Shown: positions 1-64,000 of the stretch, piece by piece
Position numbering within the stretch: the stretch's first letter is position 1
How the letters are laid out: each line of letters begins with the position of its first letter
Assembly (NCBI GenBank): GCA_014193315.1
Contig: BJHS01000006.1
Location: 62,001-126,000 of the forward strand
Source: Verrucomicrobiota bacterium
Lineage (GTDB): Bacteria > Verrucomicrobiota > Verrucomicrobiia > Opitutales > UBA953
Reading direction: 5' to 3'
DNA: 64,000 bases
Program-made: the position numbers and the translations under genes
Notes under the pieces: generated by a model
What the model saw: the letters and a program-made list of their open reading frames with translations, nothing else
Database searches by the model: none
Told to the model about the DNA's origin: nothing

Positions 1-2
1 CT

Positions 3-944
3 CTCGACCTCAGCAGCGACTGTCTCACCGTCGAACAGACGTACGTCGGGACCAACCCCATACGCTTCGTAGTCGGTCAGTCCAATCGCGCGACTCCAGC
101 GCCGGAATGGGTGTCCGCACACCAACAACTGACGCACGATCAAGCCCGGATGCAGACTCTCTCGCTGGAACTCGCGACCGCCCAGCAACGACTCGGCCTC
201 CTGACCGCCGATGCCCGCGAACGTGGCGGCAAAGCCAAGCCCAACGCCACCAGCGAAGTCGACCAACTCAAGGCAAAGGTCGAGGCATTGACCAAAGAAA
301 TTAGCACATTGGCCCAATCGGCAGCCCGTGCCCAGGACCAAGTCAATCACCCCACCCCGACACCGACCGCCGCCGAGCCCAAAGCCCGCCCCAAGGGCAT
401 ATCGACCGAAAAAGCCAAACCCAACGCCAAGGCCCGACCGACCAGCGATCCGCGTGCCAACGAAGCCACCGAGCGTCCGCGCTTCACGCCTTTGGCCACC
501 CACACCTTCACCGCGGACGGTCGCTACCTCTTGCTCGTCCACCAAACACCGGTCGGCACCACCATCACCGCGATTGACGACAAAGAAGGCGCGTTCCCTT
601 ACGGCTCGATGCAGTTCATCAATCTGTGCGCCGGACCTATCGAGATTCGATTCGGGGCCAAAGTTCTCGCTTTAAACCCCAACGGCAAAGGGACCCTCCA
701 GGCACCGGCCGGACACAACGCCTACGCCGAGGGTGCTATCTACACCAAGGACAACGACGGCACGCATCTCGGCTATGCGATGCGCATCTTTCAGCAGGAC
801 GACGTGCGCACCCTCTACTTCATTTTACCCGGGGATCCGGGTAGCCATGGTGTCCGCCTCAAAGGCATCGAAGAGCGCAAGGCGCCGGAGCCTCCCGCCG
901 CCCCTCCAGGGTCCGACGGTAAGGGGCCCGAAGCGCCTCGGTAA
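3..944 (+). CDS. Uncharacterised protein, 5' end outside the window
   Basis: The reading frame ending at 944 is open back to the first bases of the window, so the GTG at 111 is probably not the true start and the protein is truncated by the window edge. About 314 residues are visible. They run as a short N-terminal segment, an Ala/Gln/Leu-rich stretch likely to form a coiled coil (first third), a Pro/Ala/Lys-rich low-complexity linker, then a globular C-terminal part of about 120 residues with beta-strand-like alternation (motifs GSMQFINLC, GPIEIRFGAKVL and YFILPG), ending in a Pro-rich tail. I do not recognise the family. It resembles uncharacterised secreted or periplasmic proteins of Verrucomicrobiota with a small beta-domain, but that is an impression. 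It converges on recJ with four bases between the stops. Confidence 0.7.
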   Translation, partial: LDLSSDCLTVEQTYVGTNPIRFVVGQSNRATPAPEWVSAHQQLTHDQARMQTLSLELATAQQRLGLLTADARERGGKAKPNATSEVDQLKAKVEALTKEISTLAQSAARAQDQVNHPTPTPTAAEPKARPKGISTEKAKPNAKARPTSDPRANEATERPRFTPLATHTFTADGRYLLLVHQTPVGTTITAIDDKEGAFPYGSMQFINLCAGPIEIRFGAKVLALNPNGKGTLQAPAGHNAYAEGAIYTKDNDGTHLGYAMRIFQQDDVRTLYFILPGDPGSHGVRLKGIEERKAPEPPAAPPGSDGKGPEAPR

Positions 945-948
945 TCGT

Positions 949-2661
949 TCAGCCGGCGTAACGCCAATCGAGGATCTCGGCCTGTGGGAGACGCCGTCCT
1001 TGCCAGCGATTCCACTGCAGACGTACCGCCAACTCGACTGACCGACCCGCCTCGGGCATCCGGTTGGCCATCCGCCAAGCGACGAAGTTGAGCCGCCGGA
1101 CACCGGACAAGGTGAGCTGGTGGCGGAAGTTCCCCTCGCCGAAAGGCATGGGCGGGCGATCGAAGACGAAACCACGCAGGCCAAAAACCGGCTCGGGATT
1201 ACCCTCTCCGTAAGGCTGCAGCATCTCGAGATCGTCCAGCAAACGGTCCGTGACCTCGGTCGGCTTGATCCAATGCACGATTTCGATATCCCGGCCATCC
1301 ACTTGGACGGCCCCCGCCACGCGTTGCGCCGCCACCGCCGCCGCAAAACGCGTCCGGAAGGCAGGGACATCGGCCACAGCCAAGGAGACACCGACGGCCA
1401 TCGGATGGCCGCCGTAGGTTTTCAGCAGGTCGGAGCAGGCCGTGAGCGCCTCGACGAGGTTGGTGCCTGGCACCGAACGGCCGGAGCCCTTGGCAATGTC
1501 GCCTTCTTGCCCAAGGACGATGACGGGGCGGTCGAGCGCACGACAAATCTTACCGGCGGCGATACCGACGACCCCAGGATGCCAATCGCCGAAGACCACA
1601 TGGCCCGCGAGCTCCCCTTGTGACTCGGCCTGAGCGGAGGCTTCCTCGGTGACCTTCTTGTCGATTTCTTGACGCTCGCGATTGATGCCATCCAGCTGGG
1701 CGGCGTCCCGCAGGCAATCCTCCACGGACTCCGCCAAAAGCAAGTTCAGCGGCAAAGAGGCATCGGCGAGGCGACCGCTGGCGTTGATCCGTGGCCCGAG
1801 ACGGTAGGAGACGTCGACCGAGGTGAGCACCCCGCCGGGCTCCATCCCGCTGACGCTGATCAGCGCGCGGATACCCGGACGTCGGGCCTCGCCCAGCGCA
1901 CGAAGGCCGTGCGACGCAAGAATGCGGTTCTCATGACGCAGGGGGACCAAGTCGGCGATCGTGCCCAAGGCGGCAAGGTCGAGATAGTCCTTCACCGCGA
2001 TGGATGTCCCACGGTCGTCGCCCGCCAGACGGAGCACCTTCAGGATGCCATGGATAAGCTTGAAGACCAGGCCGGCGGTGCAAAGCGCCTGCCAAGGGGC
2101 ATCCACGGGATCGTTGACCCGCGGGTTGACGAGGGTGCAGACGGCATGGCCTTCCTTAGCCACGTGGTGGTCGACGACCACGACGTCGACCCCCTCAGCG
2201 CGCAACCGGGCGACCTCCGCCAAGGAATTCGTGCCGCAGTCAAGCGCGACGAAGAGGTGCGGCCGGGATGCCGCCAGCACGCGATCCAGGGCCGCCATGG
2301 AGAGGCCGTAGCCCTCCTCCATCCGACGTGGGACGAAATAGGCGGGCTGGGCGCCAAGGCGTCGCAGGCAATGGACAAGCATGGCCGTGCTCGACACCCC
2401 GTCGACGTCGTAGTCGCCAAGGATGGCGATGCGTTCGCCGGCCGCCGCGGCTTGGACCAGGCGTTCGGCCGCCGCCCGCAAGCCACCGACCGCAAACGGG
2501 TCGGAGACATGCGCGAGCTGAGGGCGGAGGTGCCGTTCGGCCGCGCCGTCGTCCGCAAAGAGGCGGGCCAAGACGGTGGCGACAGGTTCGCTGACTCCTA
2601 AGGTGACCGCGAGCCGACGGGCAAGGTCGGCGTCTGCGGCCCGGTGTGACCAGGCGGCCAT
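949..2661 (-). CDS. recJ: Single-stranded-DNA-specific exonuclease RecJ
   Basis: RecJ is a 5'-to-3' exonuclease on single-stranded DNA acting in recombination and mismatch repair in the cytoplasm. The 570-residue product has the usual length. The DHH-family motifs are present: GDYDVDGVSST near residues 82-92, a DCGT motif near 141, the signature DHH at 164-166, and the DHHA1 motif GGHPMAVG in the C-terminal half, followed by the OB-like tail. The ATG at 2661 follows the secDF stop by about 15 bases, so it probably shares the yajC-secDF transcript. Confidence 0.95.
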   Translation of the reverse strand: MAAWSHRAADADLARRLAVTLGVSEPVATVLARLFADDGAAERHLRPQLAHVSDPFAVGGLRAAAERLVQAAAAGERIAILGDYDVDGVSSTAMLVHCLRRLGAQPAYFVPRRMEEGYGLSMAALDRVLAASRPHLFVALDCGTNSLAEVARLRAEGVDVVVVDHHVAKEGHAVCTLVNPRVNDPVDAPWQALCTAGLVFKLIHGILKVLRLAGDDRGTSIAVKDYLDLAALGTIADLVPLRHENRILASHGLRALGEARRPGIRALISVSGMEPGGVLTSVDVSYRLGPRINASGRLADASLPLNLLLAESVEDCLRDAAQLDGINRERQEIDKKVTEEASAQAESQGELAGHVVFGDWHPGVVGIAAGKICRALDRPVIVLGQEGDIAKGSGRSVPGTNLVEALTACSDLLKTYGGHPMAVGVSLAVADVPAFRTRFAAAVAAQRVAGAVQVDGRDIEIVHWIKPTEVTDRLLDDLEMLQPYGEGNPEPVFGLRGFVFDRPPMPFGEGNFRHQLTLSGVRRLNFVAWRMANRMPEAGRSVELAVRLQWNRWQGRRLPQAEILDWRYAG

Positions 2662-2676
2662 GGGCGAAGGAACGCT

Positions 2677-5397
2677 TTAGGCGTTCTTGTCGGAGCCGGC
2701 CTCCCAGGAGTAGGTGCGCGGGAGTTCCGCGGCATCCACACCCTTACGATTGCCCTTGTGCCACCAGTAGAAAACGGGGCTGGCGATGAAGATGGAGGAG
2801 AAGGTACCGGTGAGCACGCCGTAGATGAAGACCTCGCCGTAGAGGCGGACGTCGCCGGCGCCGAAAGCCCAGAGGGCGACGGCGCACAGGAAAACGGTCG
2901 TGGAGGTCAGCACCGTGCGGGACAGCGTGCGGTTGATGGCGAAGTGGATGACGTCGGCCAGGGAGCGCGACGGGTTGGTCTCGAGCTCCTCCCGGATACG
3001 GTCGAAGACGACGATGGTGTCGTTCACCGAGTAGCCGATGATGAGCAGGATGGCCGCGATCAACGCCGCGTTGAACTGACCGCCGAAGAAAACGAACAGC
3101 GCGACGGTCATGAGCACGTCGTGCAAGGTCGCCACCATGGCCGCGACGCCAAAACCCGTCTCGAAGCGCAGTGACACGTAGATGCCGATGCCAAGGAGGG
3201 CGAGCACGACGGACCAGATGGCGTTGGTGCGCAAGTCGCCGCTCACCGACCCGCCGATGGCTTCACGGGAAAGCATGATTTTCTCGACGGGCTGGGCCGC
3301 GTCCTTGAGGTACTCAGGATGCTGGGCCTTAATCCCGGCGACGATCTTGGAGAGATTCGCAAAGTCGCCCTTGGACTTATCCTTCGTCAACTCGGTCTCG
3401 ATACGAAGGGTCGGCTCGCCACCCCCCACCGGCTGCTGGATTATCGCGGTGGTGTCGGGGAGCCCCAGACCTTCGGCGATTTTCAGCACCTGGCCGACAT
3501 CGACCTTGGCGCCGGGCGCGATGTGCACGACGGTGGATTCGCCGCCGCGGAAGTCCTTGCCAAAAGCGTCCTTCCCTTTGACGGCGAGCTCGCAGATGCC
3601 GATGCCGACGATCACCCAGGAGACGATGAAGGCCCAGCGGGCGTACTTGAGGAACGGAATCGCCAAGGTCGAACGGAAGACCGGGAAACCGAAAATCCGG
3701 TTCATGATGCCGGCGGACTGGGTCAGTTCCTGCAGACCGCGGCAAGTCACTAAGGTACTGAACAACGTGGTGAAGATACCGATGATGAGCGTGATCCCGA
3801 AGCCGCGGATCGGCCCAGTGCCCATGAAGACGAGGATCGTCGCCACGATCAAGTGGGTCAGGTTGGCGTCCACGATCGTCCACGTGGCACGGTTATATCC
3901 TTCGCGGAAGGAGACCGTGCGATCCTTGCCCAAGGCAGCCTCTTCGCGCACGCGCTCGAAGATAAGGATGTTGGCGTCGACCGCCATCCCGAGGGTCAAC
4001 ACCAAGGCGGCGACACCCGGCAACGTGATGGTCGCCCCGAAGTAGGCCATGGCGCCGAGCATGAGGAGCAAATTGACCACCATGCCGAAGACCGCGATGA
4101 AGCCGCCCCAGACGTAGAAGCCGACCATGAAGAAGATGACGAGGCCGACGGCGACGGCGGAGGCCACGACCGACTTGGCCTGGGCGTCCTTGGCGAGACT
4201 TGGGCCGACGGAGGTGACGTCCTGGGTGAGGAGCGGGAACTCCAGCGGGTTATTCAGCACATTGGCGAGCCCCTTGGCTTCTTCCCGGCTAAAGTTACCG
4301 GTGATCTGGGCATTTCCCCCGTAGATTGGCTTTTGCACCGTCGGGGCAGACTGGAGGACGCCGTCGAGCACGATGGCCAACTGGCCGAGGCTACCCTGCG
4401 TGTTACCTTCGGAAATCTTCTTGGTAAGGTCCCCGAACCTCGTGCCGCCCTCTTCCGTGAAGGTCATGTCCACCATATAGGTGAGACCATCCTGGGAATT
4501 GTCGCGGGAGCGGCGGATGATGCTACCGCCGGCGTCGGCGCGCTTCTTGACGAAATAACGCTGCAGCTTCACTTCACCGGTGCGGCTGTCGACGTTGCGC
4601 TGGGTCAGGACCTCGTAGGTCGAGATCGCGGAGTTGTTGCCGGCCATCTCGTCGTCCGGGAGGGCCTTGAGCAGGTGCTCGCGGTCGGTCGGCTCGGGGC
4701 GGCGGGTACGATGCACCTGGCGGAACTCAAGCTTCGCCGGCTTCTTCAGCGCATCGATGATATCCGGATTGTTGGCGGCGTCCTCGCCCGGAAGCTGGAT
4801 TTCGAGCGAGAGATCGCCGACCGGACGCAACACGGGCTCGGCGACACCGAACTCGTTGACGCGCTTATCCATCACCACCAAGGCTTGATTGACCATGTCG
4901 GCATGGGAAACCGACCCCTTCTCGACGGCCGCCTTGACCCCGCCCTCCGCGCCGGTCGGGTCGACCTTCAGCGTGAAGGAAACCCCACCCTGCAGGTCAA
5001 GGCCGAGCTTCATCTTGCCCTGGCAGGACTTGAGCAGTTCCTTGAGGACGATGACGTTGCGTTTATTCTGGTCGGGCTCGCGGACGAAGTCGGCCTCCTT
5101 GTAGAAGAACGGACGGAGGTCGACGGGACCAGCGCGACCGCGGCCTTCACCGATGTCACGCAGGGCTTGGAAGTAGGAGATCGACTTCTTGTCCGCGGGC
5201 ACAGTCGCGTCGGCGTTGAGTCGCACCCGCTCCAACGCCTCGGTGTGCAGTTTGGCGAAGTCCTCTGGCTTCTCGATGACGTGCTTGGGCGCGTAGCGCT
5301 CCAACGGAATCGGGGAAAGCGGCCAGAACTCGTAAAACGCGACTGCGAGGGCGAGAAGGGAGACGGCAACCTTCCAGAACCATGTCCTGGATGTCAT
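2677..5397 (-). CDS. secDF: Fused protein translocase subunit SecDF
   Basis: SecDF uses the proton gradient to help pull exported proteins through SecYEG. The 906-residue protein is SecD joined to SecF. It has one N-terminal membrane helix (about 9-26), the motif GLDLQGGVSFTL near 135, a large periplasmic P1 domain, a SecD membrane bundle around residues 410-570 with the motif AVDANILIFER, then the SecF half with its own periplasmic segment and helices including the motif SVNDTIVVFDR. Fused SecDF is known in several phyla, including Bacteroidota and PVC bacteria. It lies 24 bases after yajC in the same direction, the standard yajC-secD-secF order. Confidence 0.96.
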   Translation of the reverse strand: MTSRTWFWKVAVSLLALAVAFYEFWPLSPIPLERYAPKHVIEKPEDFAKLHTEALERVRLNADATVPADKKSISYFQALRDIGEGRGRAGPVDLRPFFYKEADFVREPDQNKRNVIVLKELLKSCQGKMKLGLDLQGGVSFTLKVDPTGAEGGVKAAVEKGSVSHADMVNQALVVMDKRVNEFGVAEPVLRPVGDLSLEIQLPGEDAANNPDIIDALKKPAKLEFRQVHRTRRPEPTDREHLLKALPDDEMAGNNSAISTYEVLTQRNVDSRTGEVKLQRYFVKKRADAGGSIIRRSRDNSQDGLTYMVDMTFTEEGGTRFGDLTKKISEGNTQGSLGQLAIVLDGVLQSAPTVQKPIYGGNAQITGNFSREEAKGLANVLNNPLEFPLLTQDVTSVGPSLAKDAQAKSVVASAVAVGLVIFFMVGFYVWGGFIAVFGMVVNLLLMLGAMAYFGATITLPGVAALVLTLGMAVDANILIFERVREEAALGKDRTVSFREGYNRATWTIVDANLTHLIVATILVFMGTGPIRGFGITLIIGIFTTLFSTLVTCRGLQELTQSAGIMNRIFGFPVFRSTLAIPFLKYARWAFIVSWVIVGIGICELAVKGKDAFGKDFRGGESTVVHIAPGAKVDVGQVLKIAEGLGLPDTTAIIQQPVGGGEPTLRIETELTKDKSKGDFANLSKIVAGIKAQHPEYLKDAAQPVEKIMLSREAIGGSVSGDLRTNAIWSVVLALLGIGIYVSLRFETGFGVAAMVATLHDVLMTVALFVFFGGQFNAALIAAILLIIGYSVNDTIVVFDRIREELETNPSRSLADVIHFAINRTLSRTVLTSTTVFLCAVALWAFGAGDVRLYGEVFIYGVLTGTFSSIFIASPVFYWWHKGNRKGVDAAELPRTYSWEAGSDKNA

Positions 5398-5421
5398 AGC
5401 GAAAAAGGCTGGGGGTTAAGG

Positions 5422-5763
5422 TTAGCCCTGGACGATCGCAGTGGCGTCGTCGGCCTTACCAGCGACGGCAGACTTATGGACGGTGACGCGACCGGACTCC
5501 AATTCGAGCGTGATCCGGGCATCCTTGATGGCGATGACCCGACCGTAGATACCACCGGCGGCGATAACGTTATCGCCGATCGCGAGGTCATTCTGGAGCT
5601 TTTCCATCTCCTTCTGACGCTTGCGCTGCGGGGCGATGAGCAGGAACCACATGCCGGCGAACATGAGGAGCATCATGATGATGCCGCTCCACGGGCTGGG
5701 CTCGGCGGCGCCAGGAGCGACCTGCGCAAGGACCTGACAGATAACGGTTTGGATGTTAATCAT
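5422..5763 (-). CDS. yajC: Preprotein translocase subunit YajC
   Basis: YajC is a small inner-membrane accessory of the SecDF complex. I start it at the ATG at 5763 (113 residues); an upstream in-frame start at 5811 would add 16 residues with no signal-like character. The protein has a single membrane helix (IIMMLLMFAGMWFLLI), followed directly by the hallmark PQRKRQKE, then a small cytoplasmic beta-domain (GDNVIAAGGIYGRV). It is the first gene of a yajC-secDF-recJ group and is divergent from kup. Confidence 0.93.
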   Translation of the reverse strand: MINIQTVICQVLAQVAPGAAEPSPWSGIIMMLLMFAGMWFLLIAPQRKRQKEMEKLQNDLAIGDNVIAAGGIYGRVIAIKDARITLELESGRVTVHKSAVAGKADDATAIVQG

Positions 5764-5830
5764 TGTTATGTATGTTTGGAAAGTCTTGTAGCCGAATGTC
5801 CTGAAATGCAATTGAGAGGCAAAAAGGCAA

Positions 5831-5890
5831 GCCCCAGCTGGGGCGGGAATGTTTTTGATTACCCCCGGCCCAGGGGTATTGTGAATAACT
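5831..5890. promoter_or_regulatory. yajC/kup divergent region with palindrome and TTATTCACA-like box
   Basis: The 131-base gap between the yajC and kup starts holds a perfect 14-base palindrome (GCCCCAGCTGGGGC, 5831-5844). A short hairpin follows, with arms TACCCC and GGGGTA around 5860-5878. The 9-mer TGTGAATAA at 5880-5888 ends six bases before the kup ATG; its complement TTATTCACA fits the DnaA-box consensus TTATNCACA. What binds here, if anything, is unknown. Confidence 0.35.
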
Positions 5891-5894
5891 CTAC

Positions 5895-7943
5895 ATGAGC
5901 AAAGCCACCAAGGAGGTGCCCGCCAAGGCGGACGACGCCCCCCCCTCCCCCCTTCGTAAACCGCTGACCGCCGCCGCCGTGATCGCCGCGCTCGGCGTGG
6001 TCTTCGGGGATATCGGCACCAGCCCCCTGTACGCCTTCCGGGAATGCCTCAAAACCAGCGTAACCCATGGGGCGGATATCCCGTCCAGCATCGTCGCCGC
6101 GGTTTCGATGATCATCTGGTCCCTCATCTGCGTCGTGACGATTAAATACGTCATGTTCATCATGGAGGCCAACGACTACGGCGAGGGGGGGATCATGACC
6201 CTGGTCTCGCTCGCCTCCCCGCAGAACCAAGAAGACCGCAAGCGCAAGCACCGCAGCGTGCTGGTCCTGCTCGGGGTCTTCGGAACCGCCCTGCTCTTCG
6301 GCGACGGGGTCATCACCCCCGCCATCTCCGTGCTCTCCGCCTTGGAAGGCATCAAGGAGGCCAATGAAAGCCTCCAGGGGCCGCTGACGCCCAGTTTCCT
6401 CGCCTTCTTCATCCCGGCGGCGGCGGTCGCCATCCTGATCGGTATCTTCACCTTACAGAAGCGGGGCTCGGGCCGGGTCGGCATGTATTTCGGACCGGTG
6501 ACCCTGATCTGGTTCATCTGCATCGCCATCTCCGGCGTGGGTTCGCTGATCGCCCATGCACCGCAAACCCCGATGATTCTGCACGCCTTCAACCCTTTCG
6601 AGGCTATCGGTTTCTTCTACACCCAACCTCGCCTTGGCATGCTCATCCTCAGCGCCGTCTTCCTCGCGGTGACCGGTGCCGAAGCCCTCTACGCCGACAT
6701 GGGACACTTCGGCCAAAAGCCGATTCGCGCCGGCTGGCACTTCATCGTCTTCCCCGCCCTCATCCTGAACTACCTTGGTCAGGGTGCCTGGGCGCTAGCC
6801 CAGCCGGTCGCGGACATCGCCAAGGACCCCAGCCCCTTCTTCAACATGGCGCCAGCCTGGGCCCAGATCCCGCTGGTCGTGATCGCCACCCTCGCCGCCA
6901 TCATCGCCTCGCAGGCCCTGATCTCGGGCGCTTTCTCCACCACGATGCAGGCGATTCAACTGAACTACCTGCCGCGGATGCGCATCGAACGCACTTCCGA
7001 CGAGGAGTCCGGCCAGATCTACATTCCGATCATCAACTGGATGCTGATGCTCGGCTCTATCTGCTTGGTCTTGCAATACAAGGCGTCGACGCACCTCGCC
7101 TCCGCCTACGGCATCGCCGTCAGCCTGACGATGCTGGTCACGACCATCCTCTTCGGCCAATACATGAGCCGACACTTCAAGCTCCCCATCGCGACCGCGT
7201 ACGTCTTCGTCGCCCCGGTCATCGCCTTGGAGCTGGTCTTCGTCTCCTCCAATTTTCACAAGATTTTCGACAGCGGCTGGCTACCCCTCGCCGCCGGCTT
7301 CTTCGTCTACTACCTGATGTCGACCTGGAACAAGGGTCGCATCGAGATGAAACGGAAACTCGCGCAGGACGCCACCGCCGAGGAATTCAACCCCTTCATC
7401 GACAGCGTCGAGGACAGTTTCCTCAACGGCAGGCTTAGCCGGGTCAAGGGCACCGCCATCTACCTCGCCGGGAATACCCGCTCCGTGCCAATGGCGCTCG
7501 CGCACAACCTCAAACACAACAAGGCGCTCCACGACCTCATCATCGTGCTGACCCTGCAGGTCGACGAGGACCGCGCAATTGTCCCGTCGAAGGACCGGGT
7601 GCAGTTCGACTCGCGCCCGCCCAAGTTCTGCAAGGTCGAGGGCAAGCAGGAGTTCCCCCTCGTGCTCCGCGTGACGGGGCATTGCGGCTTCCGTGAACAG
7701 CAGACCATCCTGCCGGTGCTCAAGGCCGCCTACGACCAACTGGGCATCAACCCCAAGGAACTGGAGACGACCTACTTCCTCAGCCGCGAGACCATCGTCC
7801 GCGACACTTCCAAGAATTTTTCGCTCAACGCCGTGCAGGAGAAGGTCTTCGAAGTCCTGAACCGCAACTCCCTCTCCGCCACCGCCTACTTCAACTTGCC
7901 GCCCGGCCGCGTCGTCGAGCTCGGCATGCAGGTCGAGCTCTGA
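5895..7943 (+). CDS. kup: Low-affinity potassium transport protein Kup
   Basis: Kup is a proton-coupled potassium importer of the inner membrane. The 682-residue length is slightly above the usual 620-630. The N-terminal signature GDIGTSPLYAF lies near residue 36, followed by about twelve hydrophobic helices and a soluble C-terminal domain of about 200 residues. Typical Kup motifs are visible, such as EALYADMGHFG and QALISGAFS. The N-terminal 20 residues are Lys/Ala/Pro-rich and extra to the family core. The start is the ATG directly after the TGTGAATAA box, and no strong Shine-Dalgarno sequence is visible. Its 3' end converges on a lipoprotein gene. Confidence 0.94.
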   Translation: MSKATKEVPAKADDAPPSPLRKPLTAAAVIAALGVVFGDIGTSPLYAFRECLKTSVTHGADIPSSIVAAVSMIIWSLICVVTIKYVMFIMEANDYGEGGIMTLVSLASPQNQEDRKRKHRSVLVLLGVFGTALLFGDGVITPAISVLSALEGIKEANESLQGPLTPSFLAFFIPAAAVAILIGIFTLQKRGSGRVGMYFGPVTLIWFICIAISGVGSLIAHAPQTPMILHAFNPFEAIGFFYTQPRLGMLILSAVFLAVTGAEALYADMGHFGQKPIRAGWHFIVFPALILNYLGQGAWALAQPVADIAKDPSPFFNMAPAWAQIPLVVIATLAAIIASQALISGAFSTTMQAIQLNYLPRMRIERTSDEESGQIYIPIINWMLMLGSICLVLQYKASTHLASAYGIAVSLTMLVTTILFGQYMSRHFKLPIATAYVFVAPVIALELVFVSSNFHKIFDSGWLPLAAGFFVYYLMSTWNKGRIEMKRKLAQDATAEEFNPFIDSVEDSFLNGRLSRVKGTAIYLAGNTRSVPMALAHNLKHNKALHDLIIVLTLQVDEDRAIVPSKDRVQFDSRPPKFCKVEGKQEFPLVLRVTGHCGFREQQTILPVLKAAYDQLGINPKELETTYFLSRETIVRDTSKNFSLNAVQEKVFEVLNRNSLSATAYFNLPPGRVVELGMQVEL

Positions 7944-7948
7944 GTCGC

Positions 7949-8461
7949 TCAGCGCGCCGCCTCAAAGCGGAAGACAAAGGCCTGCTCGCAGGGGTGGTTG
8001 GCGTCGTCGGCAAGTTCCCGCGGCGTCTCGACCACGCAGACGGCGCCGACCTGCTCCCAGCGGAGCGCGTCGGGCCAACCCAAGATTGTGACCCGGGTAC
8101 CTGCGGCGGGCTGAAGGGACTTGGTGCGCATCTCCTTACCGGGCCAGCCCAGGACAATCACGTAGGTGACGCGACCATCCGTCGTGAGGGTGAAATGATG
8201 CCCGGCTTCCGTCGGCAATTCCGCGGCACGCACGGCAGTGACCGCTTCGGCATTCACGTTGACCCACTTCTCGACATGCAAGAAAGCGGCGGTGCGGGCG
8301 GGGTCGGCCGGGTCGACCCACCCGTGGGGATCCGGATGCTCACCCGCGGCGGCGGCCTCGATGAGCGCGACCAAGGCATCGGCCGGATCGGTCGGCACGT
8401 GCCGACAACCCACGAGCGTGGCAAGCAACCCGACGAGCCCGACGGCGAGGTGTCGCATCAT
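7949..8461 (-). CDS. Lipoprotein with a stand-alone alpha-L-fucosidase C-terminal-like domain
   Basis: Two adjacent ATGs (8461 and 8458) open a protein of about 170 residues with a lipoprotein signal peptide (LVGLLATLVGC), so Cys at about position 18-19 should be lipidated. After a short Ala/Asp/Pro-rich segment, the last 110 residues read like the C-terminal beta-sandwich domain of GH29 alpha-L-fucosidases: EKWVNVNAEAV, then YVIVLGWPGKE, TKSL, VTILG, LRWEQ and a final EQAFVFRF. In GH29 enzymes this domain follows the catalytic barrel; no barrel is present here. The gene lies 10 bases after carA on the same strand and may be co-transcribed. The function is unknown; a surface carbohydrate- or protein-binding role is a guess. 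Confidence 0.7.
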   Translation of the reverse strand: MMRHLAVGLVGLLATLVGCRHVPTDPADALVALIEAAAAGEHPDPHGWVDPADPARTAAFLHVEKWVNVNAEAVTAVRAAELPTEAGHHFTLTTDGRVTYVIVLGWPGKEMRTKSLQPAAGTRVTILGWPDALRWEQVGAVCVVETPRELADDANHPCEQAFVFRFEAAR

Positions 8462-8471
8462 TCCGCGACCG

Positions 8472-9629
8472 TTACCGGGCGCCCTTATCCTTGGCGACCA
8501 GGTCGTAGAAACGGTCGAAGAGCACGTCGGCATCGTTCGGGCCGGGACCGGCCTCGGGGTGATACTGGACGGAGAAGACGGGCTTATCCTTGAGACGCAG
8601 GCCGGAGACCGTGCCGTCGTTCATGTTGACCTCGGTGACGATCGCCCCGCAACGGGCAAGTTCATCGGGCTTGGAAGCGAAGCCGTGGTTCTGGGCGGTG
8701 ATGGAAACTCGGTTGACCTCGCTGTTCTTGACCGGCTGGTTGCCCCCGCGGTGACCGAACTTCAGTTTGTAGGTCGAAGCCCCGATGGCGTGGGTGATGA
8801 TCTGATGCCCGAGGCAGATGCCGAACACCGGGAAGGACTTGATCAAGTCGGCCACCGTTTCGTGGGCGTACTTAAGGGCGGCAGGGTCGCCCGGGCCATT
8901 GGACAGGAAGACGGCGTCAGGCTGGAAGGCCCGGATCTCGGCGGCGGTCGTGCGGGCGGGGAAGACGTGCACGTCAAAACCGGAAGCGACCAGACGACGG
9001 AAGATGGAGGACTTGGCGCCGAAGTCGAAAGCGGCGAGTTTGAAGCGCACCGGACGGACCTTCGGCTTGTTCAGGTTGGTACCCGTGACGGTGAAAGCCT
9101 GGCAGTCGACCGGCTTGGGATTGTAATGGTAAGGGGCCTTGCACGTGACTTCCTTGACGAAGTCGGCACCGACGGTGCCGGTCCAAGCGCGGGCACGCTT
9201 CAAGGCTTCCTCATCGCTCAGGCCTTCGGTCGAGAGGCAGGCCTTCATGACGCCGGCGACGCGAAGCTTCTTCGTCAGGAAACGAGTGTCGACGCCTTCG
9301 ATGCCCGGGATGCCGTACTTCTGCAGCCACGAACCGAGGTCGGTCGTCGCGCGCCAGTTGGAGACGATGGGCGAAAGGTCGCGCACCACGAAACCAGCGA
9401 CGTGCGGACGGGCGGATTCGAGATCCTCCTCGTTCACGCCGTAGTTGCCGATCTGTGGCGCGGTCATGGTCACGATCTGACCGAAGTAGGAAGGGTCCGT
9501 CAGGATTTCCTGATATCCGGTCATGCTGGTATTGAAGACCGCTTCGCCGCAGAGGGTCGCGGTGGCGCCAAATGCCTTTCCTCGAAGAATCGTTCCGTCT
9601 TCCAGGGCGAGCACAGCGTGGCGGGTCAT
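8472..9629 (-). CDS. carA: Carbamoyl-phosphate synthase small (glutaminase) chain
   Basis: CarA hydrolyses glutamine and passes ammonia to CarB for carbamoyl phosphate, feeding pyrimidines and arginine. I start at the ATG at 9629 ([12 protein letters not shown], 385 residues); longer in-frame starts add non-homologous sequence. The N-terminal CPSase domain ([11 protein letters not shown]) is followed by a class-I glutamine amidotransferase domain with the nucleophile Cys in FGICLGHQ and the His/Glu of the motif [12 protein letters not shown]. carB is not adjacent in this window. The 112-base leader up to queE has no clear attenuator that I could identify. Confidence 0.96.
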
Positions 9630-9741
9630 GAGTCCGTTTTGAATGACGGTTCGCCCTCGGTGTGAAGCAAAAAAGCGAAGGAATGAAAGATAGTCTCGGC
9701 CGAGGTCGCCACCCCGGTGCCACCCCCTCCCCTTCAAGGAC

Positions 9742-10425
9742 TCAGAAACCCTTGCTGAGATCGCCACCCAGGGGGGCCGGCGGACGGGCCCGGAGGTCCA
9801 AACTGTCCGCCGCGTAGGGCTTGTGAACCTGCCAGCCGGCCCGGAAAGGCGCCCCCACGGACTTCACGTGGTCGGTGATAGCCCGTAGCACCTCCGGCTG
9901 GGCGCGCTGGGACCATTCGGGATGGAGCCAGACGTGCCGAGCGGACCATTGCCCCCCCACCGCCTCGGTCCAACGGGCGATGCTTTCGCGGCTTTCCACA
10001 ATGATCTTCACCTCATCAGCCCTCACCAGTGATGCCGGGAGAGGAGGCTTGGCCCATTTGGGGCTCAAAGTGACCCAAGCCAAGCCCGGGGCGATGGGGT
10101 ATGCCCCGCAGGTCTCCAGGTGGGCGGGTAGCCCGACCGACCGCAGAGCCTCAACCAAGGGGGCGAGGTCATGGATGCAGGGCTCGCCCCCGGTCAAGAC
10201 CACGAACTCGGGACGGGCGGCGGCAGCCTCGGCGGCCAGATCGGCGGCGCTCGCCCGCCGGAGGTCCTTCGGGACGAACTGGGGGTGCCAGGTAGAAGCC
10301 GAGTCACACCAGGCACACTTCACGGGGCAACCCTGCAGCCGGATGAAGAAGGCCTTACGACCCAGATGCACCCCTTCCCCCTGCCAACTGAGGAACGTCT
10401 CATTGACGGGGTAGAACTCAGCCAT
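9742..10425 (-). CDS. queE: 7-carboxy-7-deazaguanine synthase QueE (radical SAM)
   Basis: QueE converts 6-carboxytetrahydropterin into 7-carboxy-7-deazaguanine, the second dedicated step to preQ0 and queuosine. The 227-residue product has the family opening [20 protein letters not shown]. The cluster-binding cysteines follow as C33-x3-C37-x2-C40 (CPVKCAWC), the spacing of canonical radical SAM proteins, then the SAM-binding LTGGEP. It starts two bases after the queD stop, so the two are surely co-transcribed. queC lies about 0.9 kb upstream on the same strand. Confidence 0.95.
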
Positions 10426-10427
10426 GA

Positions 10428-10862
10428 TCAGGACTTCGGCTGGTAGCTCGCCTTGTTCTTGGTGTCTTCGTGCAGGATGATCTGCCGGACCCAGGCGCGA
10501 CCACCGGTCTCCTGGCGCACCATCGGGTCGAAGGTCTCGAAGAGGAACTTCGCGATGCCTTCGGTGGAGACGGAATCGATGACGAGCGGACGGAAAAGCC
10601 GGGGGTAATCCTGAAGGAGTTTCTCGCGGATCGGGTCTTCCTTGGCGAAGAGGCAGGCGTGGTCGAGGTGGTCCGCGATCCAGGTCTTCAGGAAACCGAG
10701 GCCGCCGAAATCCACGACGAATCCGCGCTCGTCAAGTTTCTCGCAGCCGAACTCGATTTCGATACCCCAGTTGTGACCGTGTAGGAACGAGCAATGACCC
10801 TCATGGCGATGCTGCCGATGGGCGAACGGGATGTCGCGGTAGGTCTTGCTGCAGGTGAACAT
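10428..10862 (-). CDS. queD: 6-carboxy-5,6,7,8-tetrahydropterin synthase QueD
   Basis: QueD makes 6-carboxytetrahydropterin from dihydroneopterin triphosphate in the queuosine/preQ0 pathway. With the ATG at 10862 the protein is 144 residues. Zinc-binding histidines are at H15 (PFAHRQ) and H28/H30 (LHGHNW), with the catalytic Cys at C24, as in the PTPS/QueD fold. A start 25 codons upstream adds Gly/Pro-rich residues with no family similarity. It is followed tightly by queE. Upstream is a degenerate outer-membrane gene that separates it from queC. Confidence 0.95.
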   Translation of the reverse strand: MFTCSKTYRDIPFAHRQHRHEGHCSFLHGHNWGIEIEFGCEKLDERGFVVDFGGLGFLKTWIADHLDHACLFAKEDPIREKLLQDYPRLFRPLVIDSVSTEGIAKFLFETFDPMVRQETGGRAWVRQIILHEDTKNKASYQPKS

Positions 10863-10997
10863 GGACAAACCCGAGATAGACGGAGGCCGGCCCGGGTCGC
10901 AAGGAAGATGCGGCCCCGACCCTTTGGAAAAGGGCAAAAAGAGGCCATCCGCATCCTCGTGCGGCCGGGCTCCGATGGCGGCGAGGCCGGCGGACGA

Positions 10998-11675
10998 TCA
11001 GAAGCGGTGGTTGAAACCGACCGAGAGCACGTCCGCGGCGTGGACCGGGTTCACCACGGTGCCGTTGGACTGCCGTACCTTGTTCACCACATTGAGCACA
11101 GTGCTGTAATAGACGTAAAGACGGCTCGTCTCTCCCACCTGGCAGGTGAGACCGGCGGCCAGGTGCGAGGAGAATACCGCGCTCTCGTTATCCGCCCCGC
11201 AGGAAACATCGACGGTCGCCATGGAGTTTTGGTCCCGGAACTGCCGGATCGCCGTGCCTTAGATCGACAGCGCCAGCGGCCCGGAGAGAGGGACCTTCCA
11301 TCCGGTCATACCAGTGAAGGACGAGCCGGGGCGGAAGTTCTCGTCGTAGGTCACCGGAGCCTGCGTGGACAGCTGCCAGAAGAACGAGGGCGCACCGGCG
11401 GGCGCGGCATAGTCTCGCCGAACGCCGAGCAAGACATCGGTGGAGCCCGAGCCGGGCTGCAGGTAGCGGCGGGGCGCGACCAGCGTGAGATCGTCGGGGC
11501 CGGTCGGCAGTTTGACGCCCACGATCAGGCGGTGATCACCGACCTGGAAACGTGCGCCGACGGCAACGTCGCCGAGGCCCACGGCCTTGCCGCTGGCGGA
11601 GGCGGTGGCGATCGTCCGGTCGATGGAACTTTCGAAAAACGTGGCGAGGTAAGTTCCGCGCGTCTTGCGAGGCAA
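10998..11675 (-). pseudogene. Remnant of an outer-membrane beta-barrel (MetA-pathway/transporter-like) gene, cut by an in-frame stop
   Basis: Two segments in the same frame are separated only by a TAA codon at 11259-11261. The upstream part (11259-11675, about 138 codons) has alternating barrel-like strands (GLGDVAVGARFQ, HRLIVGVKLPTGPDD, TDVLLGVRRDY). The downstream part ends in LSVGFNHRF, with the terminal Phe typical of outer-membrane barrels. The upstream part begins in mid-domain, with no signal peptide in frame between it and queC, so the 5' end is also missing. The layout fits a decaying gene related to the Phenol_MetA_deg/transporter barrel families. It interrupts the run queC to queD. 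A sequencing error at the stop cannot be excluded. Confidence 0.65.
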
Positions 11676-11731
11676 GCGCGCTCGAGGACACCGGGCCGAC
11701 TCTTAGTCCGGCTAATCGCCGGGATAAGCGC

Positions 11732-12391
11732 TCAGGCGACGTATTCCGTGGTATCCGGGACGCCCGCCCGCGCGAACGCTTCCTTACGCTCGACGCAGGT
11801 CCCGCAACGGCCGCAGTGCCGGTAGCCCCCGACGTAGCACGACCAGGTGAGCGCTAACGGGACGCCGAGCTCGACCCCGCGGCGCACAATCGCGGTCTTA
11901 TCCCAGCCGACGAACGGGCGCTCGAGCGAGACCTCGTGCCAATCGGCGAGGCGGATGGCCTGGTCCAACGCGTCGGCGAAGGCCGGGCGACAGTCCGGGT
12001 AAATGGCATGGTCGCCGCCGTGCGCGCCATAGGCGACGGAGGACGCCTTGAGCGACATGGCCCAAGCGGCGGCGGTCGCGATGAGCAGCATGTTCCGGTT
12101 CGGTACGACGGTCGCCTTCATGCTGGCCTCCTCGTAGTGCCCCTCCGGCACCGCAACCTGGGCGTCGGTGAGCGCATTGGCGCCGAAAAGGGGCGTGAGC
12201 CCGCGGAGGTCGGCGACGCGGTGTGGCACCTTGTAATGGACACAAATCTCGGCGGCGGCCAGGAGCTCGCGCCGGTGGCGCTGACCGTAGTCAACCGAAA
12301 GCGCATGCACTTCCCTGCCCTCGGCCAGCAGGTGGGCCAGGAGCACGGTGGAATCTATCCCGCCGGAGTGAATGATGACGGTGCGCTGCAT
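11732..12391 (-). CDS. queC: 7-cyano-7-deazaguanine (preQ0) synthase QueC
   Basis: QueC turns 7-carboxy-7-deazaguanine into preQ0 using ATP and ammonia. From the ATG at 12391 the protein is 219 residues. The PP-loop SGGIDST near residues 9-15 binds ATP. The zinc site is the C-terminal cysteine set in the segment [20 protein letters not shown]. With queE and queD it supplies all three dedicated preQ0 enzymes; FolE and the later queuosine genes are not in the window. It is 41 bases downstream of ybeY. Confidence 0.95.
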
Positions 12392-12432
12392 CGCCGCCAA
12401 GATGGGCGGCCGGTGGTCGGAGGCGAGAAAAC

Positions 12433-12894
12433 TCAGCCGACGACCCGGAGCCGACGTTTGGCCCGGTCAAGGTGGGCGAGTGCCGCGGCTTCGCCGGCCC
12501 GCATGGCGGCGCATTGGGCCCTAGTGCCATCGAGCAGACCCGCCAGATGCAGCCAGCCATGGACGACATAGAGGCGCAGTTCGCCCGCCAGGGTCGTCCC
12601 CTGCTCTTTGGCGGCCCGGCGGGCTTGGTCGATGTTCACGCAAATCTCCCCCGCGAAAGGCTCACCGGGGTGATCCTCGCCCGGGAAGGTGATGACGTCG
12701 GTTACGGACGAGTCGTCAAGGTAGTCGGCGTGTACCTTGGCGGTCTCGCGGTCACCAAGAAAGACGATGGACAACGTGCCCGGTGGACAACGGAAAGAAC
12801 GCCGACGGTCGAGCGCCTGAACGACGGCGACGACCGACGCGGCGGACACGCGGACCCGCGGGTGGCGGACGGAGACATCGATGACGCGGCTCAT
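12433..12894 (-). CDS. ybeY: Endoribonuclease YbeY (rRNA maturation)
   Basis: YbeY is a metal-dependent RNase of 16S rRNA 3' processing and ribosome quality control. From the ATG at 12894 it has 153 residues; longer starts add a Gly/Pro-rich tail inside the upstream gene. Family motifs are [19 protein letters not shown] and the metal site [11 protein letters not shown]. In the enterobacterial form the metal motif is H-x3-H-x5-H; here the third ligand position is Asp, a variant I recall from Bacteroidota as well. Its start overlaps the stop of the HIT gene by four bases, which implies translational coupling. Confidence 0.92.
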
Positions 12895-13382
12895 ACGGCG
12901 GCGAACTCCGGCTGGAGCCGCGCCCACAAGTCGGCCAACGCCTGCGGGAGGATATGGGTCTCGGCCAGGACCGGCATGAAGTTCTGGTCGCCCTCCCAAC
13001 GCGGGACGACGTGGAAATGCAGGTGCATCGGGATACCGGCCCCGGCGGATTTACCGAGGTTCAGCCCCATGTTGAAGCCACTGGGTTGCATGACTTTGGT
13101 CAGGACCGCTTGGCAGCGCACCAAGAGATCCATCAATTCGACGCGCTCCTCCGCGGTCAAGGCGGCGAGTTCGCCGACTTCGCGATTGGGCAGCACCATG
13201 AGGTGGCCGGGGTTATAGGGCGAGTTGTTGAGAATGATGAAACAATGCCTGCCACGATGGACGATGAGCGAGGCTTGGTCGTCGCCGGCGGCGAGGAGCG
13301 TGGCGAAAGGGCTGCCGGCCTGCGGGTCCTTGCGACTCTGGATGTAGCGTAACCGCCAATAAGGGTGAAGGTGCTCGGGCAT
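12891..13382 (-). CDS. HIT-family protein, Ap4A phosphorylase-like
   Basis: This is a 163-residue protein of the histidine-triad superfamily, whose members hydrolyse or phosphorolyse nucleotide conjugates. The triad is HLHFHVV, preceded by NMGLNLGKSAGAG and followed by PRWEGDQNFMPV. That combination is typical of the Ap4A phosphorylase branch (mycobacterial Rv2613c type) rather than HinT. The N-terminal segment PYWRLRYIQ is also usual for that branch. It sits two bases after galE and overlaps ybeY by four, so the three are one transcript. Substrate is inferred from the family only. Confidence 0.88.
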   Translation of the reverse strand: MPEHLHPYWRLRYIQSRKDPQAGSPFATLLAAGDDQASLIVHRGRHCFIILNNSPYNPGHLMVLPNREVGELAALTAEERVELMDLLVRCQAVLTKVMQPSGFNMGLNLGKSAGAGIPMHLHFHVVPRWEGDQNFMPVLAETHILPQALADLWARLQPEFAAV

Positions 13383-13384
13383 GG

Positions 13385-14374
13385 TCAGGAAGCGAAGCCT
13401 TGGGGACGGGCGAGGTGCCAGCGGTATGCCGTCTCTACGATGGCGTCCAGCTCGACGTAGCGCGGAGCCCAGCCGAGTTCGGCCCGGGCCTTGTCGGCGC
13501 TGGCAAACAACTCGGGCGGGTCGCCCTCCCGTCGCGGGACGACCACGTGCGGAACGGCGCGGCCGGTGACGCGTTCGACGCTAGCCAGGACTTCCTTGAC
13601 CGAACGGGGCACGCCCGTACCGAGGTTATAATAGAGCCGGGCGCCGGGGGCGGCGAGACGCGGCAGGACCGCCAAGTGGGCGGCGGCCAAGTCATCCACA
13701 TGCACGTAGTCCCGCAGGCAGGTCCCGTCCGGCGTCGGGTAATCGTCGCCAAAGACCTGCAAAGGGGGCCGCCGCCCCAGGGCGGCCGCGATGGCCAGGG
13801 GAATGAGGTGGGTCTCGGGGAAGTGATCCTCCCCAATCGAACCATCCGCCGCGGCTCCGGCGGCATTGAAGTAGCGGAAGGCGGCGAAACTGAAACCCTC
13901 CGAGATCGCCAGGTGGCCGAGCGTGCGTTCCACATCCAGTTTGGTCTGCCCGTAGGGGTTGATCGGGTGCTGTGGGAGATTCTCGGTCATCGGCATCTGC
14001 TCGGGCACGCCATAGGTCGCGCAGGTACTCGAGAAGACCATCCGGCGGACCTCTTCGGCGAGCATCGCATCGAGCAGCTTTTTCGTCCGGCCGACGTTAT
14101 GCTCGTGATAACGCTCCGGCTGGCGCACGGATTCGCCGACATTGGTGAGGCCAGCGAAATGCATGACGACCTCGATGGCCTGCTCGCGCAGCACCAGGCG
14201 GACATTCGGTTCATCGGCCATGTCGAACCGCACGAACGGCACGCCCGCCGGGACGGCGGCCGGATGCCCTTGGGAAAGGTCGTCCAGCACCACGACGCGG
14301 TGCCCGGCGGCCACGGCCTGCCGGACGCAATGACTGCCGATGTAGCCGGCGCCGCCCACCACAAGCACGTTCAT
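13385..14374 (-). CDS. galE: UDP-glucose 4-epimerase GalE
   Basis: GalE interconverts UDP-glucose and UDP-galactose with bound NAD, supplying galactose for surface polysaccharides. The 329-residue product is of normal length. It has the NAD motif GGAGYIGSH at the N-terminus, the catalytic Ser/Thr region FSSTCATYG, the YxxxK motif in NPYGQTK, and RYFNAAGA followed by the substrate-binding region. It is the first gene of the minus-strand run galE-HIT-ybeY-queC. It is divergent from leuS with about 105 bases between the start codons. Confidence 0.95.
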   Translation of the reverse strand: MNVLVVGGAGYIGSHCVRQAVAAGHRVVVLDDLSQGHPAAVPAGVPFVRFDMADEPNVRLVLREQAIEVVMHFAGLTNVGESVRQPERYHEHNVGRTKKLLDAMLAEEVRRMVFSSTCATYGVPEQMPMTENLPQHPINPYGQTKLDVERTLGHLAISEGFSFAAFRYFNAAGAAADGSIGEDHFPETHLIPLAIAAALGRRPPLQVFGDDYPTPDGTCLRDYVHVDDLAAAHLAVLPRLAAPGARLYYNLGTGVPRSVKEVLASVERVTGRAVPHVVVPRREGDPPELFASADKARAELGWAPRYVELDAIVETAYRWHLARPQGFAS

Positions 14375-14479
14375 GGGGCCAGATAACCCCCGCCGGACGG
14401 CCTAGGCAAGCGGGATAGGACCTCGGGTCGCTCCAAAACCTTGCCAGCGCCGTCCCAAACCTCCTATCTGCAGGCCTTC

Positions 14480-17089
<2,610 letters not shown>

Positions 17090-17110
17090 GCCGCCCGCAC
17101 CTTGCCAATA

Positions 17111-17142
17111 AAAAGGGCCCCGTGACGGGGCCCTTTTCTTTT
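17111..17142. terminator. Bidirectional rho-independent terminator between leuS and exuT
   Basis: The arms AAAAGGGCCCCG (17111-17122) and CGGGGCCCTTTT (17126-17137) are perfectly complementary over 12 bases around a TGA loop. T-rich sequence follows on the plus strand (CTTTT), and the A-run serves the minus strand. It closes leuS and the convergent exuT gene. Confidence 0.93.
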
Positions 17143-17158
17143 GCCGATCAGGCGGACC

Positions 17159-18448
17159 TCAGAGGACCGCCTTCTCGAGCTTCGGCACCAGCATATGGTG
17201 GATGGCGAAGGCGATGACGTAGGCGAAGGCGCAGAAGCTGAAGAGGATCGCGTAGCCGCCCGTCGGGTTGGCGTCGAGCACCGCGCCGGCGACGATCGGG
17301 AAGATCATGCCGCCGATGGAACCGGCGAAACCGCCCATGCCTGAGACGGAAGCGACGGCGTTCTTCGAGAACGTGTCGGACACCGTGGCGTAAAGGCTGG
17401 CGGACCACGCTTGGTGAGCGGAAGCGCCGAAGGCGATGAGGAAGACCGCCTCCCACATGTCGAGGCCGCGGACGAAGAAGATCGGCAGCGAGCAGACGGC
17501 GAAGATCAGCATCGAGACCTTGCGGACCTTGACGATGTCGAAGCCGGATTCGGCGAACTTCTTGACGGCCCAGCCGGCGAAGATGCTGAGGACGGTCACG
17601 ATGGAATAGAGCACGACCAACGGCTGGCTGAACATCCAACCGATGAATTCAAAAGGATGCATGAGGCTGGGCACCGTTCCGAGGTGCTTGAGGTCGAGGT
17701 GCTGCTCCTTCTTGAAGTAGTCAGGCAGCCAGATCAGGTAGAACCACCAGACCGGGTCCGTCATGAACTTGGCCACCATGTAGGCCCAGGCCTGGCGGGT
17801 TCCGAAGAGCTGACCCCAGGAGACCTTCTCGGTCGGCTCGCCGGCATCGTCATCCTGGACAGGAGGATTACGGAAAAGAGGAATCCAGAAGAAGACCCAG
17901 AGGATACCAATCGCGCCGGCGATCACGAAGGTGGAGCGCCAACCCCAGGCGGCGGCGATAGGGAGAACGACCAAAGGGGCGACGACGGAACCGATGTTCG
18001 AACCCGAATTAAAAAGGGCGTTCGCGAACGCCCGCTCGCCGCGCGGGAACCACTGGGCGACGGTCTTGATGGCTGCGGGGAAGTTGCCTCCTTCGCCGAG
18101 ACCAAGGAAGACGCGAGCCACGGTGAAACCAAACACCGTGCTGACGAAGGCGTGACCGGCGGCGGCGACCGACCAGAAGACGATCGAGAAAGTGTAGCCG
18201 ATCTTGGTTCCAAAACGGTCGATGAACCAACCGAAGCCCAGCAAGCCGAACGCATAGGCGAACTGGAAAGCGGAGTTCACGTAGCCATACTGGGTATTCG
18301 TCCAGCCCAGCTCCTTATCGAGATACTCGGGCTTGATCAGCGACAGGATCGAACGGTCGATATAGTTGATCGTGGTGGCGAAGAACAGCAGGGCCAGAAT
18401 GACCCATCGGTGCGAGGGGGCTCCGGAGTTTTGAGCTGAGGTTGACAT
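17159..18448 (-). CDS. exuT: MFS hexuronate transporter (ExuT family)
   Basis: This is a 429-residue major-facilitator protein with about twelve helices. The ExuT/anion:cation symporter hallmarks are INYIDRSILSL near the N-terminus, GFGWFIDRFGTKIGY between helices 2 and 3, and the block FLGLGEGGNFPAAIKTVAQW. These resemble uptake systems for glucuronate and galacturonate. The context supports this role: it is divergent from an operon with kdgK and uxaC. The symbol is by homology; other sugar acids are possible substrates. Confidence 0.88.
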   Translation of the reverse strand: MSTSAQNSGAPSHRWVILALLFFATTINYIDRSILSLIKPEYLDKELGWTNTQYGYVNSAFQFAYAFGLLGFGWFIDRFGTKIGYTFSIVFWSVAAAGHAFVSTVFGFTVARVFLGLGEGGNFPAAIKTVAQWFPRGERAFANALFNSGSNIGSVVAPLVVLPIAAAWGWRSTFVIAGAIGILWVFFWIPLFRNPPVQDDDAGEPTEKVSWGQLFGTRQAWAYMVAKFMTDPVWWFYLIWLPDYFKKEQHLDLKHLGTVPSLMHPFEFIGWMFSQPLVVLYSIVTVLSIFAGWAVKKFAESGFDIVKVRKVSMLIFAVCSLPIFFVRGLDMWEAVFLIAFGASAHQAWSASLYATVSDTFSKNAVASVSGMGGFAGSIGGMIFPIVAGAVLDANPTGGYAILFSFCAFAYVIAFAIHHMLVPKLEKAVL

Positions 18449-18507
18449 AAATTCGGGGTGGGCCTACCAAACGCCGATTTTGAAGCAAGTCCACCCCAGA
18501 TGTCCTG

Positions 18508-18537
18508 TTGACGGAACCCGTCCATAAAGCCACTAAT
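18508..18537 (+). promoter_or_regulatory. Candidate sigma70 promoter of the uronate operon
   Basis: A -35-like TTGACG (18508-18513) and a -10-like ACTAAT (18532-18537) are 18 bases apart, 15 bases upstream of the first operon ATG. The exuT/operon intergenic region is only 104 bases long, so any regulator of both directions would act here. I found no convincing operator palindrome. Confidence 0.4.
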
Positions 18538-18552
18538 CGATGGGATTACAAC

Positions 18553-19539
18553 ATGTCCAAACCGCGCATCCTTCTCACGACCACCTCCTTCCAGGACACC
18601 CCCGGCGAACACCACGCGATGCTGGCCGCCACCGGCTGGGAGGTCGTCACGGCCCGCGGGCCCTTGAGCGAGGCCGACACCCTCGCGCTGGTCGGGGATT
18701 TCGACGGCTACATCTGCGGCGACGACCTGATCAGCGCCGCCGTGATCGAGAAGGCCCTACCCCGGCTCAAGGTGGTCTCCAAGTACGGCATCGGCGTCGA
18801 CAAGATCGACGTGAAGACCCTCACGGCCAAGGGCATCCCTCTGCTCTTCACCCCCGGGGTCAACCACACCACGGTCGCCGAGCACACCTTCCTGCTCCTG
18901 CTCGCCCTGGAGAAGAACTTCTATTTCCACACCGACTCCACCCGCTCCGGCGGCTGGAAGCGCAAGACGGGCCATGAGCTGCTCGACAAGACGATTGGCA
19001 TCATCGGCATGGGCCGCATCGGCAAGGAGGTCGCCATCCGCGCCCGCGCCTTCGGCATGAAGGTCGTCGGCTTCGACCTCTACTGGGACGACAAGTTCGC
19101 CGCCCAGCACGACGTGAAGCGCGCCGCCACGATGGACGAGGTCTTCGGCGTCTCCGACTACCTCTCCCTGCACACCAACCTGACCCCCGAGACCCGCGAC
19201 CTGATCCGCGCCGAGAACATCGCCAAGATGAAGAAGGGCGTGCTCATCCTCAACTGCGCCCGCGGCGAGATCGTCCATACCGACGACATCGCGGCCGCCC
19301 TGAAGTCCGGCCAGGTCGGCGGCTACGGCACCGACGTGCTCGAAGAAGAACCGCCGCGCGCCGATCACCCGCTCACGAAGATTCCGAACTGCGTCGTCAC
19401 GCCGCACATCGGTTCCCGCACCGCCGAGAGCGTCCAACGCCAAGCCGTCGCCGCCGTCACGAACCTCATCCGCGCGATGCACGGCGAAAAGCCCCTCGCC
19501 CAGATCAACCCTGAGGTCCCGGTGACGAAAGTCGTCTAA
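18553..19539 (+). CDS. D-2-hydroxyacid dehydrogenase (phosphoglycerate dehydrogenase-like)
   Basis: A 328-residue NAD-dependent D-isomer-specific 2-hydroxyacid dehydrogenase. The Rossmann motif is GIIGMGRIGKEV near residue 150. The catalytic set is Arg in NCARGEIVH, Glu in DVLEEEPP and His in VVTPHIGSRTAE. It lacks the C-terminal ACT domain of housekeeping SerA, so a catabolic role fits better. It is the first gene of the uronate operon; the substrate may be a keto or hydroxy sugar acid of that pathway, which is inference. The ATG at 18553 is preferred over an upstream TTG that overlaps the promoter. Confidence 0.88.
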   Translation: MSKPRILLTTTSFQDTPGEHHAMLAATGWEVVTARGPLSEADTLALVGDFDGYICGDDLISAAVIEKALPRLKVVSKYGIGVDKIDVKTLTAKGIPLLFTPGVNHTTVAEHTFLLLLALEKNFYFHTDSTRSGGWKRKTGHELLDKTIGIIGMGRIGKEVAIRARAFGMKVVGFDLYWDDKFAAQHDVKRAATMDEVFGVSDYLSLHTNLTPETRDLIRAENIAKMKKGVLILNCARGEIVHTDDIAAALKSGQVGGYGTDVLEEEPPRADHPLTKIPNCVVTPHIGSRTAESVQRQAVAAVTNLIRAMHGEKPLAQINPEVPVTKVV

Positions 19540-19561
19540 CACTCCCCGCGGCCATCCTCCC

Positions 19562-20656
19562 ATGAGCGAAGTTTTTCACGTCGTCCCCCGCACCGCCCAC
19601 GAGGCGCTCGTCACCGCCGCCTACGTCAAGCGCGGCTTCGGCGCGAAGGAGTCGGCCCAGGCCGCCCAGATGGCCAGCATGGCCACGCACCACGGCATCC
19701 GCACCCACAACGCCCTCAAGGCGCTGCACCTCGACGAACTGTTTGGTTCCGGCGCCAAGGTCCCGGGCTGCACGCCCAACGCGACTGTCACGAAGAAGGC
19801 CTCGCGCTTCGAGGCGGCCGAAGTCTGGGACGCCCACCAGAAACTTGGCCAGGCCGTCGCCGTCGACGCCATCGAACGCTGCATCGAGCTCGCCGACAAG
19901 TACGGCGTGGGCACGGTCTCCGTCGACAACGCCTTCCACTACCTCTGGGGCGGCGGCTACGTGATGGAAGCCGCCAAGCGCGGTTACATCGCCTACACGA
20001 ACTGCACCGCCACGCTCGCGGAAGTCGTCCCCTTCCAGGGCAAGTTCCCGACGCTCGGAACCAATCCGCACTCGTGGGGCTTCCCGACGACCAAGGAACT
20101 CGGTTTCCCGATCGTGATCGACTGGGCCACCTCCGTCATCGCCATGGGCCGCGTCCAGGTGCTCAAGCGCGAAGGCAAGATGCTCCCGCCTGACGCCGCC
20201 GTGGACAAGGACGGCAAGGTCACCCTCGACCCGAACCAGGCCGTCTCGCTCATCCCATTCGGCGCCCACAAGGGCTACGGGCTCTCGCTCATCAACGAGA
20301 TCGTCGCCGGCTTCATCGGCGGTTCCCTGCCGACTATCCGAAGCCGCACGCACGTCCCCGGCGAGAAGCAAGCCTGCGCCTTCTTCTTCCAGGTGATCCA
20401 CCCCGAGGCCATGAGCTCCGGCGCCTTCGCCCAGGGCCGCACCCAGGGCCAGAACGTCAAGGCCGTCCTCGACGACGTCCTCGGCCACGGCAACGAGAAG
20501 TGCATGCTCCCCGGCCAGCTCGAGGCGACCTTCGCCGCGCGCAGCCAGAAGGCCGGCGGCCTGCTGTTCTCCAAGGCCGAAGTCGAAGCCTTCAACGAGA
20601 TTGCGTCCCACATCGGCCACAAGCCGTTCGACCTCGCCGCGTTGCCCACCGGCTGA
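19562..20656 (+). CDS. Ldh2-family (malate/L-lactate/ureidoglycolate-type) dehydrogenase
   Basis: A 364-residue oxidoreductase of the unusual non-Rossmann NAD(P)H-binding family that includes L-sulfolactate, ureidoglycolate and 2,3-diketogulonate reductases. Visible family features are the N-terminal ATHHGIRTHN, FHYLWGGGYVMEAA, LGTNPHSWGFPT and the motif PFGAHKGYGLSLINEIVAG. It sits between a hydroxyacid dehydrogenase and kdgK. Because the family includes diketogulonate reductase (DlgD/YiaK), a role in sugar-acid reduction is plausible, but the exact substrate cannot be read from sequence. Confidence 0.88.
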   Translation: MSEVFHVVPRTAHEALVTAAYVKRGFGAKESAQAAQMASMATHHGIRTHNALKALHLDELFGSGAKVPGCTPNATVTKKASRFEAAEVWDAHQKLGQAVAVDAIERCIELADKYGVGTVSVDNAFHYLWGGGYVMEAAKRGYIAYTNCTATLAEVVPFQGKFPTLGTNPHSWGFPTTKELGFPIVIDWATSVIAMGRVQVLKREGKMLPPDAAVDKDGKVTLDPNQAVSLIPFGAHKGYGLSLINEIVAGFIGGSLPTIRSRTHVPGEKQACAFFFQVIHPEAMSSGAFAQGRTQGQNVKAVLDDVLGHGNEKCMLPGQLEATFAARSQKAGGLLFSKAEVEAFNEIASHIGHKPFDLAALPTG

Positions 20657-20688
20657 GCCCCCCTCAAAACCCAACCCTACTCACAACC

Positions 20689-21786
20689 ATGGCCCTCCAG
20701 ATCAAGCCGGCGAAGGAATGCGCCTTCGACCAAGTCTCCCTCGGTGAAATCATGCTCCGCCTCGACCCGGGCGAAGGCCGCGTGCGCACCACGCGCCAGT
20801 TCCAGGTCTGGGAAGGCGGCGGTGAATACAACGTGGCCCGCGGCCTCCGCAAGTGCTTCAACCTCCGCACCTCCGTGTGCACGGCGTTCGTCGACAATGA
20901 AGTCGGTCGCCTACTCGAAGACTTCGTGATGCAGGGCGGCGTGAACACCGACTTCATCAAGTGGCGCGAGGACGACGGCATCGGCCGCACGGTCCGCAAC
21001 GGCCTCAACTTCACCGAGCGCGGCTTCGGCATCCGCGGCGCCGTCGGCGTCCCGGACCGCGGCAACACCGCGGCCTCGCAGATCAAGCCCGGCGACTTCG
21101 ACTGGGAACACCTCTTCGGCAAGCTCGGCGTCCGCTGGCTCCATACGGGCGGCATCTTCGCGGCCCTCTCCGAGACCACGGCGCAGGCCACCATCGAGGC
21201 CGTCAAGGCCGCCAAGAAGCACGGCACCATCGTCTCCTACGACCTGAACTACCGCCCTTCCCTCTGGAAGACCATCGGCGGCCTGAAGAAGGCCCAGGAA
21301 GTGAACCGCGAGATCGCCAAGTACGTCGACGTGATGATCGGCAACGAGGAGGACTTCACCGCCTCCCTCGGCTTCGAGGTCAAGGGCGTCGACCACAACA
21401 TCTCCAAGATCGAGACCCAGCCCTTCAAGGACATGATCGCCGAGGCCGTGAAGCAGTTCCCCAACTTCAAGGTCGCCGCGACCACCCTGCGTCGCGTGAT
21501 CACCGCCACGAAGAACGACTGGAGCGCCATCTGCTGGCACGACGGCAAGTTCTACGACAGCATCAAGTTCCCCGAGCTCGAGATCCTCGACCGTGTCGGC
21601 GGCGGCGACAGCTTCGCCTCCGGCCTGGTCTTCGGCTTCCTCGAACACAACGACGCCCAAAAGGCCGTGAACTACGGCGCCGCCCACGGCGCGCTGGCTT
21701 CGACGACCCCCGGCGACACGTCGATGGTCACCCGCAAGGAAGTCGAGAAGCAGCTCTCCGGCGGCGGCGCCCGCGTCGTGCGCTAA
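20689..21786 (+). CDS. kdgK: 2-keto-3-deoxygluconate kinase (PfkB family)
   Basis: KdgK phosphorylates 2-keto-3-deoxygluconate to KDPG, the end of uronate catabolism before the aldolase. From the ATG at 20689 the product is 365 residues; longer in-frame starts lie inside the upstream gene. PfkB features are GEIMLRLDP at the N-terminus, [11 protein letters not shown] and the C-terminal catalytic motif [16 protein letters not shown] with the active-site Asp. It is slightly longer than typical KdgK. Position in the operon beside uxaC supports the assignment over a fructokinase or ribokinase. Confidence 0.9.
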
Positions 21787-21833
21787 ACCAACCACCCCAA
21801 TACCCGATACTCCAAACTCGATACTCTAGACTC
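21787..21833. repeat. Short ATAC/CTCGATACTC-type intergenic repeat
   Basis: The 47-base gap between kdgK and the SDR gene is AT-richer than its surroundings. It is built of near-repeats around GATACTC: CCGATACTC, then CTCGATACTC, then CTAGACTC just before the ATG. It looks like a small member of a dispersed intergenic repeat. The TACTCT at its end lies six bases before the ATG and may also act as a -10 element. Confidence 0.4.
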
Positions 21834-22604
21834 ATGTCCTCCCTCGATCTCTTCTCCCTCAAAGGCCGCACGGCCGTCGTCATCGGCGGCACGGGCGAAC
21901 TCTGCGGCGCCATGGCCGAAGGCTTCGCCTCCGCCGGCGCCCACGTGATCCTCGTCGGTCGCGACCCCGCCAAGGCCGACGCCCGCCTCGCCAAGATCAA
22001 GGCCGCCGGCGGTTCCGGCGAGTTCCTCTCGTGCGAAGCCACCCACAAGGCCGAACTCGTCAAGCTGCGCGACGGCATCCTCGCCAAGCACGGCAAGGTC
22101 GACGTCCTCGTCAACGGCGCCGGCGTCAATTCGCCCACGCCCTTCCTGGAGATCGACGAGGCGCAGATCGACAAGATCCTCACGGTGAACGTCAAGGGCG
22201 TCATCTTCGGCTGCCAGGTCTTCGGCGAGGCGATGGTCGCCGCCGGCAAGGGCTCGATCATCAACCTCGGCTCGGAATCCGGCATCCTGCCGCTCTCCCG
22301 CGTCTTCACCTACTCGGCCTCCAAGGCCGCGGTGCACAATCTCTCGAAGAACCTCGCCCGCGAATGGGCCGCCAAGGGCGTCCGCGTCAACACGCTCGTC
22401 CCGGGCTTCTTCCCCGCCGAACAGAACCGCAAGGTGCTCACCCCTGAGCGCGTGGCGATGATCCTCGGCAAGACCCCGATGAACCGCTTCGGCGAAGCCA
22501 AGGAACTCATCGGTGCCTCTCTGCTTCTCGCTTCCGACGCCGGCAGCTTCGTCACCGGCGCTGAGATCGTCGTCGACGGCGGCTTCGCCGCGATGTCCAT
22601 CTAA
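21834..22604 (+). CDS. SDR-family oxidoreductase, probable D-mannonate oxidoreductase (fructuronate reductase)
   Basis: A 256-residue classical short-chain dehydrogenase. The NAD(P) motif is [11 protein letters not shown] near residue 19, followed by NGAG, Ser in NLGSES, and YSASKAA carrying the Tyr/Lys pair. SDR-type enzymes of this kind reduce D-fructuronate to D-mannonate in Bacillus-like pathways. The next gene, uxaC, makes fructuronate, so this assignment is consistent. A DEH or KDG reductase role is an alternative. The dehydratase (uxuA or uxaA) that should follow is not in the window. Confidence 0.85.
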
Positions 22605-22619
22605 GCGAGACCGACGACG

Positions 22620-24026
22620 ATGGCCTTCATGGACGACCACTTCATCCTCTCGACCGGCACGGCCCAGCGGCTGTTCCACGGCGTGGCGAAGGACCAGCCG
22701 ATCGTCGACTACCACTGCCACCTCAGCCCGAAGGACATCGCCGACGACCGTCGCTTCGAGGACCTCACGGCCATCTGGCTCGCGGGCGACCACTACAAGT
22801 GGCGCGCGATGCGGGCCAACGGCGTCAGCGAAGACCTGATCACCGGCGACAAGTCCACCTCCCGCGAGAAGTTCCAGGCCTGGGCCGAGACGGTCCCGTC
22901 CACGCTCCGGAATCCCCTCTTCCACTGGACGCACCTCGAGCTGCGCCGCCACTTCGGCATCCAGGACGTCCTCGAAGGCGCCACCGCCCAGAAGATCTGG
23001 GACGAGGCCAACCGCCAGTTGAAGCACGGCGACCTCACGGCCCGCGGCATCCTCAAGCTGATGAAGGTCCGCGTGGTCGGCACCACCGACGACCCGGCCG
23101 ATTCGCTCGACCTGCACCACCAGATCGCGAAGTCCGGCTTCGGCACCAAGGTCGTCCCGACCTATCGCCCCGACGCGTGCCTGAAGGTCCGTACGCCTGA
23201 CCGCGTGCAGGCCTGGGCCAAGCGCCTCGCCGCCGCCACGGGCAAGGGCGCCGACACCTTCGCCGGCCTAATCGCCGGCCTCAACCAGCGCCACGACGAC
23301 TTCGCCGCCGCCGGTTGCCGCGCCTCCGACCACGGCCTCGACTACCTGCCGGACGCCGCCTGCACCGAAGCCGAAGCCAAGGCCATCTGGGAGAACGCCA
23401 TCGCCGGCAAGGCCGCCACGCTCGAGGAAGCCGAGAAGTTCACGGCCTTCATCATGCTGCATGTCGGTCGCCTCAACCACGCCAAGGGCTGGGCCACCCA
23501 GCTCCACCTCGGCGCGGTCCGCGACCCGAACCTCGGCCTGCTCAAACGCCTTGGCTCCGACGCCGGCTGTGACACCATCGGCGACTTCCGCCAGGGCCCG
23601 GGCCTCATCCGCTGGTTCGGCACGCTCTCGGGCGAGAACGCCCTCGGCAAGACGATCCTCTACAACCTCAACCCCGCCGACACCGCGCTCTTCGCCTGCC
23701 TCCCGGGCTCGTTCCAGGACGGCGTCACGCCGGGCAAGATCCAGTACGGCTCCGGCTGGTGGCTCCTCGCCCAGGAACGCGCGCTGCGCGACCAGATGAA
23801 CGCGCTGTCCGACCTCGGCCTGCTCAGCCGCTTCATCGGCATGATCACCGACTCCCGCTCCTTCCTCTCCTACCCGCGCCACGAGTACTTCCGTCGCATC
23901 CTGTGCGACCTGGTGGGCCAGGACGTCGAGTCGGGCCGCATCCCGGACCGCAAGGACTGGAACGAACGCCTGATCGCGGACGTCTGCTACGGCAACGCGA
24001 GCGAGTACTTCGGCTTCAAGGCCTAA
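22620..24026 (+). CDS. uxaC: Glucuronate isomerase UxaC
   Basis: UxaC isomerises D-glucuronate to D-fructuronate and D-galacturonate to D-tagaturonate. The 468-residue protein has normal length and belongs to the amidohydrolase-like fold. Motifs include VDYHCHLSPKDIADD with metal-binding histidines near residue 30, VVGTTDDPADSL, GTLSGENALGKTILYNLNP and a C-terminal YFRRILCDLVG. An alternative ATG three codons later is possible. It is the fifth gene of the exuT-divergent operon. Confidence 0.95.
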   Translation: MAFMDDHFILSTGTAQRLFHGVAKDQPIVDYHCHLSPKDIADDRRFEDLTAIWLAGDHYKWRAMRANGVSEDLITGDKSTSREKFQAWAETVPSTLRNPLFHWTHLELRRHFGIQDVLEGATAQKIWDEANRQLKHGDLTARGILKLMKVRVVGTTDDPADSLDLHHQIAKSGFGTKVVPTYRPDACLKVRTPDRVQAWAKRLAAATGKGADTFAGLIAGLNQRHDDFAAAGCRASDHGLDYLPDAACTEAEAKAIWENAIAGKAATLEEAEKFTAFIMLHVGRLNHAKGWATQLHLGAVRDPNLGLLKRLGSDAGCDTIGDFRQGPGLIRWFGTLSGENALGKTILYNLNPADTALFACLPGSFQDGVTPGKIQYGSGWWLLAQERALRDQMNALSDLGLLSRFIGMITDSRSFLSYPRHEYFRRILCDLVGQDVESGRIPDRKDWNERLIADVCYGNASEYFGFKA

Positions 24027-24032
24027 GGCGAT

Positions 24033-24437
24033 ATGTGGCGTCGCCTCCGCGAGCCGGTCACGCGTACCCTCTGGGCTCAGCCCGACCGTGAGCCAACCGT
24101 CGCGGAGACAGCGTTGCTCGGCGGTGCGGGGGGCCTGTTGATCGCGCTACTGGCGGACCGGTTCGGCGAATGGCATCTCGGGCTAATCGACCTGCGAAAC
24201 GATTGGCTCAGCCTCCTACCCGCATTATGGCTGACCCAGACCGTCTGGCGAGGGTTTACGCAACTGCCGTTCGACCGCACCTCCGTGACGGCGGGCCTCA
24301 GCGGCTTCTTACCCTACCTGGCTTTTGCCGGCCGTTCGTCCGCACCCTTACCCGACCGCTGGTGGCTTGGCTTAGCCCTTTTCTTGGCGGCCTTCATCCT
24401 GGGGTTTATTCTTGAACGACGTCAAAAAGACAGCTGA
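24033..24437 (+). CDS. Small membrane protein, unknown function
   Basis: A 134-residue hydrophobic protein with four likely membrane segments (about 25-43, 57-72, 83-99 and 110-128) and a basic C-terminal tail (LERRQKDS). It starts six bases after the uxaC stop, so it is probably translated from the uronate operon. I do not recognise the family. It could be a DoxX- or EI24-like small membrane protein, but no motif supports that. Confidence 0.7.
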   Translation: MWRRLREPVTRTLWAQPDREPTVAETALLGGAGGLLIALLADRFGEWHLGLIDLRNDWLSLLPALWLTQTVWRGFTQLPFDRTSVTAGLSGFLPYLAFAGRSSAPLPDRWWLGLALFLAAFILGFILERRQKDS

Positions 24438-24474
24438 GGCTTGCCAACGGCCGTATCCAGAAGATGCTGGCCCC

Positions 24475-25011
24475 ATGCGCACCCTCGCCCTCCTCGCCAC
24501 TCTCCTCACTCTCCCGTCTTTCGCCGCCGACAAAAAGGAGAAAACCTACGACCTTCGTGACTTCGGCTGGGGCAAGTCCGTGAGCGGCCCTTCGGCCACC
24601 ATGGGCAAGCTCAACGGCAAGGCCGTCGTCCTTGAGTGCTGGGGTGTCAAGTGCCCGCCCTGCATCGCCAGCCTGCCGCACATGCAGGAGCTCTCCGAGA
24701 AGTATAAAGACACCCTCGTGGTGATCGGCGCCGAGTGCCAGGGCCACACCGCCAAGGAAATCGCCGTGGTCACCAAGAAGGCCGGCGTCGAGTACGCCAT
24801 CGTCTCCGGTCTACCCAAGACCCCGATTCAGTTCTCGGGAATCCCCAAGGTCTTCGTCTTCGACAACAAGGGCAAGCTGGTCTTCGACGGCAACCCCGCC
24901 GACGCCGGCTTTACGGAAGCCGTGAAGAAGGTCGCCGAGAAGGCCGACGCCAAGGCCGCCCCGACGACCGCCCCGGCCCCGGGCGCCAAGCCCGCCGCCG
25001 CGAAGGCCTAA
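24475..25011 (+). CDS. Secreted TlpA/ResA-like thioredoxin-fold protein
   Basis: From the ATG at 24475 the protein has 178 residues with a signal peptide (ending about PSFA). A thioredoxin fold with active site CWGVKCPPC (C60-P-P-C63) and the cis-Pro region FSGIPKVFVFD follows. The last 30 residues are Ala/Pro-rich low complexity. Such proteins act in the periplasm as thiol reductants for cytochrome c or envelope proteins. A longer in-frame start would overlap the previous gene by 26 bases and lacks signal-peptide logic. It sits between two small membrane-protein genes. Confidence 0.87.
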   Translation: MRTLALLATLLTLPSFAADKKEKTYDLRDFGWGKSVSGPSATMGKLNGKAVVLECWGVKCPPCIASLPHMQELSEKYKDTLVVIGAECQGHTAKEIAVVTKKAGVEYAIVSGLPKTPIQFSGIPKVFVFDNKGKLVFDGNPADAGFTEAVKKVAEKADAKAAPTTAPAPGAKPAAAKA

Positions 25012-25014
25012 GCG

Positions 25015-25368
25015 ATGTCGGCCCTTTCCGAACGTCTGCTCGAGAACCTCGGCGACGGGATCGGCTTCTGGGAAATCAAGGGCCGCCCCATCTACAACGG
25101 GGTCATTGGTCTGGTCTGCGCGTACCATGCCGTCCGCGGCGACGCGGCCTTACTCCGCTGGAGCGATACCGCCAACCTGACTGGCTTCCTGGGCTTCGTC
25201 ATCGCGGCCAACGCGGTCTACTGCGCCGCCTACGTCCCCGACCAAGCCTTCCTGCTGACGCCCTTCCGGGACGGCTGGCGGCGCTGGCGCTGGCTCCTGC
25301 TGGCCTTCGGGACCTTCTTCGCCTGCTTGCTCGCTCACGCCGTGCTTGGCGGCCTGAAGGACGCCTAA
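25015..25368 (+). CDS. Small membrane protein, unknown function
   Basis: A 117-residue protein beginning three bases after the thioredoxin-like gene. A short amphipathic N-terminal region is followed by about three hydrophobic segments (around 28-40, 53-72 and 90-110), with the Arg/Trp-rich DGWRRWRWLL before the last. No recognised domain. It is the last plus-strand gene before the convergent alr. Confidence 0.68.
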   Translation: MSALSERLLENLGDGIGFWEIKGRPIYNGVIGLVCAYHAVRGDAALLRWSDTANLTGFLGFVIAANAVYCAAYVPDQAFLLTPFRDGWRRWRWLLLAFGTFFACLLAHAVLGGLKDA

Positions 25369-25375
25369 GCGGGCC

Positions 25376-26521
25376 TTAGGTCCGGTCGGTGCGATAGACT
25401 CGCTGGACCCGCTGCGTGAGGGTGCAAAGGGCTTCCCAGGGGATGCAATCGGCCCAAGCGCAGAACTCGCCGACGGTGATGCGTTCAGCGCCCTGGGCAC
25501 CGAGGATCGTGGCGATATCGCCGACGGCCGCCGCGGGCACGTCGGTGACGTCGATGACCGTCTGATCCATCGTCACGCGACCGAGGATCGGGCAGCGACG
25601 GCCATGGAGAAGGAAACTTCCGCGGTTGCTGGCGGCCGTGGGGACGCCGTCGCCGTAGCCGACGGCAACGATCGCAACCCGCGAGGCGCGGGCGAGGACC
25701 TTGGTGCGGTTGTAACTGATCGCCGTGCCCGCCGGCAGGTCCTTCACCAAGACGACGCGGGCGTGGAACGAAAGCACCGGCTCGGGCCGCAAGCTCGCGA
25801 GGAAAGACCCCGCGGACGGCGGTAAGCCGTACTGCATGAGCCCGATACGCACCGCATTGAACGGCGAAGCCGCCGAGAAACTCTCCAGCCCGGCGCTGTT
25901 GTCGGCATGGACGAGCAGACGGGCGCGCTCGGCGGTCGGAACATCGGCCAATAAAGCCAAGAAGATGCGCCGCTGCTCCGCCGTGAAGTCGGTATCGGCG
26001 TCGGCCTCCGAAAAATGGGTGTACAGCCCCCGCCAGTCCAAGTGCGGGGCCGTGCGTACGTAGGCGATCAATTCGCGGGCGTTCGCATGCCAGACGCCCG
26101 CGCGCCCCATCCCCGTGTCGACCTTGATGTGCACGCAAACCTGCCGACCCGCCGCGGCCGCGCATCGTTCGACCGCTTGGGCTTCGTCGCGGGAATTCAA
26201 CGTCACATCCAAGTCCAACGCGATAGCTCGCGGCATCTCCGACGGCAAGGTGGGGCTGAGCAGGAGAATCTCGGCCTCATGCCCGACCTCGCGAAGGCGG
26301 GCGGCCTCGTCGACGTTCGCGACGGCGAAGCAATCGACCCCGGCTTGCAGAAGCCGCGTCACCACCTCGGGCATGCCATGGCCGTAGGCATTGGCTTTCA
26401 CGACCGCCACGTAGCGGACATGCGGCGGCATGGCCTGCTTGATCCGACCGACGTTGCGATCGATCGCCGGCAGGTCGATCTCGACCCAGGCGCGCGTGGC
26501 ATGGGGGCTGGCCGGGCTCAT
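25376..26521 (-). CDS. alr: Alanine racemase
   Basis: Alr makes D-alanine for peptidoglycan with PLP. The 381-residue product has PLP lysine K42 in VVKANAYGHG, the barrel strands typical of fold-type III, RIGLMQYG, and the C-terminal domain with the catalytic Tyr in AVGYGDGVP and MDQTVIDVTD. Its start overlaps the tsaB stop by four bases, a coupled arrangement. Confidence 0.96.
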   Translation of the reverse strand: MSPASPHATRAWVEIDLPAIDRNVGRIKQAMPPHVRYVAVVKANAYGHGMPEVVTRLLQAGVDCFAVANVDEAARLREVGHEAEILLLSPTLPSEMPRAIALDLDVTLNSRDEAQAVERCAAAAGRQVCVHIKVDTGMGRAGVWHANARELIAYVRTAPHLDWRGLYTHFSEADADTDFTAEQRRIFLALLADVPTAERARLLVHADNSAGLESFSAASPFNAVRIGLMQYGLPPSAGSFLASLRPEPVLSFHARVVLVKDLPAGTAISYNRTKVLARASRVAIVAVGYGDGVPTAASNRGSFLLHGRRCPILGRVTMDQTVIDVTDVPAAAVGDIATILGAQGAERITVGEFCAWADCIPWEALCTLTQRVQRVYRTDRT

Positions 26522-27168
26522 ACGGGACCGCGGTGGCGTTCCCCGTCCCAGGTCGCGTAGTCGGCGGCGGGATTAAGGGCTTCGGGCTTGGCTTCGAGGC
26601 GTAGCAAGCCTGGCGTCGCGAACAGCGACGGCAAGAGCGACCACGGCGTCGGCACGACTCGCGCACCGGCGAAGATCATCGCCGCAGCCTCCGTGGTTGC
26701 GACGATCGGAAGGCCGAGGGCCAAGACCTGCGCAGGCTTAAGTTCCGCGGGAGCGTCGAACGCACCCTCGGCAGTGACCACGAGGGTATTCCAACGCTTC
26801 AGGCGAGACTCCAGGGCAACGACGAAAGGGCGCGACTGGCCGGGAACCAAGGCGGCTTGCGCGACCGCGGCCAGCGATTCCCAGACGAAGATCGGACGGG
26901 GCTCGAGGGTGGCCCAGGCGCGGGCCGCCAGGGCAGCGACGCGGATACCCAAGATCGAACCAGGCCCGACGCACACGGCGAACGAACGGATGTCGGCCAA
27001 AGTGAGGCCGGCGGCGCGCAAAGCGACTTCCGCACAGCCGAACGTCGCCTCGAGCGCGCCTTCCGCGGCGACGCCTTCACCACACCAACGGCCGTCGCGC
27101 AAGACACCGACCCGGACGCCGACGCGGGCGGAACCGTCGAGGACAAGGCAGGGTTCGGGCGGTCGCAT
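26518..27168 (-). CDS. tsaB: tRNA N6-threonylcarbamoyladenosine biosynthesis protein TsaB-like
   Basis: TsaB is the scaffold partner of TsaD in making t6A at tRNA position 37. This 216-residue protein has the ASKHA opening LVLDGSARVGVRVGVL and the family core VCVGPGSILGIRVA, close to the usual GPGSFTGLRIG. The C-terminal half is more divergent than usual, and the Asp/Thr/Ser of the typical DTS motif is replaced by DGS. It is upstream of alr, which it overlaps, and downstream of hinT. Assignment is firm at family level. Confidence 0.82.
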   Translation of the reverse strand: MRPPEPCLVLDGSARVGVRVGVLRDGRWCGEGVAAEGALEATFGCAEVALRAAGLTLADIRSFAVCVGPGSILGIRVAALAARAWATLEPRPIFVWESLAAVAQAALVPGQSRPFVVALESRLKRWNTLVVTAEGAFDAPAELKPAQVLALGLPIVATTEAAAMIFAGARVVPTPWSLLPSLFATPGLLRLEAKPEALNPAADYATWDGERHRGPV

Positions 27169-27173
27169 GGGGT

Positions 27174-27521
27174 TCAGCCGGGGGGCCAGCCGAGGGCACG
27201 ACCACCGAGGAGGTGAACGTGAAGGTGGGGGACGGATTCGCCGCCGTCGGGGCCGTTATTGATCACGATGCGGAACCCGCGGGCGAGCCCTAGGTCGCGC
27301 GCGACCTTCGCGGCGGTGAGCAAGAGATGCCCAAGTAAAGCCTGGTCTGCGGTGCTGGCCTCACCGACCCGAGCCAGCGGCTTGCGCGGCACGATGAGCA
27401 CATGCGTCGGCGCCTGCGGGGCGATGTCATGAAAGGCCACGCAGAGGTCATCGGCGTGGAGCAGCTTCGCCGGGATCTCCTGGTCGGCGATCTTCTGGAA
27501 AATCGTCTTAGGGTGGGTCAT
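27174..27521 (-). CDS. hinT: HIT-family purine nucleoside phosphoramidase (HinT-like)
   Basis: A 115-residue HIT protein of the HinT/PKCI branch, which hydrolyses adenosine phosphoramidates. It has the opening TIFQKIADQEIPAKLLH, AFHDIAPQAPTHVLIVPRK and the triad HLHVHLLGG near the C-terminus, all typical. It is distinct from the Ap4A-phosphorylase-like HIT protein at 12.9-13.4 kb. Confidence 0.93.
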   Translation of the reverse strand: MTHPKTIFQKIADQEIPAKLLHADDLCVAFHDIAPQAPTHVLIVPRKPLARVGEASTADQALLGHLLLTAAKVARDLGLARGFRIVINNGPDGGESVPHLHVHLLGGRALGWPPG

Positions 27522-27528
27522 CGTTGGA

Positions 27529-28002
27529 TTAAAGCACGACCACCGTCAGGCGGCGGCGGCCAGCCTGGCGCGCGGCCATGGCGTGGAGCCCTTCGACGGC
27601 CTCGTCGTAGGCTTGACGCCATTTGGCCGAACGAGCGCGGGGGCCGGCAAGGTACTGATCCTGCAGGCCGACCACCCAGAACAGGACATCGACGGCTTCC
27701 CCCGTCGTCGCGAGGGCATCGGCGATGCGTTCCGGCGCCCAGAGGGCGTCAAACGGGAGGTCGCGGTGGTCCAGCACGGCGATTGCCGGCACGGGTTGCT
27801 GCGGGGCGAGCAACTGGAGCATCTGCGCGGCGGCGGCGGCGAGCCCCTGGGGCCCGAGACCCGGGTCGGTGTCATCGTCGTTCTCGAACACGCGCAGCAC
27901 CGCATCGACATCGCGCCGCAGCTGCGGCGCGGTGCCCACCATGGTCGCCATGAGCGAGTTCAAGGTCCGCAAGCGGACCGAGCGAGGCAAGGCGGCGGTC
28001 AT
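27529..28002 (-). CDS. Uncharacterised protein between nrdR and hinT
   Basis: A 157-residue, Ala/Leu-rich, largely helical protein without signal peptide or membrane helix. Its start overlaps the nrdR stop by four bases (27999-28002), so it is translationally coupled. A central Gln/Pro stretch (LLAPQQPVPAIAV) and a C-terminal ARQAGRRRLTVVVL are the only notable features. I considered NusB, which often lies near nrdR, but none of its motifs is present. Function unknown. Confidence 0.75.
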   Translation of the reverse strand: MTAALPRSVRLRTLNSLMATMVGTAPQLRRDVDAVLRVFENDDDTDPGLGPQGLAAAAAQMLQLLAPQQPVPAIAVLDHRDLPFDALWAPERIADALATTGEAVDVLFWVVGLQDQYLAGPRARSAKWRQAYDEAVEGLHAMAARQAGRRRLTVVVL

Positions 28003-28463
28003 TTGACCTTTCCTCCCTTGCGCAGTTGATCGATTGCCTTGGCGAGCTCGTCGATATCGCGGAATTCCCGGTAGACGCTGGCAAACCGCACGTAGGCGAT
28101 CTGGTCCACCGACTGGAGTCGGTTCATGATCTCCTCGCCGATCGCACTGGACGGGACCTCGTCCTCGAACTTCGCCTGCAGCCCCTCGACGACCTCGGAG
28201 ATCAGTAGATTGATACGCTCGACCTCGACGGGACGCTTGTCGGTGGCTTTGCGGACCCCGGACGCGATCTTCCCGATGTCGAACTCCTCCCGGGCGCCGT
28301 CACGCTTCACGACCACGAGGCCTTCCCGGACAATTTCCTCCATGGTGCTGAAGCGGTGCCCGCAGGCGAGGCACTCGCGGCGGCGGCGGATGGAGTGATT
28401 CCCCTTACCGAGGCGGGTCTCCAGAACCTTCGTATCCTCGTGATTACAGCGGGGGCAATACAT
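27999..28463 (-). CDS. nrdR: Transcriptional repressor NrdR
   Basis: NrdR represses ribonucleotide reductase genes by sensing ATP/dATP. The 154-residue product has the zinc ribbon C3-x2-C6 and C31-x2-C34 (CPRC and CLAC), the basic HSIRRRRE, and an ATP-cone domain (VVKRDGAREEFD to VYREFRDIDE). No nrd gene or paired NrdR box was recognised in this window, so its targets lie elsewhere. Confidence 0.96.
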   Translation of the reverse strand: MYCPRCNHEDTKVLETRLGKGNHSIRRRRECLACGHRFSTMEEIVREGLVVVKRDGAREEFDIGKIASGVRKATDKRPVEVERINLLISEVVEGLQAKFEDEVPSSAIGEEIMNRLQSVDQIAYVRFASVYREFRDIDELAKAIDQLRKGGKVK

Positions 28464-28466
28464 CGC

Positions 28467-29030
28467 TCAGAGACGCAGGAAGTTGCCCAAGAGCTCGAGC
28501 CCGTTCTGGGTCGCGAACGACTCAGGGTGGAACTGGACGCCCCAAATGGGCAGTTCGCGATGGCGCAGGCCCATGACCAGACCGTCGTCCGTCCAAGCGG
28601 TGACCTCGAGGCAAGCCGGGAAGGAGGAACGCTCCACAACCAGCGAATGGTAGCGAGTGGCGAGGAAAGGATTCGGCAGGCCTTTGAAAAGGTCCGTGTC
28701 GTTATGAAAGACCGGCGAGGTCTTGCCGTGCATCAGGTGCGGGGCGCGGATGACGCGCCCGCCGAAGACGTGCCCGATGGCCTGATGGCCGAGGCAGACG
28801 CCGAGCAGCGGCTTCTTGCCGGCGAACGCCTTGATCATGTCGCAAGATACCCCAGCTTCGACGGGCGAACAAGGGCCGGGCGAGATCATCACGCGGTCGG
28901 GATTCAGCGCGAGCGCCTCCTCCACGGTGATCTGATCGTTGCGGAAGACCTTCTGCTCCACACCCAGTTGACCAAAGTACTGAACTAGGTTGTAGGTGAA
29001 GGAGTCGTAGTTGTCGATGACCAGCAGCAC
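28467..29030 (-). CDS. pabA: Aminodeoxychorismate/anthranilate synthase glutamine amidotransferase subunit
   Basis: This class-I amidotransferase subunit provides ammonia for p-aminobenzoate or anthranilate synthesis. The GTG at 29030 gives [15 protein letters not shown] as the first residues, matching the family start exactly; a second GTG at 29078 would add 16 residues. The nucleophile Cys is in [10 protein letters not shown] and the His/Glu in FHPESFAT. It could equally be named trpG; no partner pabB/trpE is present, and many bacteria use one protein for both. It is the first gene of the run pabA-nrdR-X-hinT-tsaB-alr. Confidence 0.93.
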
Positions 29031-29472
29031 AGGCGGACGATTTGCCCCTACGGCAGAAGTGTCAAGGTGCGGTGGCACCGTGTGAACAAGTGCGGGCGAC
29101 GCGTGAAGCGTCGCAGGGCTAGGGACAGGGTCAGAAGAGAGCCGGACTTTGAACTAACTGCGAACGTGCGCGGGCTCGCTTAACCCACCCGTGAATAACT
29201 CCGCACCCGGTCGACCGCGTTCACCTGGATCATACCTGCGACTCTGTCTTTCCTAGCCCCAGCCCTAGCCCCGGCCCAAGCCCTCCGGCTCTCTCCCTAC
29301 CCCTGTGCCTGACCCTGTCCCTGACCCCATTGCTCCCACTCCAACTCCTCCCCAAAAATCCATTCACAGCGCCCCCTTCCGACCCCCTCGGGAATAAGCC
29401 CAACTGAACCGCAACCTGCTCAAAAGTATGCCTTTACAGGGGGGAGGGGGTGTGAATAACTAGGTGAACGGC
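29031..29472. other. Non-coding region between pabA and lpxC with low-complexity tract and boxes
   Basis: No credible gene lies in these roughly 440 bases. They hold a 7-bp hairpin (arms GCGACGC and GCGTCGC, 29096-29114), a 14-bp inverted repeat (see separate entry), and a C/T-rich tract at about 29250-29365 built of CCTAGCCC, CCCTGACC and similar units. There are three TTATTCACA-like 9-mers: TGTGAACAA at 29081, CGTGAATAA at 29190 and TGTGAATAA at 29451. A TTTACA at 29433 could be a -35 for lpxC. It carries the divergent promoters of pabA and lpxC. Confidence 0.6.
29121..29322. repeat. 14-bp inverted repeat upstream of lpxC
   Basis: AGGGACAGGGTCAG at 29121-29134 is perfectly complementary to CTGACCCTGTCCCT at 29309-29322, about 175 bases apart. 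The second copy lies in a C/T-rich tract with degenerate internal repeats (CCTGTGCCTGACCCTGTCCCTGACC is one stretch of it, split here into CCTGTGCCTGACC and CTGTCCCTGACC). The arms may be copies of one short repeat family in opposite orientation rather than a folded structure. Confidence 0.5.
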
Positions 29473-30810
29473 ATGAAACAGCGAACCCTCGGACGAGAAG
29501 CCTCGGTCAAAGGCAAGGCCCTCCACACCGGCCAAGAGGTCACCCTTACCCTTAAGCCCGGCGCCATCGACACCGGGCTGGTCTTCCGCCGCATCGACCT
29601 CTTCGGTAAGCCGGAGGTCCGCCCTGTCTCCGAGATGGTCACAGATTTGGAGCGCAAAACCACCGTCTCCTCCGATGCAGTCAAGCTGCACACCATCGAG
29701 CACGTGCTCTCCGCCCTCACCGGCATGGGCGTCGACAACGCGATCGTCGAACTCGACGCCTCGGAGCCACCGATCGTCGATGGCTCGGCCCGTCCCTTCA
29801 CGACGCTCATCCACCAGTGCGGCATCGTCGAACAGGACGCGACCCGCGAGGTCTTCACGCTAACGCAGCCCATCACCATCAACGAGGGTAGTCGTTCGAT
29901 CATCGCCCTGCCCTTCGACGGCCTCCGCATCACCTGCACCTCGGCCGACGACCGTGGCATCCACACGCAGCACCTGACGACGGATATAGACGCGGAATCC
30001 TACGTCGCTCAGATCGCCCCGGCCCGCACCTTTACCATCTACGAGGACATCGAGGAGCTCCTTAAGAAAGGTCTCATCCAAGGCGGCTCCCTGGATTCCG
30101 CCATCATCCTCAAGGGGGACAAGATTGTCAGCAAGGAGCCCCTGCGCTTCAAGGACGAGCTCGTCCGCCACAAGATCCTCGATATCGTCGGCGACATCGT
30201 CTTGGCCGGCGTCCGCGTGAAGGCCCACATCATCGCCGTGCGGCCGGGTCACGCGCTGAACGCCCGCCTGGCCGCCGCCATCCGTAAGCAGTGGCAGGAA
30301 TCCAAAGCCCCCAAGGCCAAGGAGGCCCCCCTCCGCAAGCTGGAGTCCCCCACCCCTTTCTCCGGCAGCGCCCTCGATATCCGGCAAATCCTCAACGCCC
30401 TCCCCCACCGGTACCCGTTCGTGATGGTCGACCGCGTGGTCGAGCTGACCGAGGATTCCTTGGTCGCAATCAAGAACGTCACCATCAACGAGCCTTACTT
30501 CCAAGGCCACTTCCCGGGCCAGCCCGTCATGCCCGGCGTCCTCCAGATCGAGGCCATGGCCCAGGCTGCCGGCCTCATCATGCTCCGCCGCGGCGCCGCC
30601 GACGAGGCACCGAAGGTCGTCTTCTTCATGAGCGCCGACAAGGTGAAGTTCCGCAAAGCGGTCACCCCGGGCGACACCCTCGAGATTCGTGCCAAGCTCA
30701 CGAAAATCCGCGGTCGCGTCGCCGCCGCCGAGTGCGAATGCCGGGTCAACGGCGAGGTCGTCTCCTCGGCTGACTTGCTCTTCACGATCGCCGAGTCTCT
30801 CGCCGGCTGA
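29473..30810 (+). CDS. lpxC: Bifunctional LpxC (UDP-acyl-GlcNAc deacetylase) / FabZ (3-hydroxyacyl-ACP dehydratase)
   Basis: The N-terminal half (about 1-290) is LpxC, the committed zinc deacetylase of lipid A synthesis. The zinc His is in [12 protein letters not shown], the His/Asp pair in [11 protein letters not shown], and a further His in PGHALN. The C-terminal half (about 300-445) is FabZ, with [10 protein letters not shown] and the catalytic His/Glu in [19 protein letters not shown]. The fusion is established in Bacteroidota and several PVC lineages. I choose the ATG at 29473 ([10 protein letters not shown]) over a GTG nine bases upstream. lpxA follows after five bases, so lipid A genes are co-transcribed. 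Confidence 0.96.
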
Positions 30811-30815
30811 CCGCA

Positions 30816-31589
30816 ATGCCTTCGATCCACCCCACGGCGATCGTCGAATCCGGTGCCCAGCTCGGGGCGAACGTCACCATCGGCGCGTACGCGTTCATCG
30901 GCGCTGAGGTGACCCTTGGCGAGGACTGCACCGTGCACCACCACGCGACCGTGGATGGCTTCACGCAGCTCGGACCGCAGTGCGAGGTGTTCCCGTATGC
31001 CTTCATCGGGGGCCGCACCCAGGACCTCAAGGCCCGCCCGGGCAAGCCCGGCCTTAAGGTCGGCGCCCGCAACGTCTTCCGCGAGTACGCGAGCGTCCAT
31101 CTTGGCACCCAGGAAGGCGAATGGACCATGCTGGGCGATGACAACACGCTCCTGGCCTACTCGCACATCGCCCACGACTGCGTCATCGGCAACCACCTCG
31201 TCATCTCCAGCCACTCCGCCGTGGCCGGCCACGTGCACGTCGGCGACCATGTGAACATCGGCTGGAACGCCGGCATCCACCAGTTCTGCCGCATCGGCGA
31301 CCACGCCATGGTCGCCGCCTGCTCCAAGTGCGTCCAGGACGTCCCGCCCTTCGTCATCGCCGACGGCAACCCGTGCGAGACCAAGATGATCAACATCGTC
31401 GGCCTGACCCGTGCAGGCTTCACGCCCGACGAGATCGCGACGGCCAAGACGCTGCATCGCCTCTTTTACCGCGATGGCCTCAACGCCTCGCAGGCCCTCG
31501 AGAAGGCCCGGGGCCTACCCGAGGCCTCCGGCCGTGTCGCGCAGGCCTTCGTCGGCTTCGCCGCGGCGACCAAGCGCGGTCTGGCCTAA
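30816..31589 (+). CDS. lpxA: UDP-N-acetylglucosamine acyltransferase LpxA
   Basis: LpxA transfers a 3-hydroxyacyl chain from ACP to UDP-GlcNAc, the first step of lipid A. The 257-residue protein has the left-handed beta-helix hexapeptide repeats (IHPTAIVESGAQLGANVTIG and on), the catalytic His in AYSHIAHDCVIGNH, and the helical C-terminal domain. The chain-selecting loop around the motif NIGWNAGIHQFCRIGDHAM is conserved. It is just downstream of lpxC-fabZ. Confidence 0.96.
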   Translation: MPSIHPTAIVESGAQLGANVTIGAYAFIGAEVTLGEDCTVHHHATVDGFTQLGPQCEVFPYAFIGGRTQDLKARPGKPGLKVGARNVFREYASVHLGTQEGEWTMLGDDNTLLAYSHIAHDCVIGNHLVISSHSAVAGHVHVGDHVNIGWNAGIHQFCRIGDHAMVAACSKCVQDVPPFVIADGNPCETKMINIVGLTRAGFTPDEIATAKTLHRLFYRDGLNASQALEKARGLPEASGRVAQAFVGFAAATKRGLA

Positions 31590-31638
31590 GTTCGCAAGGG
31601 CGCTTGCGCTGGCGTTCGGCTTTCCTAGGTTGGCGGGC

Positions 31639-32418
31639 ATGAAAGCCCTTCTGCCTTCCCTCCTCGCCGTCCTTGGCTCCTTCGGCCCACTCGCCGCGGC
31701 AATCGTCGAGAAGCCCCTGGAATACAAGTCCGGAGACGTCGTCTGCGAAGGCTGGCAGGCCTATGACGACGCCGTGACCGGCCCGCGCCCCGGCGTGCTC
31801 GTCGTGCACCAGTGGACTGGTATCAGCGACCACGAGAAGGAAGCCGCGCGCAAGCTCGCCGCCCTCGGCTACAACGTCCTCGTGGCCGACATCTACGGCC
31901 AGGGTGTGCGCCCGCAGCCCCCGGCCGCCGGCAAGGAAGCCGGCAAGTACAAGTCGGACCGGCCGCTGCTCCGGGCCCGCGTCAACGCCGCCCTCGACGT
32001 CCTCAGCCATGACGCCCGCACCGACCCCTCCAAACTCGCCGCGACCGGCTACTGCTTCGGCGGCACGACCGTGCTCGAGCTCGCCCGTAGCGGCACCGCG
32101 CTCAAGGGCGTGGTCAGTTTCCATGGTGGCCTCGATTCCCCGACCCCGGCCGACGGCAAGAACATCAAGGCCAAGGTCCTCGCCCTTCATGGCGCCGATG
32201 ACCCTTACGTCCCGGCCAAGGATGTCGCCGCCTTCGAAGCCGAGATGAAGGCCTCGGGCGTAGACTACAAACTCGTGAAGTACCCCGGCGCCGTCCACAG
32301 TTTCACCCATAAGGCCGCCGGTATCGATAACTCCAAGGGCGCCGCCTACAATGCCGACGCCGACCGCGACTCGTGGTTCCAGATGGCGCAGTTCCTGAAG
32401 TCCACGCTCGGGCGCTGA
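31639..32418 (+). CDS. Secreted dienelactone hydrolase-family alpha/beta hydrolase
   Basis: A 259-residue protein with a signal peptide (about 1-21). The dienelactone hydrolase triad is present: nucleophile Cys139 in GYCFGG, Asp188 in HGADDPY and His220 in GAVHSFTH. Cys in place of Ser is normal for this family. Substrate unknown; related secreted proteins are common in Verrucomicrobiota. The start at 31639 has a TAGGTT seven bases upstream and no clear ribosome site. A 6-bp hairpin (CGCAAG/CTTGCG, about 31594-31609) separates it from lpxA. Confidence 0.9.
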   Translation: MKALLPSLLAVLGSFGPLAAAIVEKPLEYKSGDVVCEGWQAYDDAVTGPRPGVLVVHQWTGISDHEKEAARKLAALGYNVLVADIYGQGVRPQPPAAGKEAGKYKSDRPLLRARVNAALDVLSHDARTDPSKLAATGYCFGGTTVLELARSGTALKGVVSFHGGLDSPTPADGKNIKAKVLALHGADDPYVPAKDVAAFEAEMKASGVDYKLVKYPGAVHSFTHKAAGIDNSKGAAYNADADRDSWFQMAQFLKSTLGR

Positions 32419-32434
32419 GCGACCTATCTTTAAA

Positions 32435-33601
32435 ATGAAAACCCGACTCCAGCTGCTTTTCCTCTCGGCCTCCGCCTTGGCGGCCGAACCCAGCAACGGC
32501 CTCGCCCCTGAGGTACCCGGTCTCAACGCGGCTGCCGTCTCCTACGCACTGGAAGCCAAGCTGCCCGACCTCGAGAAGCCGTTCGTCAGCACCAAGCCAC
32601 AAGAGCTCAAGGATGGCCTTACCGTCGGAGAACTTCAGGGGGCACAGAAGGACGCCGTCCTGAAGTTTGCCCACGAAATCGCGGACGGTAAGCACGGCGA
32701 AATCGATAGCCTCCTCGTGGCGCACCACGGCCAGCTACTCTTCGAATCCTACTACCGTCGCGGCCGCCAAAATTATCCGCACTATCAGATGTCGATCACC
32801 AAGTCCTACACGGCCATGGCTGTCGGACGCGCGATCCAGCTCGGTCACCTCAAGATGTCGGACCTCGATCGTCCGGTTTGGACCTTCCTCAAGGAGCTGC
32901 AGCCTACGAAGTTCGTCGACGGCGCGAAGGACGTCACCTTGGCGCAGGCGATGAACATGAAGTCAGGCGTGCGCGTCGACGACGCGAAGATCAGCGAACT
33001 CGTCAAGAATCCCGCCGCGCTGAAAGGCCAAGGCCAGATCCAAGCTTACTTCCAGCATAGCGCGCCGATTCCGGCCGCCCCGCGCACCTTCAAATACCAA
33101 TCCTCCGACCCCTGCATGGCCATGCAGGTCGTGCAGGCCAGCGTACCGGGCTCCGCCGAGGATTTCATCCGCAAGGAACTCTTCGGTAAACTCGGTATCT
33201 CCAATTACAACTGGGAGACCGATACCGTCAGCGGCCTGCCCAAGTCGGCAGCTGGCGCGGGCGTCCTTTCCCGCGACATGGTCAAATGGGGTCTGCTCGT
33301 CCTCGATAAAGGCAAGTGGCATGGCGAACAGCTCATTCCCGCCGAGTACGTGGCCAAGGCCACTTCGCGCCTCAACGAGAATTCCGCCACCAACGGTTAC
33401 GGCTTCTTCTGGTGGACCGATGATTTCAAGATCGGCGACAAGTCCTACCACGCCGTGGAGGGTCGCGGTGCCGGCGGCCAGTTCATCTTTACGTTCCCCG
33501 AGGCTGACCTCGTGGTCGTCGTGACCGCCCACCATAAGGGTATGGGCACGATGCTGAAGAATCTTCCGCCCGCCCTGGTGCCGGCTTTCCTTGGAAGATA
33601 A
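32435..33601 (+). CDS. Secreted serine hydrolase of the beta-lactamase/class C fold
   Basis: A 388-residue protein with an N-terminal signal peptide. The penicillin-recognising fold is marked by S120-I-T-K123 (SxxK), the YxS-type motif KYQSSDP, and the third motif region RGAGGQF in place of K[ST]G. These features fit esterase-like class C family members (6-aminohexanoate-dimer hydrolase/EstB type) rather than a true beta-lactamase. It begins 17 bases after the dienelactone hydrolase. The TATCTT just upstream of the ATG could be a promoter element. Confidence 0.88.
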   Translation: MKTRLQLLFLSASALAAEPSNGLAPEVPGLNAAAVSYALEAKLPDLEKPFVSTKPQELKDGLTVGELQGAQKDAVLKFAHEIADGKHGEIDSLLVAHHGQLLFESYYRRGRQNYPHYQMSITKSYTAMAVGRAIQLGHLKMSDLDRPVWTFLKELQPTKFVDGAKDVTLAQAMNMKSGVRVDDAKISELVKNPAALKGQGQIQAYFQHSAPIPAAPRTFKYQSSDPCMAMQVVQASVPGSAEDFIRKELFGKLGISNYNWETDTVSGLPKSAAGAGVLSRDMVKWGLLVLDKGKWHGEQLIPAEYVAKATSRLNENSATNGYGFFWWTDDFKIGDKSYHAVEGRGAGGQFIFTFPEADLVVVVTAHHKGMGTMLKNLPPALVPAFLGR

Positions 33602-33625
33602 TAGGCCAACCCACGGCGGCTGAAC

Positions 33626-34048
33626 ATGCGACACTCCCTCTTCCCCCTGCTCGCACTGCTTATGCTTGTCGGCTGCAAGCCGACGACTGAGACACTGCGT
33701 GGCACGCCGTCCGAGCTGAGCGCGATCAGGAGCGCCGGCGAAAAGCCTTTCAGCGCCGGAGATGTCGTGACTTGGGCGCAGCCCGACGATCACTTCCGCG
33801 ACCGCACGGCGAAGCTCGAAGTCGGTGCGGCCGACGGCAAAGCCCTGCTGGGACGACTCGTGATGCTCGAGAACGGCGCGGAGACCGCCGCCTTCTTGAA
33901 AGCCCACGGCTGCGCCCAGATCTCCGGCCCGATCGGCGTACGTAAGCTGCCGAGCGCCCTGCAAGTGGATATCGAGCTCACCGGCAAGGACGGCGAGAAG
34001 CTTATCCTCATCCTGACCTCCGACGGCACCCCTGCCGGCGAGGGCTGA
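33626..34048 (+). CDS. Small lipoprotein, unknown function
   Basis: A 140-residue protein with a lipoprotein signal (LLALLMLVGC, lipidated Cys near residue 17). The mature part is a small alpha/beta protein containing GDVVTWAQPDDHF, GRLVMLENGAETAAFL and a final beta-rich ALQVDIELTGKDGEKLILIL. No family recognised. It is the last gene of the run after lpxA and is followed by a terminator. Confidence 0.72.
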   Translation: MRHSLFPLLALLMLVGCKPTTETLRGTPSELSAIRSAGEKPFSAGDVVTWAQPDDHFRDRTAKLEVGAADGKALLGRLVMLENGAETAAFLKAHGCAQISGPIGVRKLPSALQVDIELTGKDGEKLILILTSDGTPAGEG

Positions 34049-34056
34049 AAACGAAA

Positions 34057-34090
34057 GAGCCGCGGATCGCTCCGCGGCTCGATTCTTTCC
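34057..34090. terminator. Bidirectional hairpin terminator between lipoprotein gene and deoA
   Basis: A 9-bp perfect stem (GAGCCGCGG/CCGCGGCTC, 34057-34080) with loop ATCGCT. T-rich sequence follows on the plus strand (GATTCTTTCC), and on the minus strand the stem is followed by TTTCGTTTTC. It lies between two convergent genes. Confidence 0.85.
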
Positions 34091-34102
34091 TGGCAGGCCG
34101 GA

Positions 34103-35437
34103 TTAGGCCACACGCTCGACGACGAGCGGGGGCATGTTCGGGCGCTTGGGGGCGAGGCGGTAGGCGTCGCGGAAGTACGGCAACGCGGCGTCGACCTTGG
34201 CCTCGTCGTTGTAATGGATCATGATTAGCGGCTCACCCTGCTTGACCTGCGTGCCGACCTTACGGATCTCGGTGACGCCGACCGCGGGGTCGAGCGTGCC
34301 GTCCTTGAGGGTGGCGAGCAGACGGACGCCCTGGGCGATCTTGCCGGCGTCGATGGTGTGCACGTAGCCACGCTTCGGGGCGGGCAGCTTGCGGATGAAT
34401 TTGGCCTTCGGGAATTTCGAGGGGTCGTCGATCCAGTCGGTCTTGCCGCCCTGGGCGCGGACCATCGCCTTGAACTTCTCGAGGGCGGAACCGTCCGTGA
34501 GGTGCTTCTCGACGGTCTGCTTGGCAGAGAGGGTCGAACCGGCGACGCCGGCCAGGCGCACGACTTCCATGCCGAGCTTGAGGACGAGGTCATGCAGGTC
34601 TTCGGGGCCTTCACCCTTGAGGAGACGGACGGCTTCGAGGACTTCGAGACCGGTGCCGACGGAGTCGCCGAGGGGCTGGTTGATGTCGGTCACGAGGGCG
34701 ACGCACTTGCGGTTGAGCGAGCGGGCGACGCGGGTCACGATGCGGGCGAGCTGCTTGGCTTGCTCGAGGTCGCGGATGAAGGAGCCATTGCCCCACTTCA
34801 CGTCGATTACGAGGCCTTCGCAGCCTTCGGCGAGCTTCTTCGAGAGGATACTGCCGGTGATGAGGGGGAGCGAGGGGATGGTGCCGGTCTTCTGCCGCAG
34901 CGTGTAAAGGATGTCATCCGCCGGGGCGATCTCCTTGCACTGCTCCGTGACCGCGCAACCGACGCGCTCGAGTTGTTGACGAAACTGCTCCATGGTGGCC
35001 TTGCCCTTGAACCCTGGAATCGAGCTAAGCTTTTCGACGGTCGAGATGCAGAACTCCTCGTCCTTGCCGTTCATACCCGGCATGATGACGCCGGCGGCGG
35101 CGCCCAGCGGACCGAGCACCATCGAGGTCTTGTCGCCCACGCCCCCCGTCGAGACCTTGGCGATCTTGGGCTGGGTCAGACGGTCGAGGTCGATGACATC
35201 GCCGGACAGGCGGAGCTCCTCGGCGAGCAGCGCGGTCTCCTGGGCCGACATCTGCTTGAAGAAGATCGCCATGGCCAAGGCGGCCTGTTGGGCCTCCGGC
35301 ATCTCGGCGTCCATGATCGAATCGACGATCTGCCGGATCTCATCCGCGGAGAACTCGCCGCCATCCCGTTTCTTCTCGATGAGAGACGTGAAGGAGGGCT
35401 TTTCCTTCCTCCGATGTTCGACGATTTTTTCGGTCAT
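34103..35437 (-). CDS. deoA: Divergent thymidine/pyrimidine-nucleoside phosphorylase
   Basis: A 444-residue member of the thymidine phosphorylase/AnPRT-like fold, which phosphorolyses pyrimidine deoxynucleosides. It covers the helical N-terminal domain, the phosphate-binding core and the C-terminal domain. The family motif KHSTGGVGD reads K94-V-S-T-G-G-V-G-D here, so the His equivalent to E. coli His85 is Val95. The Gly-rich GRGLGHTGG segment is replaced by NGKDEEFCI. Arg, Ser and Lys of the thymine site are kept (YTLRQK, ITGSILSKK). Either activity or specificity may differ from DeoA, so the symbol is tentative. It lies 191 bases after ribD. Confidence 0.82.
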   Translation of the reverse strand: MTEKIVEHRRKEKPSFTSLIEKKRDGGEFSADEIRQIVDSIMDAEMPEAQQAALAMAIFFKQMSAQETALLAEELRLSGDVIDLDRLTQPKIAKVSTGGVGDKTSMVLGPLGAAAGVIMPGMNGKDEEFCISTVEKLSSIPGFKGKATMEQFRQQLERVGCAVTEQCKEIAPADDILYTLRQKTGTIPSLPLITGSILSKKLAEGCEGLVIDVKWGNGSFIRDLEQAKQLARIVTRVARSLNRKCVALVTDINQPLGDSVGTGLEVLEAVRLLKGEGPEDLHDLVLKLGMEVVRLAGVAGSTLSAKQTVEKHLTDGSALEKFKAMVRAQGGKTDWIDDPSKFPKAKFIRKLPAPKRGYVHTIDAGKIAQGVRLLATLKDGTLDPAVGVTEIRKVGTQVKQGEPLIMIHYNDEAKVDAALPYFRDAYRLAPKRPNMPPLVVERVA

Positions 35438-35628
35438 AAGGTGTTCGAGTTTAGAAGGTTACAGCCGGCCTGCTGGGCAGGGGGAGGCGGACACGCTGAT
35501 ATGTAAGATTTTCTTGAAAAGTCGAGCCAAAAGCGACAGGCGCACCGGCATGGGCAACCTTACCAAGCAAAGGGGGCCGAAGGACGCCCAAAACAGCCCT
35601 AGCCGCCCTCAACAGGCCCAGCGGCCGC

Positions 35629-36717
35629 CTACCCCAGATAGCCCCGGAAAAGGGCGTCCTGGCCGAAAAGGGAGGTCGTTTCGGCCACCAAGGGGAAAGC
35701 CCCACCCTCGAACCAAGCCGGACTCTCGGGATTACCGCCCAACCGTGGGGCGATGTAAGCAAAAAGGTAATCCGCCACCCCCTCCCGGAGCAGGACGGAG
35801 GCAAAGCGCGGGCCAGCCTCGATCAGAACCCCGGTGATGCCCTCGGCGGCGCCACGCTCCGCCCAAGCATCAAGGAAGTCCGCGCCATCCCCCGGCAACG
35901 ACCAAACCTGGATGCCCTCGGCCTCGAACCAAGCCTGATCAGCAGCGCGGACGGCGGAAGCCAGCCCGACGACGATGGTCCGGCCGCGGAAGGCGTCGGT
36001 GAAGAGGTTCAACCCGGCGCGACCAGCGGAGCGAAATTGGCGATCGAGCACGAAACGCACCGGGGCGTGCTCACCGTCGGCGTCCCGGGCCGTCAGCCGC
36101 GGGTTGTCGGCCAGCAAGGTATCCGCGGTCACCGCGATCGCGGGGAAAAGCCGTCGCCAGCGATGGACATCGGCCTGGGCGGCGGGGCCGGTGATTGCCC
36201 GGGGCTCGCCCGCGGCCGACACAAGCTTACCGTCCAGGGTAGCCGCGACCTTCAAGGCGAGCAGCGGGCGCGCGGCGGTGATCCAGTGGTTGAAGAGGAA
36301 GTTAAGGTCCGTGCATTCGTCGCGGAGGACGCCCTCGACGACGGCGACCCCAGCCTCACGGAGCCGGCCGATGCCCTTCCCGGCGTGCGCGGGATTCGGG
36401 TCCGTCGCGCCGACGACCACCGTGCGGAAACCAGCCTGCAGGATGGCGTCGACGCACGGCGGCGTGCGGCCGTGCGTGCAGCACGGTTCCAACGTGACAT
36501 GCAAGATGGCATCAGCCCGGGGGGCGCGACCCAGGGCCCGCATTGCCATGACCTCCGCGTGCGGCTGCCCAGCCGCGGCATGGAAGCCTTCGGCGACGAT
36601 GACCCCGCCCTCCGTGATCACGGCCCCGACCATCGGGTTGGGGTGCGTCCGACCCCACGCCCGTCGTGCGAGCTCCAAGGCTCGGCGTATCGGGGGCTCG
36701 ACGGACGCGGACGACAC
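35629..36717 (-). CDS. ribD: Bifunctional riboflavin biosynthesis deaminase/reductase RibD
   Basis: RibD carries out the deamination and the side-chain reduction in riboflavin synthesis. The 362-residue protein has the N-terminal deaminase with zinc ligands in PHAEVMAM and EPCCTHGRTPPC. The C-terminal reductase contains the motif LKVAATLDGKLVSAAGEPRAI and the NADPH-binding region ending VLIEAGPRFASVLL. It follows the helicase gene with two bases between them. No FMN riboswitch is visible. Confidence 0.96.
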   Translation of the reverse strand: MSSASVEPPIRRALELARRAWGRTHPNPMVGAVITEGGVIVAEGFHAAAGQPHAEVMAMRALGRAPRADAILHVTLEPCCTHGRTPPCVDAILQAGFRTVVVGATDPNPAHAGKGIGRLREAGVAVVEGVLRDECTDLNFLFNHWITAARPLLALKVAATLDGKLVSAAGEPRAITGPAAQADVHRWRRLFPAIAVTADTLLADNPRLTARDADGEHAPVRFVLDRQFRSAGRAGLNLFTDAFRGRTIVVGLASAVRAADQAWFEAEGIQVWSLPGDGADFLDAWAERGAAEGITGVLIEAGPRFASVLLREGVADYLFAYIAPRLGGNPESPAWFEGGAFPLVAETTSLFGQDALFRGYLG

Positions 36718-36719
36718 GC

Positions 36720-37907
36720 TCAGCGGTTACGCTTACGCGAGACCGCGGCGGCCTTGGCGTTGCCGGGGGTCAACTGCGGTTCAGAATAGTAACGGAAACC
36801 TTCGAGCTTACGGCGCTCGATGGCGCGACCGAGGAGTTGCTCGATCTGCTGCAGGTGGTGCATCTCGTCGGGAGAGTAGAGCGTGAAGGCCTCGCCTTCG
36901 GCGGTGGCGCGGCCGGTCCGACCGATACGGTGGACGTAGTCCTCGGCGTGCTCGGGTACGTTGTAATTGATGACGTGGGTGACGCCGCGGATATCGAGCC
37001 CGCGGGAGGCGATGTCGGTCGCCACCATGATCGAGAACTTGCCGGACTTGAAGCCGGCCAAGGCGGCGGCGCGCTCCGACTGCGAACGGTCGGCATGCAT
37101 CGTGGCGACCGGCGTGCCGTGCCCTTCGATCCACTCGGCGATACGGTCGGCGTCGCGCTTGGTGCGGGTGAAGACGATGACGGACTTGTAACCGCTCTTG
37201 TTGAGCAGCGAGAGCAACAGGTCGTACTTCTGGAAGACGTCGACCGGGTAGATGGCGTGGTCGACGGTATCGGCGGCGCCCAGGCCGGTGCGGACGTCGA
37301 CGGTGACGGGATCCTGGAGGGCCCAACCGGCGATGCGGCCGATGGCGTCGGAGATCGTGGCCGAGAAGAGGAGCGTCTGACGCTGCTTCGGGCAATAATT
37401 GACGATGCGGGTGACATCCTCGATGAACCCCATGTCGAGCATGCGATCGACCTCGTCCATGATCAGGATCTGGATGGACTTGAGGTCGAGGTGCTTCTGC
37501 TCGTGCAGGTCGAGAAGGCGGCCCGGCGTCGCGATGACGACGTCGACGCCCTCTTCGAGCGCCTTGACCTGGGGTCCTTGACCGACGCCGCCGTAGAGCA
37601 GCGCGGTCTTGGTGCCAAGGTACTTGCCGTACTTCCGGAAATTCTCATCGACCTGCACCGCGAGCTCACGCGTCGGCACGAGCACGAGGCAACGCGGCTT
37701 ACCGGCGGCGGGCCCGAGCAGCGAAAGCGTCGGGAGCGCGAAAGCAGCCGTCTTGCCGGTCCCGGTCTGAGCAGCCCCGATGATGTCGCGGCGGGCGAGG
37801 ATGGCGGGGATCGCCTGCTCTTGGATGGGCGTCGGGTTGACGTAGCCGGACTCGCCGAGGACGCGGAGCACCGACTCAGGGAGGTTCAGTTCGGAAAAGG
37901 TGGGCAT
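36720..37907 (-). CDS. rhlE: DEAD-box ATP-dependent RNA helicase, RhlE-like
   Basis: From the ATG at 37907 the product is 395 residues; upstream in-frame sequence is Phe/Pro-rich and overlaps the tRNA gene, so it is not coding. The Q motif (FSELNLPESVLRVL), motif I AQTGTGKT, Ia PTRELAVQ, Ib TPGR, II DEVD, III SAT, V ATDIASRGLDI and VI HRIGRTGRA are all present. Motif II reads DEVD instead of DEAD. The short basic tail (SRKRNR) fits RhlE-type helicases of ribosome assembly and RNA decay. The leader is strongly pyrimidine-rich on the coding strand. ribD follows directly. Confidence 0.93.
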   Translation of the reverse strand: MPTFSELNLPESVLRVLGESGYVNPTPIQEQAIPAILARRDIIGAAQTGTGKTAAFALPTLSLLGPAAGKPRCLVLVPTRELAVQVDENFRKYGKYLGTKTALLYGGVGQGPQVKALEEGVDVVIATPGRLLDLHEQKHLDLKSIQILIMDEVDRMLDMGFIEDVTRIVNYCPKQRQTLLFSATISDAIGRIAGWALQDPVTVDVRTGLGAADTVDHAIYPVDVFQKYDLLLSLLNKSGYKSVIVFTRTKRDADRIAEWIEGHGTPVATMHADRSQSERAAALAGFKSGKFSIMVATDIASRGLDIRGVTHVINYNVPEHAEDYVHRIGRTGRATAEGEAFTLYSPDEMHHLQQIEQLLGRAIERRKLEGFRYYSEPQLTPGNAKAAAVSRKRNR

Positions 37908-38022
37908 GTGAGGATTGGACAAAGCGGAAGGCGGGGGAAAAGGGAAAGGATAAAGGAAGAAATCCCGAGGAAAGGGCAAGGTTGTGGTCGAGGAGGTCGC
38001 AAACCCCTGTTTTTGTCTGGGT

Positions 38023-38051
38023 TTGACAAACCAACCGGGATGCCCTGCATT
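38023..38051 (+). promoter_or_regulatory. Candidate promoter of the tRNA-His gene
   Basis: A consensus -35 TTGACA (38023-38028) is followed, 17 bases later, by a weaker -10 TGCATT (38046-38051). The predicted start would lie about 20 bases upstream of the tRNA. The -35 sits in the near-palindrome GGTTTGACAAACC. Confidence 0.5.
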
Positions 38052-38080
38052 GCACTCCCTTTCCCTACGGAAGGGCGAAC

Positions 38081-38158
38081 GGTGGTTGTAGCTCAGTTGG
38101 TTAGAGCACTGGTTTGTGGTACCAGGGGTCGGGGGTTCAAGTCCCCTCAATCACCCCA
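38081..38158 (+). tRNA. tRNA-His (GUG anticodon)
   Basis: The cloverleaf folds with acceptor arms GTGGTTG and CAATCAC, D arm (GCTC/GAGC), anticodon stem CTGGT/ACCAG with loop TTGTGGT giving anticodon GTG, and a T arm with GGTTCAAGT. The genomically encoded extra G at position -1 (38081) faces discriminator C73, the identity feature of tRNA-His. CCA is encoded at 38156-38158. It is the only tRNA I found in the window. Confidence 0.97.
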
Positions 38159-38165
38159 CCTTTCC

Positions 38166-38189
38166 AAGGCCCGGCGCAATCCGGGCCTT
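38166..38189. terminator. Hairpin downstream of tRNA-His
   Basis: Arms AAGGCCCGG and CCGGGCCTT form a perfect 9-bp stem with loop CGCAAT, eight bases after the tRNA. No T-run follows on either strand, so termination is likely but not typical. Confidence 0.5.
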
Positions 38190-38214
38190 GCCGTTGGCGG
38201 GAAAGATCCCGGTC

Positions 38215-38709
38215 TTACTGGGCGCCCTTGGCCTTGAAATACTTCTCGAGCGCACCGCGGATGGCTTTATCGAGTTCATCGTCCTTGGCCTTCACCTCGC
38301 GGTCGAGTTCGGCATCGCCGACCTGGGCGCCACGGCGGAAGAACTTCCCCTCGCCACCGAGGTTCAGACGCTGGGCGTAGTAGGTCACGTAACGCACGGC
38401 GAACTTGTAGCCCGAGGCGTAGTTCTCGAGTTTCACGGTCACACGCTCGATCGGGTAATCCGACTTGATGGCGACCAAGGCGTTCTGGACCTCGCGCAGG
38501 GCCTCGGCGGACTCGCACTTGATGCGGTTGTCCATGAAGCGAGCATCCTCAAACCCGGCTTCCAAATCGAAATGGACGCCGGCGCGCAGCCCGTGAAAAC
38601 CCGTGCCGGGAATCCCGAGGTACATCACGAGCATCGTGACCGAGGTCACGGCGAAGAGCAGGACAATGGTGACGAGCGGGGAGGTCTCGGACTTGAGCTG
38701 GACGGCCAT
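38215..38709 (-). CDS. Membrane-anchored protein of unknown function
   Basis: A 164-residue protein with one membrane helix near the N-terminus (about 12-33, LVTIVLLFAVTSVTMLVMYLGI). An extracytoplasmic domain follows, containing NRIKCESAEALREVQNALVAIK and TVKLENYASGYKFAVRYVTYYAQ, then a charged helical C-terminus. The topology recalls FliL or small energiser-linked proteins, but no motif supports either. It stands alone between tRNA-His and the PVC cytochrome gene. Confidence 0.7.
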   Translation of the reverse strand: MAVQLKSETSPLVTIVLLFAVTSVTMLVMYLGIPGTGFHGLRAGVHFDLEAGFEDARFMDNRIKCESAEALREVQNALVAIKSDYPIERVTVKLENYASGYKFAVRYVTYYAQRLNLGGEGKFFRRGAQVGDAELDREVKAKDDELDKAIRGALEKYFKAKGAQ

Positions 38710-38769
38710 CAGGGATGGGATAGTCGACCGCGTTGCTGAGGCAACCCAATAGAACCGCCCGCACCGGGC

Positions 38770-41685
38770 CTACTTCAGCGTCAGCAGGAACGACTTCACG
38801 TCCGCCATTTCCTGCGGCTTGAGGATCAAGCCCATAGGTGGCATCGGCGAGACCCCGAGTTTCTCATACCCCTTGGCCAGCACCTTGTTCGGCTCGAGCA
38901 GGGATTCCTCGATGTAAGTCGGGGTGCCGCGGGTGGCGATACCATCCAACGGCGGCCCGATCGCGCTCCCCTTCCCCTTCAGCATATGGCAGTTCATGCA
39001 CGCAGCGACCGGGTGCTTCCAGAAGATCTCTTCGCCACGCTTCGCGTCGCCGGCCGCCACCGCCGTCTCGCCCGCGACCGTCAGTTCGCCAAGTTTGACG
39101 TCGTCGAAGAGGATGTCCCCCTTGCCCACGTGCAGGAGGTTGATGGAGGCCTTCGGACGCTTACCCGAATTAAACACCACCTCGACCTCGGTCCAGTCGG
39201 CATCGCGGGTCAGCGTGCTGGTCTCGGCCCGGCCGAGGTGGTCGTTGAGGCTGGCCTTACCGCGGAAAGCGTGGGTCTTGATCCAGGCGCTCAACCGGTA
39301 GTCGGTGTCGGGCTTGAGAACGACGTCGGCGAAGAAACTGGTGTCGCCGGCGTCGCGGGTGATCCCGCGCATGGCCGACTGGCCGGAGTGCGCGAGTTTG
39401 GGATCGGTCACCACCTCCCAGCGGACGTCCTTGTTCCCCGCCGGGCTCCCGTAATCGCGACGCTTCCAGCCGACCGGCAATTTCCCGGCGACGTCCTCGA
39501 AGCCAGGGTTAGGTAAGAGATTAGGTCCTTCGACGTAGACCTGCGTCTCATGCTTCTTGGCCAAAACCTTGGCGGCCTCCTTCAGCCATTCGTCGGACTG
39601 CACCGAAGGGTCCGCCGCGAGACCTCGCACCAACGTCTTAATCTCGGGCGAGGTCGGGAACTCGAGCAGCTTCACCAAGGCCGCCAGCCGGGTCGCCGGA
39701 TCCTTATCCGCGAAGGTGCCGGAACTGAAGAAAAGCCGCTGCGACGCGGCGTCGGCACCGAGGGCTCGGACGGCGTTGCGTCGCAGCGGTGCCGACAATG
39801 AGAGCAACGCCTTCTGGTGAGTGACCTCATCCAGGGCGCCGAGCCCCTGAAGCGCCCAGAGGGCATGAATCGCGCCTAGGCTGTCGGGCTGCTGCGTGAC
39901 GAGCTGAAGCAAAGCGGGTACCGCGGCCTTCACCTTGCCTTCGACCAACAGACGCTGCGCCTGCAGGCGACCAACCTGCGTCGGGCCGGCGAGGCCGGCC
40001 ACCAGGTCGGCAGGTGCGCCGCCCTGCGCGACGGCCTTGGCGCCCGGGAGCGCATCGGCCACGACCAGGCGATAGATGCGGCCACGGGCATGGTCGCGCA
40101 AGGGGTTCTCATGCGCGCCACCGACCCCCGTGGTGCCCTTGAAACCACCGCGGTCAACGCTCGGGGTCGGGTTGTGCTGGATGATGAAGTTCTGGAAATC
40201 GGCGAACCAGATGGCGCCATCGGGGCCGACGGCGGAGTAGACCGGCGACATCCATTCATCCGAACTCGCCACGAGATTAAAGGCGTCCTTGGCCACGTAA
40301 CCCGCCCCCCGGGCCTGAACATCCATGAGCGATATCAGCTTCATGGTCGGCTCGCACACCATCGCCAGGCCTTGGTAACGAGCGGGCAGCGCAGCGGAGT
40401 AGATGAAGTTGGAGCCCGCGGCCGCGGTGTAGCCGCCCATGACGTCAACTTGGCGGAAATTCGGGGTGATGGTGTGGGCCTGTTCGACCAAATTGATCTT
40501 CTTGGCGGTCATCGCGCGCAGGCCCTTGGGCACGAGGTTCTGCGGGATGCCCCCGAAGAAGATCGGGGCACCATTGGCCGTACCGCCAAAATCATCGCCG
40601 AAGGCGTTATTGCTCTGGGCCCAGGTGTTGTTGGTGAATTGGTGCTGGAACTCCAGCGCCTTACCGTCGGCGGTGAAGCGATAAGACCCCATCGCGAAAG
40701 CCAGTTTCTGACCGGCCACCTCCCCCCGGAAACCACTATAACCGACCGAGCCGCGCAGCCAGTTATCGTAACCGTAGGACAGGTTACTGGTCTGGGCGTG
40801 CGTGTCGTTGATACCCCAGCCGGTGATGATGATCTCGTGGACATCGGCCTTATCGTCTCCGTCGGTATCTTTGAGGAAGACGAAATTAGGAGCCTGGGAG
40901 ACGATGACGCCGCCGTTGACGAAGACGATCCCGGTGGGGATATTCAGGTGATCGGCGAAGACGGTGAACTTGTCGGCCTTGCCGTCGCCATCGGTGTCCT
41001 CGCAAATCTTGATGCGGTCATGCCCCTGCTGGTCGTTGACTACGCCGTGCGGGTAATCCGCAGTCTCCAGCACCCAGAGGCGACCGCGCGTATCCCAGGC
41101 GAAGGAAATCGGCTTCAGGATGTCGGGCTCAGCCGCGAACAAAACCAGCTTGAGATCGGCGGGCACCTGCGTGCGCTCCATGCTCCCCTTGACCGAATAC
41201 GGCTTCTGCAGGGTCAACGGCTTAGGGCGCTTCTCATAGTTGGCGACCCAAGGGCTCTCCGTGCGGACCTCGCCGTCGCGTTGGTCGACGAATTTCCGCC
41301 AGTCGGTGACCCGGGCGGGATTAAGCCGGGCGGCGAGGTCCTGGGCGAACGCCACCGGCTTGAGGGGATCCTTCGCGGCAAAGACCTCGATGGTCGCGCC
41401 GTTCGGCAGCTTCACCGAAGTGTTGAGCGCGGGGGAGCCGTCGGCCCGCGGGCGGATCACCAAGGCGTCATAGCGCTCGAGCGTCGCGGCTGAGGGCGTA
41501 TCGCCCGTCGCGTAGTCAAACCAGATGGCGTCGCGACCGAGCGCGGCCATGAGCTCATGCAAGTTACCCTTTGCGGACTGCTCGGTGCCCGCGGCGTCGA
41601 AGTAAAGGACGCGCAGCGGGCCCGTCGCGGCGGAGGCGGCGAGGGCAAGGCAGGCGAGACAAACGGAAACAAACGGGGGACGCAT
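38770..41685 (-). CDS. PVC-type secreted propeller/HEAT/CBM-like/CxxCH cytochrome protein
   Basis: A 971-residue protein of a class largely confined to Planctomycetota and Verrucomicrobiota. In order it has a signal peptide (about 1-20), a truncated ThuA-like Rossmann segment (LRVLYFD to LERYDALVIR), a large NHL/beta-propeller dehydrogenase-like domain (about 170-580), and HEAT-like helical repeats (about 590-730). A beta-sandwich carbohydrate-binding-like domain (LLPNPGFED to LFDDVKLGEL) and a C-terminal cytochrome c follow, with heme motif C896-M-N-C-H900 and a possible Met ligand in SPMPPMG. It should be periplasmic. Roles in sugar oxidation are suspected for the class but unproven. It stands between groEL and an unknown gene. 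Confidence 0.9.
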   Translation of the reverse strand: MRPPFVSVCLACLALAASAATGPLRVLYFDAAGTEQSAKGNLHELMAALGRDAIWFDYATGDTPSAATLERYDALVIRPRADGSPALNTSVKLPNGATIEVFAAKDPLKPVAFAQDLAARLNPARVTDWRKFVDQRDGEVRTESPWVANYEKRPKPLTLQKPYSVKGSMERTQVPADLKLVLFAAEPDILKPISFAWDTRGRLWVLETADYPHGVVNDQQGHDRIKICEDTDGDGKADKFTVFADHLNIPTGIVFVNGGVIVSQAPNFVFLKDTDGDDKADVHEIIITGWGINDTHAQTSNLSYGYDNWLRGSVGYSGFRGEVAGQKLAFAMGSYRFTADGKALEFQHQFTNNTWAQSNNAFGDDFGGTANGAPIFFGGIPQNLVPKGLRAMTAKKINLVEQAHTITPNFRQVDVMGGYTAAAGSNFIYSAALPARYQGLAMVCEPTMKLISLMDVQARGAGYVAKDAFNLVASSDEWMSPVYSAVGPDGAIWFADFQNFIIQHNPTPSVDRGGFKGTTGVGGAHENPLRDHARGRIYRLVVADALPGAKAVAQGGAPADLVAGLAGPTQVGRLQAQRLLVEGKVKAAVPALLQLVTQQPDSLGAIHALWALQGLGALDEVTHQKALLSLSAPLRRNAVRALGADAASQRLFFSSGTFADKDPATRLAALVKLLEFPTSPEIKTLVRGLAADPSVQSDEWLKEAAKVLAKKHETQVYVEGPNLLPNPGFEDVAGKLPVGWKRRDYGSPAGNKDVRWEVVTDPKLAHSGQSAMRGITRDAGDTSFFADVVLKPDTDYRLSAWIKTHAFRGKASLNDHLGRAETSTLTRDADWTEVEVVFNSGKRPKASINLLHVGKGDILFDDVKLGELTVAGETAVAAGDAKRGEEIFWKHPVAACMNCHMLKGKGSAIGPPLDGIATRGTPTYIEESLLEPNKVLAKGYEKLGVSPMPPMGLILKPQEMADVKSFLLTLK

Positions 41686-41814
41686 GATTGGGGTGATAGG
41701 CCGAAGGAAACGTTTGTTCCCCCGAGGGCAACCCGGAGCCGCTGCGCGCAGGCGGATTGCCCCCGCGGTAGGCGACTTTGTCGTAAAAATACCGAAGAAA
41801 GCGACCGCGGGACC

Positions 41815-41841
41815 AAAAAACGGCGCCCAACTGGGCGCCGT
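41815..41841 (-). terminator. Rho-independent terminator of groES-groEL
   Basis: The stem ACGGCGCCCA/TGGGCGCCGT (about 9-10 bp, 41820-41841) ends in a run of six T on the minus strand (41815-41820), 27 bases after the groEL stop. Confidence 0.92.
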
Positions 41842-41867
41842 GTTCCGGGAGCGATCGCGCAGCGACC

Positions 41868-43493
<1,626 letters not shown>

Positions 43494-43525
43494 GTGGGTG
43501 GGGGATTAAGTGTTTGGGTGGTAGA

Positions 43526-43831
43526 TTATTCGATGACGGCCAGGATTTCTTCCTCGCGGAGCAGGAGGTAAATCTCGTCGTTCAGCTTGACCTCGGTACC
43601 GGCGTACTTGCCGATGAGGACCTTGTCGCCAACCTTGACGTTGAAAGCGAGCTTCTTGCCGTCCTTGTCCAGGGCGCCGGTGCCAAGGGCGATGACCTTG
43701 GCCTCTTGCGGCTTTTCCTTAGCGGAGTCGGGGATGATGATGCCGCCCTTGATTTCTTCAGACTCCTCGAAGCGCTGCAGGAGCACGCGATCGGCGAGGG
43801 GCTTGACGGAGGGTTTGGTGTGTTTAGCCAT
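43526..43831 (-). CDS. groS: Co-chaperonin GroES
   Basis: The heptameric lid of GroEL. The 101-residue product has LADRVLLQR, the mobile loop [14 protein letters not shown], and [19 protein letters not shown]. The upstream 228 bases to the TPR gene show no CIRCE operator (TTAGCACTC-N9-GAGTGCTAA). A CCTGAAA on the minus strand near 43932-43938, followed by GCTAAT, could be a heat-shock or sigma70-type promoter, with weak support. Confidence 0.97.
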
Positions 43832-44059
43832 GGTGATTTGGGTTGGTAGAGAGATGCCTAGGGTGATGAGAAGTTGATTGCAGAACAGATGCCAAAACGC
43901 TTTTGCCGAGAATTAGCAACCGATTAAGGGGTTTTCAGGGGTACTCGCTAAGGGGACCGTGACTTGAAGGCCTTTCCAGCCCTTTTAGACGGGACACCCT
44001 GTCACAGGAGTGGGACAGCACGAGGGCGCCGCATCCCACGAGCGGCTCCCCTGCCCGTC

Positions 44060-44437
44060 CTAGCCGATCTCGCCCGGCTGCGGGCCTTCCGGCTGCTTGA
44101 TCTGGTCACCCCACCCGAGGATGCGTGCCTGGGCCCCATGGTGCTCGGCCTTGGTCTTATCGCCCTGTTCCATCCAAATCCGTGAAAGCGAGGTGTGCAC
44201 GTGGATATCCTTCGGGCGAAGTTCCGCCGCCCGCTCTGCCGCCGCCAAGGCCTCCGCCAACTGACGCAGCGCGAAATGAACCTCGCCCTTGGCCAACCAA
44301 GCCTCGAAACAGCCGGGGTCGGTCGCGACCGCGGTGGCGAGCTTGGTCAGGGCGCCGGCCTCGTCGCCGACGGCAAAATCAAAGGCTGCCGCTTCGGCCA
44401 AGGCCAAGGCATGGGCGGCGGACGCGGCGTTATCCAT
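44060..44437 (-). CDS. Small TPR-repeat protein
   Basis: From the ATG at 44437 the protein has 125 residues, made almost entirely of helical pairs typical of tetratricopeptide repeats ([53 protein letters not shown]). It is probably a cytoplasmic protein-protein interaction module. There is no signal peptide. It is divergent from the aminopeptidase gene with 83 bases between starts, and upstream of groES on the same strand. Confidence 0.8.
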
Positions 44438-44520
44438 CTCGCCACGGTGAAGCGTGGACGCGGGGGCGCAAGCGCTCCTTTCACGCTTGGAAATCAGGCA
44501 GGGCTTCGCACGGTGGGGAG

Positions 44521-45639
44521 ATGGATTCACGCTACGGCCAGCTCGCCCAAGTCCTCTGCGGCTTCTCCACCCGCCTGAAGAAGGGGGAGAATGTCCTCAT
44601 CGACGCCTACGACATCCCGGAGGAGTTCGTCATCGCGCTCGTCCGGGCGGCCCGCGAGCGGGGCGCGACCCCCATGGTGAACATCCAGCGGGCCCGCGTC
44701 TCCCGCGAGATGACCAAGGGCGGCAGCAAAGAGCAGTTCAAACTCGCCGCCGACCATGAGCTCGCCCGCATGAAGAAAATGCAGGCCTACATCGCCGTGC
44801 GGGGCTCCGAGAATATCTTCGAAGGCAGCGACATCCCGGCCACCCAGGCCAAGCTCAATGGCGAAATGATGCGCCCGGTCCTCGACCACCGCGTGAACAA
44901 GACCAAGTGGGTCGTCCTGCGCTGGCCGACACCGTCGATGGCCCAGCAGGCCAAGATGAGTACCGAAGGCTTCGCCGACTTCTATTTCCGCGTCTGCACG
45001 CTCGACTACTCCCGCATGATCCCCGGCATGGAGGCGCTCAAGCAGGCCATGATGAAGACCGACGAGGTCCACATCACCGGCCCGGGCACCGACCTGAAGT
45101 TCAACATCAAGGGCATGAACGCCATCCCCTGCGGCGGGGAGTACAACATCCCGGACGGCGAGGTCTTCACCGCCCCGATCAAGGACTCGGTCAACGGCGT
45201 CCTGCAGTACAACTGCCCCACCATCTACCAAGGCGTCTCGTTCGAGAATATCCGCCTCGTCTTCAAGAAGGGCAAGGTCGTCGAGGCGACGTCGAACAAC
45301 ACCAAGCGCCTCAACGAGATCCTCGACACCGACGGTGGCGCCCGCTTCATCGGCGAGTTCGCTATCGGCTTCAACCCGCACATCCTCAACCCGATGCAGG
45401 ACATCCTCTTCGACGAGAAAATCGCGGGGTCCTTCCACTTCACGCCGGGCAAGTGCTACGAGACGACCGACAACGGCAACAAGTCCTCGATCCACTGGGA
45501 CATGGTCTGCATTCAGCGCCCCGAATACGGCGGCGGCGAAATCCGCTTCGATGGCCAGGTCATCCGCAAGGACGGCCTGTTCGTGCCCAAAGCCCTCCAG
45601 AAACTGAACCCCGACTACCTGCTCGGCAAGGCCCGCTAA
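44521..45639 (+). CDS. Aminopeptidase, M29 (thermophilic AmpS/AmpT) family
   Basis: A 372-residue metallo-aminopeptidase of the M29 family, cytoplasmic. The metal-site segments are [38 protein letters not shown] and SSIHWDMVC, carrying the Glu/His/Asp ligands expected for two metal ions. The start at 44521 ([10 protein letters not shown]) matches family N-termini. rluD follows one base after the stop. Confidence 0.92.
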
Positions 45640-45640
45640 G

Positions 45641-46750
45641 ATGGCCGCCCCGAAGAAGGTGAAGCCCACCCGTCTTGGTTCCCGCCCGCAAGCCCGCACC
45701 GCCAAAGCGACGAAGCGCAAGGCGAAGCCGGCCCCGCACGTCCCCTACGCCGCCCGCCCGGCGAAGGCCCCGCTCGAGGAACACAAGCCCGATGAAGTCC
45801 TCTCGACCCGGATCCCCTCCGAATTCGAACCAAGTCGCGCCGACAAAGTTGTCGCGGTCTTGCTGGAGGGCGTCAGCCGCTCCCGCGTGCAGCGGGCCCT
45901 GGACCTCGGCCTCGTGAAGGTCAACGGCGTCGCCGCCGATCGGCGGACCGTCCTTAATCCGGGCGACCACGTTCAGGTCGCCCTCCCCGCCCCGGAAGAC
46001 CCCACCGCCCGCCCCGTCAAGATGGCGCTCGAGGTCCTCTTCGAGGACGCTCACCTCATCGCGATCAACAAACCCGCCGGCTTGCTCACGCACCCGGTGC
46101 AGGGCTCCGACGAGGTCTCCGTGGTTCATGGTCTGTTGCATTACACCAAGGGCAAGCTTGCCCCCGCCGGCGGCGCGCCGCGCCCAGGCGTCGTCCACCG
46201 CCTCGACCGCGAGACGTCCGGCGTCATCGTCCTCGCCAAGACCGACAAGGCCTACCACGCGCTCGTCGCCCAGTTTGCCGCGCGCACCGCGCAGAAGGAA
46301 TACCTCGCCTTGGTCGACAAAGCCCCGCGGCTACTCTCCGGGTTGACCGACGCCAAGATCGACCGCCACCGCACCGTGCGCGTTCGCATGGCCGTCCGCG
46401 ACGATGGCCGCGATGCCGTCACCGAATGGCGCGTCGAGGAGAAGTACGGCCCGCACGCCGCGCTGGTCCGCGCCTTCCCGCACACTGGCCGCACCCACCA
46501 GATTCGCGTCCACCTCGCCTACCTCGGCCACCCGATCCTGGGTGACCGCACCTACGGCAAGTTCGACATCCCCGCCTTCACCGGCTGGCCGATGCCGCGC
46601 GTGATGCTCCATGCCCATCGTCTCACCTTGGCGCACCCGCAAACCGGCAAGCCGCTGACCATCACGGTCGACCCGCCGGCCGACTTCCTGGAGCTCAAGC
46701 AGTGGCTTACCACCAAGTATGGTCGCAAGACCTACTTGTTGCCGGCCTGA
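45641..46750 (+). CDS. rluD: 23S rRNA pseudouridine synthase, RluD family
   Basis: A 369-residue pseudouridine synthase. A Lys/Arg/Ala/Pro-rich N-terminal extension (about 1-55) precedes an S4-like RNA-binding domain (SRSRVQRALDLGLVKVNG). The catalytic domain has the motif Asp in VVHRLDRETSGVIVLAKT, followed by HTGRTHQIRVHLAYLGHPILGD split over two motifs (HTGRTHQIRVH and LGHPILGD). RluA, RluC and RluD are hard to separate; the S4 domain favours RluC/RluD. Confidence 0.92.
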   Translation: MAAPKKVKPTRLGSRPQARTAKATKRKAKPAPHVPYAARPAKAPLEEHKPDEVLSTRIPSEFEPSRADKVVAVLLEGVSRSRVQRALDLGLVKVNGVAADRRTVLNPGDHVQVALPAPEDPTARPVKMALEVLFEDAHLIAINKPAGLLTHPVQGSDEVSVVHGLLHYTKGKLAPAGGAPRPGVVHRLDRETSGVIVLAKTDKAYHALVAQFAARTAQKEYLALVDKAPRLLSGLTDAKIDRHRTVRVRMAVRDDGRDAVTEWRVEEKYGPHAALVRAFPHTGRTHQIRVHLAYLGHPILGDRTYGKFDIPAFTGWPMPRVMLHAHRLTLAHPQTGKPLTITVDPPADFLELKQWLTTKYGRKTYLLPA

Positions 46751-46756
46751 GTTGGC

Positions 46757-48184
46757 TTAAAAGCCCTTTTCGCCCGGCTGCGGCAGTTTCTTCGGCGGCG
46801 TCCATGCCGCCGCCTGGGGAGTCTTGACGGTCAGGGGATCGGCATCGCCACAGGCCTGCAACCCTGACTCCAGTCGGCCAAGCAACCCCTGCAGGCGCGC
46901 CGCTTGCGCAGGATCGCCGGCGAGATCCTTGGTCTCGAACGGGTCGGCCTGGAGATCGAACAACTGCGTCCGGTCCACCTGCGGGTAACGGATCAGTTTC
47001 CAGCGTCCGTCGGAGATCGCCTTCTGGATCCGCTTATAGCCAAAGACCAATTCCGGTCGGGCCGCCTGGGTGGGATCCGTCAAGACCGCGGTGAATTCCC
47101 GCCCCTCACTCGTCGTCGGGGCGGACACCCCACAGAGTTTGCCCAAGGTCGGCATGACGTCGAAGGTGTAGCACAGCGCTTGCGTGCGGCGGGCACCGGG
47201 CACCCCCGGCCCGGTAAAGAGGAGCGGAACCCGCAGGCTGTGCTCATACAGGTTCTGCTTCCCGATCAAGCCATGCGAACCGCGGGCGACCCCCGAGTCC
47301 GCCGCAAAGACGACGTAGGTATTACGGCCGGCCGGCGTGGCCTCCAGCGCGTCCAGCAGCCGGCCCACCTGCAAGTCAAGGAAGCTGATGTAGCGGTAGT
47401 AATCGGCAAGCATCACGCGGATCGCCTCGGGTTGGCGTGGCCAAGGCAGGAGCTGTTCGTCCCGGATGACCATCTCGCCATTATTAAACGGGTGTTGGGG
47501 CAGGAAATTAACCGGCAGCGGGATGGTCGCGGGGTCGTACTTCACCGGAAAACCTTCAGGGACGACATGCGGGTCGTGCGGACCGTCAAACGCGAGGTAG
47601 GCGAAGAACGGCTTCGTCAAGTCGCGGCCCTTGAGGAACGCGAGCACCTCGTCGGTCGCTTCCTCGCAGAGATGCTTCGGGCAAGGGCGCGCGGGACTGA
47701 GTTTGCCCGTGGGCAGGAGGTCGTTAATCTTCGCCTTCAGCGGGTTGGTCATGCCGCCGACGAAAAGCGAACGCGCTTGCTGAAAAGATTTCCCGACGGA
47801 GGCCGGGGTGTTGTGCCACTTGCCCGCCATGAAGGTCGCATAGCCCGCCGTGCCGAAAGCGTGCGGCCAGGTCTCATCCCGCGAAAGTTTCTCGTCGATG
47901 CGCGCCAGCGGGCGAGCGGAAAGCAACATCGCCCGAGAAGGCACACAGGTGGCGCCGTTGTTGCCTCCCTGCATGTAGGCCCGATCGAAAGCCACGCCAC
48001 GGGCAACCAGGCGATCCAAGTTGGGGGTCTTGATGACCGGGTTACCCAGCGCCGCGATGGTGTCGGCCCGCTGGTCGTCGGCGAAGATGAACAGCACGTT
48101 GGGTCGCTCGGCGGCCAGCAGGAACGAAGCGAGGCCGAAAACCAGCAAGCCGCTCAAGGTCCGAGGAGTACGGAAAGGGTCCAT
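46757..48184 (-). CDS. Secreted sulfatase (formylglycine-dependent, iduronate-2-sulfatase-like)
   Basis: A 475-residue type I sulfatase with a signal peptide (about 1-25). Metal ligands are in VLFIFADDQRAD. The formylglycine motif is CVPSRAMLLS (C-x-P-S-R), and the histidine/lysine region continues with MAGKWHNT and FDGPHDPH. The overall layout fits S1 family sulfatases of the iduronate/choline-sulfatase type. Substrate may be a sulfated polysaccharide, in line with the genome type. No sulfatase-maturing enzyme is in this window. Confidence 0.92.
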   Translation of the reverse strand: MDPFRTPRTLSGLLVFGLASFLLAAERPNVLFIFADDQRADTIAALGNPVIKTPNLDRLVARGVAFDRAYMQGGNNGATCVPSRAMLLSARPLARIDEKLSRDETWPHAFGTAGYATFMAGKWHNTPASVGKSFQQARSLFVGGMTNPLKAKINDLLPTGKLSPARPCPKHLCEEATDEVLAFLKGRDLTKPFFAYLAFDGPHDPHVVPEGFPVKYDPATIPLPVNFLPQHPFNNGEMVIRDEQLLPWPRQPEAIRVMLADYYRYISFLDLQVGRLLDALEATPAGRNTYVVFAADSGVARGSHGLIGKQNLYEHSLRVPLLFTGPGVPGARRTQALCYTFDVMPTLGKLCGVSAPTTSEGREFTAVLTDPTQAARPELVFGYKRIQKAISDGRWKLIRYPQVDRTQLFDLQADPFETKDLAGDPAQAARLQGLLGRLESGLQACGDADPLTVKTPQAAAWTPPKKLPQPGEKGF

Positions 48185-48226
48185 CTACGGCTTCTAGGGG
48201 CAAAGGCCGCCCATTCCAAGCCCTGT

Positions 48227-49156
48227 TCAGGCGTCCGCACCGGAACGCCCGTGATGACCGTCCTGCTTGCGATGCTGGGGCTCGTCGGGCTCCACATGGA
48301 CCAGCACCGAAATGACCTCCGGGTGCAGACGCAGGATGTCGGCCTTGACCTGTCCCGCGATGGCGTGGCCTTCGGCGACGGTCGCGGTCTCGGGGACTTG
48401 CAGGTGGAAATCGACCTCGAACCGGTCACCGAGCCGACGGGCGCGAAAAGCGTGGAACCCCTTGGCGCCGGGCACGGCGAGGATGTGCTCGCTGAGGTCG
48501 TGGAGCACGTGCTCGGCCGGAGCCGTGTCGATGAGGTCCTCGCAGGCGACCTTGAATAGCCTCAAGCCTTCGGCGCCGAGCCAACCGGCGAGCACCAGAC
48601 CGACGACCTTGTCCAGCGCCTTCCATTCCGGGTGGTAGTGGGCGACCACGACGGCCACCAAGGCCAACAGTGACGCGATGGCGTCCGCGCGGTGGTCCGC
48701 GGCGTTGGCCAGCAGCAACCGGGAGCCGAGTCGCTCCGCCTGTCGGCGGGCGTATTGGTAAAAGCCTTCCTTGAGGAGGAGTGCGAACCCCGCGACCCAC
48801 GCCGCCGCGATGCCCGGCTGGGTGAGCTCGCTGCCTGCCATCAGCGAACGCACGGAAGCCCAGGCGAGGCCGACGCAGAACGCGATGACGAGTCCGGAGA
48901 TGAACATCGTCGCGAGCGTCGAGACCCGGTGATGGCCGTAAGGGTGGTCGGCATCCTTGGGCAGGTGCGAGAACTTGAGCCCGATGATCGCCGCGATGTC
49001 ACTGGCGATATCGACCAAGGAATGGATGCCGTCGGCGACCAAGGCTTGCGACGAAGCGAACAGCCCGACGGAGAGTTTGGCGACCGCCAGCAAGACGTTG
49101 ACCGTCAGGCTCCAGCCCACGGTCTGGCCGCCTTCGCGTTGGAGCTGGGTTGTCAT
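48227..49156 (-). CDS. Cation diffusion facilitator (CDF) family metal transporter
   Basis: A 309-residue CDF protein that exports divalent metals such as Zn2+, Fe2+ or Mn2+ in exchange for protons. It has about six membrane helices with the metal-site residues DGIHSLVDIASD in helix 2 and ADHRADAIAS in helix 5, then a cytoplasmic ferredoxin-like domain (about 210-290). A His-rich tail (EPQHRKQDGHHGRSG) may bind metal. Its start overlaps the stop of the upstream unknown gene by four bases. Confidence 0.92.
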   Translation of the reverse strand: MTTQLQREGGQTVGWSLTVNVLLAVAKLSVGLFASSQALVADGIHSLVDIASDIAAIIGLKFSHLPKDADHPYGHHRVSTLATMFISGLVIAFCVGLAWASVRSLMAGSELTQPGIAAAWVAGFALLLKEGFYQYARRQAERLGSRLLLANAADHRADAIASLLALVAVVVAHYHPEWKALDKVVGLVLAGWLGAEGLRLFKVACEDLIDTAPAEHVLHDLSEHILAVPGAKGFHAFRARRLGDRFEVDFHLQVPETATVAEGHAIAGQVKADILRLHPEVISVLVHVEPDEPQHRKQDGHHGRSGADA

Positions 49157-49788
49157 CGGGAGGAGTTGGCCTTGATCTGCTCGACCTCATGACGCCAGTC
49201 GACGTGGGTCAGCGAAGCCGACTCGACCGTGTCCGTGGCCTGAGTCAGCCCGGCGAGCAGGTCGACCAGACCGAACGCGGCCGCCCCCTTCAATCCCTGA
49301 GGATCGAGGGTCAGCCTCAGCGTTCCATTGTCTGCCACCGTTTTGACGGTGAGCGGCATGGCACCGGCGGGCAGCGTCCGCCCCGGCTTGAGCCGGACCT
49401 CGCCGCGGTCGGCGTAAAAGAAATCCACCGCCGCGACCGGGGCGGTCTCGGACGGCTCGACCCCCGCGGCGTACTGTTCGACGACCAAGAGGGCGTACTG
49501 CGGCAGGACGCGGCCTTCGACATCGAAACGATTCCGCCCGCCCGTGACGAGTTCGCGTCGAGTCCCGCCCGAAGGCAGCCTGGTCCGGCGCTCCCCGAGA
49601 ATGAAGTGACCGAAGAGGGACTTACCCTGCACCGCATGGTCGTAGTACATCCCGGGCAAGGTGAGGGCGTTGGCCACGCGCTTGCGTTCGTCGCGTTGCG
49701 GGTTGCTCCGGGCGTTAAAGGCCATGAGCAAAGCCACCCCCAGGGCGGCCCCGACCAGAAAAAGGATAAACCGCTCGCGCTGTCCCAT
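49153..49788 (-). CDS. Membrane-anchored protein of unknown function
   Basis: From the ATG at 49788 the protein has 211 residues. One N-terminal helix (ILFLVGAALGVALLMAF, about 8-25) is followed by an extracytoplasmic beta-rich domain with GMYYDHAVQGKSLFGHFILGE, PQYALLVVEQY and DNGTLRLTLDPQGL. It is translationally coupled to the CDF transporter. A longer in-frame start (49938) runs into the thioesterase gene and is unlikely. No family recognised. Confidence 0.75.
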   Translation of the reverse strand: MGQRERFILFLVGAALGVALLMAFNARSNPQRDERKRVANALTLPGMYYDHAVQGKSLFGHFILGERRTRLPSGGTRRELVTGGRNRFDVEGRVLPQYALLVVEQYAAGVEPSETAPVAAVDFFYADRGEVRLKPGRTLPAGAMPLTVKTVADNGTLRLTLDPQGLKGAAAFGLVDLLAGLTQATDTVESASLTHVDWRHEVEQIKANSSR

Positions 49789-49885
49789 GGGGGAAGTCCA
49801 GCGGAGGAAGCCACGGGGCGCAAGGACAAGCCTCCGGGGCGCCGTTTGACGTTGGAAAATCGGGTTTAACCGCCAGAACCTAGGT

Positions 49886-50290
49886 ATGCTGCAGGCCACC
49901 GTCGAGACCCGCGTCCGCTTCGCCGAGACCGACGCCATGGGCGTGACTTACCATGGCAACTACCTGCCGTGGTTTGAGATGGCCCGCGTGGCCTTGCTCG
50001 ATCAGCTCGGCACGCCCTACCGCCAGCTCGAGCAAGCGGGCTTCCTCCTGCCGGTACTCGAGACCGGCCTGACGTACCACCGCCCTTCCCGCTTCGACGA
50101 TCGGTTGCGCATCACGGTGACCTTGGCCGAAAAGCCTTTGGCGCGACTGAAGCTCACTTACAAGGTTGAGTGCGACGGCGAACTGCTCGTCGAAGGCTTC
50201 ACCCGCCACGCCTTCGTGAACCGGGAATTCAAGGCCGTCCGCCCGCCCCGGAACCTCGAGGCGGCCCTGCGCCAAGCCTTCGCCTCCTGA
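49886..50290 (+). CDS. Acyl-CoA thioesterase, YbgC/4-hydroxybenzoyl-CoA thioesterase family
   Basis: A 134-residue hot-dog-fold protein. The catalytic Asp is in RFAETDAMGVTYHGNYLPW, the YbgC/FadM-type motif. The remainder (YHRPSRFDDRLRITV, HAFVNREFKAVR) follows the family. Such enzymes cleave acyl-CoA or acyl-ACP, often near the Tol-Pal genes, which are not seen here. It starts the plus-strand run thioesterase to cupin. Confidence 0.9.
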   Translation: MLQATVETRVRFAETDAMGVTYHGNYLPWFEMARVALLDQLGTPYRQLEQAGFLLPVLETGLTYHRPSRFDDRLRITVTLAEKPLARLKLTYKVECDGELLVEGFTRHAFVNREFKAVRPPRNLEAALRQAFAS

Positions 50291-50293
50291 GCT

Positions 50294-50944
50294 ATGAAGA
50301 TTACCGCCTCCCCGCTCGGACCCTTCGAGACCAATGCCTACCTCGTCGTCGCCGAGAACGGCAAAGATTGCTGCGTCATCGACGCCCCCAAGGACGCCGG
50401 CCCGCTGCTGCTGGCGGAGATCAAGCGCCAGGGCCTCAACCTGACCCACCTGCTCATCACGCATGGGCATTGGGATCACATGTGCGATGGCCATCACTTC
50501 GCCGCCGCTGGCGCCCAGGTCATCGCGCACGCGGCCGACCAGCAGCTCATCGAGAACATCCAAGCCTGCCGCCACCGCTACCAGTCGATGATCCCCTCGC
50601 TCGCCGACGCCGACTTCCATTCCGTGAAAGTCGATCGCTGGGTGGACGACGGCGATGTCGTCGAGGCTTGCGGCTACCGATTCGAGATTCGCCACGTGCC
50701 GGGCCACTGCCCGGGCAGCATCCTCTTCTACGCCGCCGGCCAGAAGATCGCCTTCACCGGAGACGCTATCTTCAAGAGTTCCGTCGGCCGGACCGACCTC
50801 CCCAACGGGGACTGGAACCAGCTCCTGACCTCGATCCGTACCCGTATCTACACCCTCCCAGACGAGGTCGTGCTGCTCCCAGGGCATGGCGGCCAGACGA
50901 GCGTGGGCGTGGAGAAGCAGACCAACCCGTACGCCAAGCCCTAA
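50294..50944 (+). CDS. Metallo-beta-lactamase-fold hydrolase (glyoxalase II-like)
   Basis: A 216-residue MBL-fold enzyme beginning three bases after the thioesterase. The metal motif is THGHWDHMCD, with further ligands in VPGHCPGS, FTGDAIF and LLPGHG. The short form without the HAGH C-terminal domain matches YcbL-type glyoxalase II-like proteins. The presumed substrate is a thioester such as S-lactoylglutathione or a bacillithiol/CoA analogue. Confidence 0.9.
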   Translation: MKITASPLGPFETNAYLVVAENGKDCCVIDAPKDAGPLLLAEIKRQGLNLTHLLITHGHWDHMCDGHHFAAAGAQVIAHAADQQLIENIQACRHRYQSMIPSLADADFHSVKVDRWVDDGDVVEACGYRFEIRHVPGHCPGSILFYAAGQKIAFTGDAIFKSSVGRTDLPNGDWNQLLTSIRTRIYTLPDEVVLLPGHGGQTSVGVEKQTNPYAKP

Positions 50945-50951
50945 GCCGCCC

Positions 50952-51473
50952 TTGGCCCCCGTCCCCTGCCCTTACCTGCCTTCCTGCGGCCGGACGCTGT
51001 CTTGGCGCAATCTCGCAGCTTGGCGCGACGCCCAGGGGCCAGAGCTCTACCTCACCTGTCTCGAATACGGGCAGCAGCTCTGGCTCGACGGCTTGCCGGC
51101 CCGTGCGTTGCTCGCCGTGGATCGGGCGCTGTATTGCGACGTGGCCCCAGACCATGAGTCCGTGGTCGCCTACCCGCTCCCATACGCCGCCATCGGTTGG
51201 ATGGTCACCCAGCCCGCCGACGGCTTCACCGGTAACGCGCGGGTTCATTACCAGCACATCGCGGATCGGGTCCGGGGCGAACGGGCAGAACTCAAACGCT
51301 GGCGGGCATGGGCCGCGTGGGCAATCGTGCGGAAAGTCCGTCCGGACCTGCCAGAAGACCCCAAACATGCCGTGGTCGAACCAACGGCCTCCACGATTGC
51401 CGACGGGCTCACGACGCATGGGATCAAGGGCGAGACCGAGACCTGGCGAGGGGTGCTGGGTATCCACCCTTGA
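50952..51473 (+). CDS. Uncharacterised conserved-looking protein
   Basis: A 173-residue protein from a TTG at 50952, directly after the hydrolase stop. An ATG at 50886 in the same frame would overlap that gene by 59 bases and adds an Arg/Pro-rich segment, so I prefer the TTG. Features are PCPYLPSCGRTLSW at the start, a Tyr/Leu-rich helical middle (LYLTCLEYGQQLWLDGLPARALLAVD), here shown in parts LYLTCLEYGQQLW and GLPARALLAVD, and VHYQHIADRVRGERAE. No domain recognised. Confidence 0.7.
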   Translation: MAPVPCPYLPSCGRTLSWRNLAAWRDAQGPELYLTCLEYGQQLWLDGLPARALLAVDRALYCDVAPDHESVVAYPLPYAAIGWMVTQPADGFTGNARVHYQHIADRVRGERAELKRWRAWAAWAIVRKVRPDLPEDPKHAVVEPTASTIADGLTTHGIKGETETWRGVLGIHP

Positions 51474-51492
51474 ACTGACCCCGACGTTTCTC

Positions 51493-52137
51493 ATGAGCCT
51501 GCACGCCGACCACTCACAACGCATCGTCATCGAAGCGACCGCGCTCCTCGCCGGCGGTCGGGGCGAGAAAATTCTGGAAAGCCGTGACGCGGCCGAGCAC
51601 GGCCGCATCAACCTCTGTGCTCGGCCTGCGGGCGCGACGTGGGCTCACGCGGGCACCCGTCTACTGGAGTTACTCGTCGTCCGCGGTCACGTGCGCGTGA
51701 ACGGCGAGGAGCTCGGCCCGTCGTCCTACGCGCGGCTGGCGTCGGGTAGGCCGGCGACCCTGCGGACCGAGGCTGGCTGCGTGCTCTACCTTAACGAACG
51801 AAACCCGGCTGAACCCGCGACCGATTCCTTTGCGCTCCGCGGCGCGACCCTGAAGTGGCGACAAGGGATGGTCCCGGGACTCAAGGTCGCTTCGCTTCAT
51901 GAAGGACTGACCGGGCACACCGCGCTCGTCCACTGGGCCCCGGAGACGCGCTTCAACCCGCACACCCATGTCGGCGGAGAGGAGATCTTGGTCCTTGATG
52001 GCGTCTTCCGCGATGAACATGGGAGCTACCCCGTCGGCACATGGATCCGTAGCCCGCACCTGAGCAACCACCGTCCCTTCACGGGGCCGGAAGGCGCGAC
52101 CATCCTCGTCAAGGTCGGCCACTTGGACGTGGCCTGA
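51493..52137 (+). CDS. Cupin-domain protein, ChrR-like
   Basis: A 214-residue protein with two cupin-like halves. The C-terminal half has the metal-binding motif FNPHTHVGGEEILVLDGVF, as in the cupin domain of ChrR anti-sigma factors and of 2,4'-dihydroxyacetophenone dioxygenase relatives. The N-terminal zinc-binding anti-sigma domain of ChrR is missing, so it is not an anti-sigma factor by itself. It converges on a secreted-paralogue gene with three bases between stops. Confidence 0.85.
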   Translation: MSLHADHSQRIVIEATALLAGGRGEKILESRDAAEHGRINLCARPAGATWAHAGTRLLELLVVRGHVRVNGEELGPSSYARLASGRPATLRTEAGCVLYLNERNPAEPATDSFALRGATLKWRQGMVPGLKVASLHEGLTGHTALVHWAPETRFNPHTHVGGEEILVLDGVFRDEHGSYPVGTWIRSPHLSNHRPFTGPEGATILVKVGHLDVA

Positions 52138-52140
52138 CCG

Positions 52141-52833
52141 TCACTTCGACACGTCCAGAATCTCCGCCTCGAGCGAGATCAGACCCCGGGCGGCGTTAAG
52201 CCCAAAGGTTTCACTGACACCGGGCTTGGTGGTGACATTCTCGGTGAGGGTGACGACAACCGGCGGAGTGGGCACGTCGACGATGACCGCCTTGTGCAGC
52301 ACCAGTTCAACGGACTGACCGAGACGGGAGAGAGTAAGCGCTTCGCGCTTATCGTCGTAAGACTTCAACGTCCAGCCGTCGATCCGGCGTCCGAGCGGCA
52401 CCCACTGGCGCTTGCCTGCGGCGTCCTCGATCGAGAAGAGTTGGTCCTTGGTCAGCACGCTGTGGAAGAAAGGCATTTTGCTCTTGGCGCGAGGCGACGG
52501 GGCGGTGGGCGTCGCCGAGAATGCCGACGCCTCCGCAGTCGGAGGCTTTCGGTATTCCGAGATGGTCTCCAGCGTCAGCGTGCCATTCTTATTGAGCCTA
52601 GGGGTGAACGTGAAGACCACACCTTCTTCGGCCGAACCGACGGTGATGGTCGTCTGCTTGCCATCGATTGTGATGACCGTGGGCTCAGCATAGACTTCCG
52701 ACTTACCGTCCTTGTCGAGGCGCGTGAACGACGCCTTCACCTTCAGGTGGGTCGGCACCGGAGCCTCCTGGGCGGCGACGGCAACAGTCAGCAGCGCAAG
52801 GAGACAACGAACTATCATGGGGCGAAGAAACAT
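52141..52833 (-). CDS. Secreted protein, paralogue B of a tandem pair (secretin-like plus GspC-like modules)
   Basis: A 230-residue protein with a signal peptide (cleavage about AVAAQ). The N-terminal part (YAEPTVITIDGKQTTITVG, then VFTFTPRLNKNGTLTLE) resembles the short beta-segments seen in secretin-type domains. A Ser/Pro/Ala linker is followed by a module (FHSVLTKDQLFSIEDAAGK, QWVPLGRRIDGWTLKSYDDK, ALTLSRLGQSVELVLHKAV) reminiscent of the HR domain of GspC/PilP. The whole length aligns with the upstream neighbour. Either similarity is by eye only. An inner ATG at 52818 is also possible. Confidence 0.7.
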   Translation of the reverse strand: MFLRPMIVRCLLALLTVAVAAQEAPVPTHLKVKASFTRLDKDGKSEVYAEPTVITIDGKQTTITVGSAEEGVVFTFTPRLNKNGTLTLETISEYRKPPTAEASAFSATPTAPSPRAKSKMPFFHSVLTKDQLFSIEDAAGKRQWVPLGRRIDGWTLKSYDDKREALTLSRLGQSVELVLHKAVIVDVPTPPVVVTLTENVTTKPGVSETFGLNAARGLISLEAEILDVSK

Positions 52834-52842
52834 CAGGTCGGG

Positions 52843-53616
52843 TTACTTGGTCGGGAGCGGCGCACCCTTGAGCACCTCGACCGAGAGGGTGATGGTGGTG
52901 CCGTTGGCGCTACCGATGACGAAATTCTGGCCAGGTTGCACGGTCACGGTGCTGACGACATCGTTCGCCCCCGCCTCGACCACGGATTTATAAAGGGTCA
53001 ATTCCCGCAAGGCTTTCTCCTTCGCGATTGTGAGGACATGATGCTTCTCGTCATACGATTCGACGGCCCAGCCGGCGAAATTCTGGCCGACTTTCACCCA
53101 GCGGCGCGCCCCGGCGGCATCGGCCAATGAAAACAGGCCTTCGGACGGAAGCACCGAATGGAAGACCGGAACGCCATTGCCACCTGCGGTGCGCTCCCGG
53201 CCAGACCGACTGCGTCGCTCGCGCTCCTTGTCGCTAACGGCCTGGAGCTGGGCCTGGGCAAAGGCCGCCTTATCCTGGGCAGAAGTGGGCAGGGACGCGT
53301 GGAGGCTAACGCTGACCTCGCCCGTCGGCAGGACCGTGGGCGTGACGGTAAGTTCCAACTGCTGCGGAGGTGACGGTGGCTGACCCGGCAGCGGGGGCTT
53401 GGCGGGGCCGGTCATGGAGACCTTCCCTTCGGCGCCTGAGGTGACAAGGATCTGAGGGATGCTGAGTATGTCGCCGGGCTTGCCGTCGGGCCCAGCCGGG
53501 GCGGCCACAGTCGCCCTGATCTTCACCTGAGAAGGGGCGGCGGGCGGAGCGGCGGCATCCTGCCCCCAGACAATACCAGGCCAGACGGGAAGTAAGAGCA
53601 GGAAGAACTTACGCAT
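52843..53616 (-). CDS. Secreted protein, paralogue A of a tandem pair (secretin-like plus GspC-like modules)
   Basis: A 257-residue protein with a signal peptide (cleavage about VWGQ). It shares with the next gene the blocks IPQILVTSGAEGKVSM, TVTPTVLPTGEVSVSL, FHSVLPSEGLFSLADAAGAR, RWVKVGQNFAGWAVESYDEK and LRELTLYKS. A Pro-rich linker and a basic Arg/Glu segment (DKERERRSRSGRERT) lie between the halves. It follows the fabG-acpP-fabF group after a palindrome. Function unknown; an envelope or secretion-linked role is inference. Confidence 0.72.
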   Translation of the reverse strand: MRKFFLLLLPVWPGIVWGQDAAAPPAAPSQVKIRATVAAPAGPDGKPGDILSIPQILVTSGAEGKVSMTGPAKPPLPGQPPSPPQQLELTVTPTVLPTGEVSVSLHASLPTSAQDKAAFAQAQLQAVSDKERERRSRSGRERTAGGNGVPVFHSVLPSEGLFSLADAAGARRWVKVGQNFAGWAVESYDEKHHVLTIAKEKALRELTLYKSVVEAGANDVVSTVTVQPGQNFVIGSANGTTITLSVEVLKGAPLPTK

Positions 53617-53619
53617 GGT

Positions 53620-53641
53620 CAGGGTAACTAGTTAACCCCTG
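53620..53641. promoter_or_regulatory. Imperfect 22-bp palindrome upstream of the paralogue A start
   Basis: The segment is centred on the perfect 10-base palindrome TAACTAGTTA (53625-53634) and is flanked by CAGGG and CCCCTG arms. It ends three bases before the start codon of paralogue A on the minus strand. It could be an operator or a stem-loop covering the ribosome site. Confidence 0.4.
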
Positions 53642-53677
53642 AAACCGGTGCGAGTTCCAAGTCAGGCGCCGGGGGAC

Positions 53678-54931
53678 TCAAAGACGCTTAAAAACCAAGG
53701 AGGCGTTATGACCGCCAAAACCGAGGTTGTTCGAAATGGCCACCTTGACGTCGCGCTTCTTCGCCACATTCGGGGTGTAGTCGAGGTCGCAATCCGGATC
53801 CGGGTTCTCGTAATTGATAGTCGGAGGGATGACGCCGTGGTGGATGGCCAGGCAGCAGACCGCCGCCTCCACGCCGCCGGCGGCGCCCAGCAGGTGACCG
53901 GTCATCGACTTCGTCGAGGAGATCGAGATCTGGCGAGCCGCTTCGCCAAAAGTGCGCTTGATCGCGAGGGTCTCGCAACGGTCGTTGATCGGGGTCGAGG
54001 TACCGTGGGCGTTGATGTAATCGACCTCGGACTTCGCGACGCCCGCCTCAGCGAGGGCGCGGTTGAGGCAAAGGGCGAGGCCCTTGCCCTCCTGATCCTG
54101 CCCGGTGATGTGGTAGGCGTCGCAGGTCGCGCCATAGCCAACGAGTTCGCAATAGATACGAGCGCCACGGGCTTGCGCATGCTCCAAGGTCTCGATGACC
54201 AGGACGCCGGCGCCTTCGCCCATGACGAAGCCGTCGCGCAACTTATCGAACGGACGGGAAGCCTTCTCGGGCGTGTCATTGAAGTCCGTCGACATCGCCT
54301 TCATGTTACAGAAGCCGGCATAGCCGAGCCGCGTGATGGCGGCCTCGGAACCACCGGAAAGCATGATATCGGCGTGGCCGTCGCGGATATGGCGGAGGGC
54401 CTCCCCGAGCGCGTGGGAGCCGGAAGCGCAGGCGGAGACGACACCGAAGTTGACGGACTTGGCTTGAAACTCGATGGCGACCACCCCCGCGGCGATATTG
54501 GCGATGAGCGAAGGAATCGTGAACGGCGAAACGCGCGACGGTCCACGCTCGATAAGGACGCGCGCTTGATTTTCGATGGTCTCCATACCCCCGATTCCGG
54601 AGCCAATGATCACACCGAAGCGATCGGAGTCCACTTTGGTGACATCCAAGGCGGCGTCAGCGACCGCCATGTGCGAAGCGGCGACCGCATACTGGGTGTA
54701 ACGATCGTTACGCTTGGCCTCCTTGAGATCCATGTACTTACCCGGGTCGAAATCGCGGATCTCGGCACCGACCTTGGACGGGAAATCCGTCGGGTCAAAA
54801 CGGGTGACGTGCGAGATACCGGAGCGCCCTTTGATCAGGGCATCCCAGAACACGGCGGTATCCGGACCGAGCGCCGAAAGGCAACCGATGCCGGTGACGA
54901 CGACGCGACGGGGATTGTGGGCGGAGCTCAC
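53678..54931 (-). CDS. fabF: Beta-ketoacyl-ACP synthase II (FabF)
   Basis: FabF extends acyl-ACP with malonyl-ACP. The 417-residue protein has the Cys-His-His triad in VVSACASGSHALG, NAHGTSTPINDRCET and KSMTGHLLGAAG. The gatekeeper and closing residues (NNLGFGGHNASLVF) are normal. It is third in fabG-acpP-fabF with 30-base gaps. Confidence 0.96.
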   Translation of the reverse strand: MSSAHNPRRVVVTGIGCLSALGPDTAVFWDALIKGRSGISHVTRFDPTDFPSKVGAEIRDFDPGKYMDLKEAKRNDRYTQYAVAASHMAVADAALDVTKVDSDRFGVIIGSGIGGMETIENQARVLIERGPSRVSPFTIPSLIANIAAGVVAIEFQAKSVNFGVVSACASGSHALGEALRHIRDGHADIMLSGGSEAAITRLGYAGFCNMKAMSTDFNDTPEKASRPFDKLRDGFVMGEGAGVLVIETLEHAQARGARIYCELVGYGATCDAYHITGQDQEGKGLALCLNRALAEAGVAKSEVDYINAHGTSTPINDRCETLAIKRTFGEAARQISISSTKSMTGHLLGAAGGVEAAVCCLAIHHGVIPPTINYENPDPDCDLDYTPNVAKKRDVKVAISNNLGFGGHNASLVFKRL

Positions 54932-54961
54932 GAGGCGGGTCGAAGGTGGACCCGGACAGAG

Positions 54962-55207
54962 TTACTTGGTGGCGTTGGCCTTGATGTACTCGACGGCATC
55001 GCCGACGGTCTTCATCGAGGCAGCCTTGTCTTCCGGGATCGAGGCGATGCCGAACTCATCCTCGAAAGCCATGATCATTTCCACCAGGTCAAGGGAGTCG
55101 GCCTTGAGGTCGGTCTGGAAGCCGGCCGCAGGGGTGAGCTGCTCGAGGTTGACCCCGAGTTGCTTGACGATGATGTCCTTGACGCGCTGTTCGATATTTT
55201 CGGGCAT
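54962..55207 (-). CDS. acpP: Acyl carrier protein
   Basis: An 81-residue acidic ACP. The phosphopantetheine Ser is in LKADSLDLVEMIMAFED. It carries acyl chains for fatty acid and lipid A synthesis and is placed between fabG and fabF. Confidence 0.97.
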   Translation of the reverse strand: MPENIEQRVKDIIVKQLGVNLEQLTPAAGFQTDLKADSLDLVEMIMAFEDEFGIASIPEDKAASMKTVGDAVEYIKANATK

Positions 55208-55236
55208 AAGAAAGGGTTTTTGTTGGTTTCTGGGTG

Positions 55237-55980
55237 TCAGATAGCCATGCCACCGTCAACCGAAAAGACCTGCCCGGTGATATAGCCACCCTCTTCTGAG
55301 GCCAGGAAGTCGACCATGGCGGCAATGTCGTTGACCGAGCCGAAACGGCCCAGGGGGATGACCCCCAGGATCTTCTGTTTTATCTCCTCGGAAAGTTCCC
55401 CGGTCATGTCGGTCGTGATGAAGCCAGGCGCCACGGCGTTGGCGGTGATGCTCCGGCCGGCTAACTCGCGGGCCAGGGTCATGGTCAGGCCATGGAGACC
55501 GGCCTTGGCGGCGGCATAATTGGCCTGCCCAGCGTTGCCCTGCACCCCGGTGACCGAGGAGATGCTGATGATACGCCCCCAGCGCTTCTTGGTCATCGGC
55601 CGCACCAAGCCCTTGGTCCAGTAGAATGCAGAGGAAAGGTTGGTGGCGATGACGTCGTTCCAGTCCTGGTCGGACATCGCCATCACGAGTTTGTCGCGCG
55701 TGATACCGGCATTATTGACGAGAATCTCGACGGCGCCGAACTCGGCGATGATCTGCTCGCAGGCCTTGGCGACCGCCGCCGCGTCGGAAACGTCGACCGG
55801 GTAGGCCTTGGCCTTTTGCCCCTTGGCGACGATGTCGTTCGCGACCGCCACGCAGGTGTCGGACTTGGACACGCAGAGGACCGTATGGCCGTGGGCGGCA
55901 AGTCGTTCCGCGATGGCCTTGCCGATACCGCGACCGGCTCCGGTGACGAGGGCGACGCGAGGGCTGTGCGTGAGGTGCAT
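55237..55980 (-). CDS. fabG: 3-oxoacyl-ACP reductase FabG
   Basis: A 247-residue SDR that reduces 3-oxoacyl-ACP with NADPH. It has GAGRGIGKAIAERL at the N-terminus, NNAGITRD, SISSVTG, the Tyr/Lys pair in ANYAAAKAG, and IAPMVDFL-like tail replaced by IAAMVDFLASEEGGYITGQ. Genes fabD/fabH usually upstream are not here; a reductase gene precedes it instead. Confidence 0.95.
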   Translation of the reverse strand: MHLTHSPRVALVTGAGRGIGKAIAERLAAHGHTVLCVSKSDTCVAVANDIVAKGQKAKAYPVDVSDAAAVAKACEQIIAEFGAVEILVNNAGITRDKLVMAMSDQDWNDVIATNLSSAFYWTKGLVRPMTKKRWGRIISISSVTGVQGNAGQANYAAAKAGLHGLTMTLARELAGRSITANAVAPGFITTDMTGELSEEIKQKILGVIPLGRFGSVNDIAAMVDFLASEEGGYITGQVFSVDGGMAI

Positions 55981-56050
55981 CGGGGGAGATTTGTGGGTGG
56001 AAACGCCCCCTCTGGCAAGTGGCGAAAATGGCCGCCCGACCCCGCCCCGC

Positions 56051-57241
56051 TCAGTAGACGTCGCGCTGGTATCGGCCGTCCTTCTTGAACTGCTTCACCC
56101 ACTCGATAGCGGCCTCAGGCGTCAGGCCTCCCTGCTCGACCACCATCGCGTGGAGCGCGGCATCGACGTCCTTGGCCATGCGCTTGGCATCCCCGCAAAC
56201 GTAGAAATAAGCACCCCGCTGGATCCACCGCCAAAGCTCTGCGGCGTTCTCACGCATGCGGTCTTGCACGTAGACCTTGGTCGCCTGGTCGCGGGAGAAG
56301 GCCGTGTCGAGGCGGGTCAGCGTACCCGCCTTCAGGTAGGCCGCCCACTCGTCGGCGTAGAGGAAGTCATGATCCTTGCGCTGGTCACCGAAGAACAGCC
56401 AATTGGGTCCCTTCGCGCCGCGGGCGGCGCGATCCATGACGAAACTGCGGAACGGCGCGACGCCGGTACCTGGGCCGACCATGATGACCGGGGCGTTGTC
56501 GTCGGCCGGCAGGCCGAAGTGGGATTCGGCGACGAAGATCGGCAGGTCGGGCTCGTTCAGACGAGCGCGGTCGGCGAGGAAACTGGAGCAGACGCCCTCG
56601 CGGGCGCGACCGTTGGTCTCGTAACGCACGACCGCGACGGTCAAGTGAATCTCATCCGGGTACTTCGACGGGGCCGAGGAGATGGAATACAGGCGCGGCA
56701 TCAGCTTCCGCTGGAGCTCAACCCATTCCTGGGCGGACGGGCGGGCCGACGGAAACTCCTCGAACAGGTCGATGAATTCACGTTGCTCTAGCCAGGCCTT
56801 CTTCTTCTCTGGATCGACCTCGGCTAGACGGGCGGCCAGGGCCTCTTTCTGGGCAGGATCGGTCGCCCGTTCATGAAGGAGTTGGACGAACTTATAGGTC
56901 GGCCCGTTCAGCGCCACGCGCCGGGAAAGCGCCTCCCGCAGGGGAATCGCCGACGGGGCCTTGGGGATGGTGACGGCTTCATCGCCCGCGAAACCCGCGG
57001 CTCGCAGCAAGGCCGCGACGGCCGTGGGGTTATTGGTCGGGAAGACCCCAAGAGAATCCCCACACTTATAGGTCAAACCGCTCCCCTGAAGGGAGACCGA
57101 GAAATGCTGGGTATCCTTCTGGCTGGCGAGCGAACTGAGCCGACGACGATCGACCAGCGAGGCAGGGAAAGGGTTGTTCTTATCGAAGGCCACGGCGAAA
57201 AAAGGGATGTCCGCAGGATGGGCAGCCGATGGTATTGGCAA
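56051..57241 (-). CDS. CysJ-type FAD/NADPH reductase lacking the flavodoxin domain
   Basis: A 396-residue diflavin-reductase-like protein. It has FAD-binding (RLYSISSAPSKYPDEIHL) and NADPH-binding (MVGPGTGVAPFRSFVMDR, YVCGDAKRMAKDVDAAL) domains, with the connecting helical domain, and ends in YQRDVY as sulfite reductase flavoproteins do. The N-terminal FMN flavodoxin domain is absent. A TTG at 57241 and a GTG at 57190 are both possible starts. No sulfite reductase hemoprotein is adjacent. It probably passes electrons to an external flavodoxin or heme protein. Confidence 0.85.
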   Translation of the reverse strand: MPIPSAAHPADIPFFAVAFDKNNPFPASLVDRRRLSSLASQKDTQHFSVSLQGSGLTYKCGDSLGVFPTNNPTAVAALLRAAGFAGDEAVTIPKAPSAIPLREALSRRVALNGPTYKFVQLLHERATDPAQKEALAARLAEVDPEKKKAWLEQREFIDLFEEFPSARPSAQEWVELQRKLMPRLYSISSAPSKYPDEIHLTVAVVRYETNGRAREGVCSSFLADRARLNEPDLPIFVAESHFGLPADDNAPVIMVGPGTGVAPFRSFVMDRAARGAKGPNWLFFGDQRKDHDFLYADEWAAYLKAGTLTRLDTAFSRDQATKVYVQDRMRENAAELWRWIQRGAYFYVCGDAKRMAKDVDAALHAMVVEQGGLTPEAAIEWVKQFKKDGRYQRDVY

Positions 57242-57260
57242 CCTTCTTTTGAGCCGCGGG

Positions 57261-57941
57261 CTATTTCCAGACCTTCACCCAGTCCACCTCGACGTCATCC
57301 GGCAGCTTCGACGGGACGAGGTCCTTACGCTCGAAATCCGAGACCCAGTGGGCGAGATTCACATGCATCGCTTCCTTCACCTCGGGCTTGTCGAGTTTGT
57401 GAACGGCCCTGCCGTTGAAGTACCAGGTGTAGGCCTTCTCGGTCCAGAGGAAGCCGTAGGTATTGAACCCCTTCGACACCTGACCGGGCTTGAGGACGAG
57501 GTCCGTCTTCACTGGGCGAAGCTCCCGCACACCCTTGCTATCACCGACCTTGGCCCAGGGGACGAGTTTATCTTCCCCAAAACACTCGTAATAGAGCGTG
57601 GCCGCCGGCGGCTCAGCGGTAACCTTATTGCGCAACATAAAGCCGCCGTGATGCCCGCGCTGGGCGTTGAACCGGATGGAGGCCTCAAAGTAACCGAAGG
57701 CCTGGGTGAACTTATCGCGGGTACTCACCCCGGAGCCCTGCCAGCCATCGGGACGCTCGGTGAGCGCAATGACCAACTTGCCGGCCTTGAGCGAGATCGC
57801 CGCAGTCCCGCCCTCGAAGGTCCACTTGGCCGGGTCGAGGGCCGCGCCATCGAATTCCTCCGAGAAGGCCAGCTTTAGCTTGGACGTAGGGTCGGCCGCG
57901 ACAGCGACCAACGGCAGGATACAATAAATGAGGCGGCGCAT
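57261..57941 (-). CDS. Secreted GH16-fold protein with degenerate active site (copy 1)
   Basis: A 226-residue secreted protein (signal about 1-16) with the GH16 concanavalin-like beta-sandwich: LAFSEEFDGAALDPAKW at the start, GYFEASIRFN, FNTYGFLWTEKAYTWYFNGRAVH and a final VEVDWVKVW. The usual catalytic motif E-x-D-x-x-E is read as A114-T-L-Y-Y-E119 here, so the nucleophile Glu and the Asp are replaced. It may be a binding protein or a distant family with another mechanism. It follows its paralogue by 14 bases. Confidence 0.82.
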   Translation of the reverse strand: MRRLIYCILPLVAVAADPTSKLKLAFSEEFDGAALDPAKWTFEGGTAAISLKAGKLVIALTERPDGWQGSGVSTRDKFTQAFGYFEASIRFNAQRGHHGGFMLRNKVTAEPPAATLYYECFGEDKLVPWAKVGDSKGVRELRPVKTDLVLKPGQVSKGFNTYGFLWTEKAYTWYFNGRAVHKLDKPEVKEAMHVNLAHWVSDFERKDLVPSKLPDDVEVDWVKVWK

Positions 57942-57955
57942 GGCAAGGAAAGGGG

Positions 57956-58651
57956 TCACTTCCAGACCTTAACCCAGTCGATCTGCAAAGGCTCCGGACC
58001 ATTCGTCGGGTCCATGAATTCCTTCACCTTGCCGCCCTCGGCGGTGTGGTGGCAGAACTCCAAGAACATCGGGGTGCTCGGGGTGGTCTTCTGCTCGAGT
58101 CGGTGGACCTTCTTTCCATCGACGTACCACTCGAAAAACTTGGGCGTCCAGTGCACCGCGTAGGTATGGAACTTCTTGTAGGACACGCCGCCGTCGAAAT
58201 CGATGCCGTGCTTGACCGGCCTGAGCATGCGCAAGCCGCTGTTGTCGGCCACCTGCGCCCCCGGGGCGACACGGTCGTCACCCCAGCCTTCGAAGAAGAG
58301 GCGGGCCGAAGGCGGCTCGTCGAGACTGGCGTTGCGCACCTCAAAACGACCCGAGCGACCGCGGGTCTGCAGCATCCGCACCGAAGCCTCGAAGTACCCG
58401 TTGACCTGACTGAACTTGCGGGCGCAATTCATGGTGCTGCTCACCCAAAGTCCGGGCTCCTTGCCAGGCACCAGATTGAGACTGACCTTGCCGTCCTTGA
58501 TCGTGACGGAGTTATGGACGTTCCACTTGGTGGCGTCGATGTCCGGGGCATTGAACTCGTCCGACCAGACAAGTTTCATCTGGGAATTAGGGGCGGCCGT
58601 GGCGACCGATGCCGTGAAGGCCAAAAGGGCGAGGAGACAGAATCGGATCAT
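57956..58651 (-). CDS. Secreted GH16-fold protein with degenerate active site (copy 2)
   Basis: A 231-residue paralogue of the next gene, with a signal peptide (about 1-20). It shows the same GH16 architecture: LVWSDEFNAPDIDATKW, GYFEASVRML, FHTYAVHWTPKFFEWYVDGKK and LQIDWVKVW. The catalytic region reads A116-R-L-F-F-E121, again without the nucleophile Glu and the Asp. The loops around residues 125-160 differ from copy 1, so the binding surfaces may differ. Confidence 0.82.
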   Translation of the reverse strand: MIRFCLLALLAFTASVATAAPNSQMKLVWSDEFNAPDIDATKWNVHNSVTIKDGKVSLNLVPGKEPGLWVSSTMNCARKFSQVNGYFEASVRMLQTRGRSGRFEVRNASLDEPPSARLFFEGWGDDRVAPGAQVADNSGLRMLRPVKHGIDFDGGVSYKKFHTYAVHWTPKFFEWYVDGKKVHRLEQKTTPSTPMFLEFCHHTAEGGKVKEFMDPTNGPEPLQIDWVKVWK

Positions 58652-58717
58652 GGGGAGGGGGAACTATTCGAACCCAAATCCCAAGGCTGGCAAGCGGGAT
58701 GCGTGCCGGCGGCCGAC

Positions 58718-59422
58718 TCAAACCTCAAAAATCTCGTCGATTTCCTTGCGACTCAAGGGCCGGCAGTCGCCGAGAGGCATTTTCCTCAGTACCAGCCCAC
58801 CGATCTGGAAGCGACGGAGTACCTTCACGTGAAAACCGAAGATCTCGAGAAGGCGGCGAATCTCGCGCTTGCGACCTTGGTCGAGGTGAATCTCCAAGTG
58901 CGCCGGGTTGTCGGGATGGCGAATCACCTTCTTGAAACGCAGCATCTCCCCATCCTCCATGGCGCCCTTCAGCAAGCGGGGCGTCAAGGTCGGGTCGTAA
59001 TCACGGTTGAGGATGATTTCGTAACGCTTAATGATGCCGCCAGACGGGTGCATCACCTTGTTGGCCAGCGCCCCATCGTTCGTTAAAATCAGGAGGCCTT
59101 CGGAATCCTTATCCAAGCGGCCAACGCAGAAGAGGCGGAGCGGACGATACTCCGGGGGCACCATGTCGAAGACCGTCTGGCCCCCATGCGTGTCGTCGTT
59201 CGTGCAAAGAAAGCCCTTCGGCTTATTCATCATCAGCACGACGGTCCGGTTCAGCGGCTTGATGTGCTGCCTACGGCAAAGGACCACATCGACGGCGGGG
59301 TCGACCGGTTGGCCGGTCACGGCGACCTTCCCATTGATCATGACGGCGCCCTCCGCGACCAAGCGCTCCGCATCCCGGCGGGAACAGACCCCCGCCTGGG
59401 CGAGGAACTTGTGGATGCGCAT
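58718..59422 (-). CDS. RsuA/RluB-family rRNA pseudouridine synthase
   Basis: A 234-residue protein from the ATG at 59422. An S4 domain ([21 protein letters not shown]) precedes the catalytic domain with the Asp in [18 protein letters not shown] and [13 protein letters not shown]. It modifies 16S or 23S rRNA; RluB is the best guess. It is divergent from folD. Confidence 0.93.
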
Positions 59423-59544
59423 GGGTCCTTGGTCGGGCACGCCCTACCCTTGGGGGGTTTGGGGGCGCAGGGCGAGACAATCACGCACCGCCCTACGTAC
59501 CGACTTTGCTCGCCCTCCCGGGCCGGTTAGTCCTAGTTAAAGGC

Positions 59545-60411
59545 ATGCGCCTCATCGACGGCAACGCCATCGCCCAGCAGGTCCTCGCCGAAGTCAAGGC
59601 CCGCGTCGCCCTACTCTCTCCGGTCATCCCCCACGTGGCCTTCGTCCGCGTCGGCGACGACCCGGCCTCGGTCTCCTACGTCACCAAGAAGCAGAAGACC
59701 GCAGCCGAGGTCGGCATGCAGGCCAGCCTCCAACTCTTCCCCGAGACGGTGACCAAGGAGGAGCTCTTCCACCACCTCGACGCCCTCAATGCCGATGCCT
59801 CGGTCCACGGCATCTTGATCCAAGCCCCGCTGCCCAAGCACCTCCCCGAGACCGAGGTCTTCAACCGCGTCTCCCCCGAGAAAGACGTCGATGGCTTTGG
59901 CACCCAGAGCATCGGCCGCCTCGTCCAAGAACTCCCCGGAGCCTTTGCGGCCTGCACCCCCGCTGGCGTCATCGAGCTCCTCCGCCGTTCGGGCGTCGAA
60001 ACCGCCGGCAAACACGCCGTGGTCGTCGGCCGGTCCCTCATCGTCGGCAAGCCCGCCGCCGCGCTCCTGCTCGCCAAGGGCTGCGACTGCACGGTGACCA
60101 TCGCGCATTCCCGCACGCGGGACCTCGCCAGCATCGTCCGCCAGGCCGACCTCGTGATCGCCGCAATCGGTAAGCCCCGCTTCATCACCGTGGACATGAT
60201 CAAGCCCGGCGCGGTCGTCATCGACGTCGGCATCAATCGCGTACCCGACGCCACCAAGAAGACCGGCTACCGCATCGTCGGCGACGTGGACTTTGACGCC
60301 GTCGCTCCCCTCTGTGAAGCCATCACGCCCGTCCCCGGTGGCGTGGGCCCGATGACGGTGGCGATGCTCATGAAGAACACCCTCGACGCCTGCGTGCGCC
60401 AGCGTGGCTAA
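59545..60411 (+). CDS. folD: Bifunctional methylenetetrahydrofolate dehydrogenase/cyclohydrolase FolD
   Basis: FolD interconverts one-carbon folates. From the ATG at 59545 it has 288 residues with the catalytic Lys in [10 protein letters not shown], the motifs [38 protein letters not shown] and [15 protein letters not shown]. Its stop overlaps the start of the next gene by eight bases. Confidence 0.96.
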
Positions 60412-61000
60412 GGAGCTCCCACCACCCCTGCCCGCCGTCCCCGCTGGCCTGTGGTGGCGCTCCTTCGCCGCGCTCGCCGACGTCGTCCCGCTCCTGGCCT
60501 TGAGTTGGTGGTTGGCTCAACGCCTCGCGGGCCCGAAGGAACTCGCGGCCCGCGACGCCGTCGGCGCCTTCTACGATCAACTGCAAAAACTTTCCCTCCA
60601 GTCCCAGCACACGGGCTCCACAGCGGCCCTCTGGGACCTGACGTTGCACCCGCCCGAGGCGACTCTTTTGGCCTTTGCCACCTGGTCCGGCTTCCTCGGC
60701 ACCACCGCCCTCTGCGCGGTGGGGGGCGCGCTCACCATGCAGGAATGGCTCGGCAGCGGCCGTACCCTCGGCAAGCGCATCTTCGGACTCCGCACCATCG
60801 ACATCGGCACCGGCGACGGCCCGGGCTTTGTGCCGACCATGCTCCGCTCAGCTTGGAAAGCCGCTTTTCTGTGCCTGCCCAACCCGCTGTTCAGCCTGCT
60901 GGGTATTATCAATGCACACGTGCCGCTCTTCCGTAAGGACCGCCGGGCTTGGCACGACCTTTGGACGCGCACGCAGGTCGTCGAAGATACCGGCCCCTGA
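60404..61000 (+). CDS. RDD-family membrane protein
   Basis: A 198-residue protein from a GTG at 60404 overlapping folD. The RDD pattern is visible as [25 protein letters not shown], with Arg and Asp in the first helix. Two further membrane segments follow, the third region with [15 protein letters not shown] and the final [17 protein letters not shown] proteins are of mixed or unknown function, some linked to ion or osmolyte transport. Confidence 0.85.
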
Positions 61001-61008
61001 AGCCAAGC

Positions 61009-61893
61009 ATGCAAGCCGCCTGGATCATCCTCGGCTGGACCACGGCGCTCATCGCCGCCGACCTGCCGTTGCCGCCACTCGTGGATGGCCCGCCCGCCGC
61101 CGGACGCCGCGTCGCCGTCACGCCCAAGGAATACACAGGCACCCGGGTGCATCATTTAGTCGCTTTGCCTGACGACTGGACCCCCGACTGGAAGGCCCGC
61201 GGCAAGACTTGGCCGGTCATCGCCGAATACACTGGTAACTACTTCCCTGGCACTGGTTCCACTGGCGAGGTCGAAGGCGCGGCGCTCGGCTACGGCGTAG
61301 CGCGAGGCCGGGCGATCTGGGTCGTCCTGCCCTATGTCGCGCTGGACCGCCGCAAGAATGAGGTCACCTGGTGGGGCGATATCGAAGCCACCGTCGGCTA
61401 CGCCAAGACGAACCTCCCCTGCATCTGCACGGAATTCGGCGGCGACCGCCGCAAGGTCGTGCTCTGCGGGTTCTCGCGCGGCGCCATCGGGGTCTCCTTC
61501 CTGGGCCTGCACGACGACGAGATCGCCAGTCTCTGGTGTGGCTTCTGGGCCCATGACCACTTCGACGGCGTGCAGGTCTGGAGCGCGCCCTGGGGCGCCC
61601 CGCTCGCGCGCTACCGGGAGGAAGCCACCGTCCGGCTCCGTCGGCTGGCGGGCCGCCCGTTGCTCCTCAGCCAAGGTTTCACGAACGAGGAGACCCGCCG
61701 CTTCGTCGAGCCGCTCACCAGACCGAGCACGCGATTCCTTCAGGTCGACATGGTCGCTCTCTATGGGAAGTTCCCGAACGAGGTCGTCCAACACCCGCAC
61801 AACGACCGCTGGCCGCTGCGCGACGGCGAGGCGACGAGCTTTGCCCAAGCCTGGTTCGAAAGCGTGACGGGGACTAGGCAGTCCGCGAAGTAG
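61009..61893 (+). CDS. Secreted alpha/beta hydrolase-like protein
   Basis: A 294-residue protein with a likely signal peptide (MQAAWIILGWTTALIAAD). The nucleophile elbow is GFSRGAIG (Ser156), and WCGFWAHDHFDG and HPHNDRWPLRDGEA near the end may carry the remaining triad residues. It resembles secreted esterase-like proteins of Verrucomicrobiota. Substrate unknown. It starts eight bases after the RDD gene and converges on pnp. Confidence 0.8.
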   Translation: MQAAWIILGWTTALIAADLPLPPLVDGPPAAGRRVAVTPKEYTGTRVHHLVALPDDWTPDWKARGKTWPVIAEYTGNYFPGTGSTGEVEGAALGYGVARGRAIWVVLPYVALDRRKNEVTWWGDIEATVGYAKTNLPCICTEFGGDRRKVVLCGFSRGAIGVSFLGLHDDEIASLWCGFWAHDHFDGVQVWSAPWGAPLARYREEATVRLRRLAGRPLLLSQGFTNEETRRFVEPLTRPSTRFLQVDMVALYGKFPNEVVQHPHNDRWPLRDGEATSFAQAWFESVTGTRQSAK

Positions 61894-61910
61894 GCCGGGC
61901 GCCCGGGCAC

Positions 61911-61940
61911 AAAAAAGGCCCCGGGGGGAGCCGGGACCTT
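61911..61940 (-). terminator. Rho-independent terminator of pnp
   Basis: On the minus strand the stem GGTCCCGG/CCGGGGCC (one G-U pair, loop CTCCCC) is followed by six T (61911-61916). It lies 20 bases beyond the pnp stop and may also serve the convergent hydrolase gene. Confidence 0.92.
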
Positions 61941-61960
61941 GTTGAAGAAATCAGCCGGGG

Positions 61961-64000
61961 TTAGCCCTGGCCGCCTTCGCTGTCACCGCCGCGTTCGCGG
62001 AAGGGACGGCGCTCGCCCCGGTCCGGACGGTCGCCCCGGGGGCGGTCCATCGGCTTCGGGGCCGGGGCGTAGTCGCGACCTTCCTTCTCGGCGATGGCGG
62101 CGCGGCGCGAGAGGCGCACGCGACCCTTATCGTCGATGCCGACGCACTTGACGATGATCTCGTCACCGAGTTTGCAGATGTCCTCGACGCGCTCAACGCG
62201 GTGGTCGGCGAGTTCGGAGACGTGCACGAGGCCTTCCTGACCGGGGAGGCATTCGACGAAGGCGCCGAATTCCTTCACGGAGCGGACGACGCCCTTGTAG
62301 GTCTTGTTGATCTCGATCTGGGCCGAGAGGAGGTTGACCTCGTTGACCGCGCGGGCGAGGGACTCCCCGTCGGTCGCGAAGATCGTGACCCAGCCGGAAT
62401 CGTCTTGGTCGATGTCGAGCTGGCAACCGGTGTACTCGGTGATGCGCTTGATGTTCTTGCCGCCCGGGCCGATGAGCGCGCCGATTTTATCGGACGGGAT
62501 CTTGATGCGGTGGGTGCGGGGGGCACAGGGCTTCAGTTCCGGACGGGTCGTCGGCATGGTCTTGGCCATGATATCGAGGATGGCGTCACGGGAGACCTTG
62601 TTCTGAGCGATGGCTTCCTTGGCGATGCCGATTGGCAGTCCGTGGATCTTCAGGTCGAGCTGGAAGGCGGTGATGCCTTCGCGCGTACCGCAGATCTTGA
62701 AGTCCATGTCGCCGTAGTGGTCTTCGGCACCGATGATGTCGGTCAGCACACGGTGCTTCAAAATCTTACCGGAAGCGTCTTCGGTCACGAGACCGCAGGA
62801 GATGCCGGCCACCGGAGCCTTGATGGGCACGCCGGCGTCGAGGAGCGCGAGGGTACCACCACAGACGGAAGCCATCGAGGTGGAGCCGTTGGACTCCATG
62901 ATCTCGGAGACAAGACGGATGGAGTACGGGAAGTCCTGCTCGGAAGGCAGCACGGAGAGCAACGAGCGCTCGGCCAGGTTACCGTGGCCGGTTTCGCGGC
63001 GGGAGGTCATGCCGAAACGGCCGGTCTCACCCACCGAGAAAGGCGGGAAGTTGTAGTGCAGCAGGAACGAGCGCTTGCTCGGGCCGCCGGTGATGGCGTC
63101 GACTTCCTGGGCATCCTTGGATGTGCCGAGGGTCGCGAGGACGAGACCCTGGGTTTCGCCGCGCTGGAAGAGCGAGGAACCGTGGACGCGCGGGAGCACG
63201 TCGACTTCGCAGGAGATCGCCCGGAGATCCAACGGCTTACGGCCGTCGGCCCGCTCGCCGCTCTGGATGATGGCGTTGCGGTAGACCTTCTCCTGGAGCT
63301 TCTCGAAGGCCATCTTGATCTGGCGGGCGTCGAAAACGTCGCCGAGCTCCGCCTTGCAGGCGGCCTTGGCCTTCTCGACCACGACCTTGACGGCGTCGCC
63401 GCGCTCCTTCTTGGAGGCGAGGAAGATCGCCTTCTTCAGTTGGTCGCCTTCACCGGCGACGCGCTCGCAGATGGCGAGGGCCTTCGGTTCGCAGACGACG
63501 AGCGGGAAGACGCGCTTGGTCTTGGAGTACATCGCGGCGAGCTTGCGCTGGGCGGCGATGATCGGCTGGATCGCCTTCTGGGCGTACTCGAGGGCGGCGA
63601 TGAAGTCGACTTCGGGCAGCTGGTCGGCCGAACCTTCGATCATCATCATGTCGCTCTCATTGCCGACGTAGATGAGGTCCAGGTCGGACTCGTACTGCTG
63701 TTCGTGGGTCGGGTTGACGACGAACTGCCCGGCGACGCGACCGAGGCGGATGCCCGCAATCGGACCGTTCCAAGGGATGTCGGAGCAGAGAAGCGCGGCG
63801 GAAGCGCCGTTCACCATCAGGACGTCGGAGTCGTTGATCTGGTCGGCCGAGAGCAGCAGGCCGATCACCTGGACTTCATTGAGGAAGCCTTCGGGGAAGA
63901 GCGGGCGCAGCGGGCGGTCGCAGAGGCGGGAGGTCAGGATCTCCTTGTCGGAGGGCTTGCCTTCGCGGCGGAAGTAGCTGCCCGGGAAGCGGCCGGCGGC
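61961..64000 (-). CDS. pnp: Polyribonucleotide nucleotidyltransferase (PNPase), 5' end outside the window
   Basis: PNPase is the 3'-to-5' phosphorolytic exonuclease of the RNA degradosome. The frame is open to the right edge, where the motif ending [16 protein letters not shown] is already within the first core domain, so the true start lies beyond 64000. About 679 residues are visible: two RNase PH-like cores (the second with [12 protein letters not shown] and [20 protein letters not shown], shown as two parts), a KH domain ([18 protein letters not shown]) and an S1 domain ([16 protein letters not shown]). It ends in an Arg/Asp/Pro-rich tail. rpsO is not on this side of the window. Confidence 0.96.

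Follow-up and report, generated by a model that had tools for sequence, protein, structure and literature searches.

A predicted lipoprotein of 170 residues, encoded between carA and a potassium transporter gene in one genus of Verrucomicrobiota, very probably has the fold and the ancestry of the tail of a GH29 glycosidase. The full explanation that we propose, in which the enzyme lost most of its catalytic barrel and the remainder was kept as a binding module, has in our judgment an even chance of being correct, and the binding of glycans by this module falls slightly short of that. The gene lies in the window, i.e. the whole stretch of 64,000 nucleotides that was analysed, with the following features and neighbours.

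7949..8461, minus strand: gene for the probable barrel-less GH29 remnant lipoprotein (170 aa; ORF, family and structure searches)
8405..8461, minus strand: predicted signal peptide with lipobox LVGC (residues 1-19, Cys19 lipidated by prediction; Cys conservation)
8243..8392, minus strand: residues 24-73 (about), candidate GH29 barrel-end remnant (model, structural and joint alignments)
7961..8233, minus strand: residues 77-167, GH29 C-terminal beta-sandwich PF16757 (Pfam, phmmer, hhalign, structure)
8472..9629, minus strand: presumed carA (carbamoyl-phosphate synthase small subunit), upstream neighbour
5895..7943, plus strand: presumed kup-like potassium transporter gene, convergent to the lipoprotein gene

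The gene and its GH29-like tail

As the preliminary description had reported, the frame at 7949-8461 carries a lipobox; it starts with an ATG at 8461, ends with the stop codon at 7949-7951, and places the lipobox cysteine at residue 19. Both features that mark bacterial lipoproteins, an N-terminal signal and a lipobox Cys, are present. Cys19 is kept in all 40 rows of the orthologue alignment, within an LxxC lipobox in 39 rows and CVAC in one. The next residue is R, A, S, V, T, G or E, and Asp in none of the 40 rows. The sorting rule that reads this residue as Asp or not is that of E. coli; since Asp never occurs here, the protein, which is predicted to be lipidated, would be sorted to the outer membrane.

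The upstream gene was named carA after the preliminary description and from family features, and its stop codon is separated from the lipoprotein ATG by a gap of 10 bases; 5 bases lie between the lipoprotein and kup stop codons. A scan of 7700-9900 detected no terminator-like site, which is compatible with a single carA-lipoprotein transcript without proving it, and no sigma-70-like promoter. This arrangement makes co-transcription with carA plausible, which would say little on function. No sugar-utilisation genes adjoin the lipoprotein gene, and carA and kup flank the gene at every locus checked, with no polysaccharide utilisation locus of the kind that encodes SusD/SGBP-type lipoproteins; the preliminary description had likewise placed the gene outside any sugar locus. 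Elsewhere in the window, presumed secD and secF are seemingly fused in a single 906-aa frame (2677-5397), beside a frame that we take to be yajC-like.

The four motifs on which the preliminary description had based its comparison with the GH29 C-terminal beta-sandwich (EKWVNVNAEAV, YVIVLGWPGKE, LRWEQ and EQAFVFRF) were all found in the translation, and the match itself was borne out by profile and structure results, which rule out a chance match of motifs. The window protein scores 26.4 bits against PF16757 (Fucosidase_C) over residues 95-166 (E 1e-5), above the curated Pfam cut-off of 25.6 bits, a result that is marginal taken alone; among three distant orthologues, L086 lies above this cut-off (30.3) and L099 (21.4) and L104 (18.2) lie below it. 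Phmmer against PDB sequences returned four matches, headed by three GH29 chains, 7xsf, 7pls and 7xsg, of which 7xsf is the best (E 2.5e-8, residues 60-165), and hhalign of the 40-row orthologue profile against 26 GH29 enzymes gave a probability of 99.9 (E 1.8e-33). The NCBIfam search of the protein gave no match. Of the two parts that characterize a GH29 enzyme, the C-terminal beta-sandwich is therefore present, and of the (beta/alpha)8 barrel with its catalytic residues (PF01120), not reported in the protein by hmmscan, only the end aligns. The lack of a catalytic barrel noted earlier extends to the genome (2.36 Mb, 97% complete), in which no PF01120 match was found and this gene is the sole match to PF16757.

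The AlphaFold model (mean pLDDT 86.4, pTM 0.80) contains helices at residues 26-38 and 54-73, followed by strands up to residue 167. By their titles, all 50 PDB rows listed by Foldseek belong to fucosidases or to other enzymes of GH29 (best E 9e-10). In the VIA structural alignment, rows 1-38 of the 50 listed are GH29 (Z 14.4-8.4), and the first non-GH29 row, row 39, is a GH140 (Z 7.5). Neither an unrelated beta-sandwich family among the best matches nor a lack of structural similarity to GH29, the two outcomes named in advance as speaking against the assignment, was observed, and the former is rejected, with non-GH29 rows starting only at Z 7.5.

Distribution, loss and selection

The lipoprotein gene was found in 32 of 37 same-genus genomes in the first set and in 40 of 53 in the order-level scan. 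The 41 relative loci are labelled Opitutae, Opitutales, Opitutia, Opitutus or Verrucomicrobia, some of them UBA953, UBA957 or UBA7397, and several bear lake names. One locus labelled Akkermansia muciniphila (L093) has the Opitutae carA-lipoprotein-kup arrangement and groups with L096, an Opitutae MAG; its label is probably wrong. PF01120 occurs in only two of the 37 genomes, G006, which is without the lipoprotein, and G009, with a partial match. The possibility that the lipoprotein helps a GH29 enzyme encoded elsewhere is thus rejected for its own genome and unlikely in the genus.

Both carA and kup flank the gene in 31 of 31 loci (30 genomes), and both are close by in all 37 automatically placed loci from the 41 named. 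Among the remaining four, L086, L093 and L096, with the Cys present, were added to the alignment by hand, and L105 is cut. No match to the gene was obtained in 13 of the 53 genomes. The carA locus was recovered in seven of these, and the other six, having no carA match, were left out of the loss assessment. In all seven loci the junction is empty, with carA and kup 2-13 bases apart, as it also is in the sister-genus locus L112. A genus tree based on secDF, carA, queE, queD and queC (43 tips, rooted on the sister genus) unites the seven gene-less loci in a single clade that lies within the carriers (support 1.0); its earliest branches, L099/L101 and then L086, all carry the gene. The gene was therefore present in the genus ancestor and then lost once among the genomes tested. 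This five-gene tree replaced an earlier one (carA and kup) that put L065 away from L066 and the window because kup recombines; by carA, L065 groups with both. L065 and L066 share 99.7% of CarA, 90.3% of the lipoprotein and 73.3% of Kup, the divergent tract running from ~200 bases inside the kup 3' end to ~2.5 kb from the lipoprotein start. A similar pattern was seen for L067 and L068.

Stand-alone copies were sought in overlapping sets of 372 (order), 387 (phylum) and 384 (class) genomes. Beyond the genus, matches fell in GH29-sized frames, save for short ones at contig ends (G274, 280 aa; G218, 145 aa), short ones with barrel pieces that are probably broken GH29 genes (G531, 268 aa; G832, 189 aa), and those in G711 (288 aa, including unknown residues), G933 (72 aa) and G616 (see below). 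A virus-borne gene was rejected, as none of 29 pattern matches in a scan of viral contigs encodes a relative. A literature search, with most subscription journals outside its coverage, found no description of a lipoprotein that is a free-standing GH29 C-terminal part.

Among orthologues, sequence identity to the window protein is 47-70%, compared with 82-91% for CarA. For the mature part, dN/dS has a median of 0.28 and a maximum of 0.69 (416 of 780 pairs, those with 0.05<dS<1.2), 36 columns of the 40-row alignment are invariant, and the frame is open in every complete locus read; the gene is under purifying selection. Several conserved residues set the lipoproteins apart from a comparison set of 39 GH29 tails (the five nearest and 34 others). 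E64 is invariant in the 40 lipoproteins, with G in 38 of the 39 enzyme tails; V77 is likewise invariant, with T in 36 and S in 3 of them, and the invariant W129 and H156 occur in none. T146, E149, N155 and R112 are uncommon, yet not absent, in GH29 tails. Together with W129 and H156, the residues E149, D152 and N155, which are invariant, and R148, which is nearly so, lie in loops around the last strands. The restriction of E64, V77, W129 and H156 to the lipoproteins argues for a new, non-catalytic role, of which these residues are signs.

Proposed binding module and alternative readings

According to the proposed scheme, a GH29 gene would have lost most of its catalytic barrel, leaving the last barrel helices and the C-terminal sandwich, and this tail, provided with a signal peptide of the lipoprotein type, would have come to lie between carA and kup ahead of the diversification of the genus. 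The lipidated protein would reach the outer membrane, where the anchored sandwich may serve as a non-catalytic binding module, its likeliest target being an envelope or an algal or plant polysaccharide. A putative binding site arisen after barrel loss would comprise W129, H156, E149, D152, N155 and R148. We place glycan binding first in view of the type of the parent enzyme, and the available text of PMC10154630 presents the terminal sandwiches of GH29 enzymes as possible carbohydrate binders. The same text gives carbohydrate binding by GH29 ancillary domains as still to be validated; for this reason, and in view of the subunit contacts formed by GH29 sandwiches, a protein partner comes close to a glycan in likelihood. 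No L-fucose isomerase (PF02952) was found in the genome, which makes fucose use through this enzyme unlikely and weighs against a simple fucose-feeding role.

A reading that we hold possible, at clearly less than even probability, retains the GH29 origin and dispenses with the sugar ligand: the protein would be a protein-protein adaptor or a structural envelope lipoprotein, and as an adaptor it would dock on another envelope protein by the face bared by the missing barrel or by the sandwich itself. FucA1 offers a precedent, as its protomers each touch two others via the catalytic and sandwich domains (available text of PMC9548408), and the absence of a sugar locus nearby and the G-to-E difference at position 64, in the helix ending the lost barrel, point the same way; however, no partner gene is fixed at the locus other than carA and kup. 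A more specific picture, to be taken as tentative, is that of a glycosidase that became a receptor or adaptor of the outer membrane with no catalytic function, in which W129, H156, R148/E149, D152 and N155 would form a new site on the tail, and E64 and V77 would resurface the old barrel interface.

Two origins had been offered in the preliminary description, loss of the barrel from a GH29 gene and recruitment of the domain. Under the latter, a lone beta-sandwich would have been taken up by a gene that never had a barrel, with the N-terminal helices as a new linker. Residues 20-63 alone indeed gave a non-significant hhalign probability of 0.2 against the GH29 profile, in line with the unreported PF01120, but the structural alignments run across both helices: residues 275-460 of human FUCA1 (7pls) superimpose on lipoprotein residues 18-169 at 2.4 A over 141 residues, and residues 302-448 of the T. 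maritima enzyme (1hl9) align with residues 24-168. Moreover, L33, G40 and P51 coincide with barrel-end positions conserved in 0.88, 0.96 and 0.96 of 26 GH29 enzymes, respectively, and the GH29 enzymes L159 and L160 match the lipoprotein profile from position 25-26 onward. With some reservation, residues about 24-73 are assigned from the alignment in context and the structure to the alpha7-beta8-alpha8 end of the GH29 barrel; D224 and E266, presumably the catalytic residues of the T. maritima enzyme, fall before the aligned range. The retained barrel end favours barrel loss, and recruitment of a lone domain appears improbable. A decaying pseudogene left from a GH29 gene, which the short length, the missing catalytic part, the loss in one clade and the faster evolution relative to CarA might suggest, is hardly credible and is refuted by the conservation of the gene, i.e. 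the open frames, the invariant columns, a dN/dS well below 1 and the universal lipobox Cys.

Possible parent enzyme and known systems

Freshwater Verrucomicrobia MAGs are GH29-rich according to the available text of PMC5615132, and parent enzymes were thus available. The preliminary description had proposed to look in relatives for the same gene beside carA and for a GH29 parent; the former was seen at all loci checked, but the latter was not pinned down by a tree of 40 lipoprotein and 39 GH29 tails, in which the lipoproteins stay together without placement (branch support 49.7/67, length 1.26). Full enzymes with the top profile scores are L159, L160 and L161 (117.8, 116.4 and 103.3 bits), and Q160 is common to L159-L163 and absent from the other 34 GH29 tails. 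Together, the scores and Q160 suggest, as a lead only, a parent near this Verrucomicrobiota GH29 group. L159-L161 differ from the lipoprotein in being 492-520 aa frames with a full PF01120 barrel, and the tail tree does not join L159-L163 to the lipoproteins. At the L160 locus (G881), frames of 508, 590 and 547 aa, all of GH29 type, follow one another, and one of the three belongs to the enzymes that score closest to the lipoprotein.

A frame in G616, from the same class (L141:1339-2211), encodes 291 aa, against 298 aa in the search for stand-alone copies; its N-terminus resembles a signal, and of PF01120 only the last 55 positions are matched (E 0.0043). In contrast to the lipoprotein, it is longer, has no PF16757 match and is adjoined by no known neighbour. 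It may represent another GH29 remnant, arisen independently and retaining hardly any barrel or none.

The C-terminal sandwich of GH29 enzymes has no agreed role, and here the domain is split from the enzyme and kept under selection genus-wide. If the proposed explanation is true, the family would be a naturally free-standing form of a domain with no established function within GH29 enzymes, small enough to suit direct binding tests, and in these freshwater Verrucomicrobiota an accessory part would have survived, as an envelope protein, the loss of the catalytic one.

Among known systems, the GH29 enzymes ClAgl29A/B (7xsf-7xsh), FUCA1 (7pls) and that of T. maritima (1hl9) share the same sandwich and last barrel helices (Z <=14.4), whereas the lipoprotein lacks the catalytic residues together with most of the barrel and has an N-terminal lipobox. 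Stand-alone carbohydrate-binding modules and surface glycan-binding lipoproteins are known kinds of non-catalytic binder. Unlike the surface glycan-binding lipoproteins, the protein described here belongs to no polysaccharide utilisation locus and its glycan binding is putative; like both kinds, it presents a non-catalytic beta-sandwich, in this case on a predicted lipid anchor.

Follow-up and report, generated by a model that had tools for sequence, protein, structure and literature searches.

A tandem array of predicted secreted GH16-fold proteins in a freshwater Opitutae genus, with an apparently single ancient loss of the catalytic nucleophile

The window (the whole 64,000-nucleotide stretch of Verrucomicrobiota DNA analysed here) carries two adjacent genes, P0001 and P0002, whose products retain the GH16 fold and lack the GH16 nucleophile and its assisting Asp. 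On balance, we consider both to be secreted, non-catalytic GH16-fold proteins whose copies have diversified and most likely bind glycans. The family tree indicates that the nucleophile loss had a single ancient origin, before the genus radiated, and codon comparisons indicate that both genes are under purifying selection and are not decaying.

Results

Gene organisation

The genes, their relevant parts and their constant neighbours are as follows.

57261 to 57959, minus strand: P0001, predicted secreted GH16-fold protein without the nucleophile, downstream-type slot (ORF, Pfam, AlphaFold)
57956 to 58651, minus strand: P0002, predicted secreted GH16-fold protein without the nucleophile, upstream-type slot (ORF, Pfam, AlphaFold)
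57585 to 57602, minus strand: A-T-L-Y-Y-E of P0001 (residues 120-125), at the place of the GH16 E-x-D-x-x-E
58289 to 58306, minus strand: A-R-L-F-F-E of P0002 (residues 116-121), at the place of the GH16 E-x-D-x-x-E
57894 to 57941, minus strand: predicted Sec signal peptide of P0001, MRRLIYCILPLVAVAA (read from the sequence by eye)
58592 to 58651, minus strand: predicted Sec signal peptide of P0002, MIRFCLLALLAFTASVATAA (read from the sequence by eye)
58718 to 59440, minus strand: RluB-like pseudouridine synthase, a constant flank of the array on its upstream side (synteny anchor)
56051 to 57241, minus strand: CysJ-like FAD/NAD(P)-binding reductase, a constant flank of the array on its downstream side (synteny anchor)

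P0002 comes first in the direction of transcription, followed by P0001, and the two proteins are 35% identical over their length. The RluB-like gene, P0002, P0001 and the CysJ-like gene lie on the same strand with short gaps, and hence are likely to share one transcript. Signal peptides suggest that both proteins are secreted, and the family consensus (a hydrophobic N-terminus followed by Ala-Ala) fits that of P0001. The ATG at 57941, before this signal peptide, appears a more likely start for P0001 than the GTG at 57959. Elsewhere in the window, an esterase/depolymerase-like secreted ORF of 314 aa (60949-61893, plus strand) has no Pfam match, is syntenic in many relatives and evolves fast, and an adjacent pair of ORFs (52141-52833 and 52843-53616, both minus strand) likewise has no Pfam match.

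A variable array at a constant locus

The family was matched in 23 of 38 relatives' genomes, all of the window's genus. Strong matches (E below 1e-70) were limited to this genus in a 400-genome draw of the class and in another of the phylum, where the next-best matches reached about 114 bits or less. A search of the taxonomic family found members in two genomes of a neighbouring, sister genus as well (G433, locus L103; G430, locus L104). Beyond these two genera the profile matched bacterial GH16 enzymes, in collections without animal sequences, and we found no relatives in viral contigs. In all, 136 distinct family domains were gathered. The named records with members are freshwater Opitutae MAGs and the assemblies BS8 and BS10 (Opitutae/Verrucomicrobiota); a few member MAGs titled as other organisms are probably mislabelled bins. 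Text searches of the literature for this family in freshwater Opitutae found no paper describing it.

At every locus carrying both anchors, the array lies between the RluB-like and CysJ-like genes. It holds one copy at four loci, two at eight, three at two, four at 13 and five at six, and its slots are orthologous across species. At one locus (L135, in a 1.4 Mb genome) RluB and CysJ adjoin and the junction is empty. The tandem pair of the original prediction is thus two adjacent paralogues, as stated, but represents one instance of an array of zero to five genes. Among 40 genomes of at least 80% completeness, those below 1.6 Mb have fewer copies than larger ones (p 2e-4, uncorrected for relatedness and with some of the genomes in several contigs). 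In the sister genus, L103 (1-2200) shows an inverted RluB-like gene beside a single E-x-Y-x-x-E GH16-like gene, and at L104 the CysJ-like side alone is visible. A CysJ-like match at locus L136 (G133:C5:274644-275822) contains one internal TAG; the gene may be broken, or the stop may be an effect of the alignment edge.

The GH16 fold is retained and the catalytic motif is absent

Both proteins match the GH16 Pfam family (PF00722) above its curated cut-off of 22 bits (P0001, E 4.3e-12, 46.3 bits; P0002, E 1.1e-11, 45 bits). AlphaFold models built from family alignments gave mean pLDDT values of 92.6 for P0001 and 91.2 for P0002, and both show the beta-jelly-roll fold on comparison with GH16 enzyme structures. 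The best solved structure for the P0001 model is 6jh5 (VIA Z 24.4, 2.0 Å over 199 residues) and for the P0002 model 6xqf (VIA Z 22.6); the family profile matched 5wut at E 4e-21. That both copies keep the GH16 frame, as originally predicted, is borne out by Pfam E values of about 1e-12 and by models that best match GH16 structures and no different fold.

The same prediction placed A-x-L-[YF]-[YF]-E where E-x-D-x-x-E should be, with nucleophile and Asp absent, and the motifs listed above agree. No E-x-D-x(x)-E, canonical or bulge-free, was found anywhere in P0001 or P0002, and across orthologues the pattern occurred just in loop sequences such as ENDKE (five entries), off the strand. In alignment A2 the nucleophile column lacks Glu in all 91 members of the genus, whereas all 34 of the nearest non-array GH16s checked keep E-x-D-x-x-E, so the absence of the motif is not due to chance. 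A further GH16 match in this genome, the third (G000 C16:4011-4763, contig 16), is canonical: it keeps V-E-I-D-I-L-E, is located away from the array, has orthologues in the genus and occurs once in this genome. It is very improbable that P0001 and P0002 are ordinary GH16 hydrolases with a misread motif, as the Pfam match above cut-off might be taken to mean, given that neither contains the motif and that the alignment runs without gaps from the sister-genus E-x-Y-x-x-E to a conserved Gly. Judged by its motif, the family is of GH16 descent yet should not be counted among GH16 enzymes.

The final (acid/base) Glu was originally predicted to remain, and a phylogeny with a count of its conservation was proposed as the check. 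The count does not support this. Glu is present in 48 of 91 genus members, and many paralogues have Ser, Gly, His, Gln, Val or Thr at this site (position 0); the residue is Glu throughout the P0001 slot and Glu or Asp in the P0002 slot. Given this count and at least eight changes on the tree described below, we rejected the final Glu as a kept functional residue. Separately, the second array gene of three loci (L099 6600-7292, L100 7292-7984 and L109 1416-2108) reads G-E-L-F-F-E/D, with two acids spaced as in bulge-free E-x-D-x-E GH16s and Phe in place of Asp, a possible regained two-acid site.

Order of the losses

We built a phylogeny of 58 sequences from which the motif columns had been removed beforehand. 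On this tree the nucleophile state changes once and the final Glu at least eight times. The sister-genus members L103 and L104, which lie at or beside the locus and read E-I-Y-V-A-E and E-L-Y-I-A-E, branch outside the 50 other family members (support 98/97). The family tree has two old halves, with P0001 in one and P0002 in the other; the P0002 clade has support of 100/100. Together, the tree and the L103/L104 motifs imply that the Asp was replaced in the common stem or in the ancestor, that loss of the nucleophile came at the base of the genus and that the final Glu drifted later. The original prediction of an old, kept loss therefore holds for the nucleophile and Asp, with a single nucleophile change and purifying selection, but not for the acid/base Glu.

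Selection on the array genes

Comparison of P0001 and P0002 with six relatives gave dN/dS values of about 0.06-0.29, overlapping those of neighbouring genes; one further value of 0.000 reflects saturated dS, and several dS values are near or past saturation. In all comparisons dN/dS is well below 1, and none of the listed family matches has an internal stop codon. Hence it is hard to credit that these genes are decaying duplicates of a former laminarinase heading for loss. Such a fate would fit the missing catalytic residues, the missing array in several genome-reduced relatives and the empty junction at L135, but we reject it on dN/dS, and up to five copies in ordered slots have been kept over long divergence. 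That the loss is not random decay, as originally proposed, is upheld by the purifying selection.

Against the sister genome L065, dS is 0.10-0.17 over P0001 and the CysJ-like gene (56051-57941) and 0.44-1.06 in the other compared genes; this low-dS stretch is likely a recent homologous-recombination tract.

The former cleft

In 34 nearby GH16s, positions -5/-3 relative to the final Glu are E/D (0% hydrophobic) and positions -4/-2 are hydrophobic in 100%. In contrast, the 91 genus members are hydrophobic in 90/93% at -5/-3 and in only 34/54% at -4/-2. L103 and L104 match the enzyme pattern at -5, -4 and -2. The phase flip of this strand suggests that the GH16 beta-bulge was lost along with the nucleophile, in which case T121, Y123 and E125 of P0001 would now face the cleft.

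For three concave-sheet strands, cleft-facing residues were assigned by strand alternation. The mean entropy of this putative cleft face is 2.99 bits, compared with 1.69 bits for the opposite face (Mann-Whitney p 1.5e-4) and 1.72 bits for other strand positions (p 1.1e-5). In enzymes the active site is normally the most conserved part; here no part of the strands examined varies more than the cleft face, which makes a conserved cleft chemistry unlikely. Column statistics revealed no polar cleft-face residue conserved family-wide, and an alternative conserved active site on this face was rejected. Conservation falls mostly on core and loop residues and includes H204, E/D208 and K/R211; by strand alternation H204 lies on the face opposite the cleft. 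A few cleft residues are fixed within slots, namely Glu at position 0 in the P0001 slot (E125), Arg at -4 in the P0002 slot and His at 0 in another, and the other cleft positions vary both inside and between slots. The Trp at the usual subsite position has apparently been lost, as read from the alignment.

These patterns bear on two alternatives. The first, a different chemistry using the remaining Glu and other residues (a lyase, a transglycosylase or a one-Glu hydrolase), had been raised by the original prediction and now appears unlikely. The acids at position 0 of the P0001 and P0002 slots, the E-x-x-x-E/D spacing of the distant G-E-L-F-F-E/D slot and the conserved H204, E/D208 and K/R211 could serve such a reaction; against it stand the many substitutions at position 0, a cleft face with no polar residue common to the family and the placement of H204 away from the cleft.

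The second and main rival to glycan binding is a structural or envelope role, in which the secreted GH16 fold persists as a stable framework serving protein-protein contact, a matrix or a surface layer, its cleft having lost any specific binding. We regard this as a serious though lesser possibility. Greater variability of the cleft face than of the opposite one, even inside slots, conservation chiefly in the core and loops, and housekeeping neighbours all fit a scaffold, but the slot-constant cleft residues do not, and the retention of up to five copies with their slot identity suggests a distinct task for each.

Discussion

Our preferred reading, non-catalytic glycan binding, would have arisen as follows. 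An ancestor at the RluB/CysJ-like junction would first have lost the assisting Asp, giving the E-x-Y-x-x-E that persists in the sister genus; the nucleophile would have gone next, and with it the catalytic strand's phase and probably the beta-bulge. Tandem duplication afterwards would have produced up to five paralogues, each keeping a fixed slot across species and lining the old cleft with residues of its own. The proteins may then bind polysaccharide from algae or phytoplankton, or else glycans of the cell's own envelope; separate copies would be tuned to separate ligands and may hold substrate near the cell or sense it. Glycan binding by P0001 and P0002 is plausible on this evidence, and ligands may differ between slots. 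Some observations count against it: cleft positions that vary also within slots would equally fit a weakly constrained face, loss of the subsite Trp could weaken binding, and the array lies amid housekeeping genes, outside any polysaccharide-utilisation locus.

The closest enzymes are the E-x-D-x-x-E laminarinases and beta-1,3(4)-glucanases (6jh5, 6xqf, 5wut), the branch whose beta-bulge separates it from the E-x-D-x-E GH16 enzymes (PMC6827312). The family resembles them in fold and size (about 200 residues), in the GYFEA and NGK strand motifs and in its predicted secreted single domain, but differs in lacking nucleophile and Asp, in its inverted strand phase and in a cleft face that is variable and not conserved.

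Loss of catalytic residues with fold and selection kept is a feature that the family shares with the non-catalytic GH16 recognition proteins. Insect beta-glucan recognition proteins are non-catalytic GH16 proteins that bind glucan (PMC2375007; PMC6827312). Like them and the inactive GH16_4 proteins, which bind and do not cut, our family has the GH16 fold with at least one catalytic residue lost; the beta-GRP/GNBP proteins, however, belong to animal immunity, and some carry an additional glucan-binding region at the N-terminus, whereas this family is bacterial. Catalytic-residue loss within GH16_4 is scattered (about 9%) and not monophyletic, and outside GH16_4 it affects only about 1% of GH16 members in a subfamily survey (PMC6827312). 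In contrast, the present family is one bacterial clade with an apparently single ancestral loss and tandem slots. It also differs from Rv0315 of Mycobacterium tuberculosis, a secreted GH16-fold protein reported to be inactive (PMC4606783), which keeps both catalytic Glu residues (Glu171 and Glu176), is inactive because of an open groove and has no tandem family. Non-catalytic GH16 proteins are already known; the present case differs in being a single bacterial clade that combines one ancestral loss with visible intermediates and an ordered tandem array.

More tentatively, the array may be a genus-specific ordered repertoire, founded on one loss of catalysis and a strand re-phasing, in which each slot recognises a different glycan; we hold this stronger form to be possible but doubtful. 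If true, it would be a bacterial parallel to the glucan-recognition proteins of insects. The steps of the loss are still visible, from E-x-D-x-x-E in outside relatives through E-x-Y-x-x-E in the sister genus to A-x-L-x-x-E in this genus, and a dead enzyme that has been multiplied and kept offers a tractable case of a hydrolase turning into a non-enzyme repertoire. Counts of GH16 genes in freshwater genomes of this group would overstate their capacity to degrade polysaccharides.
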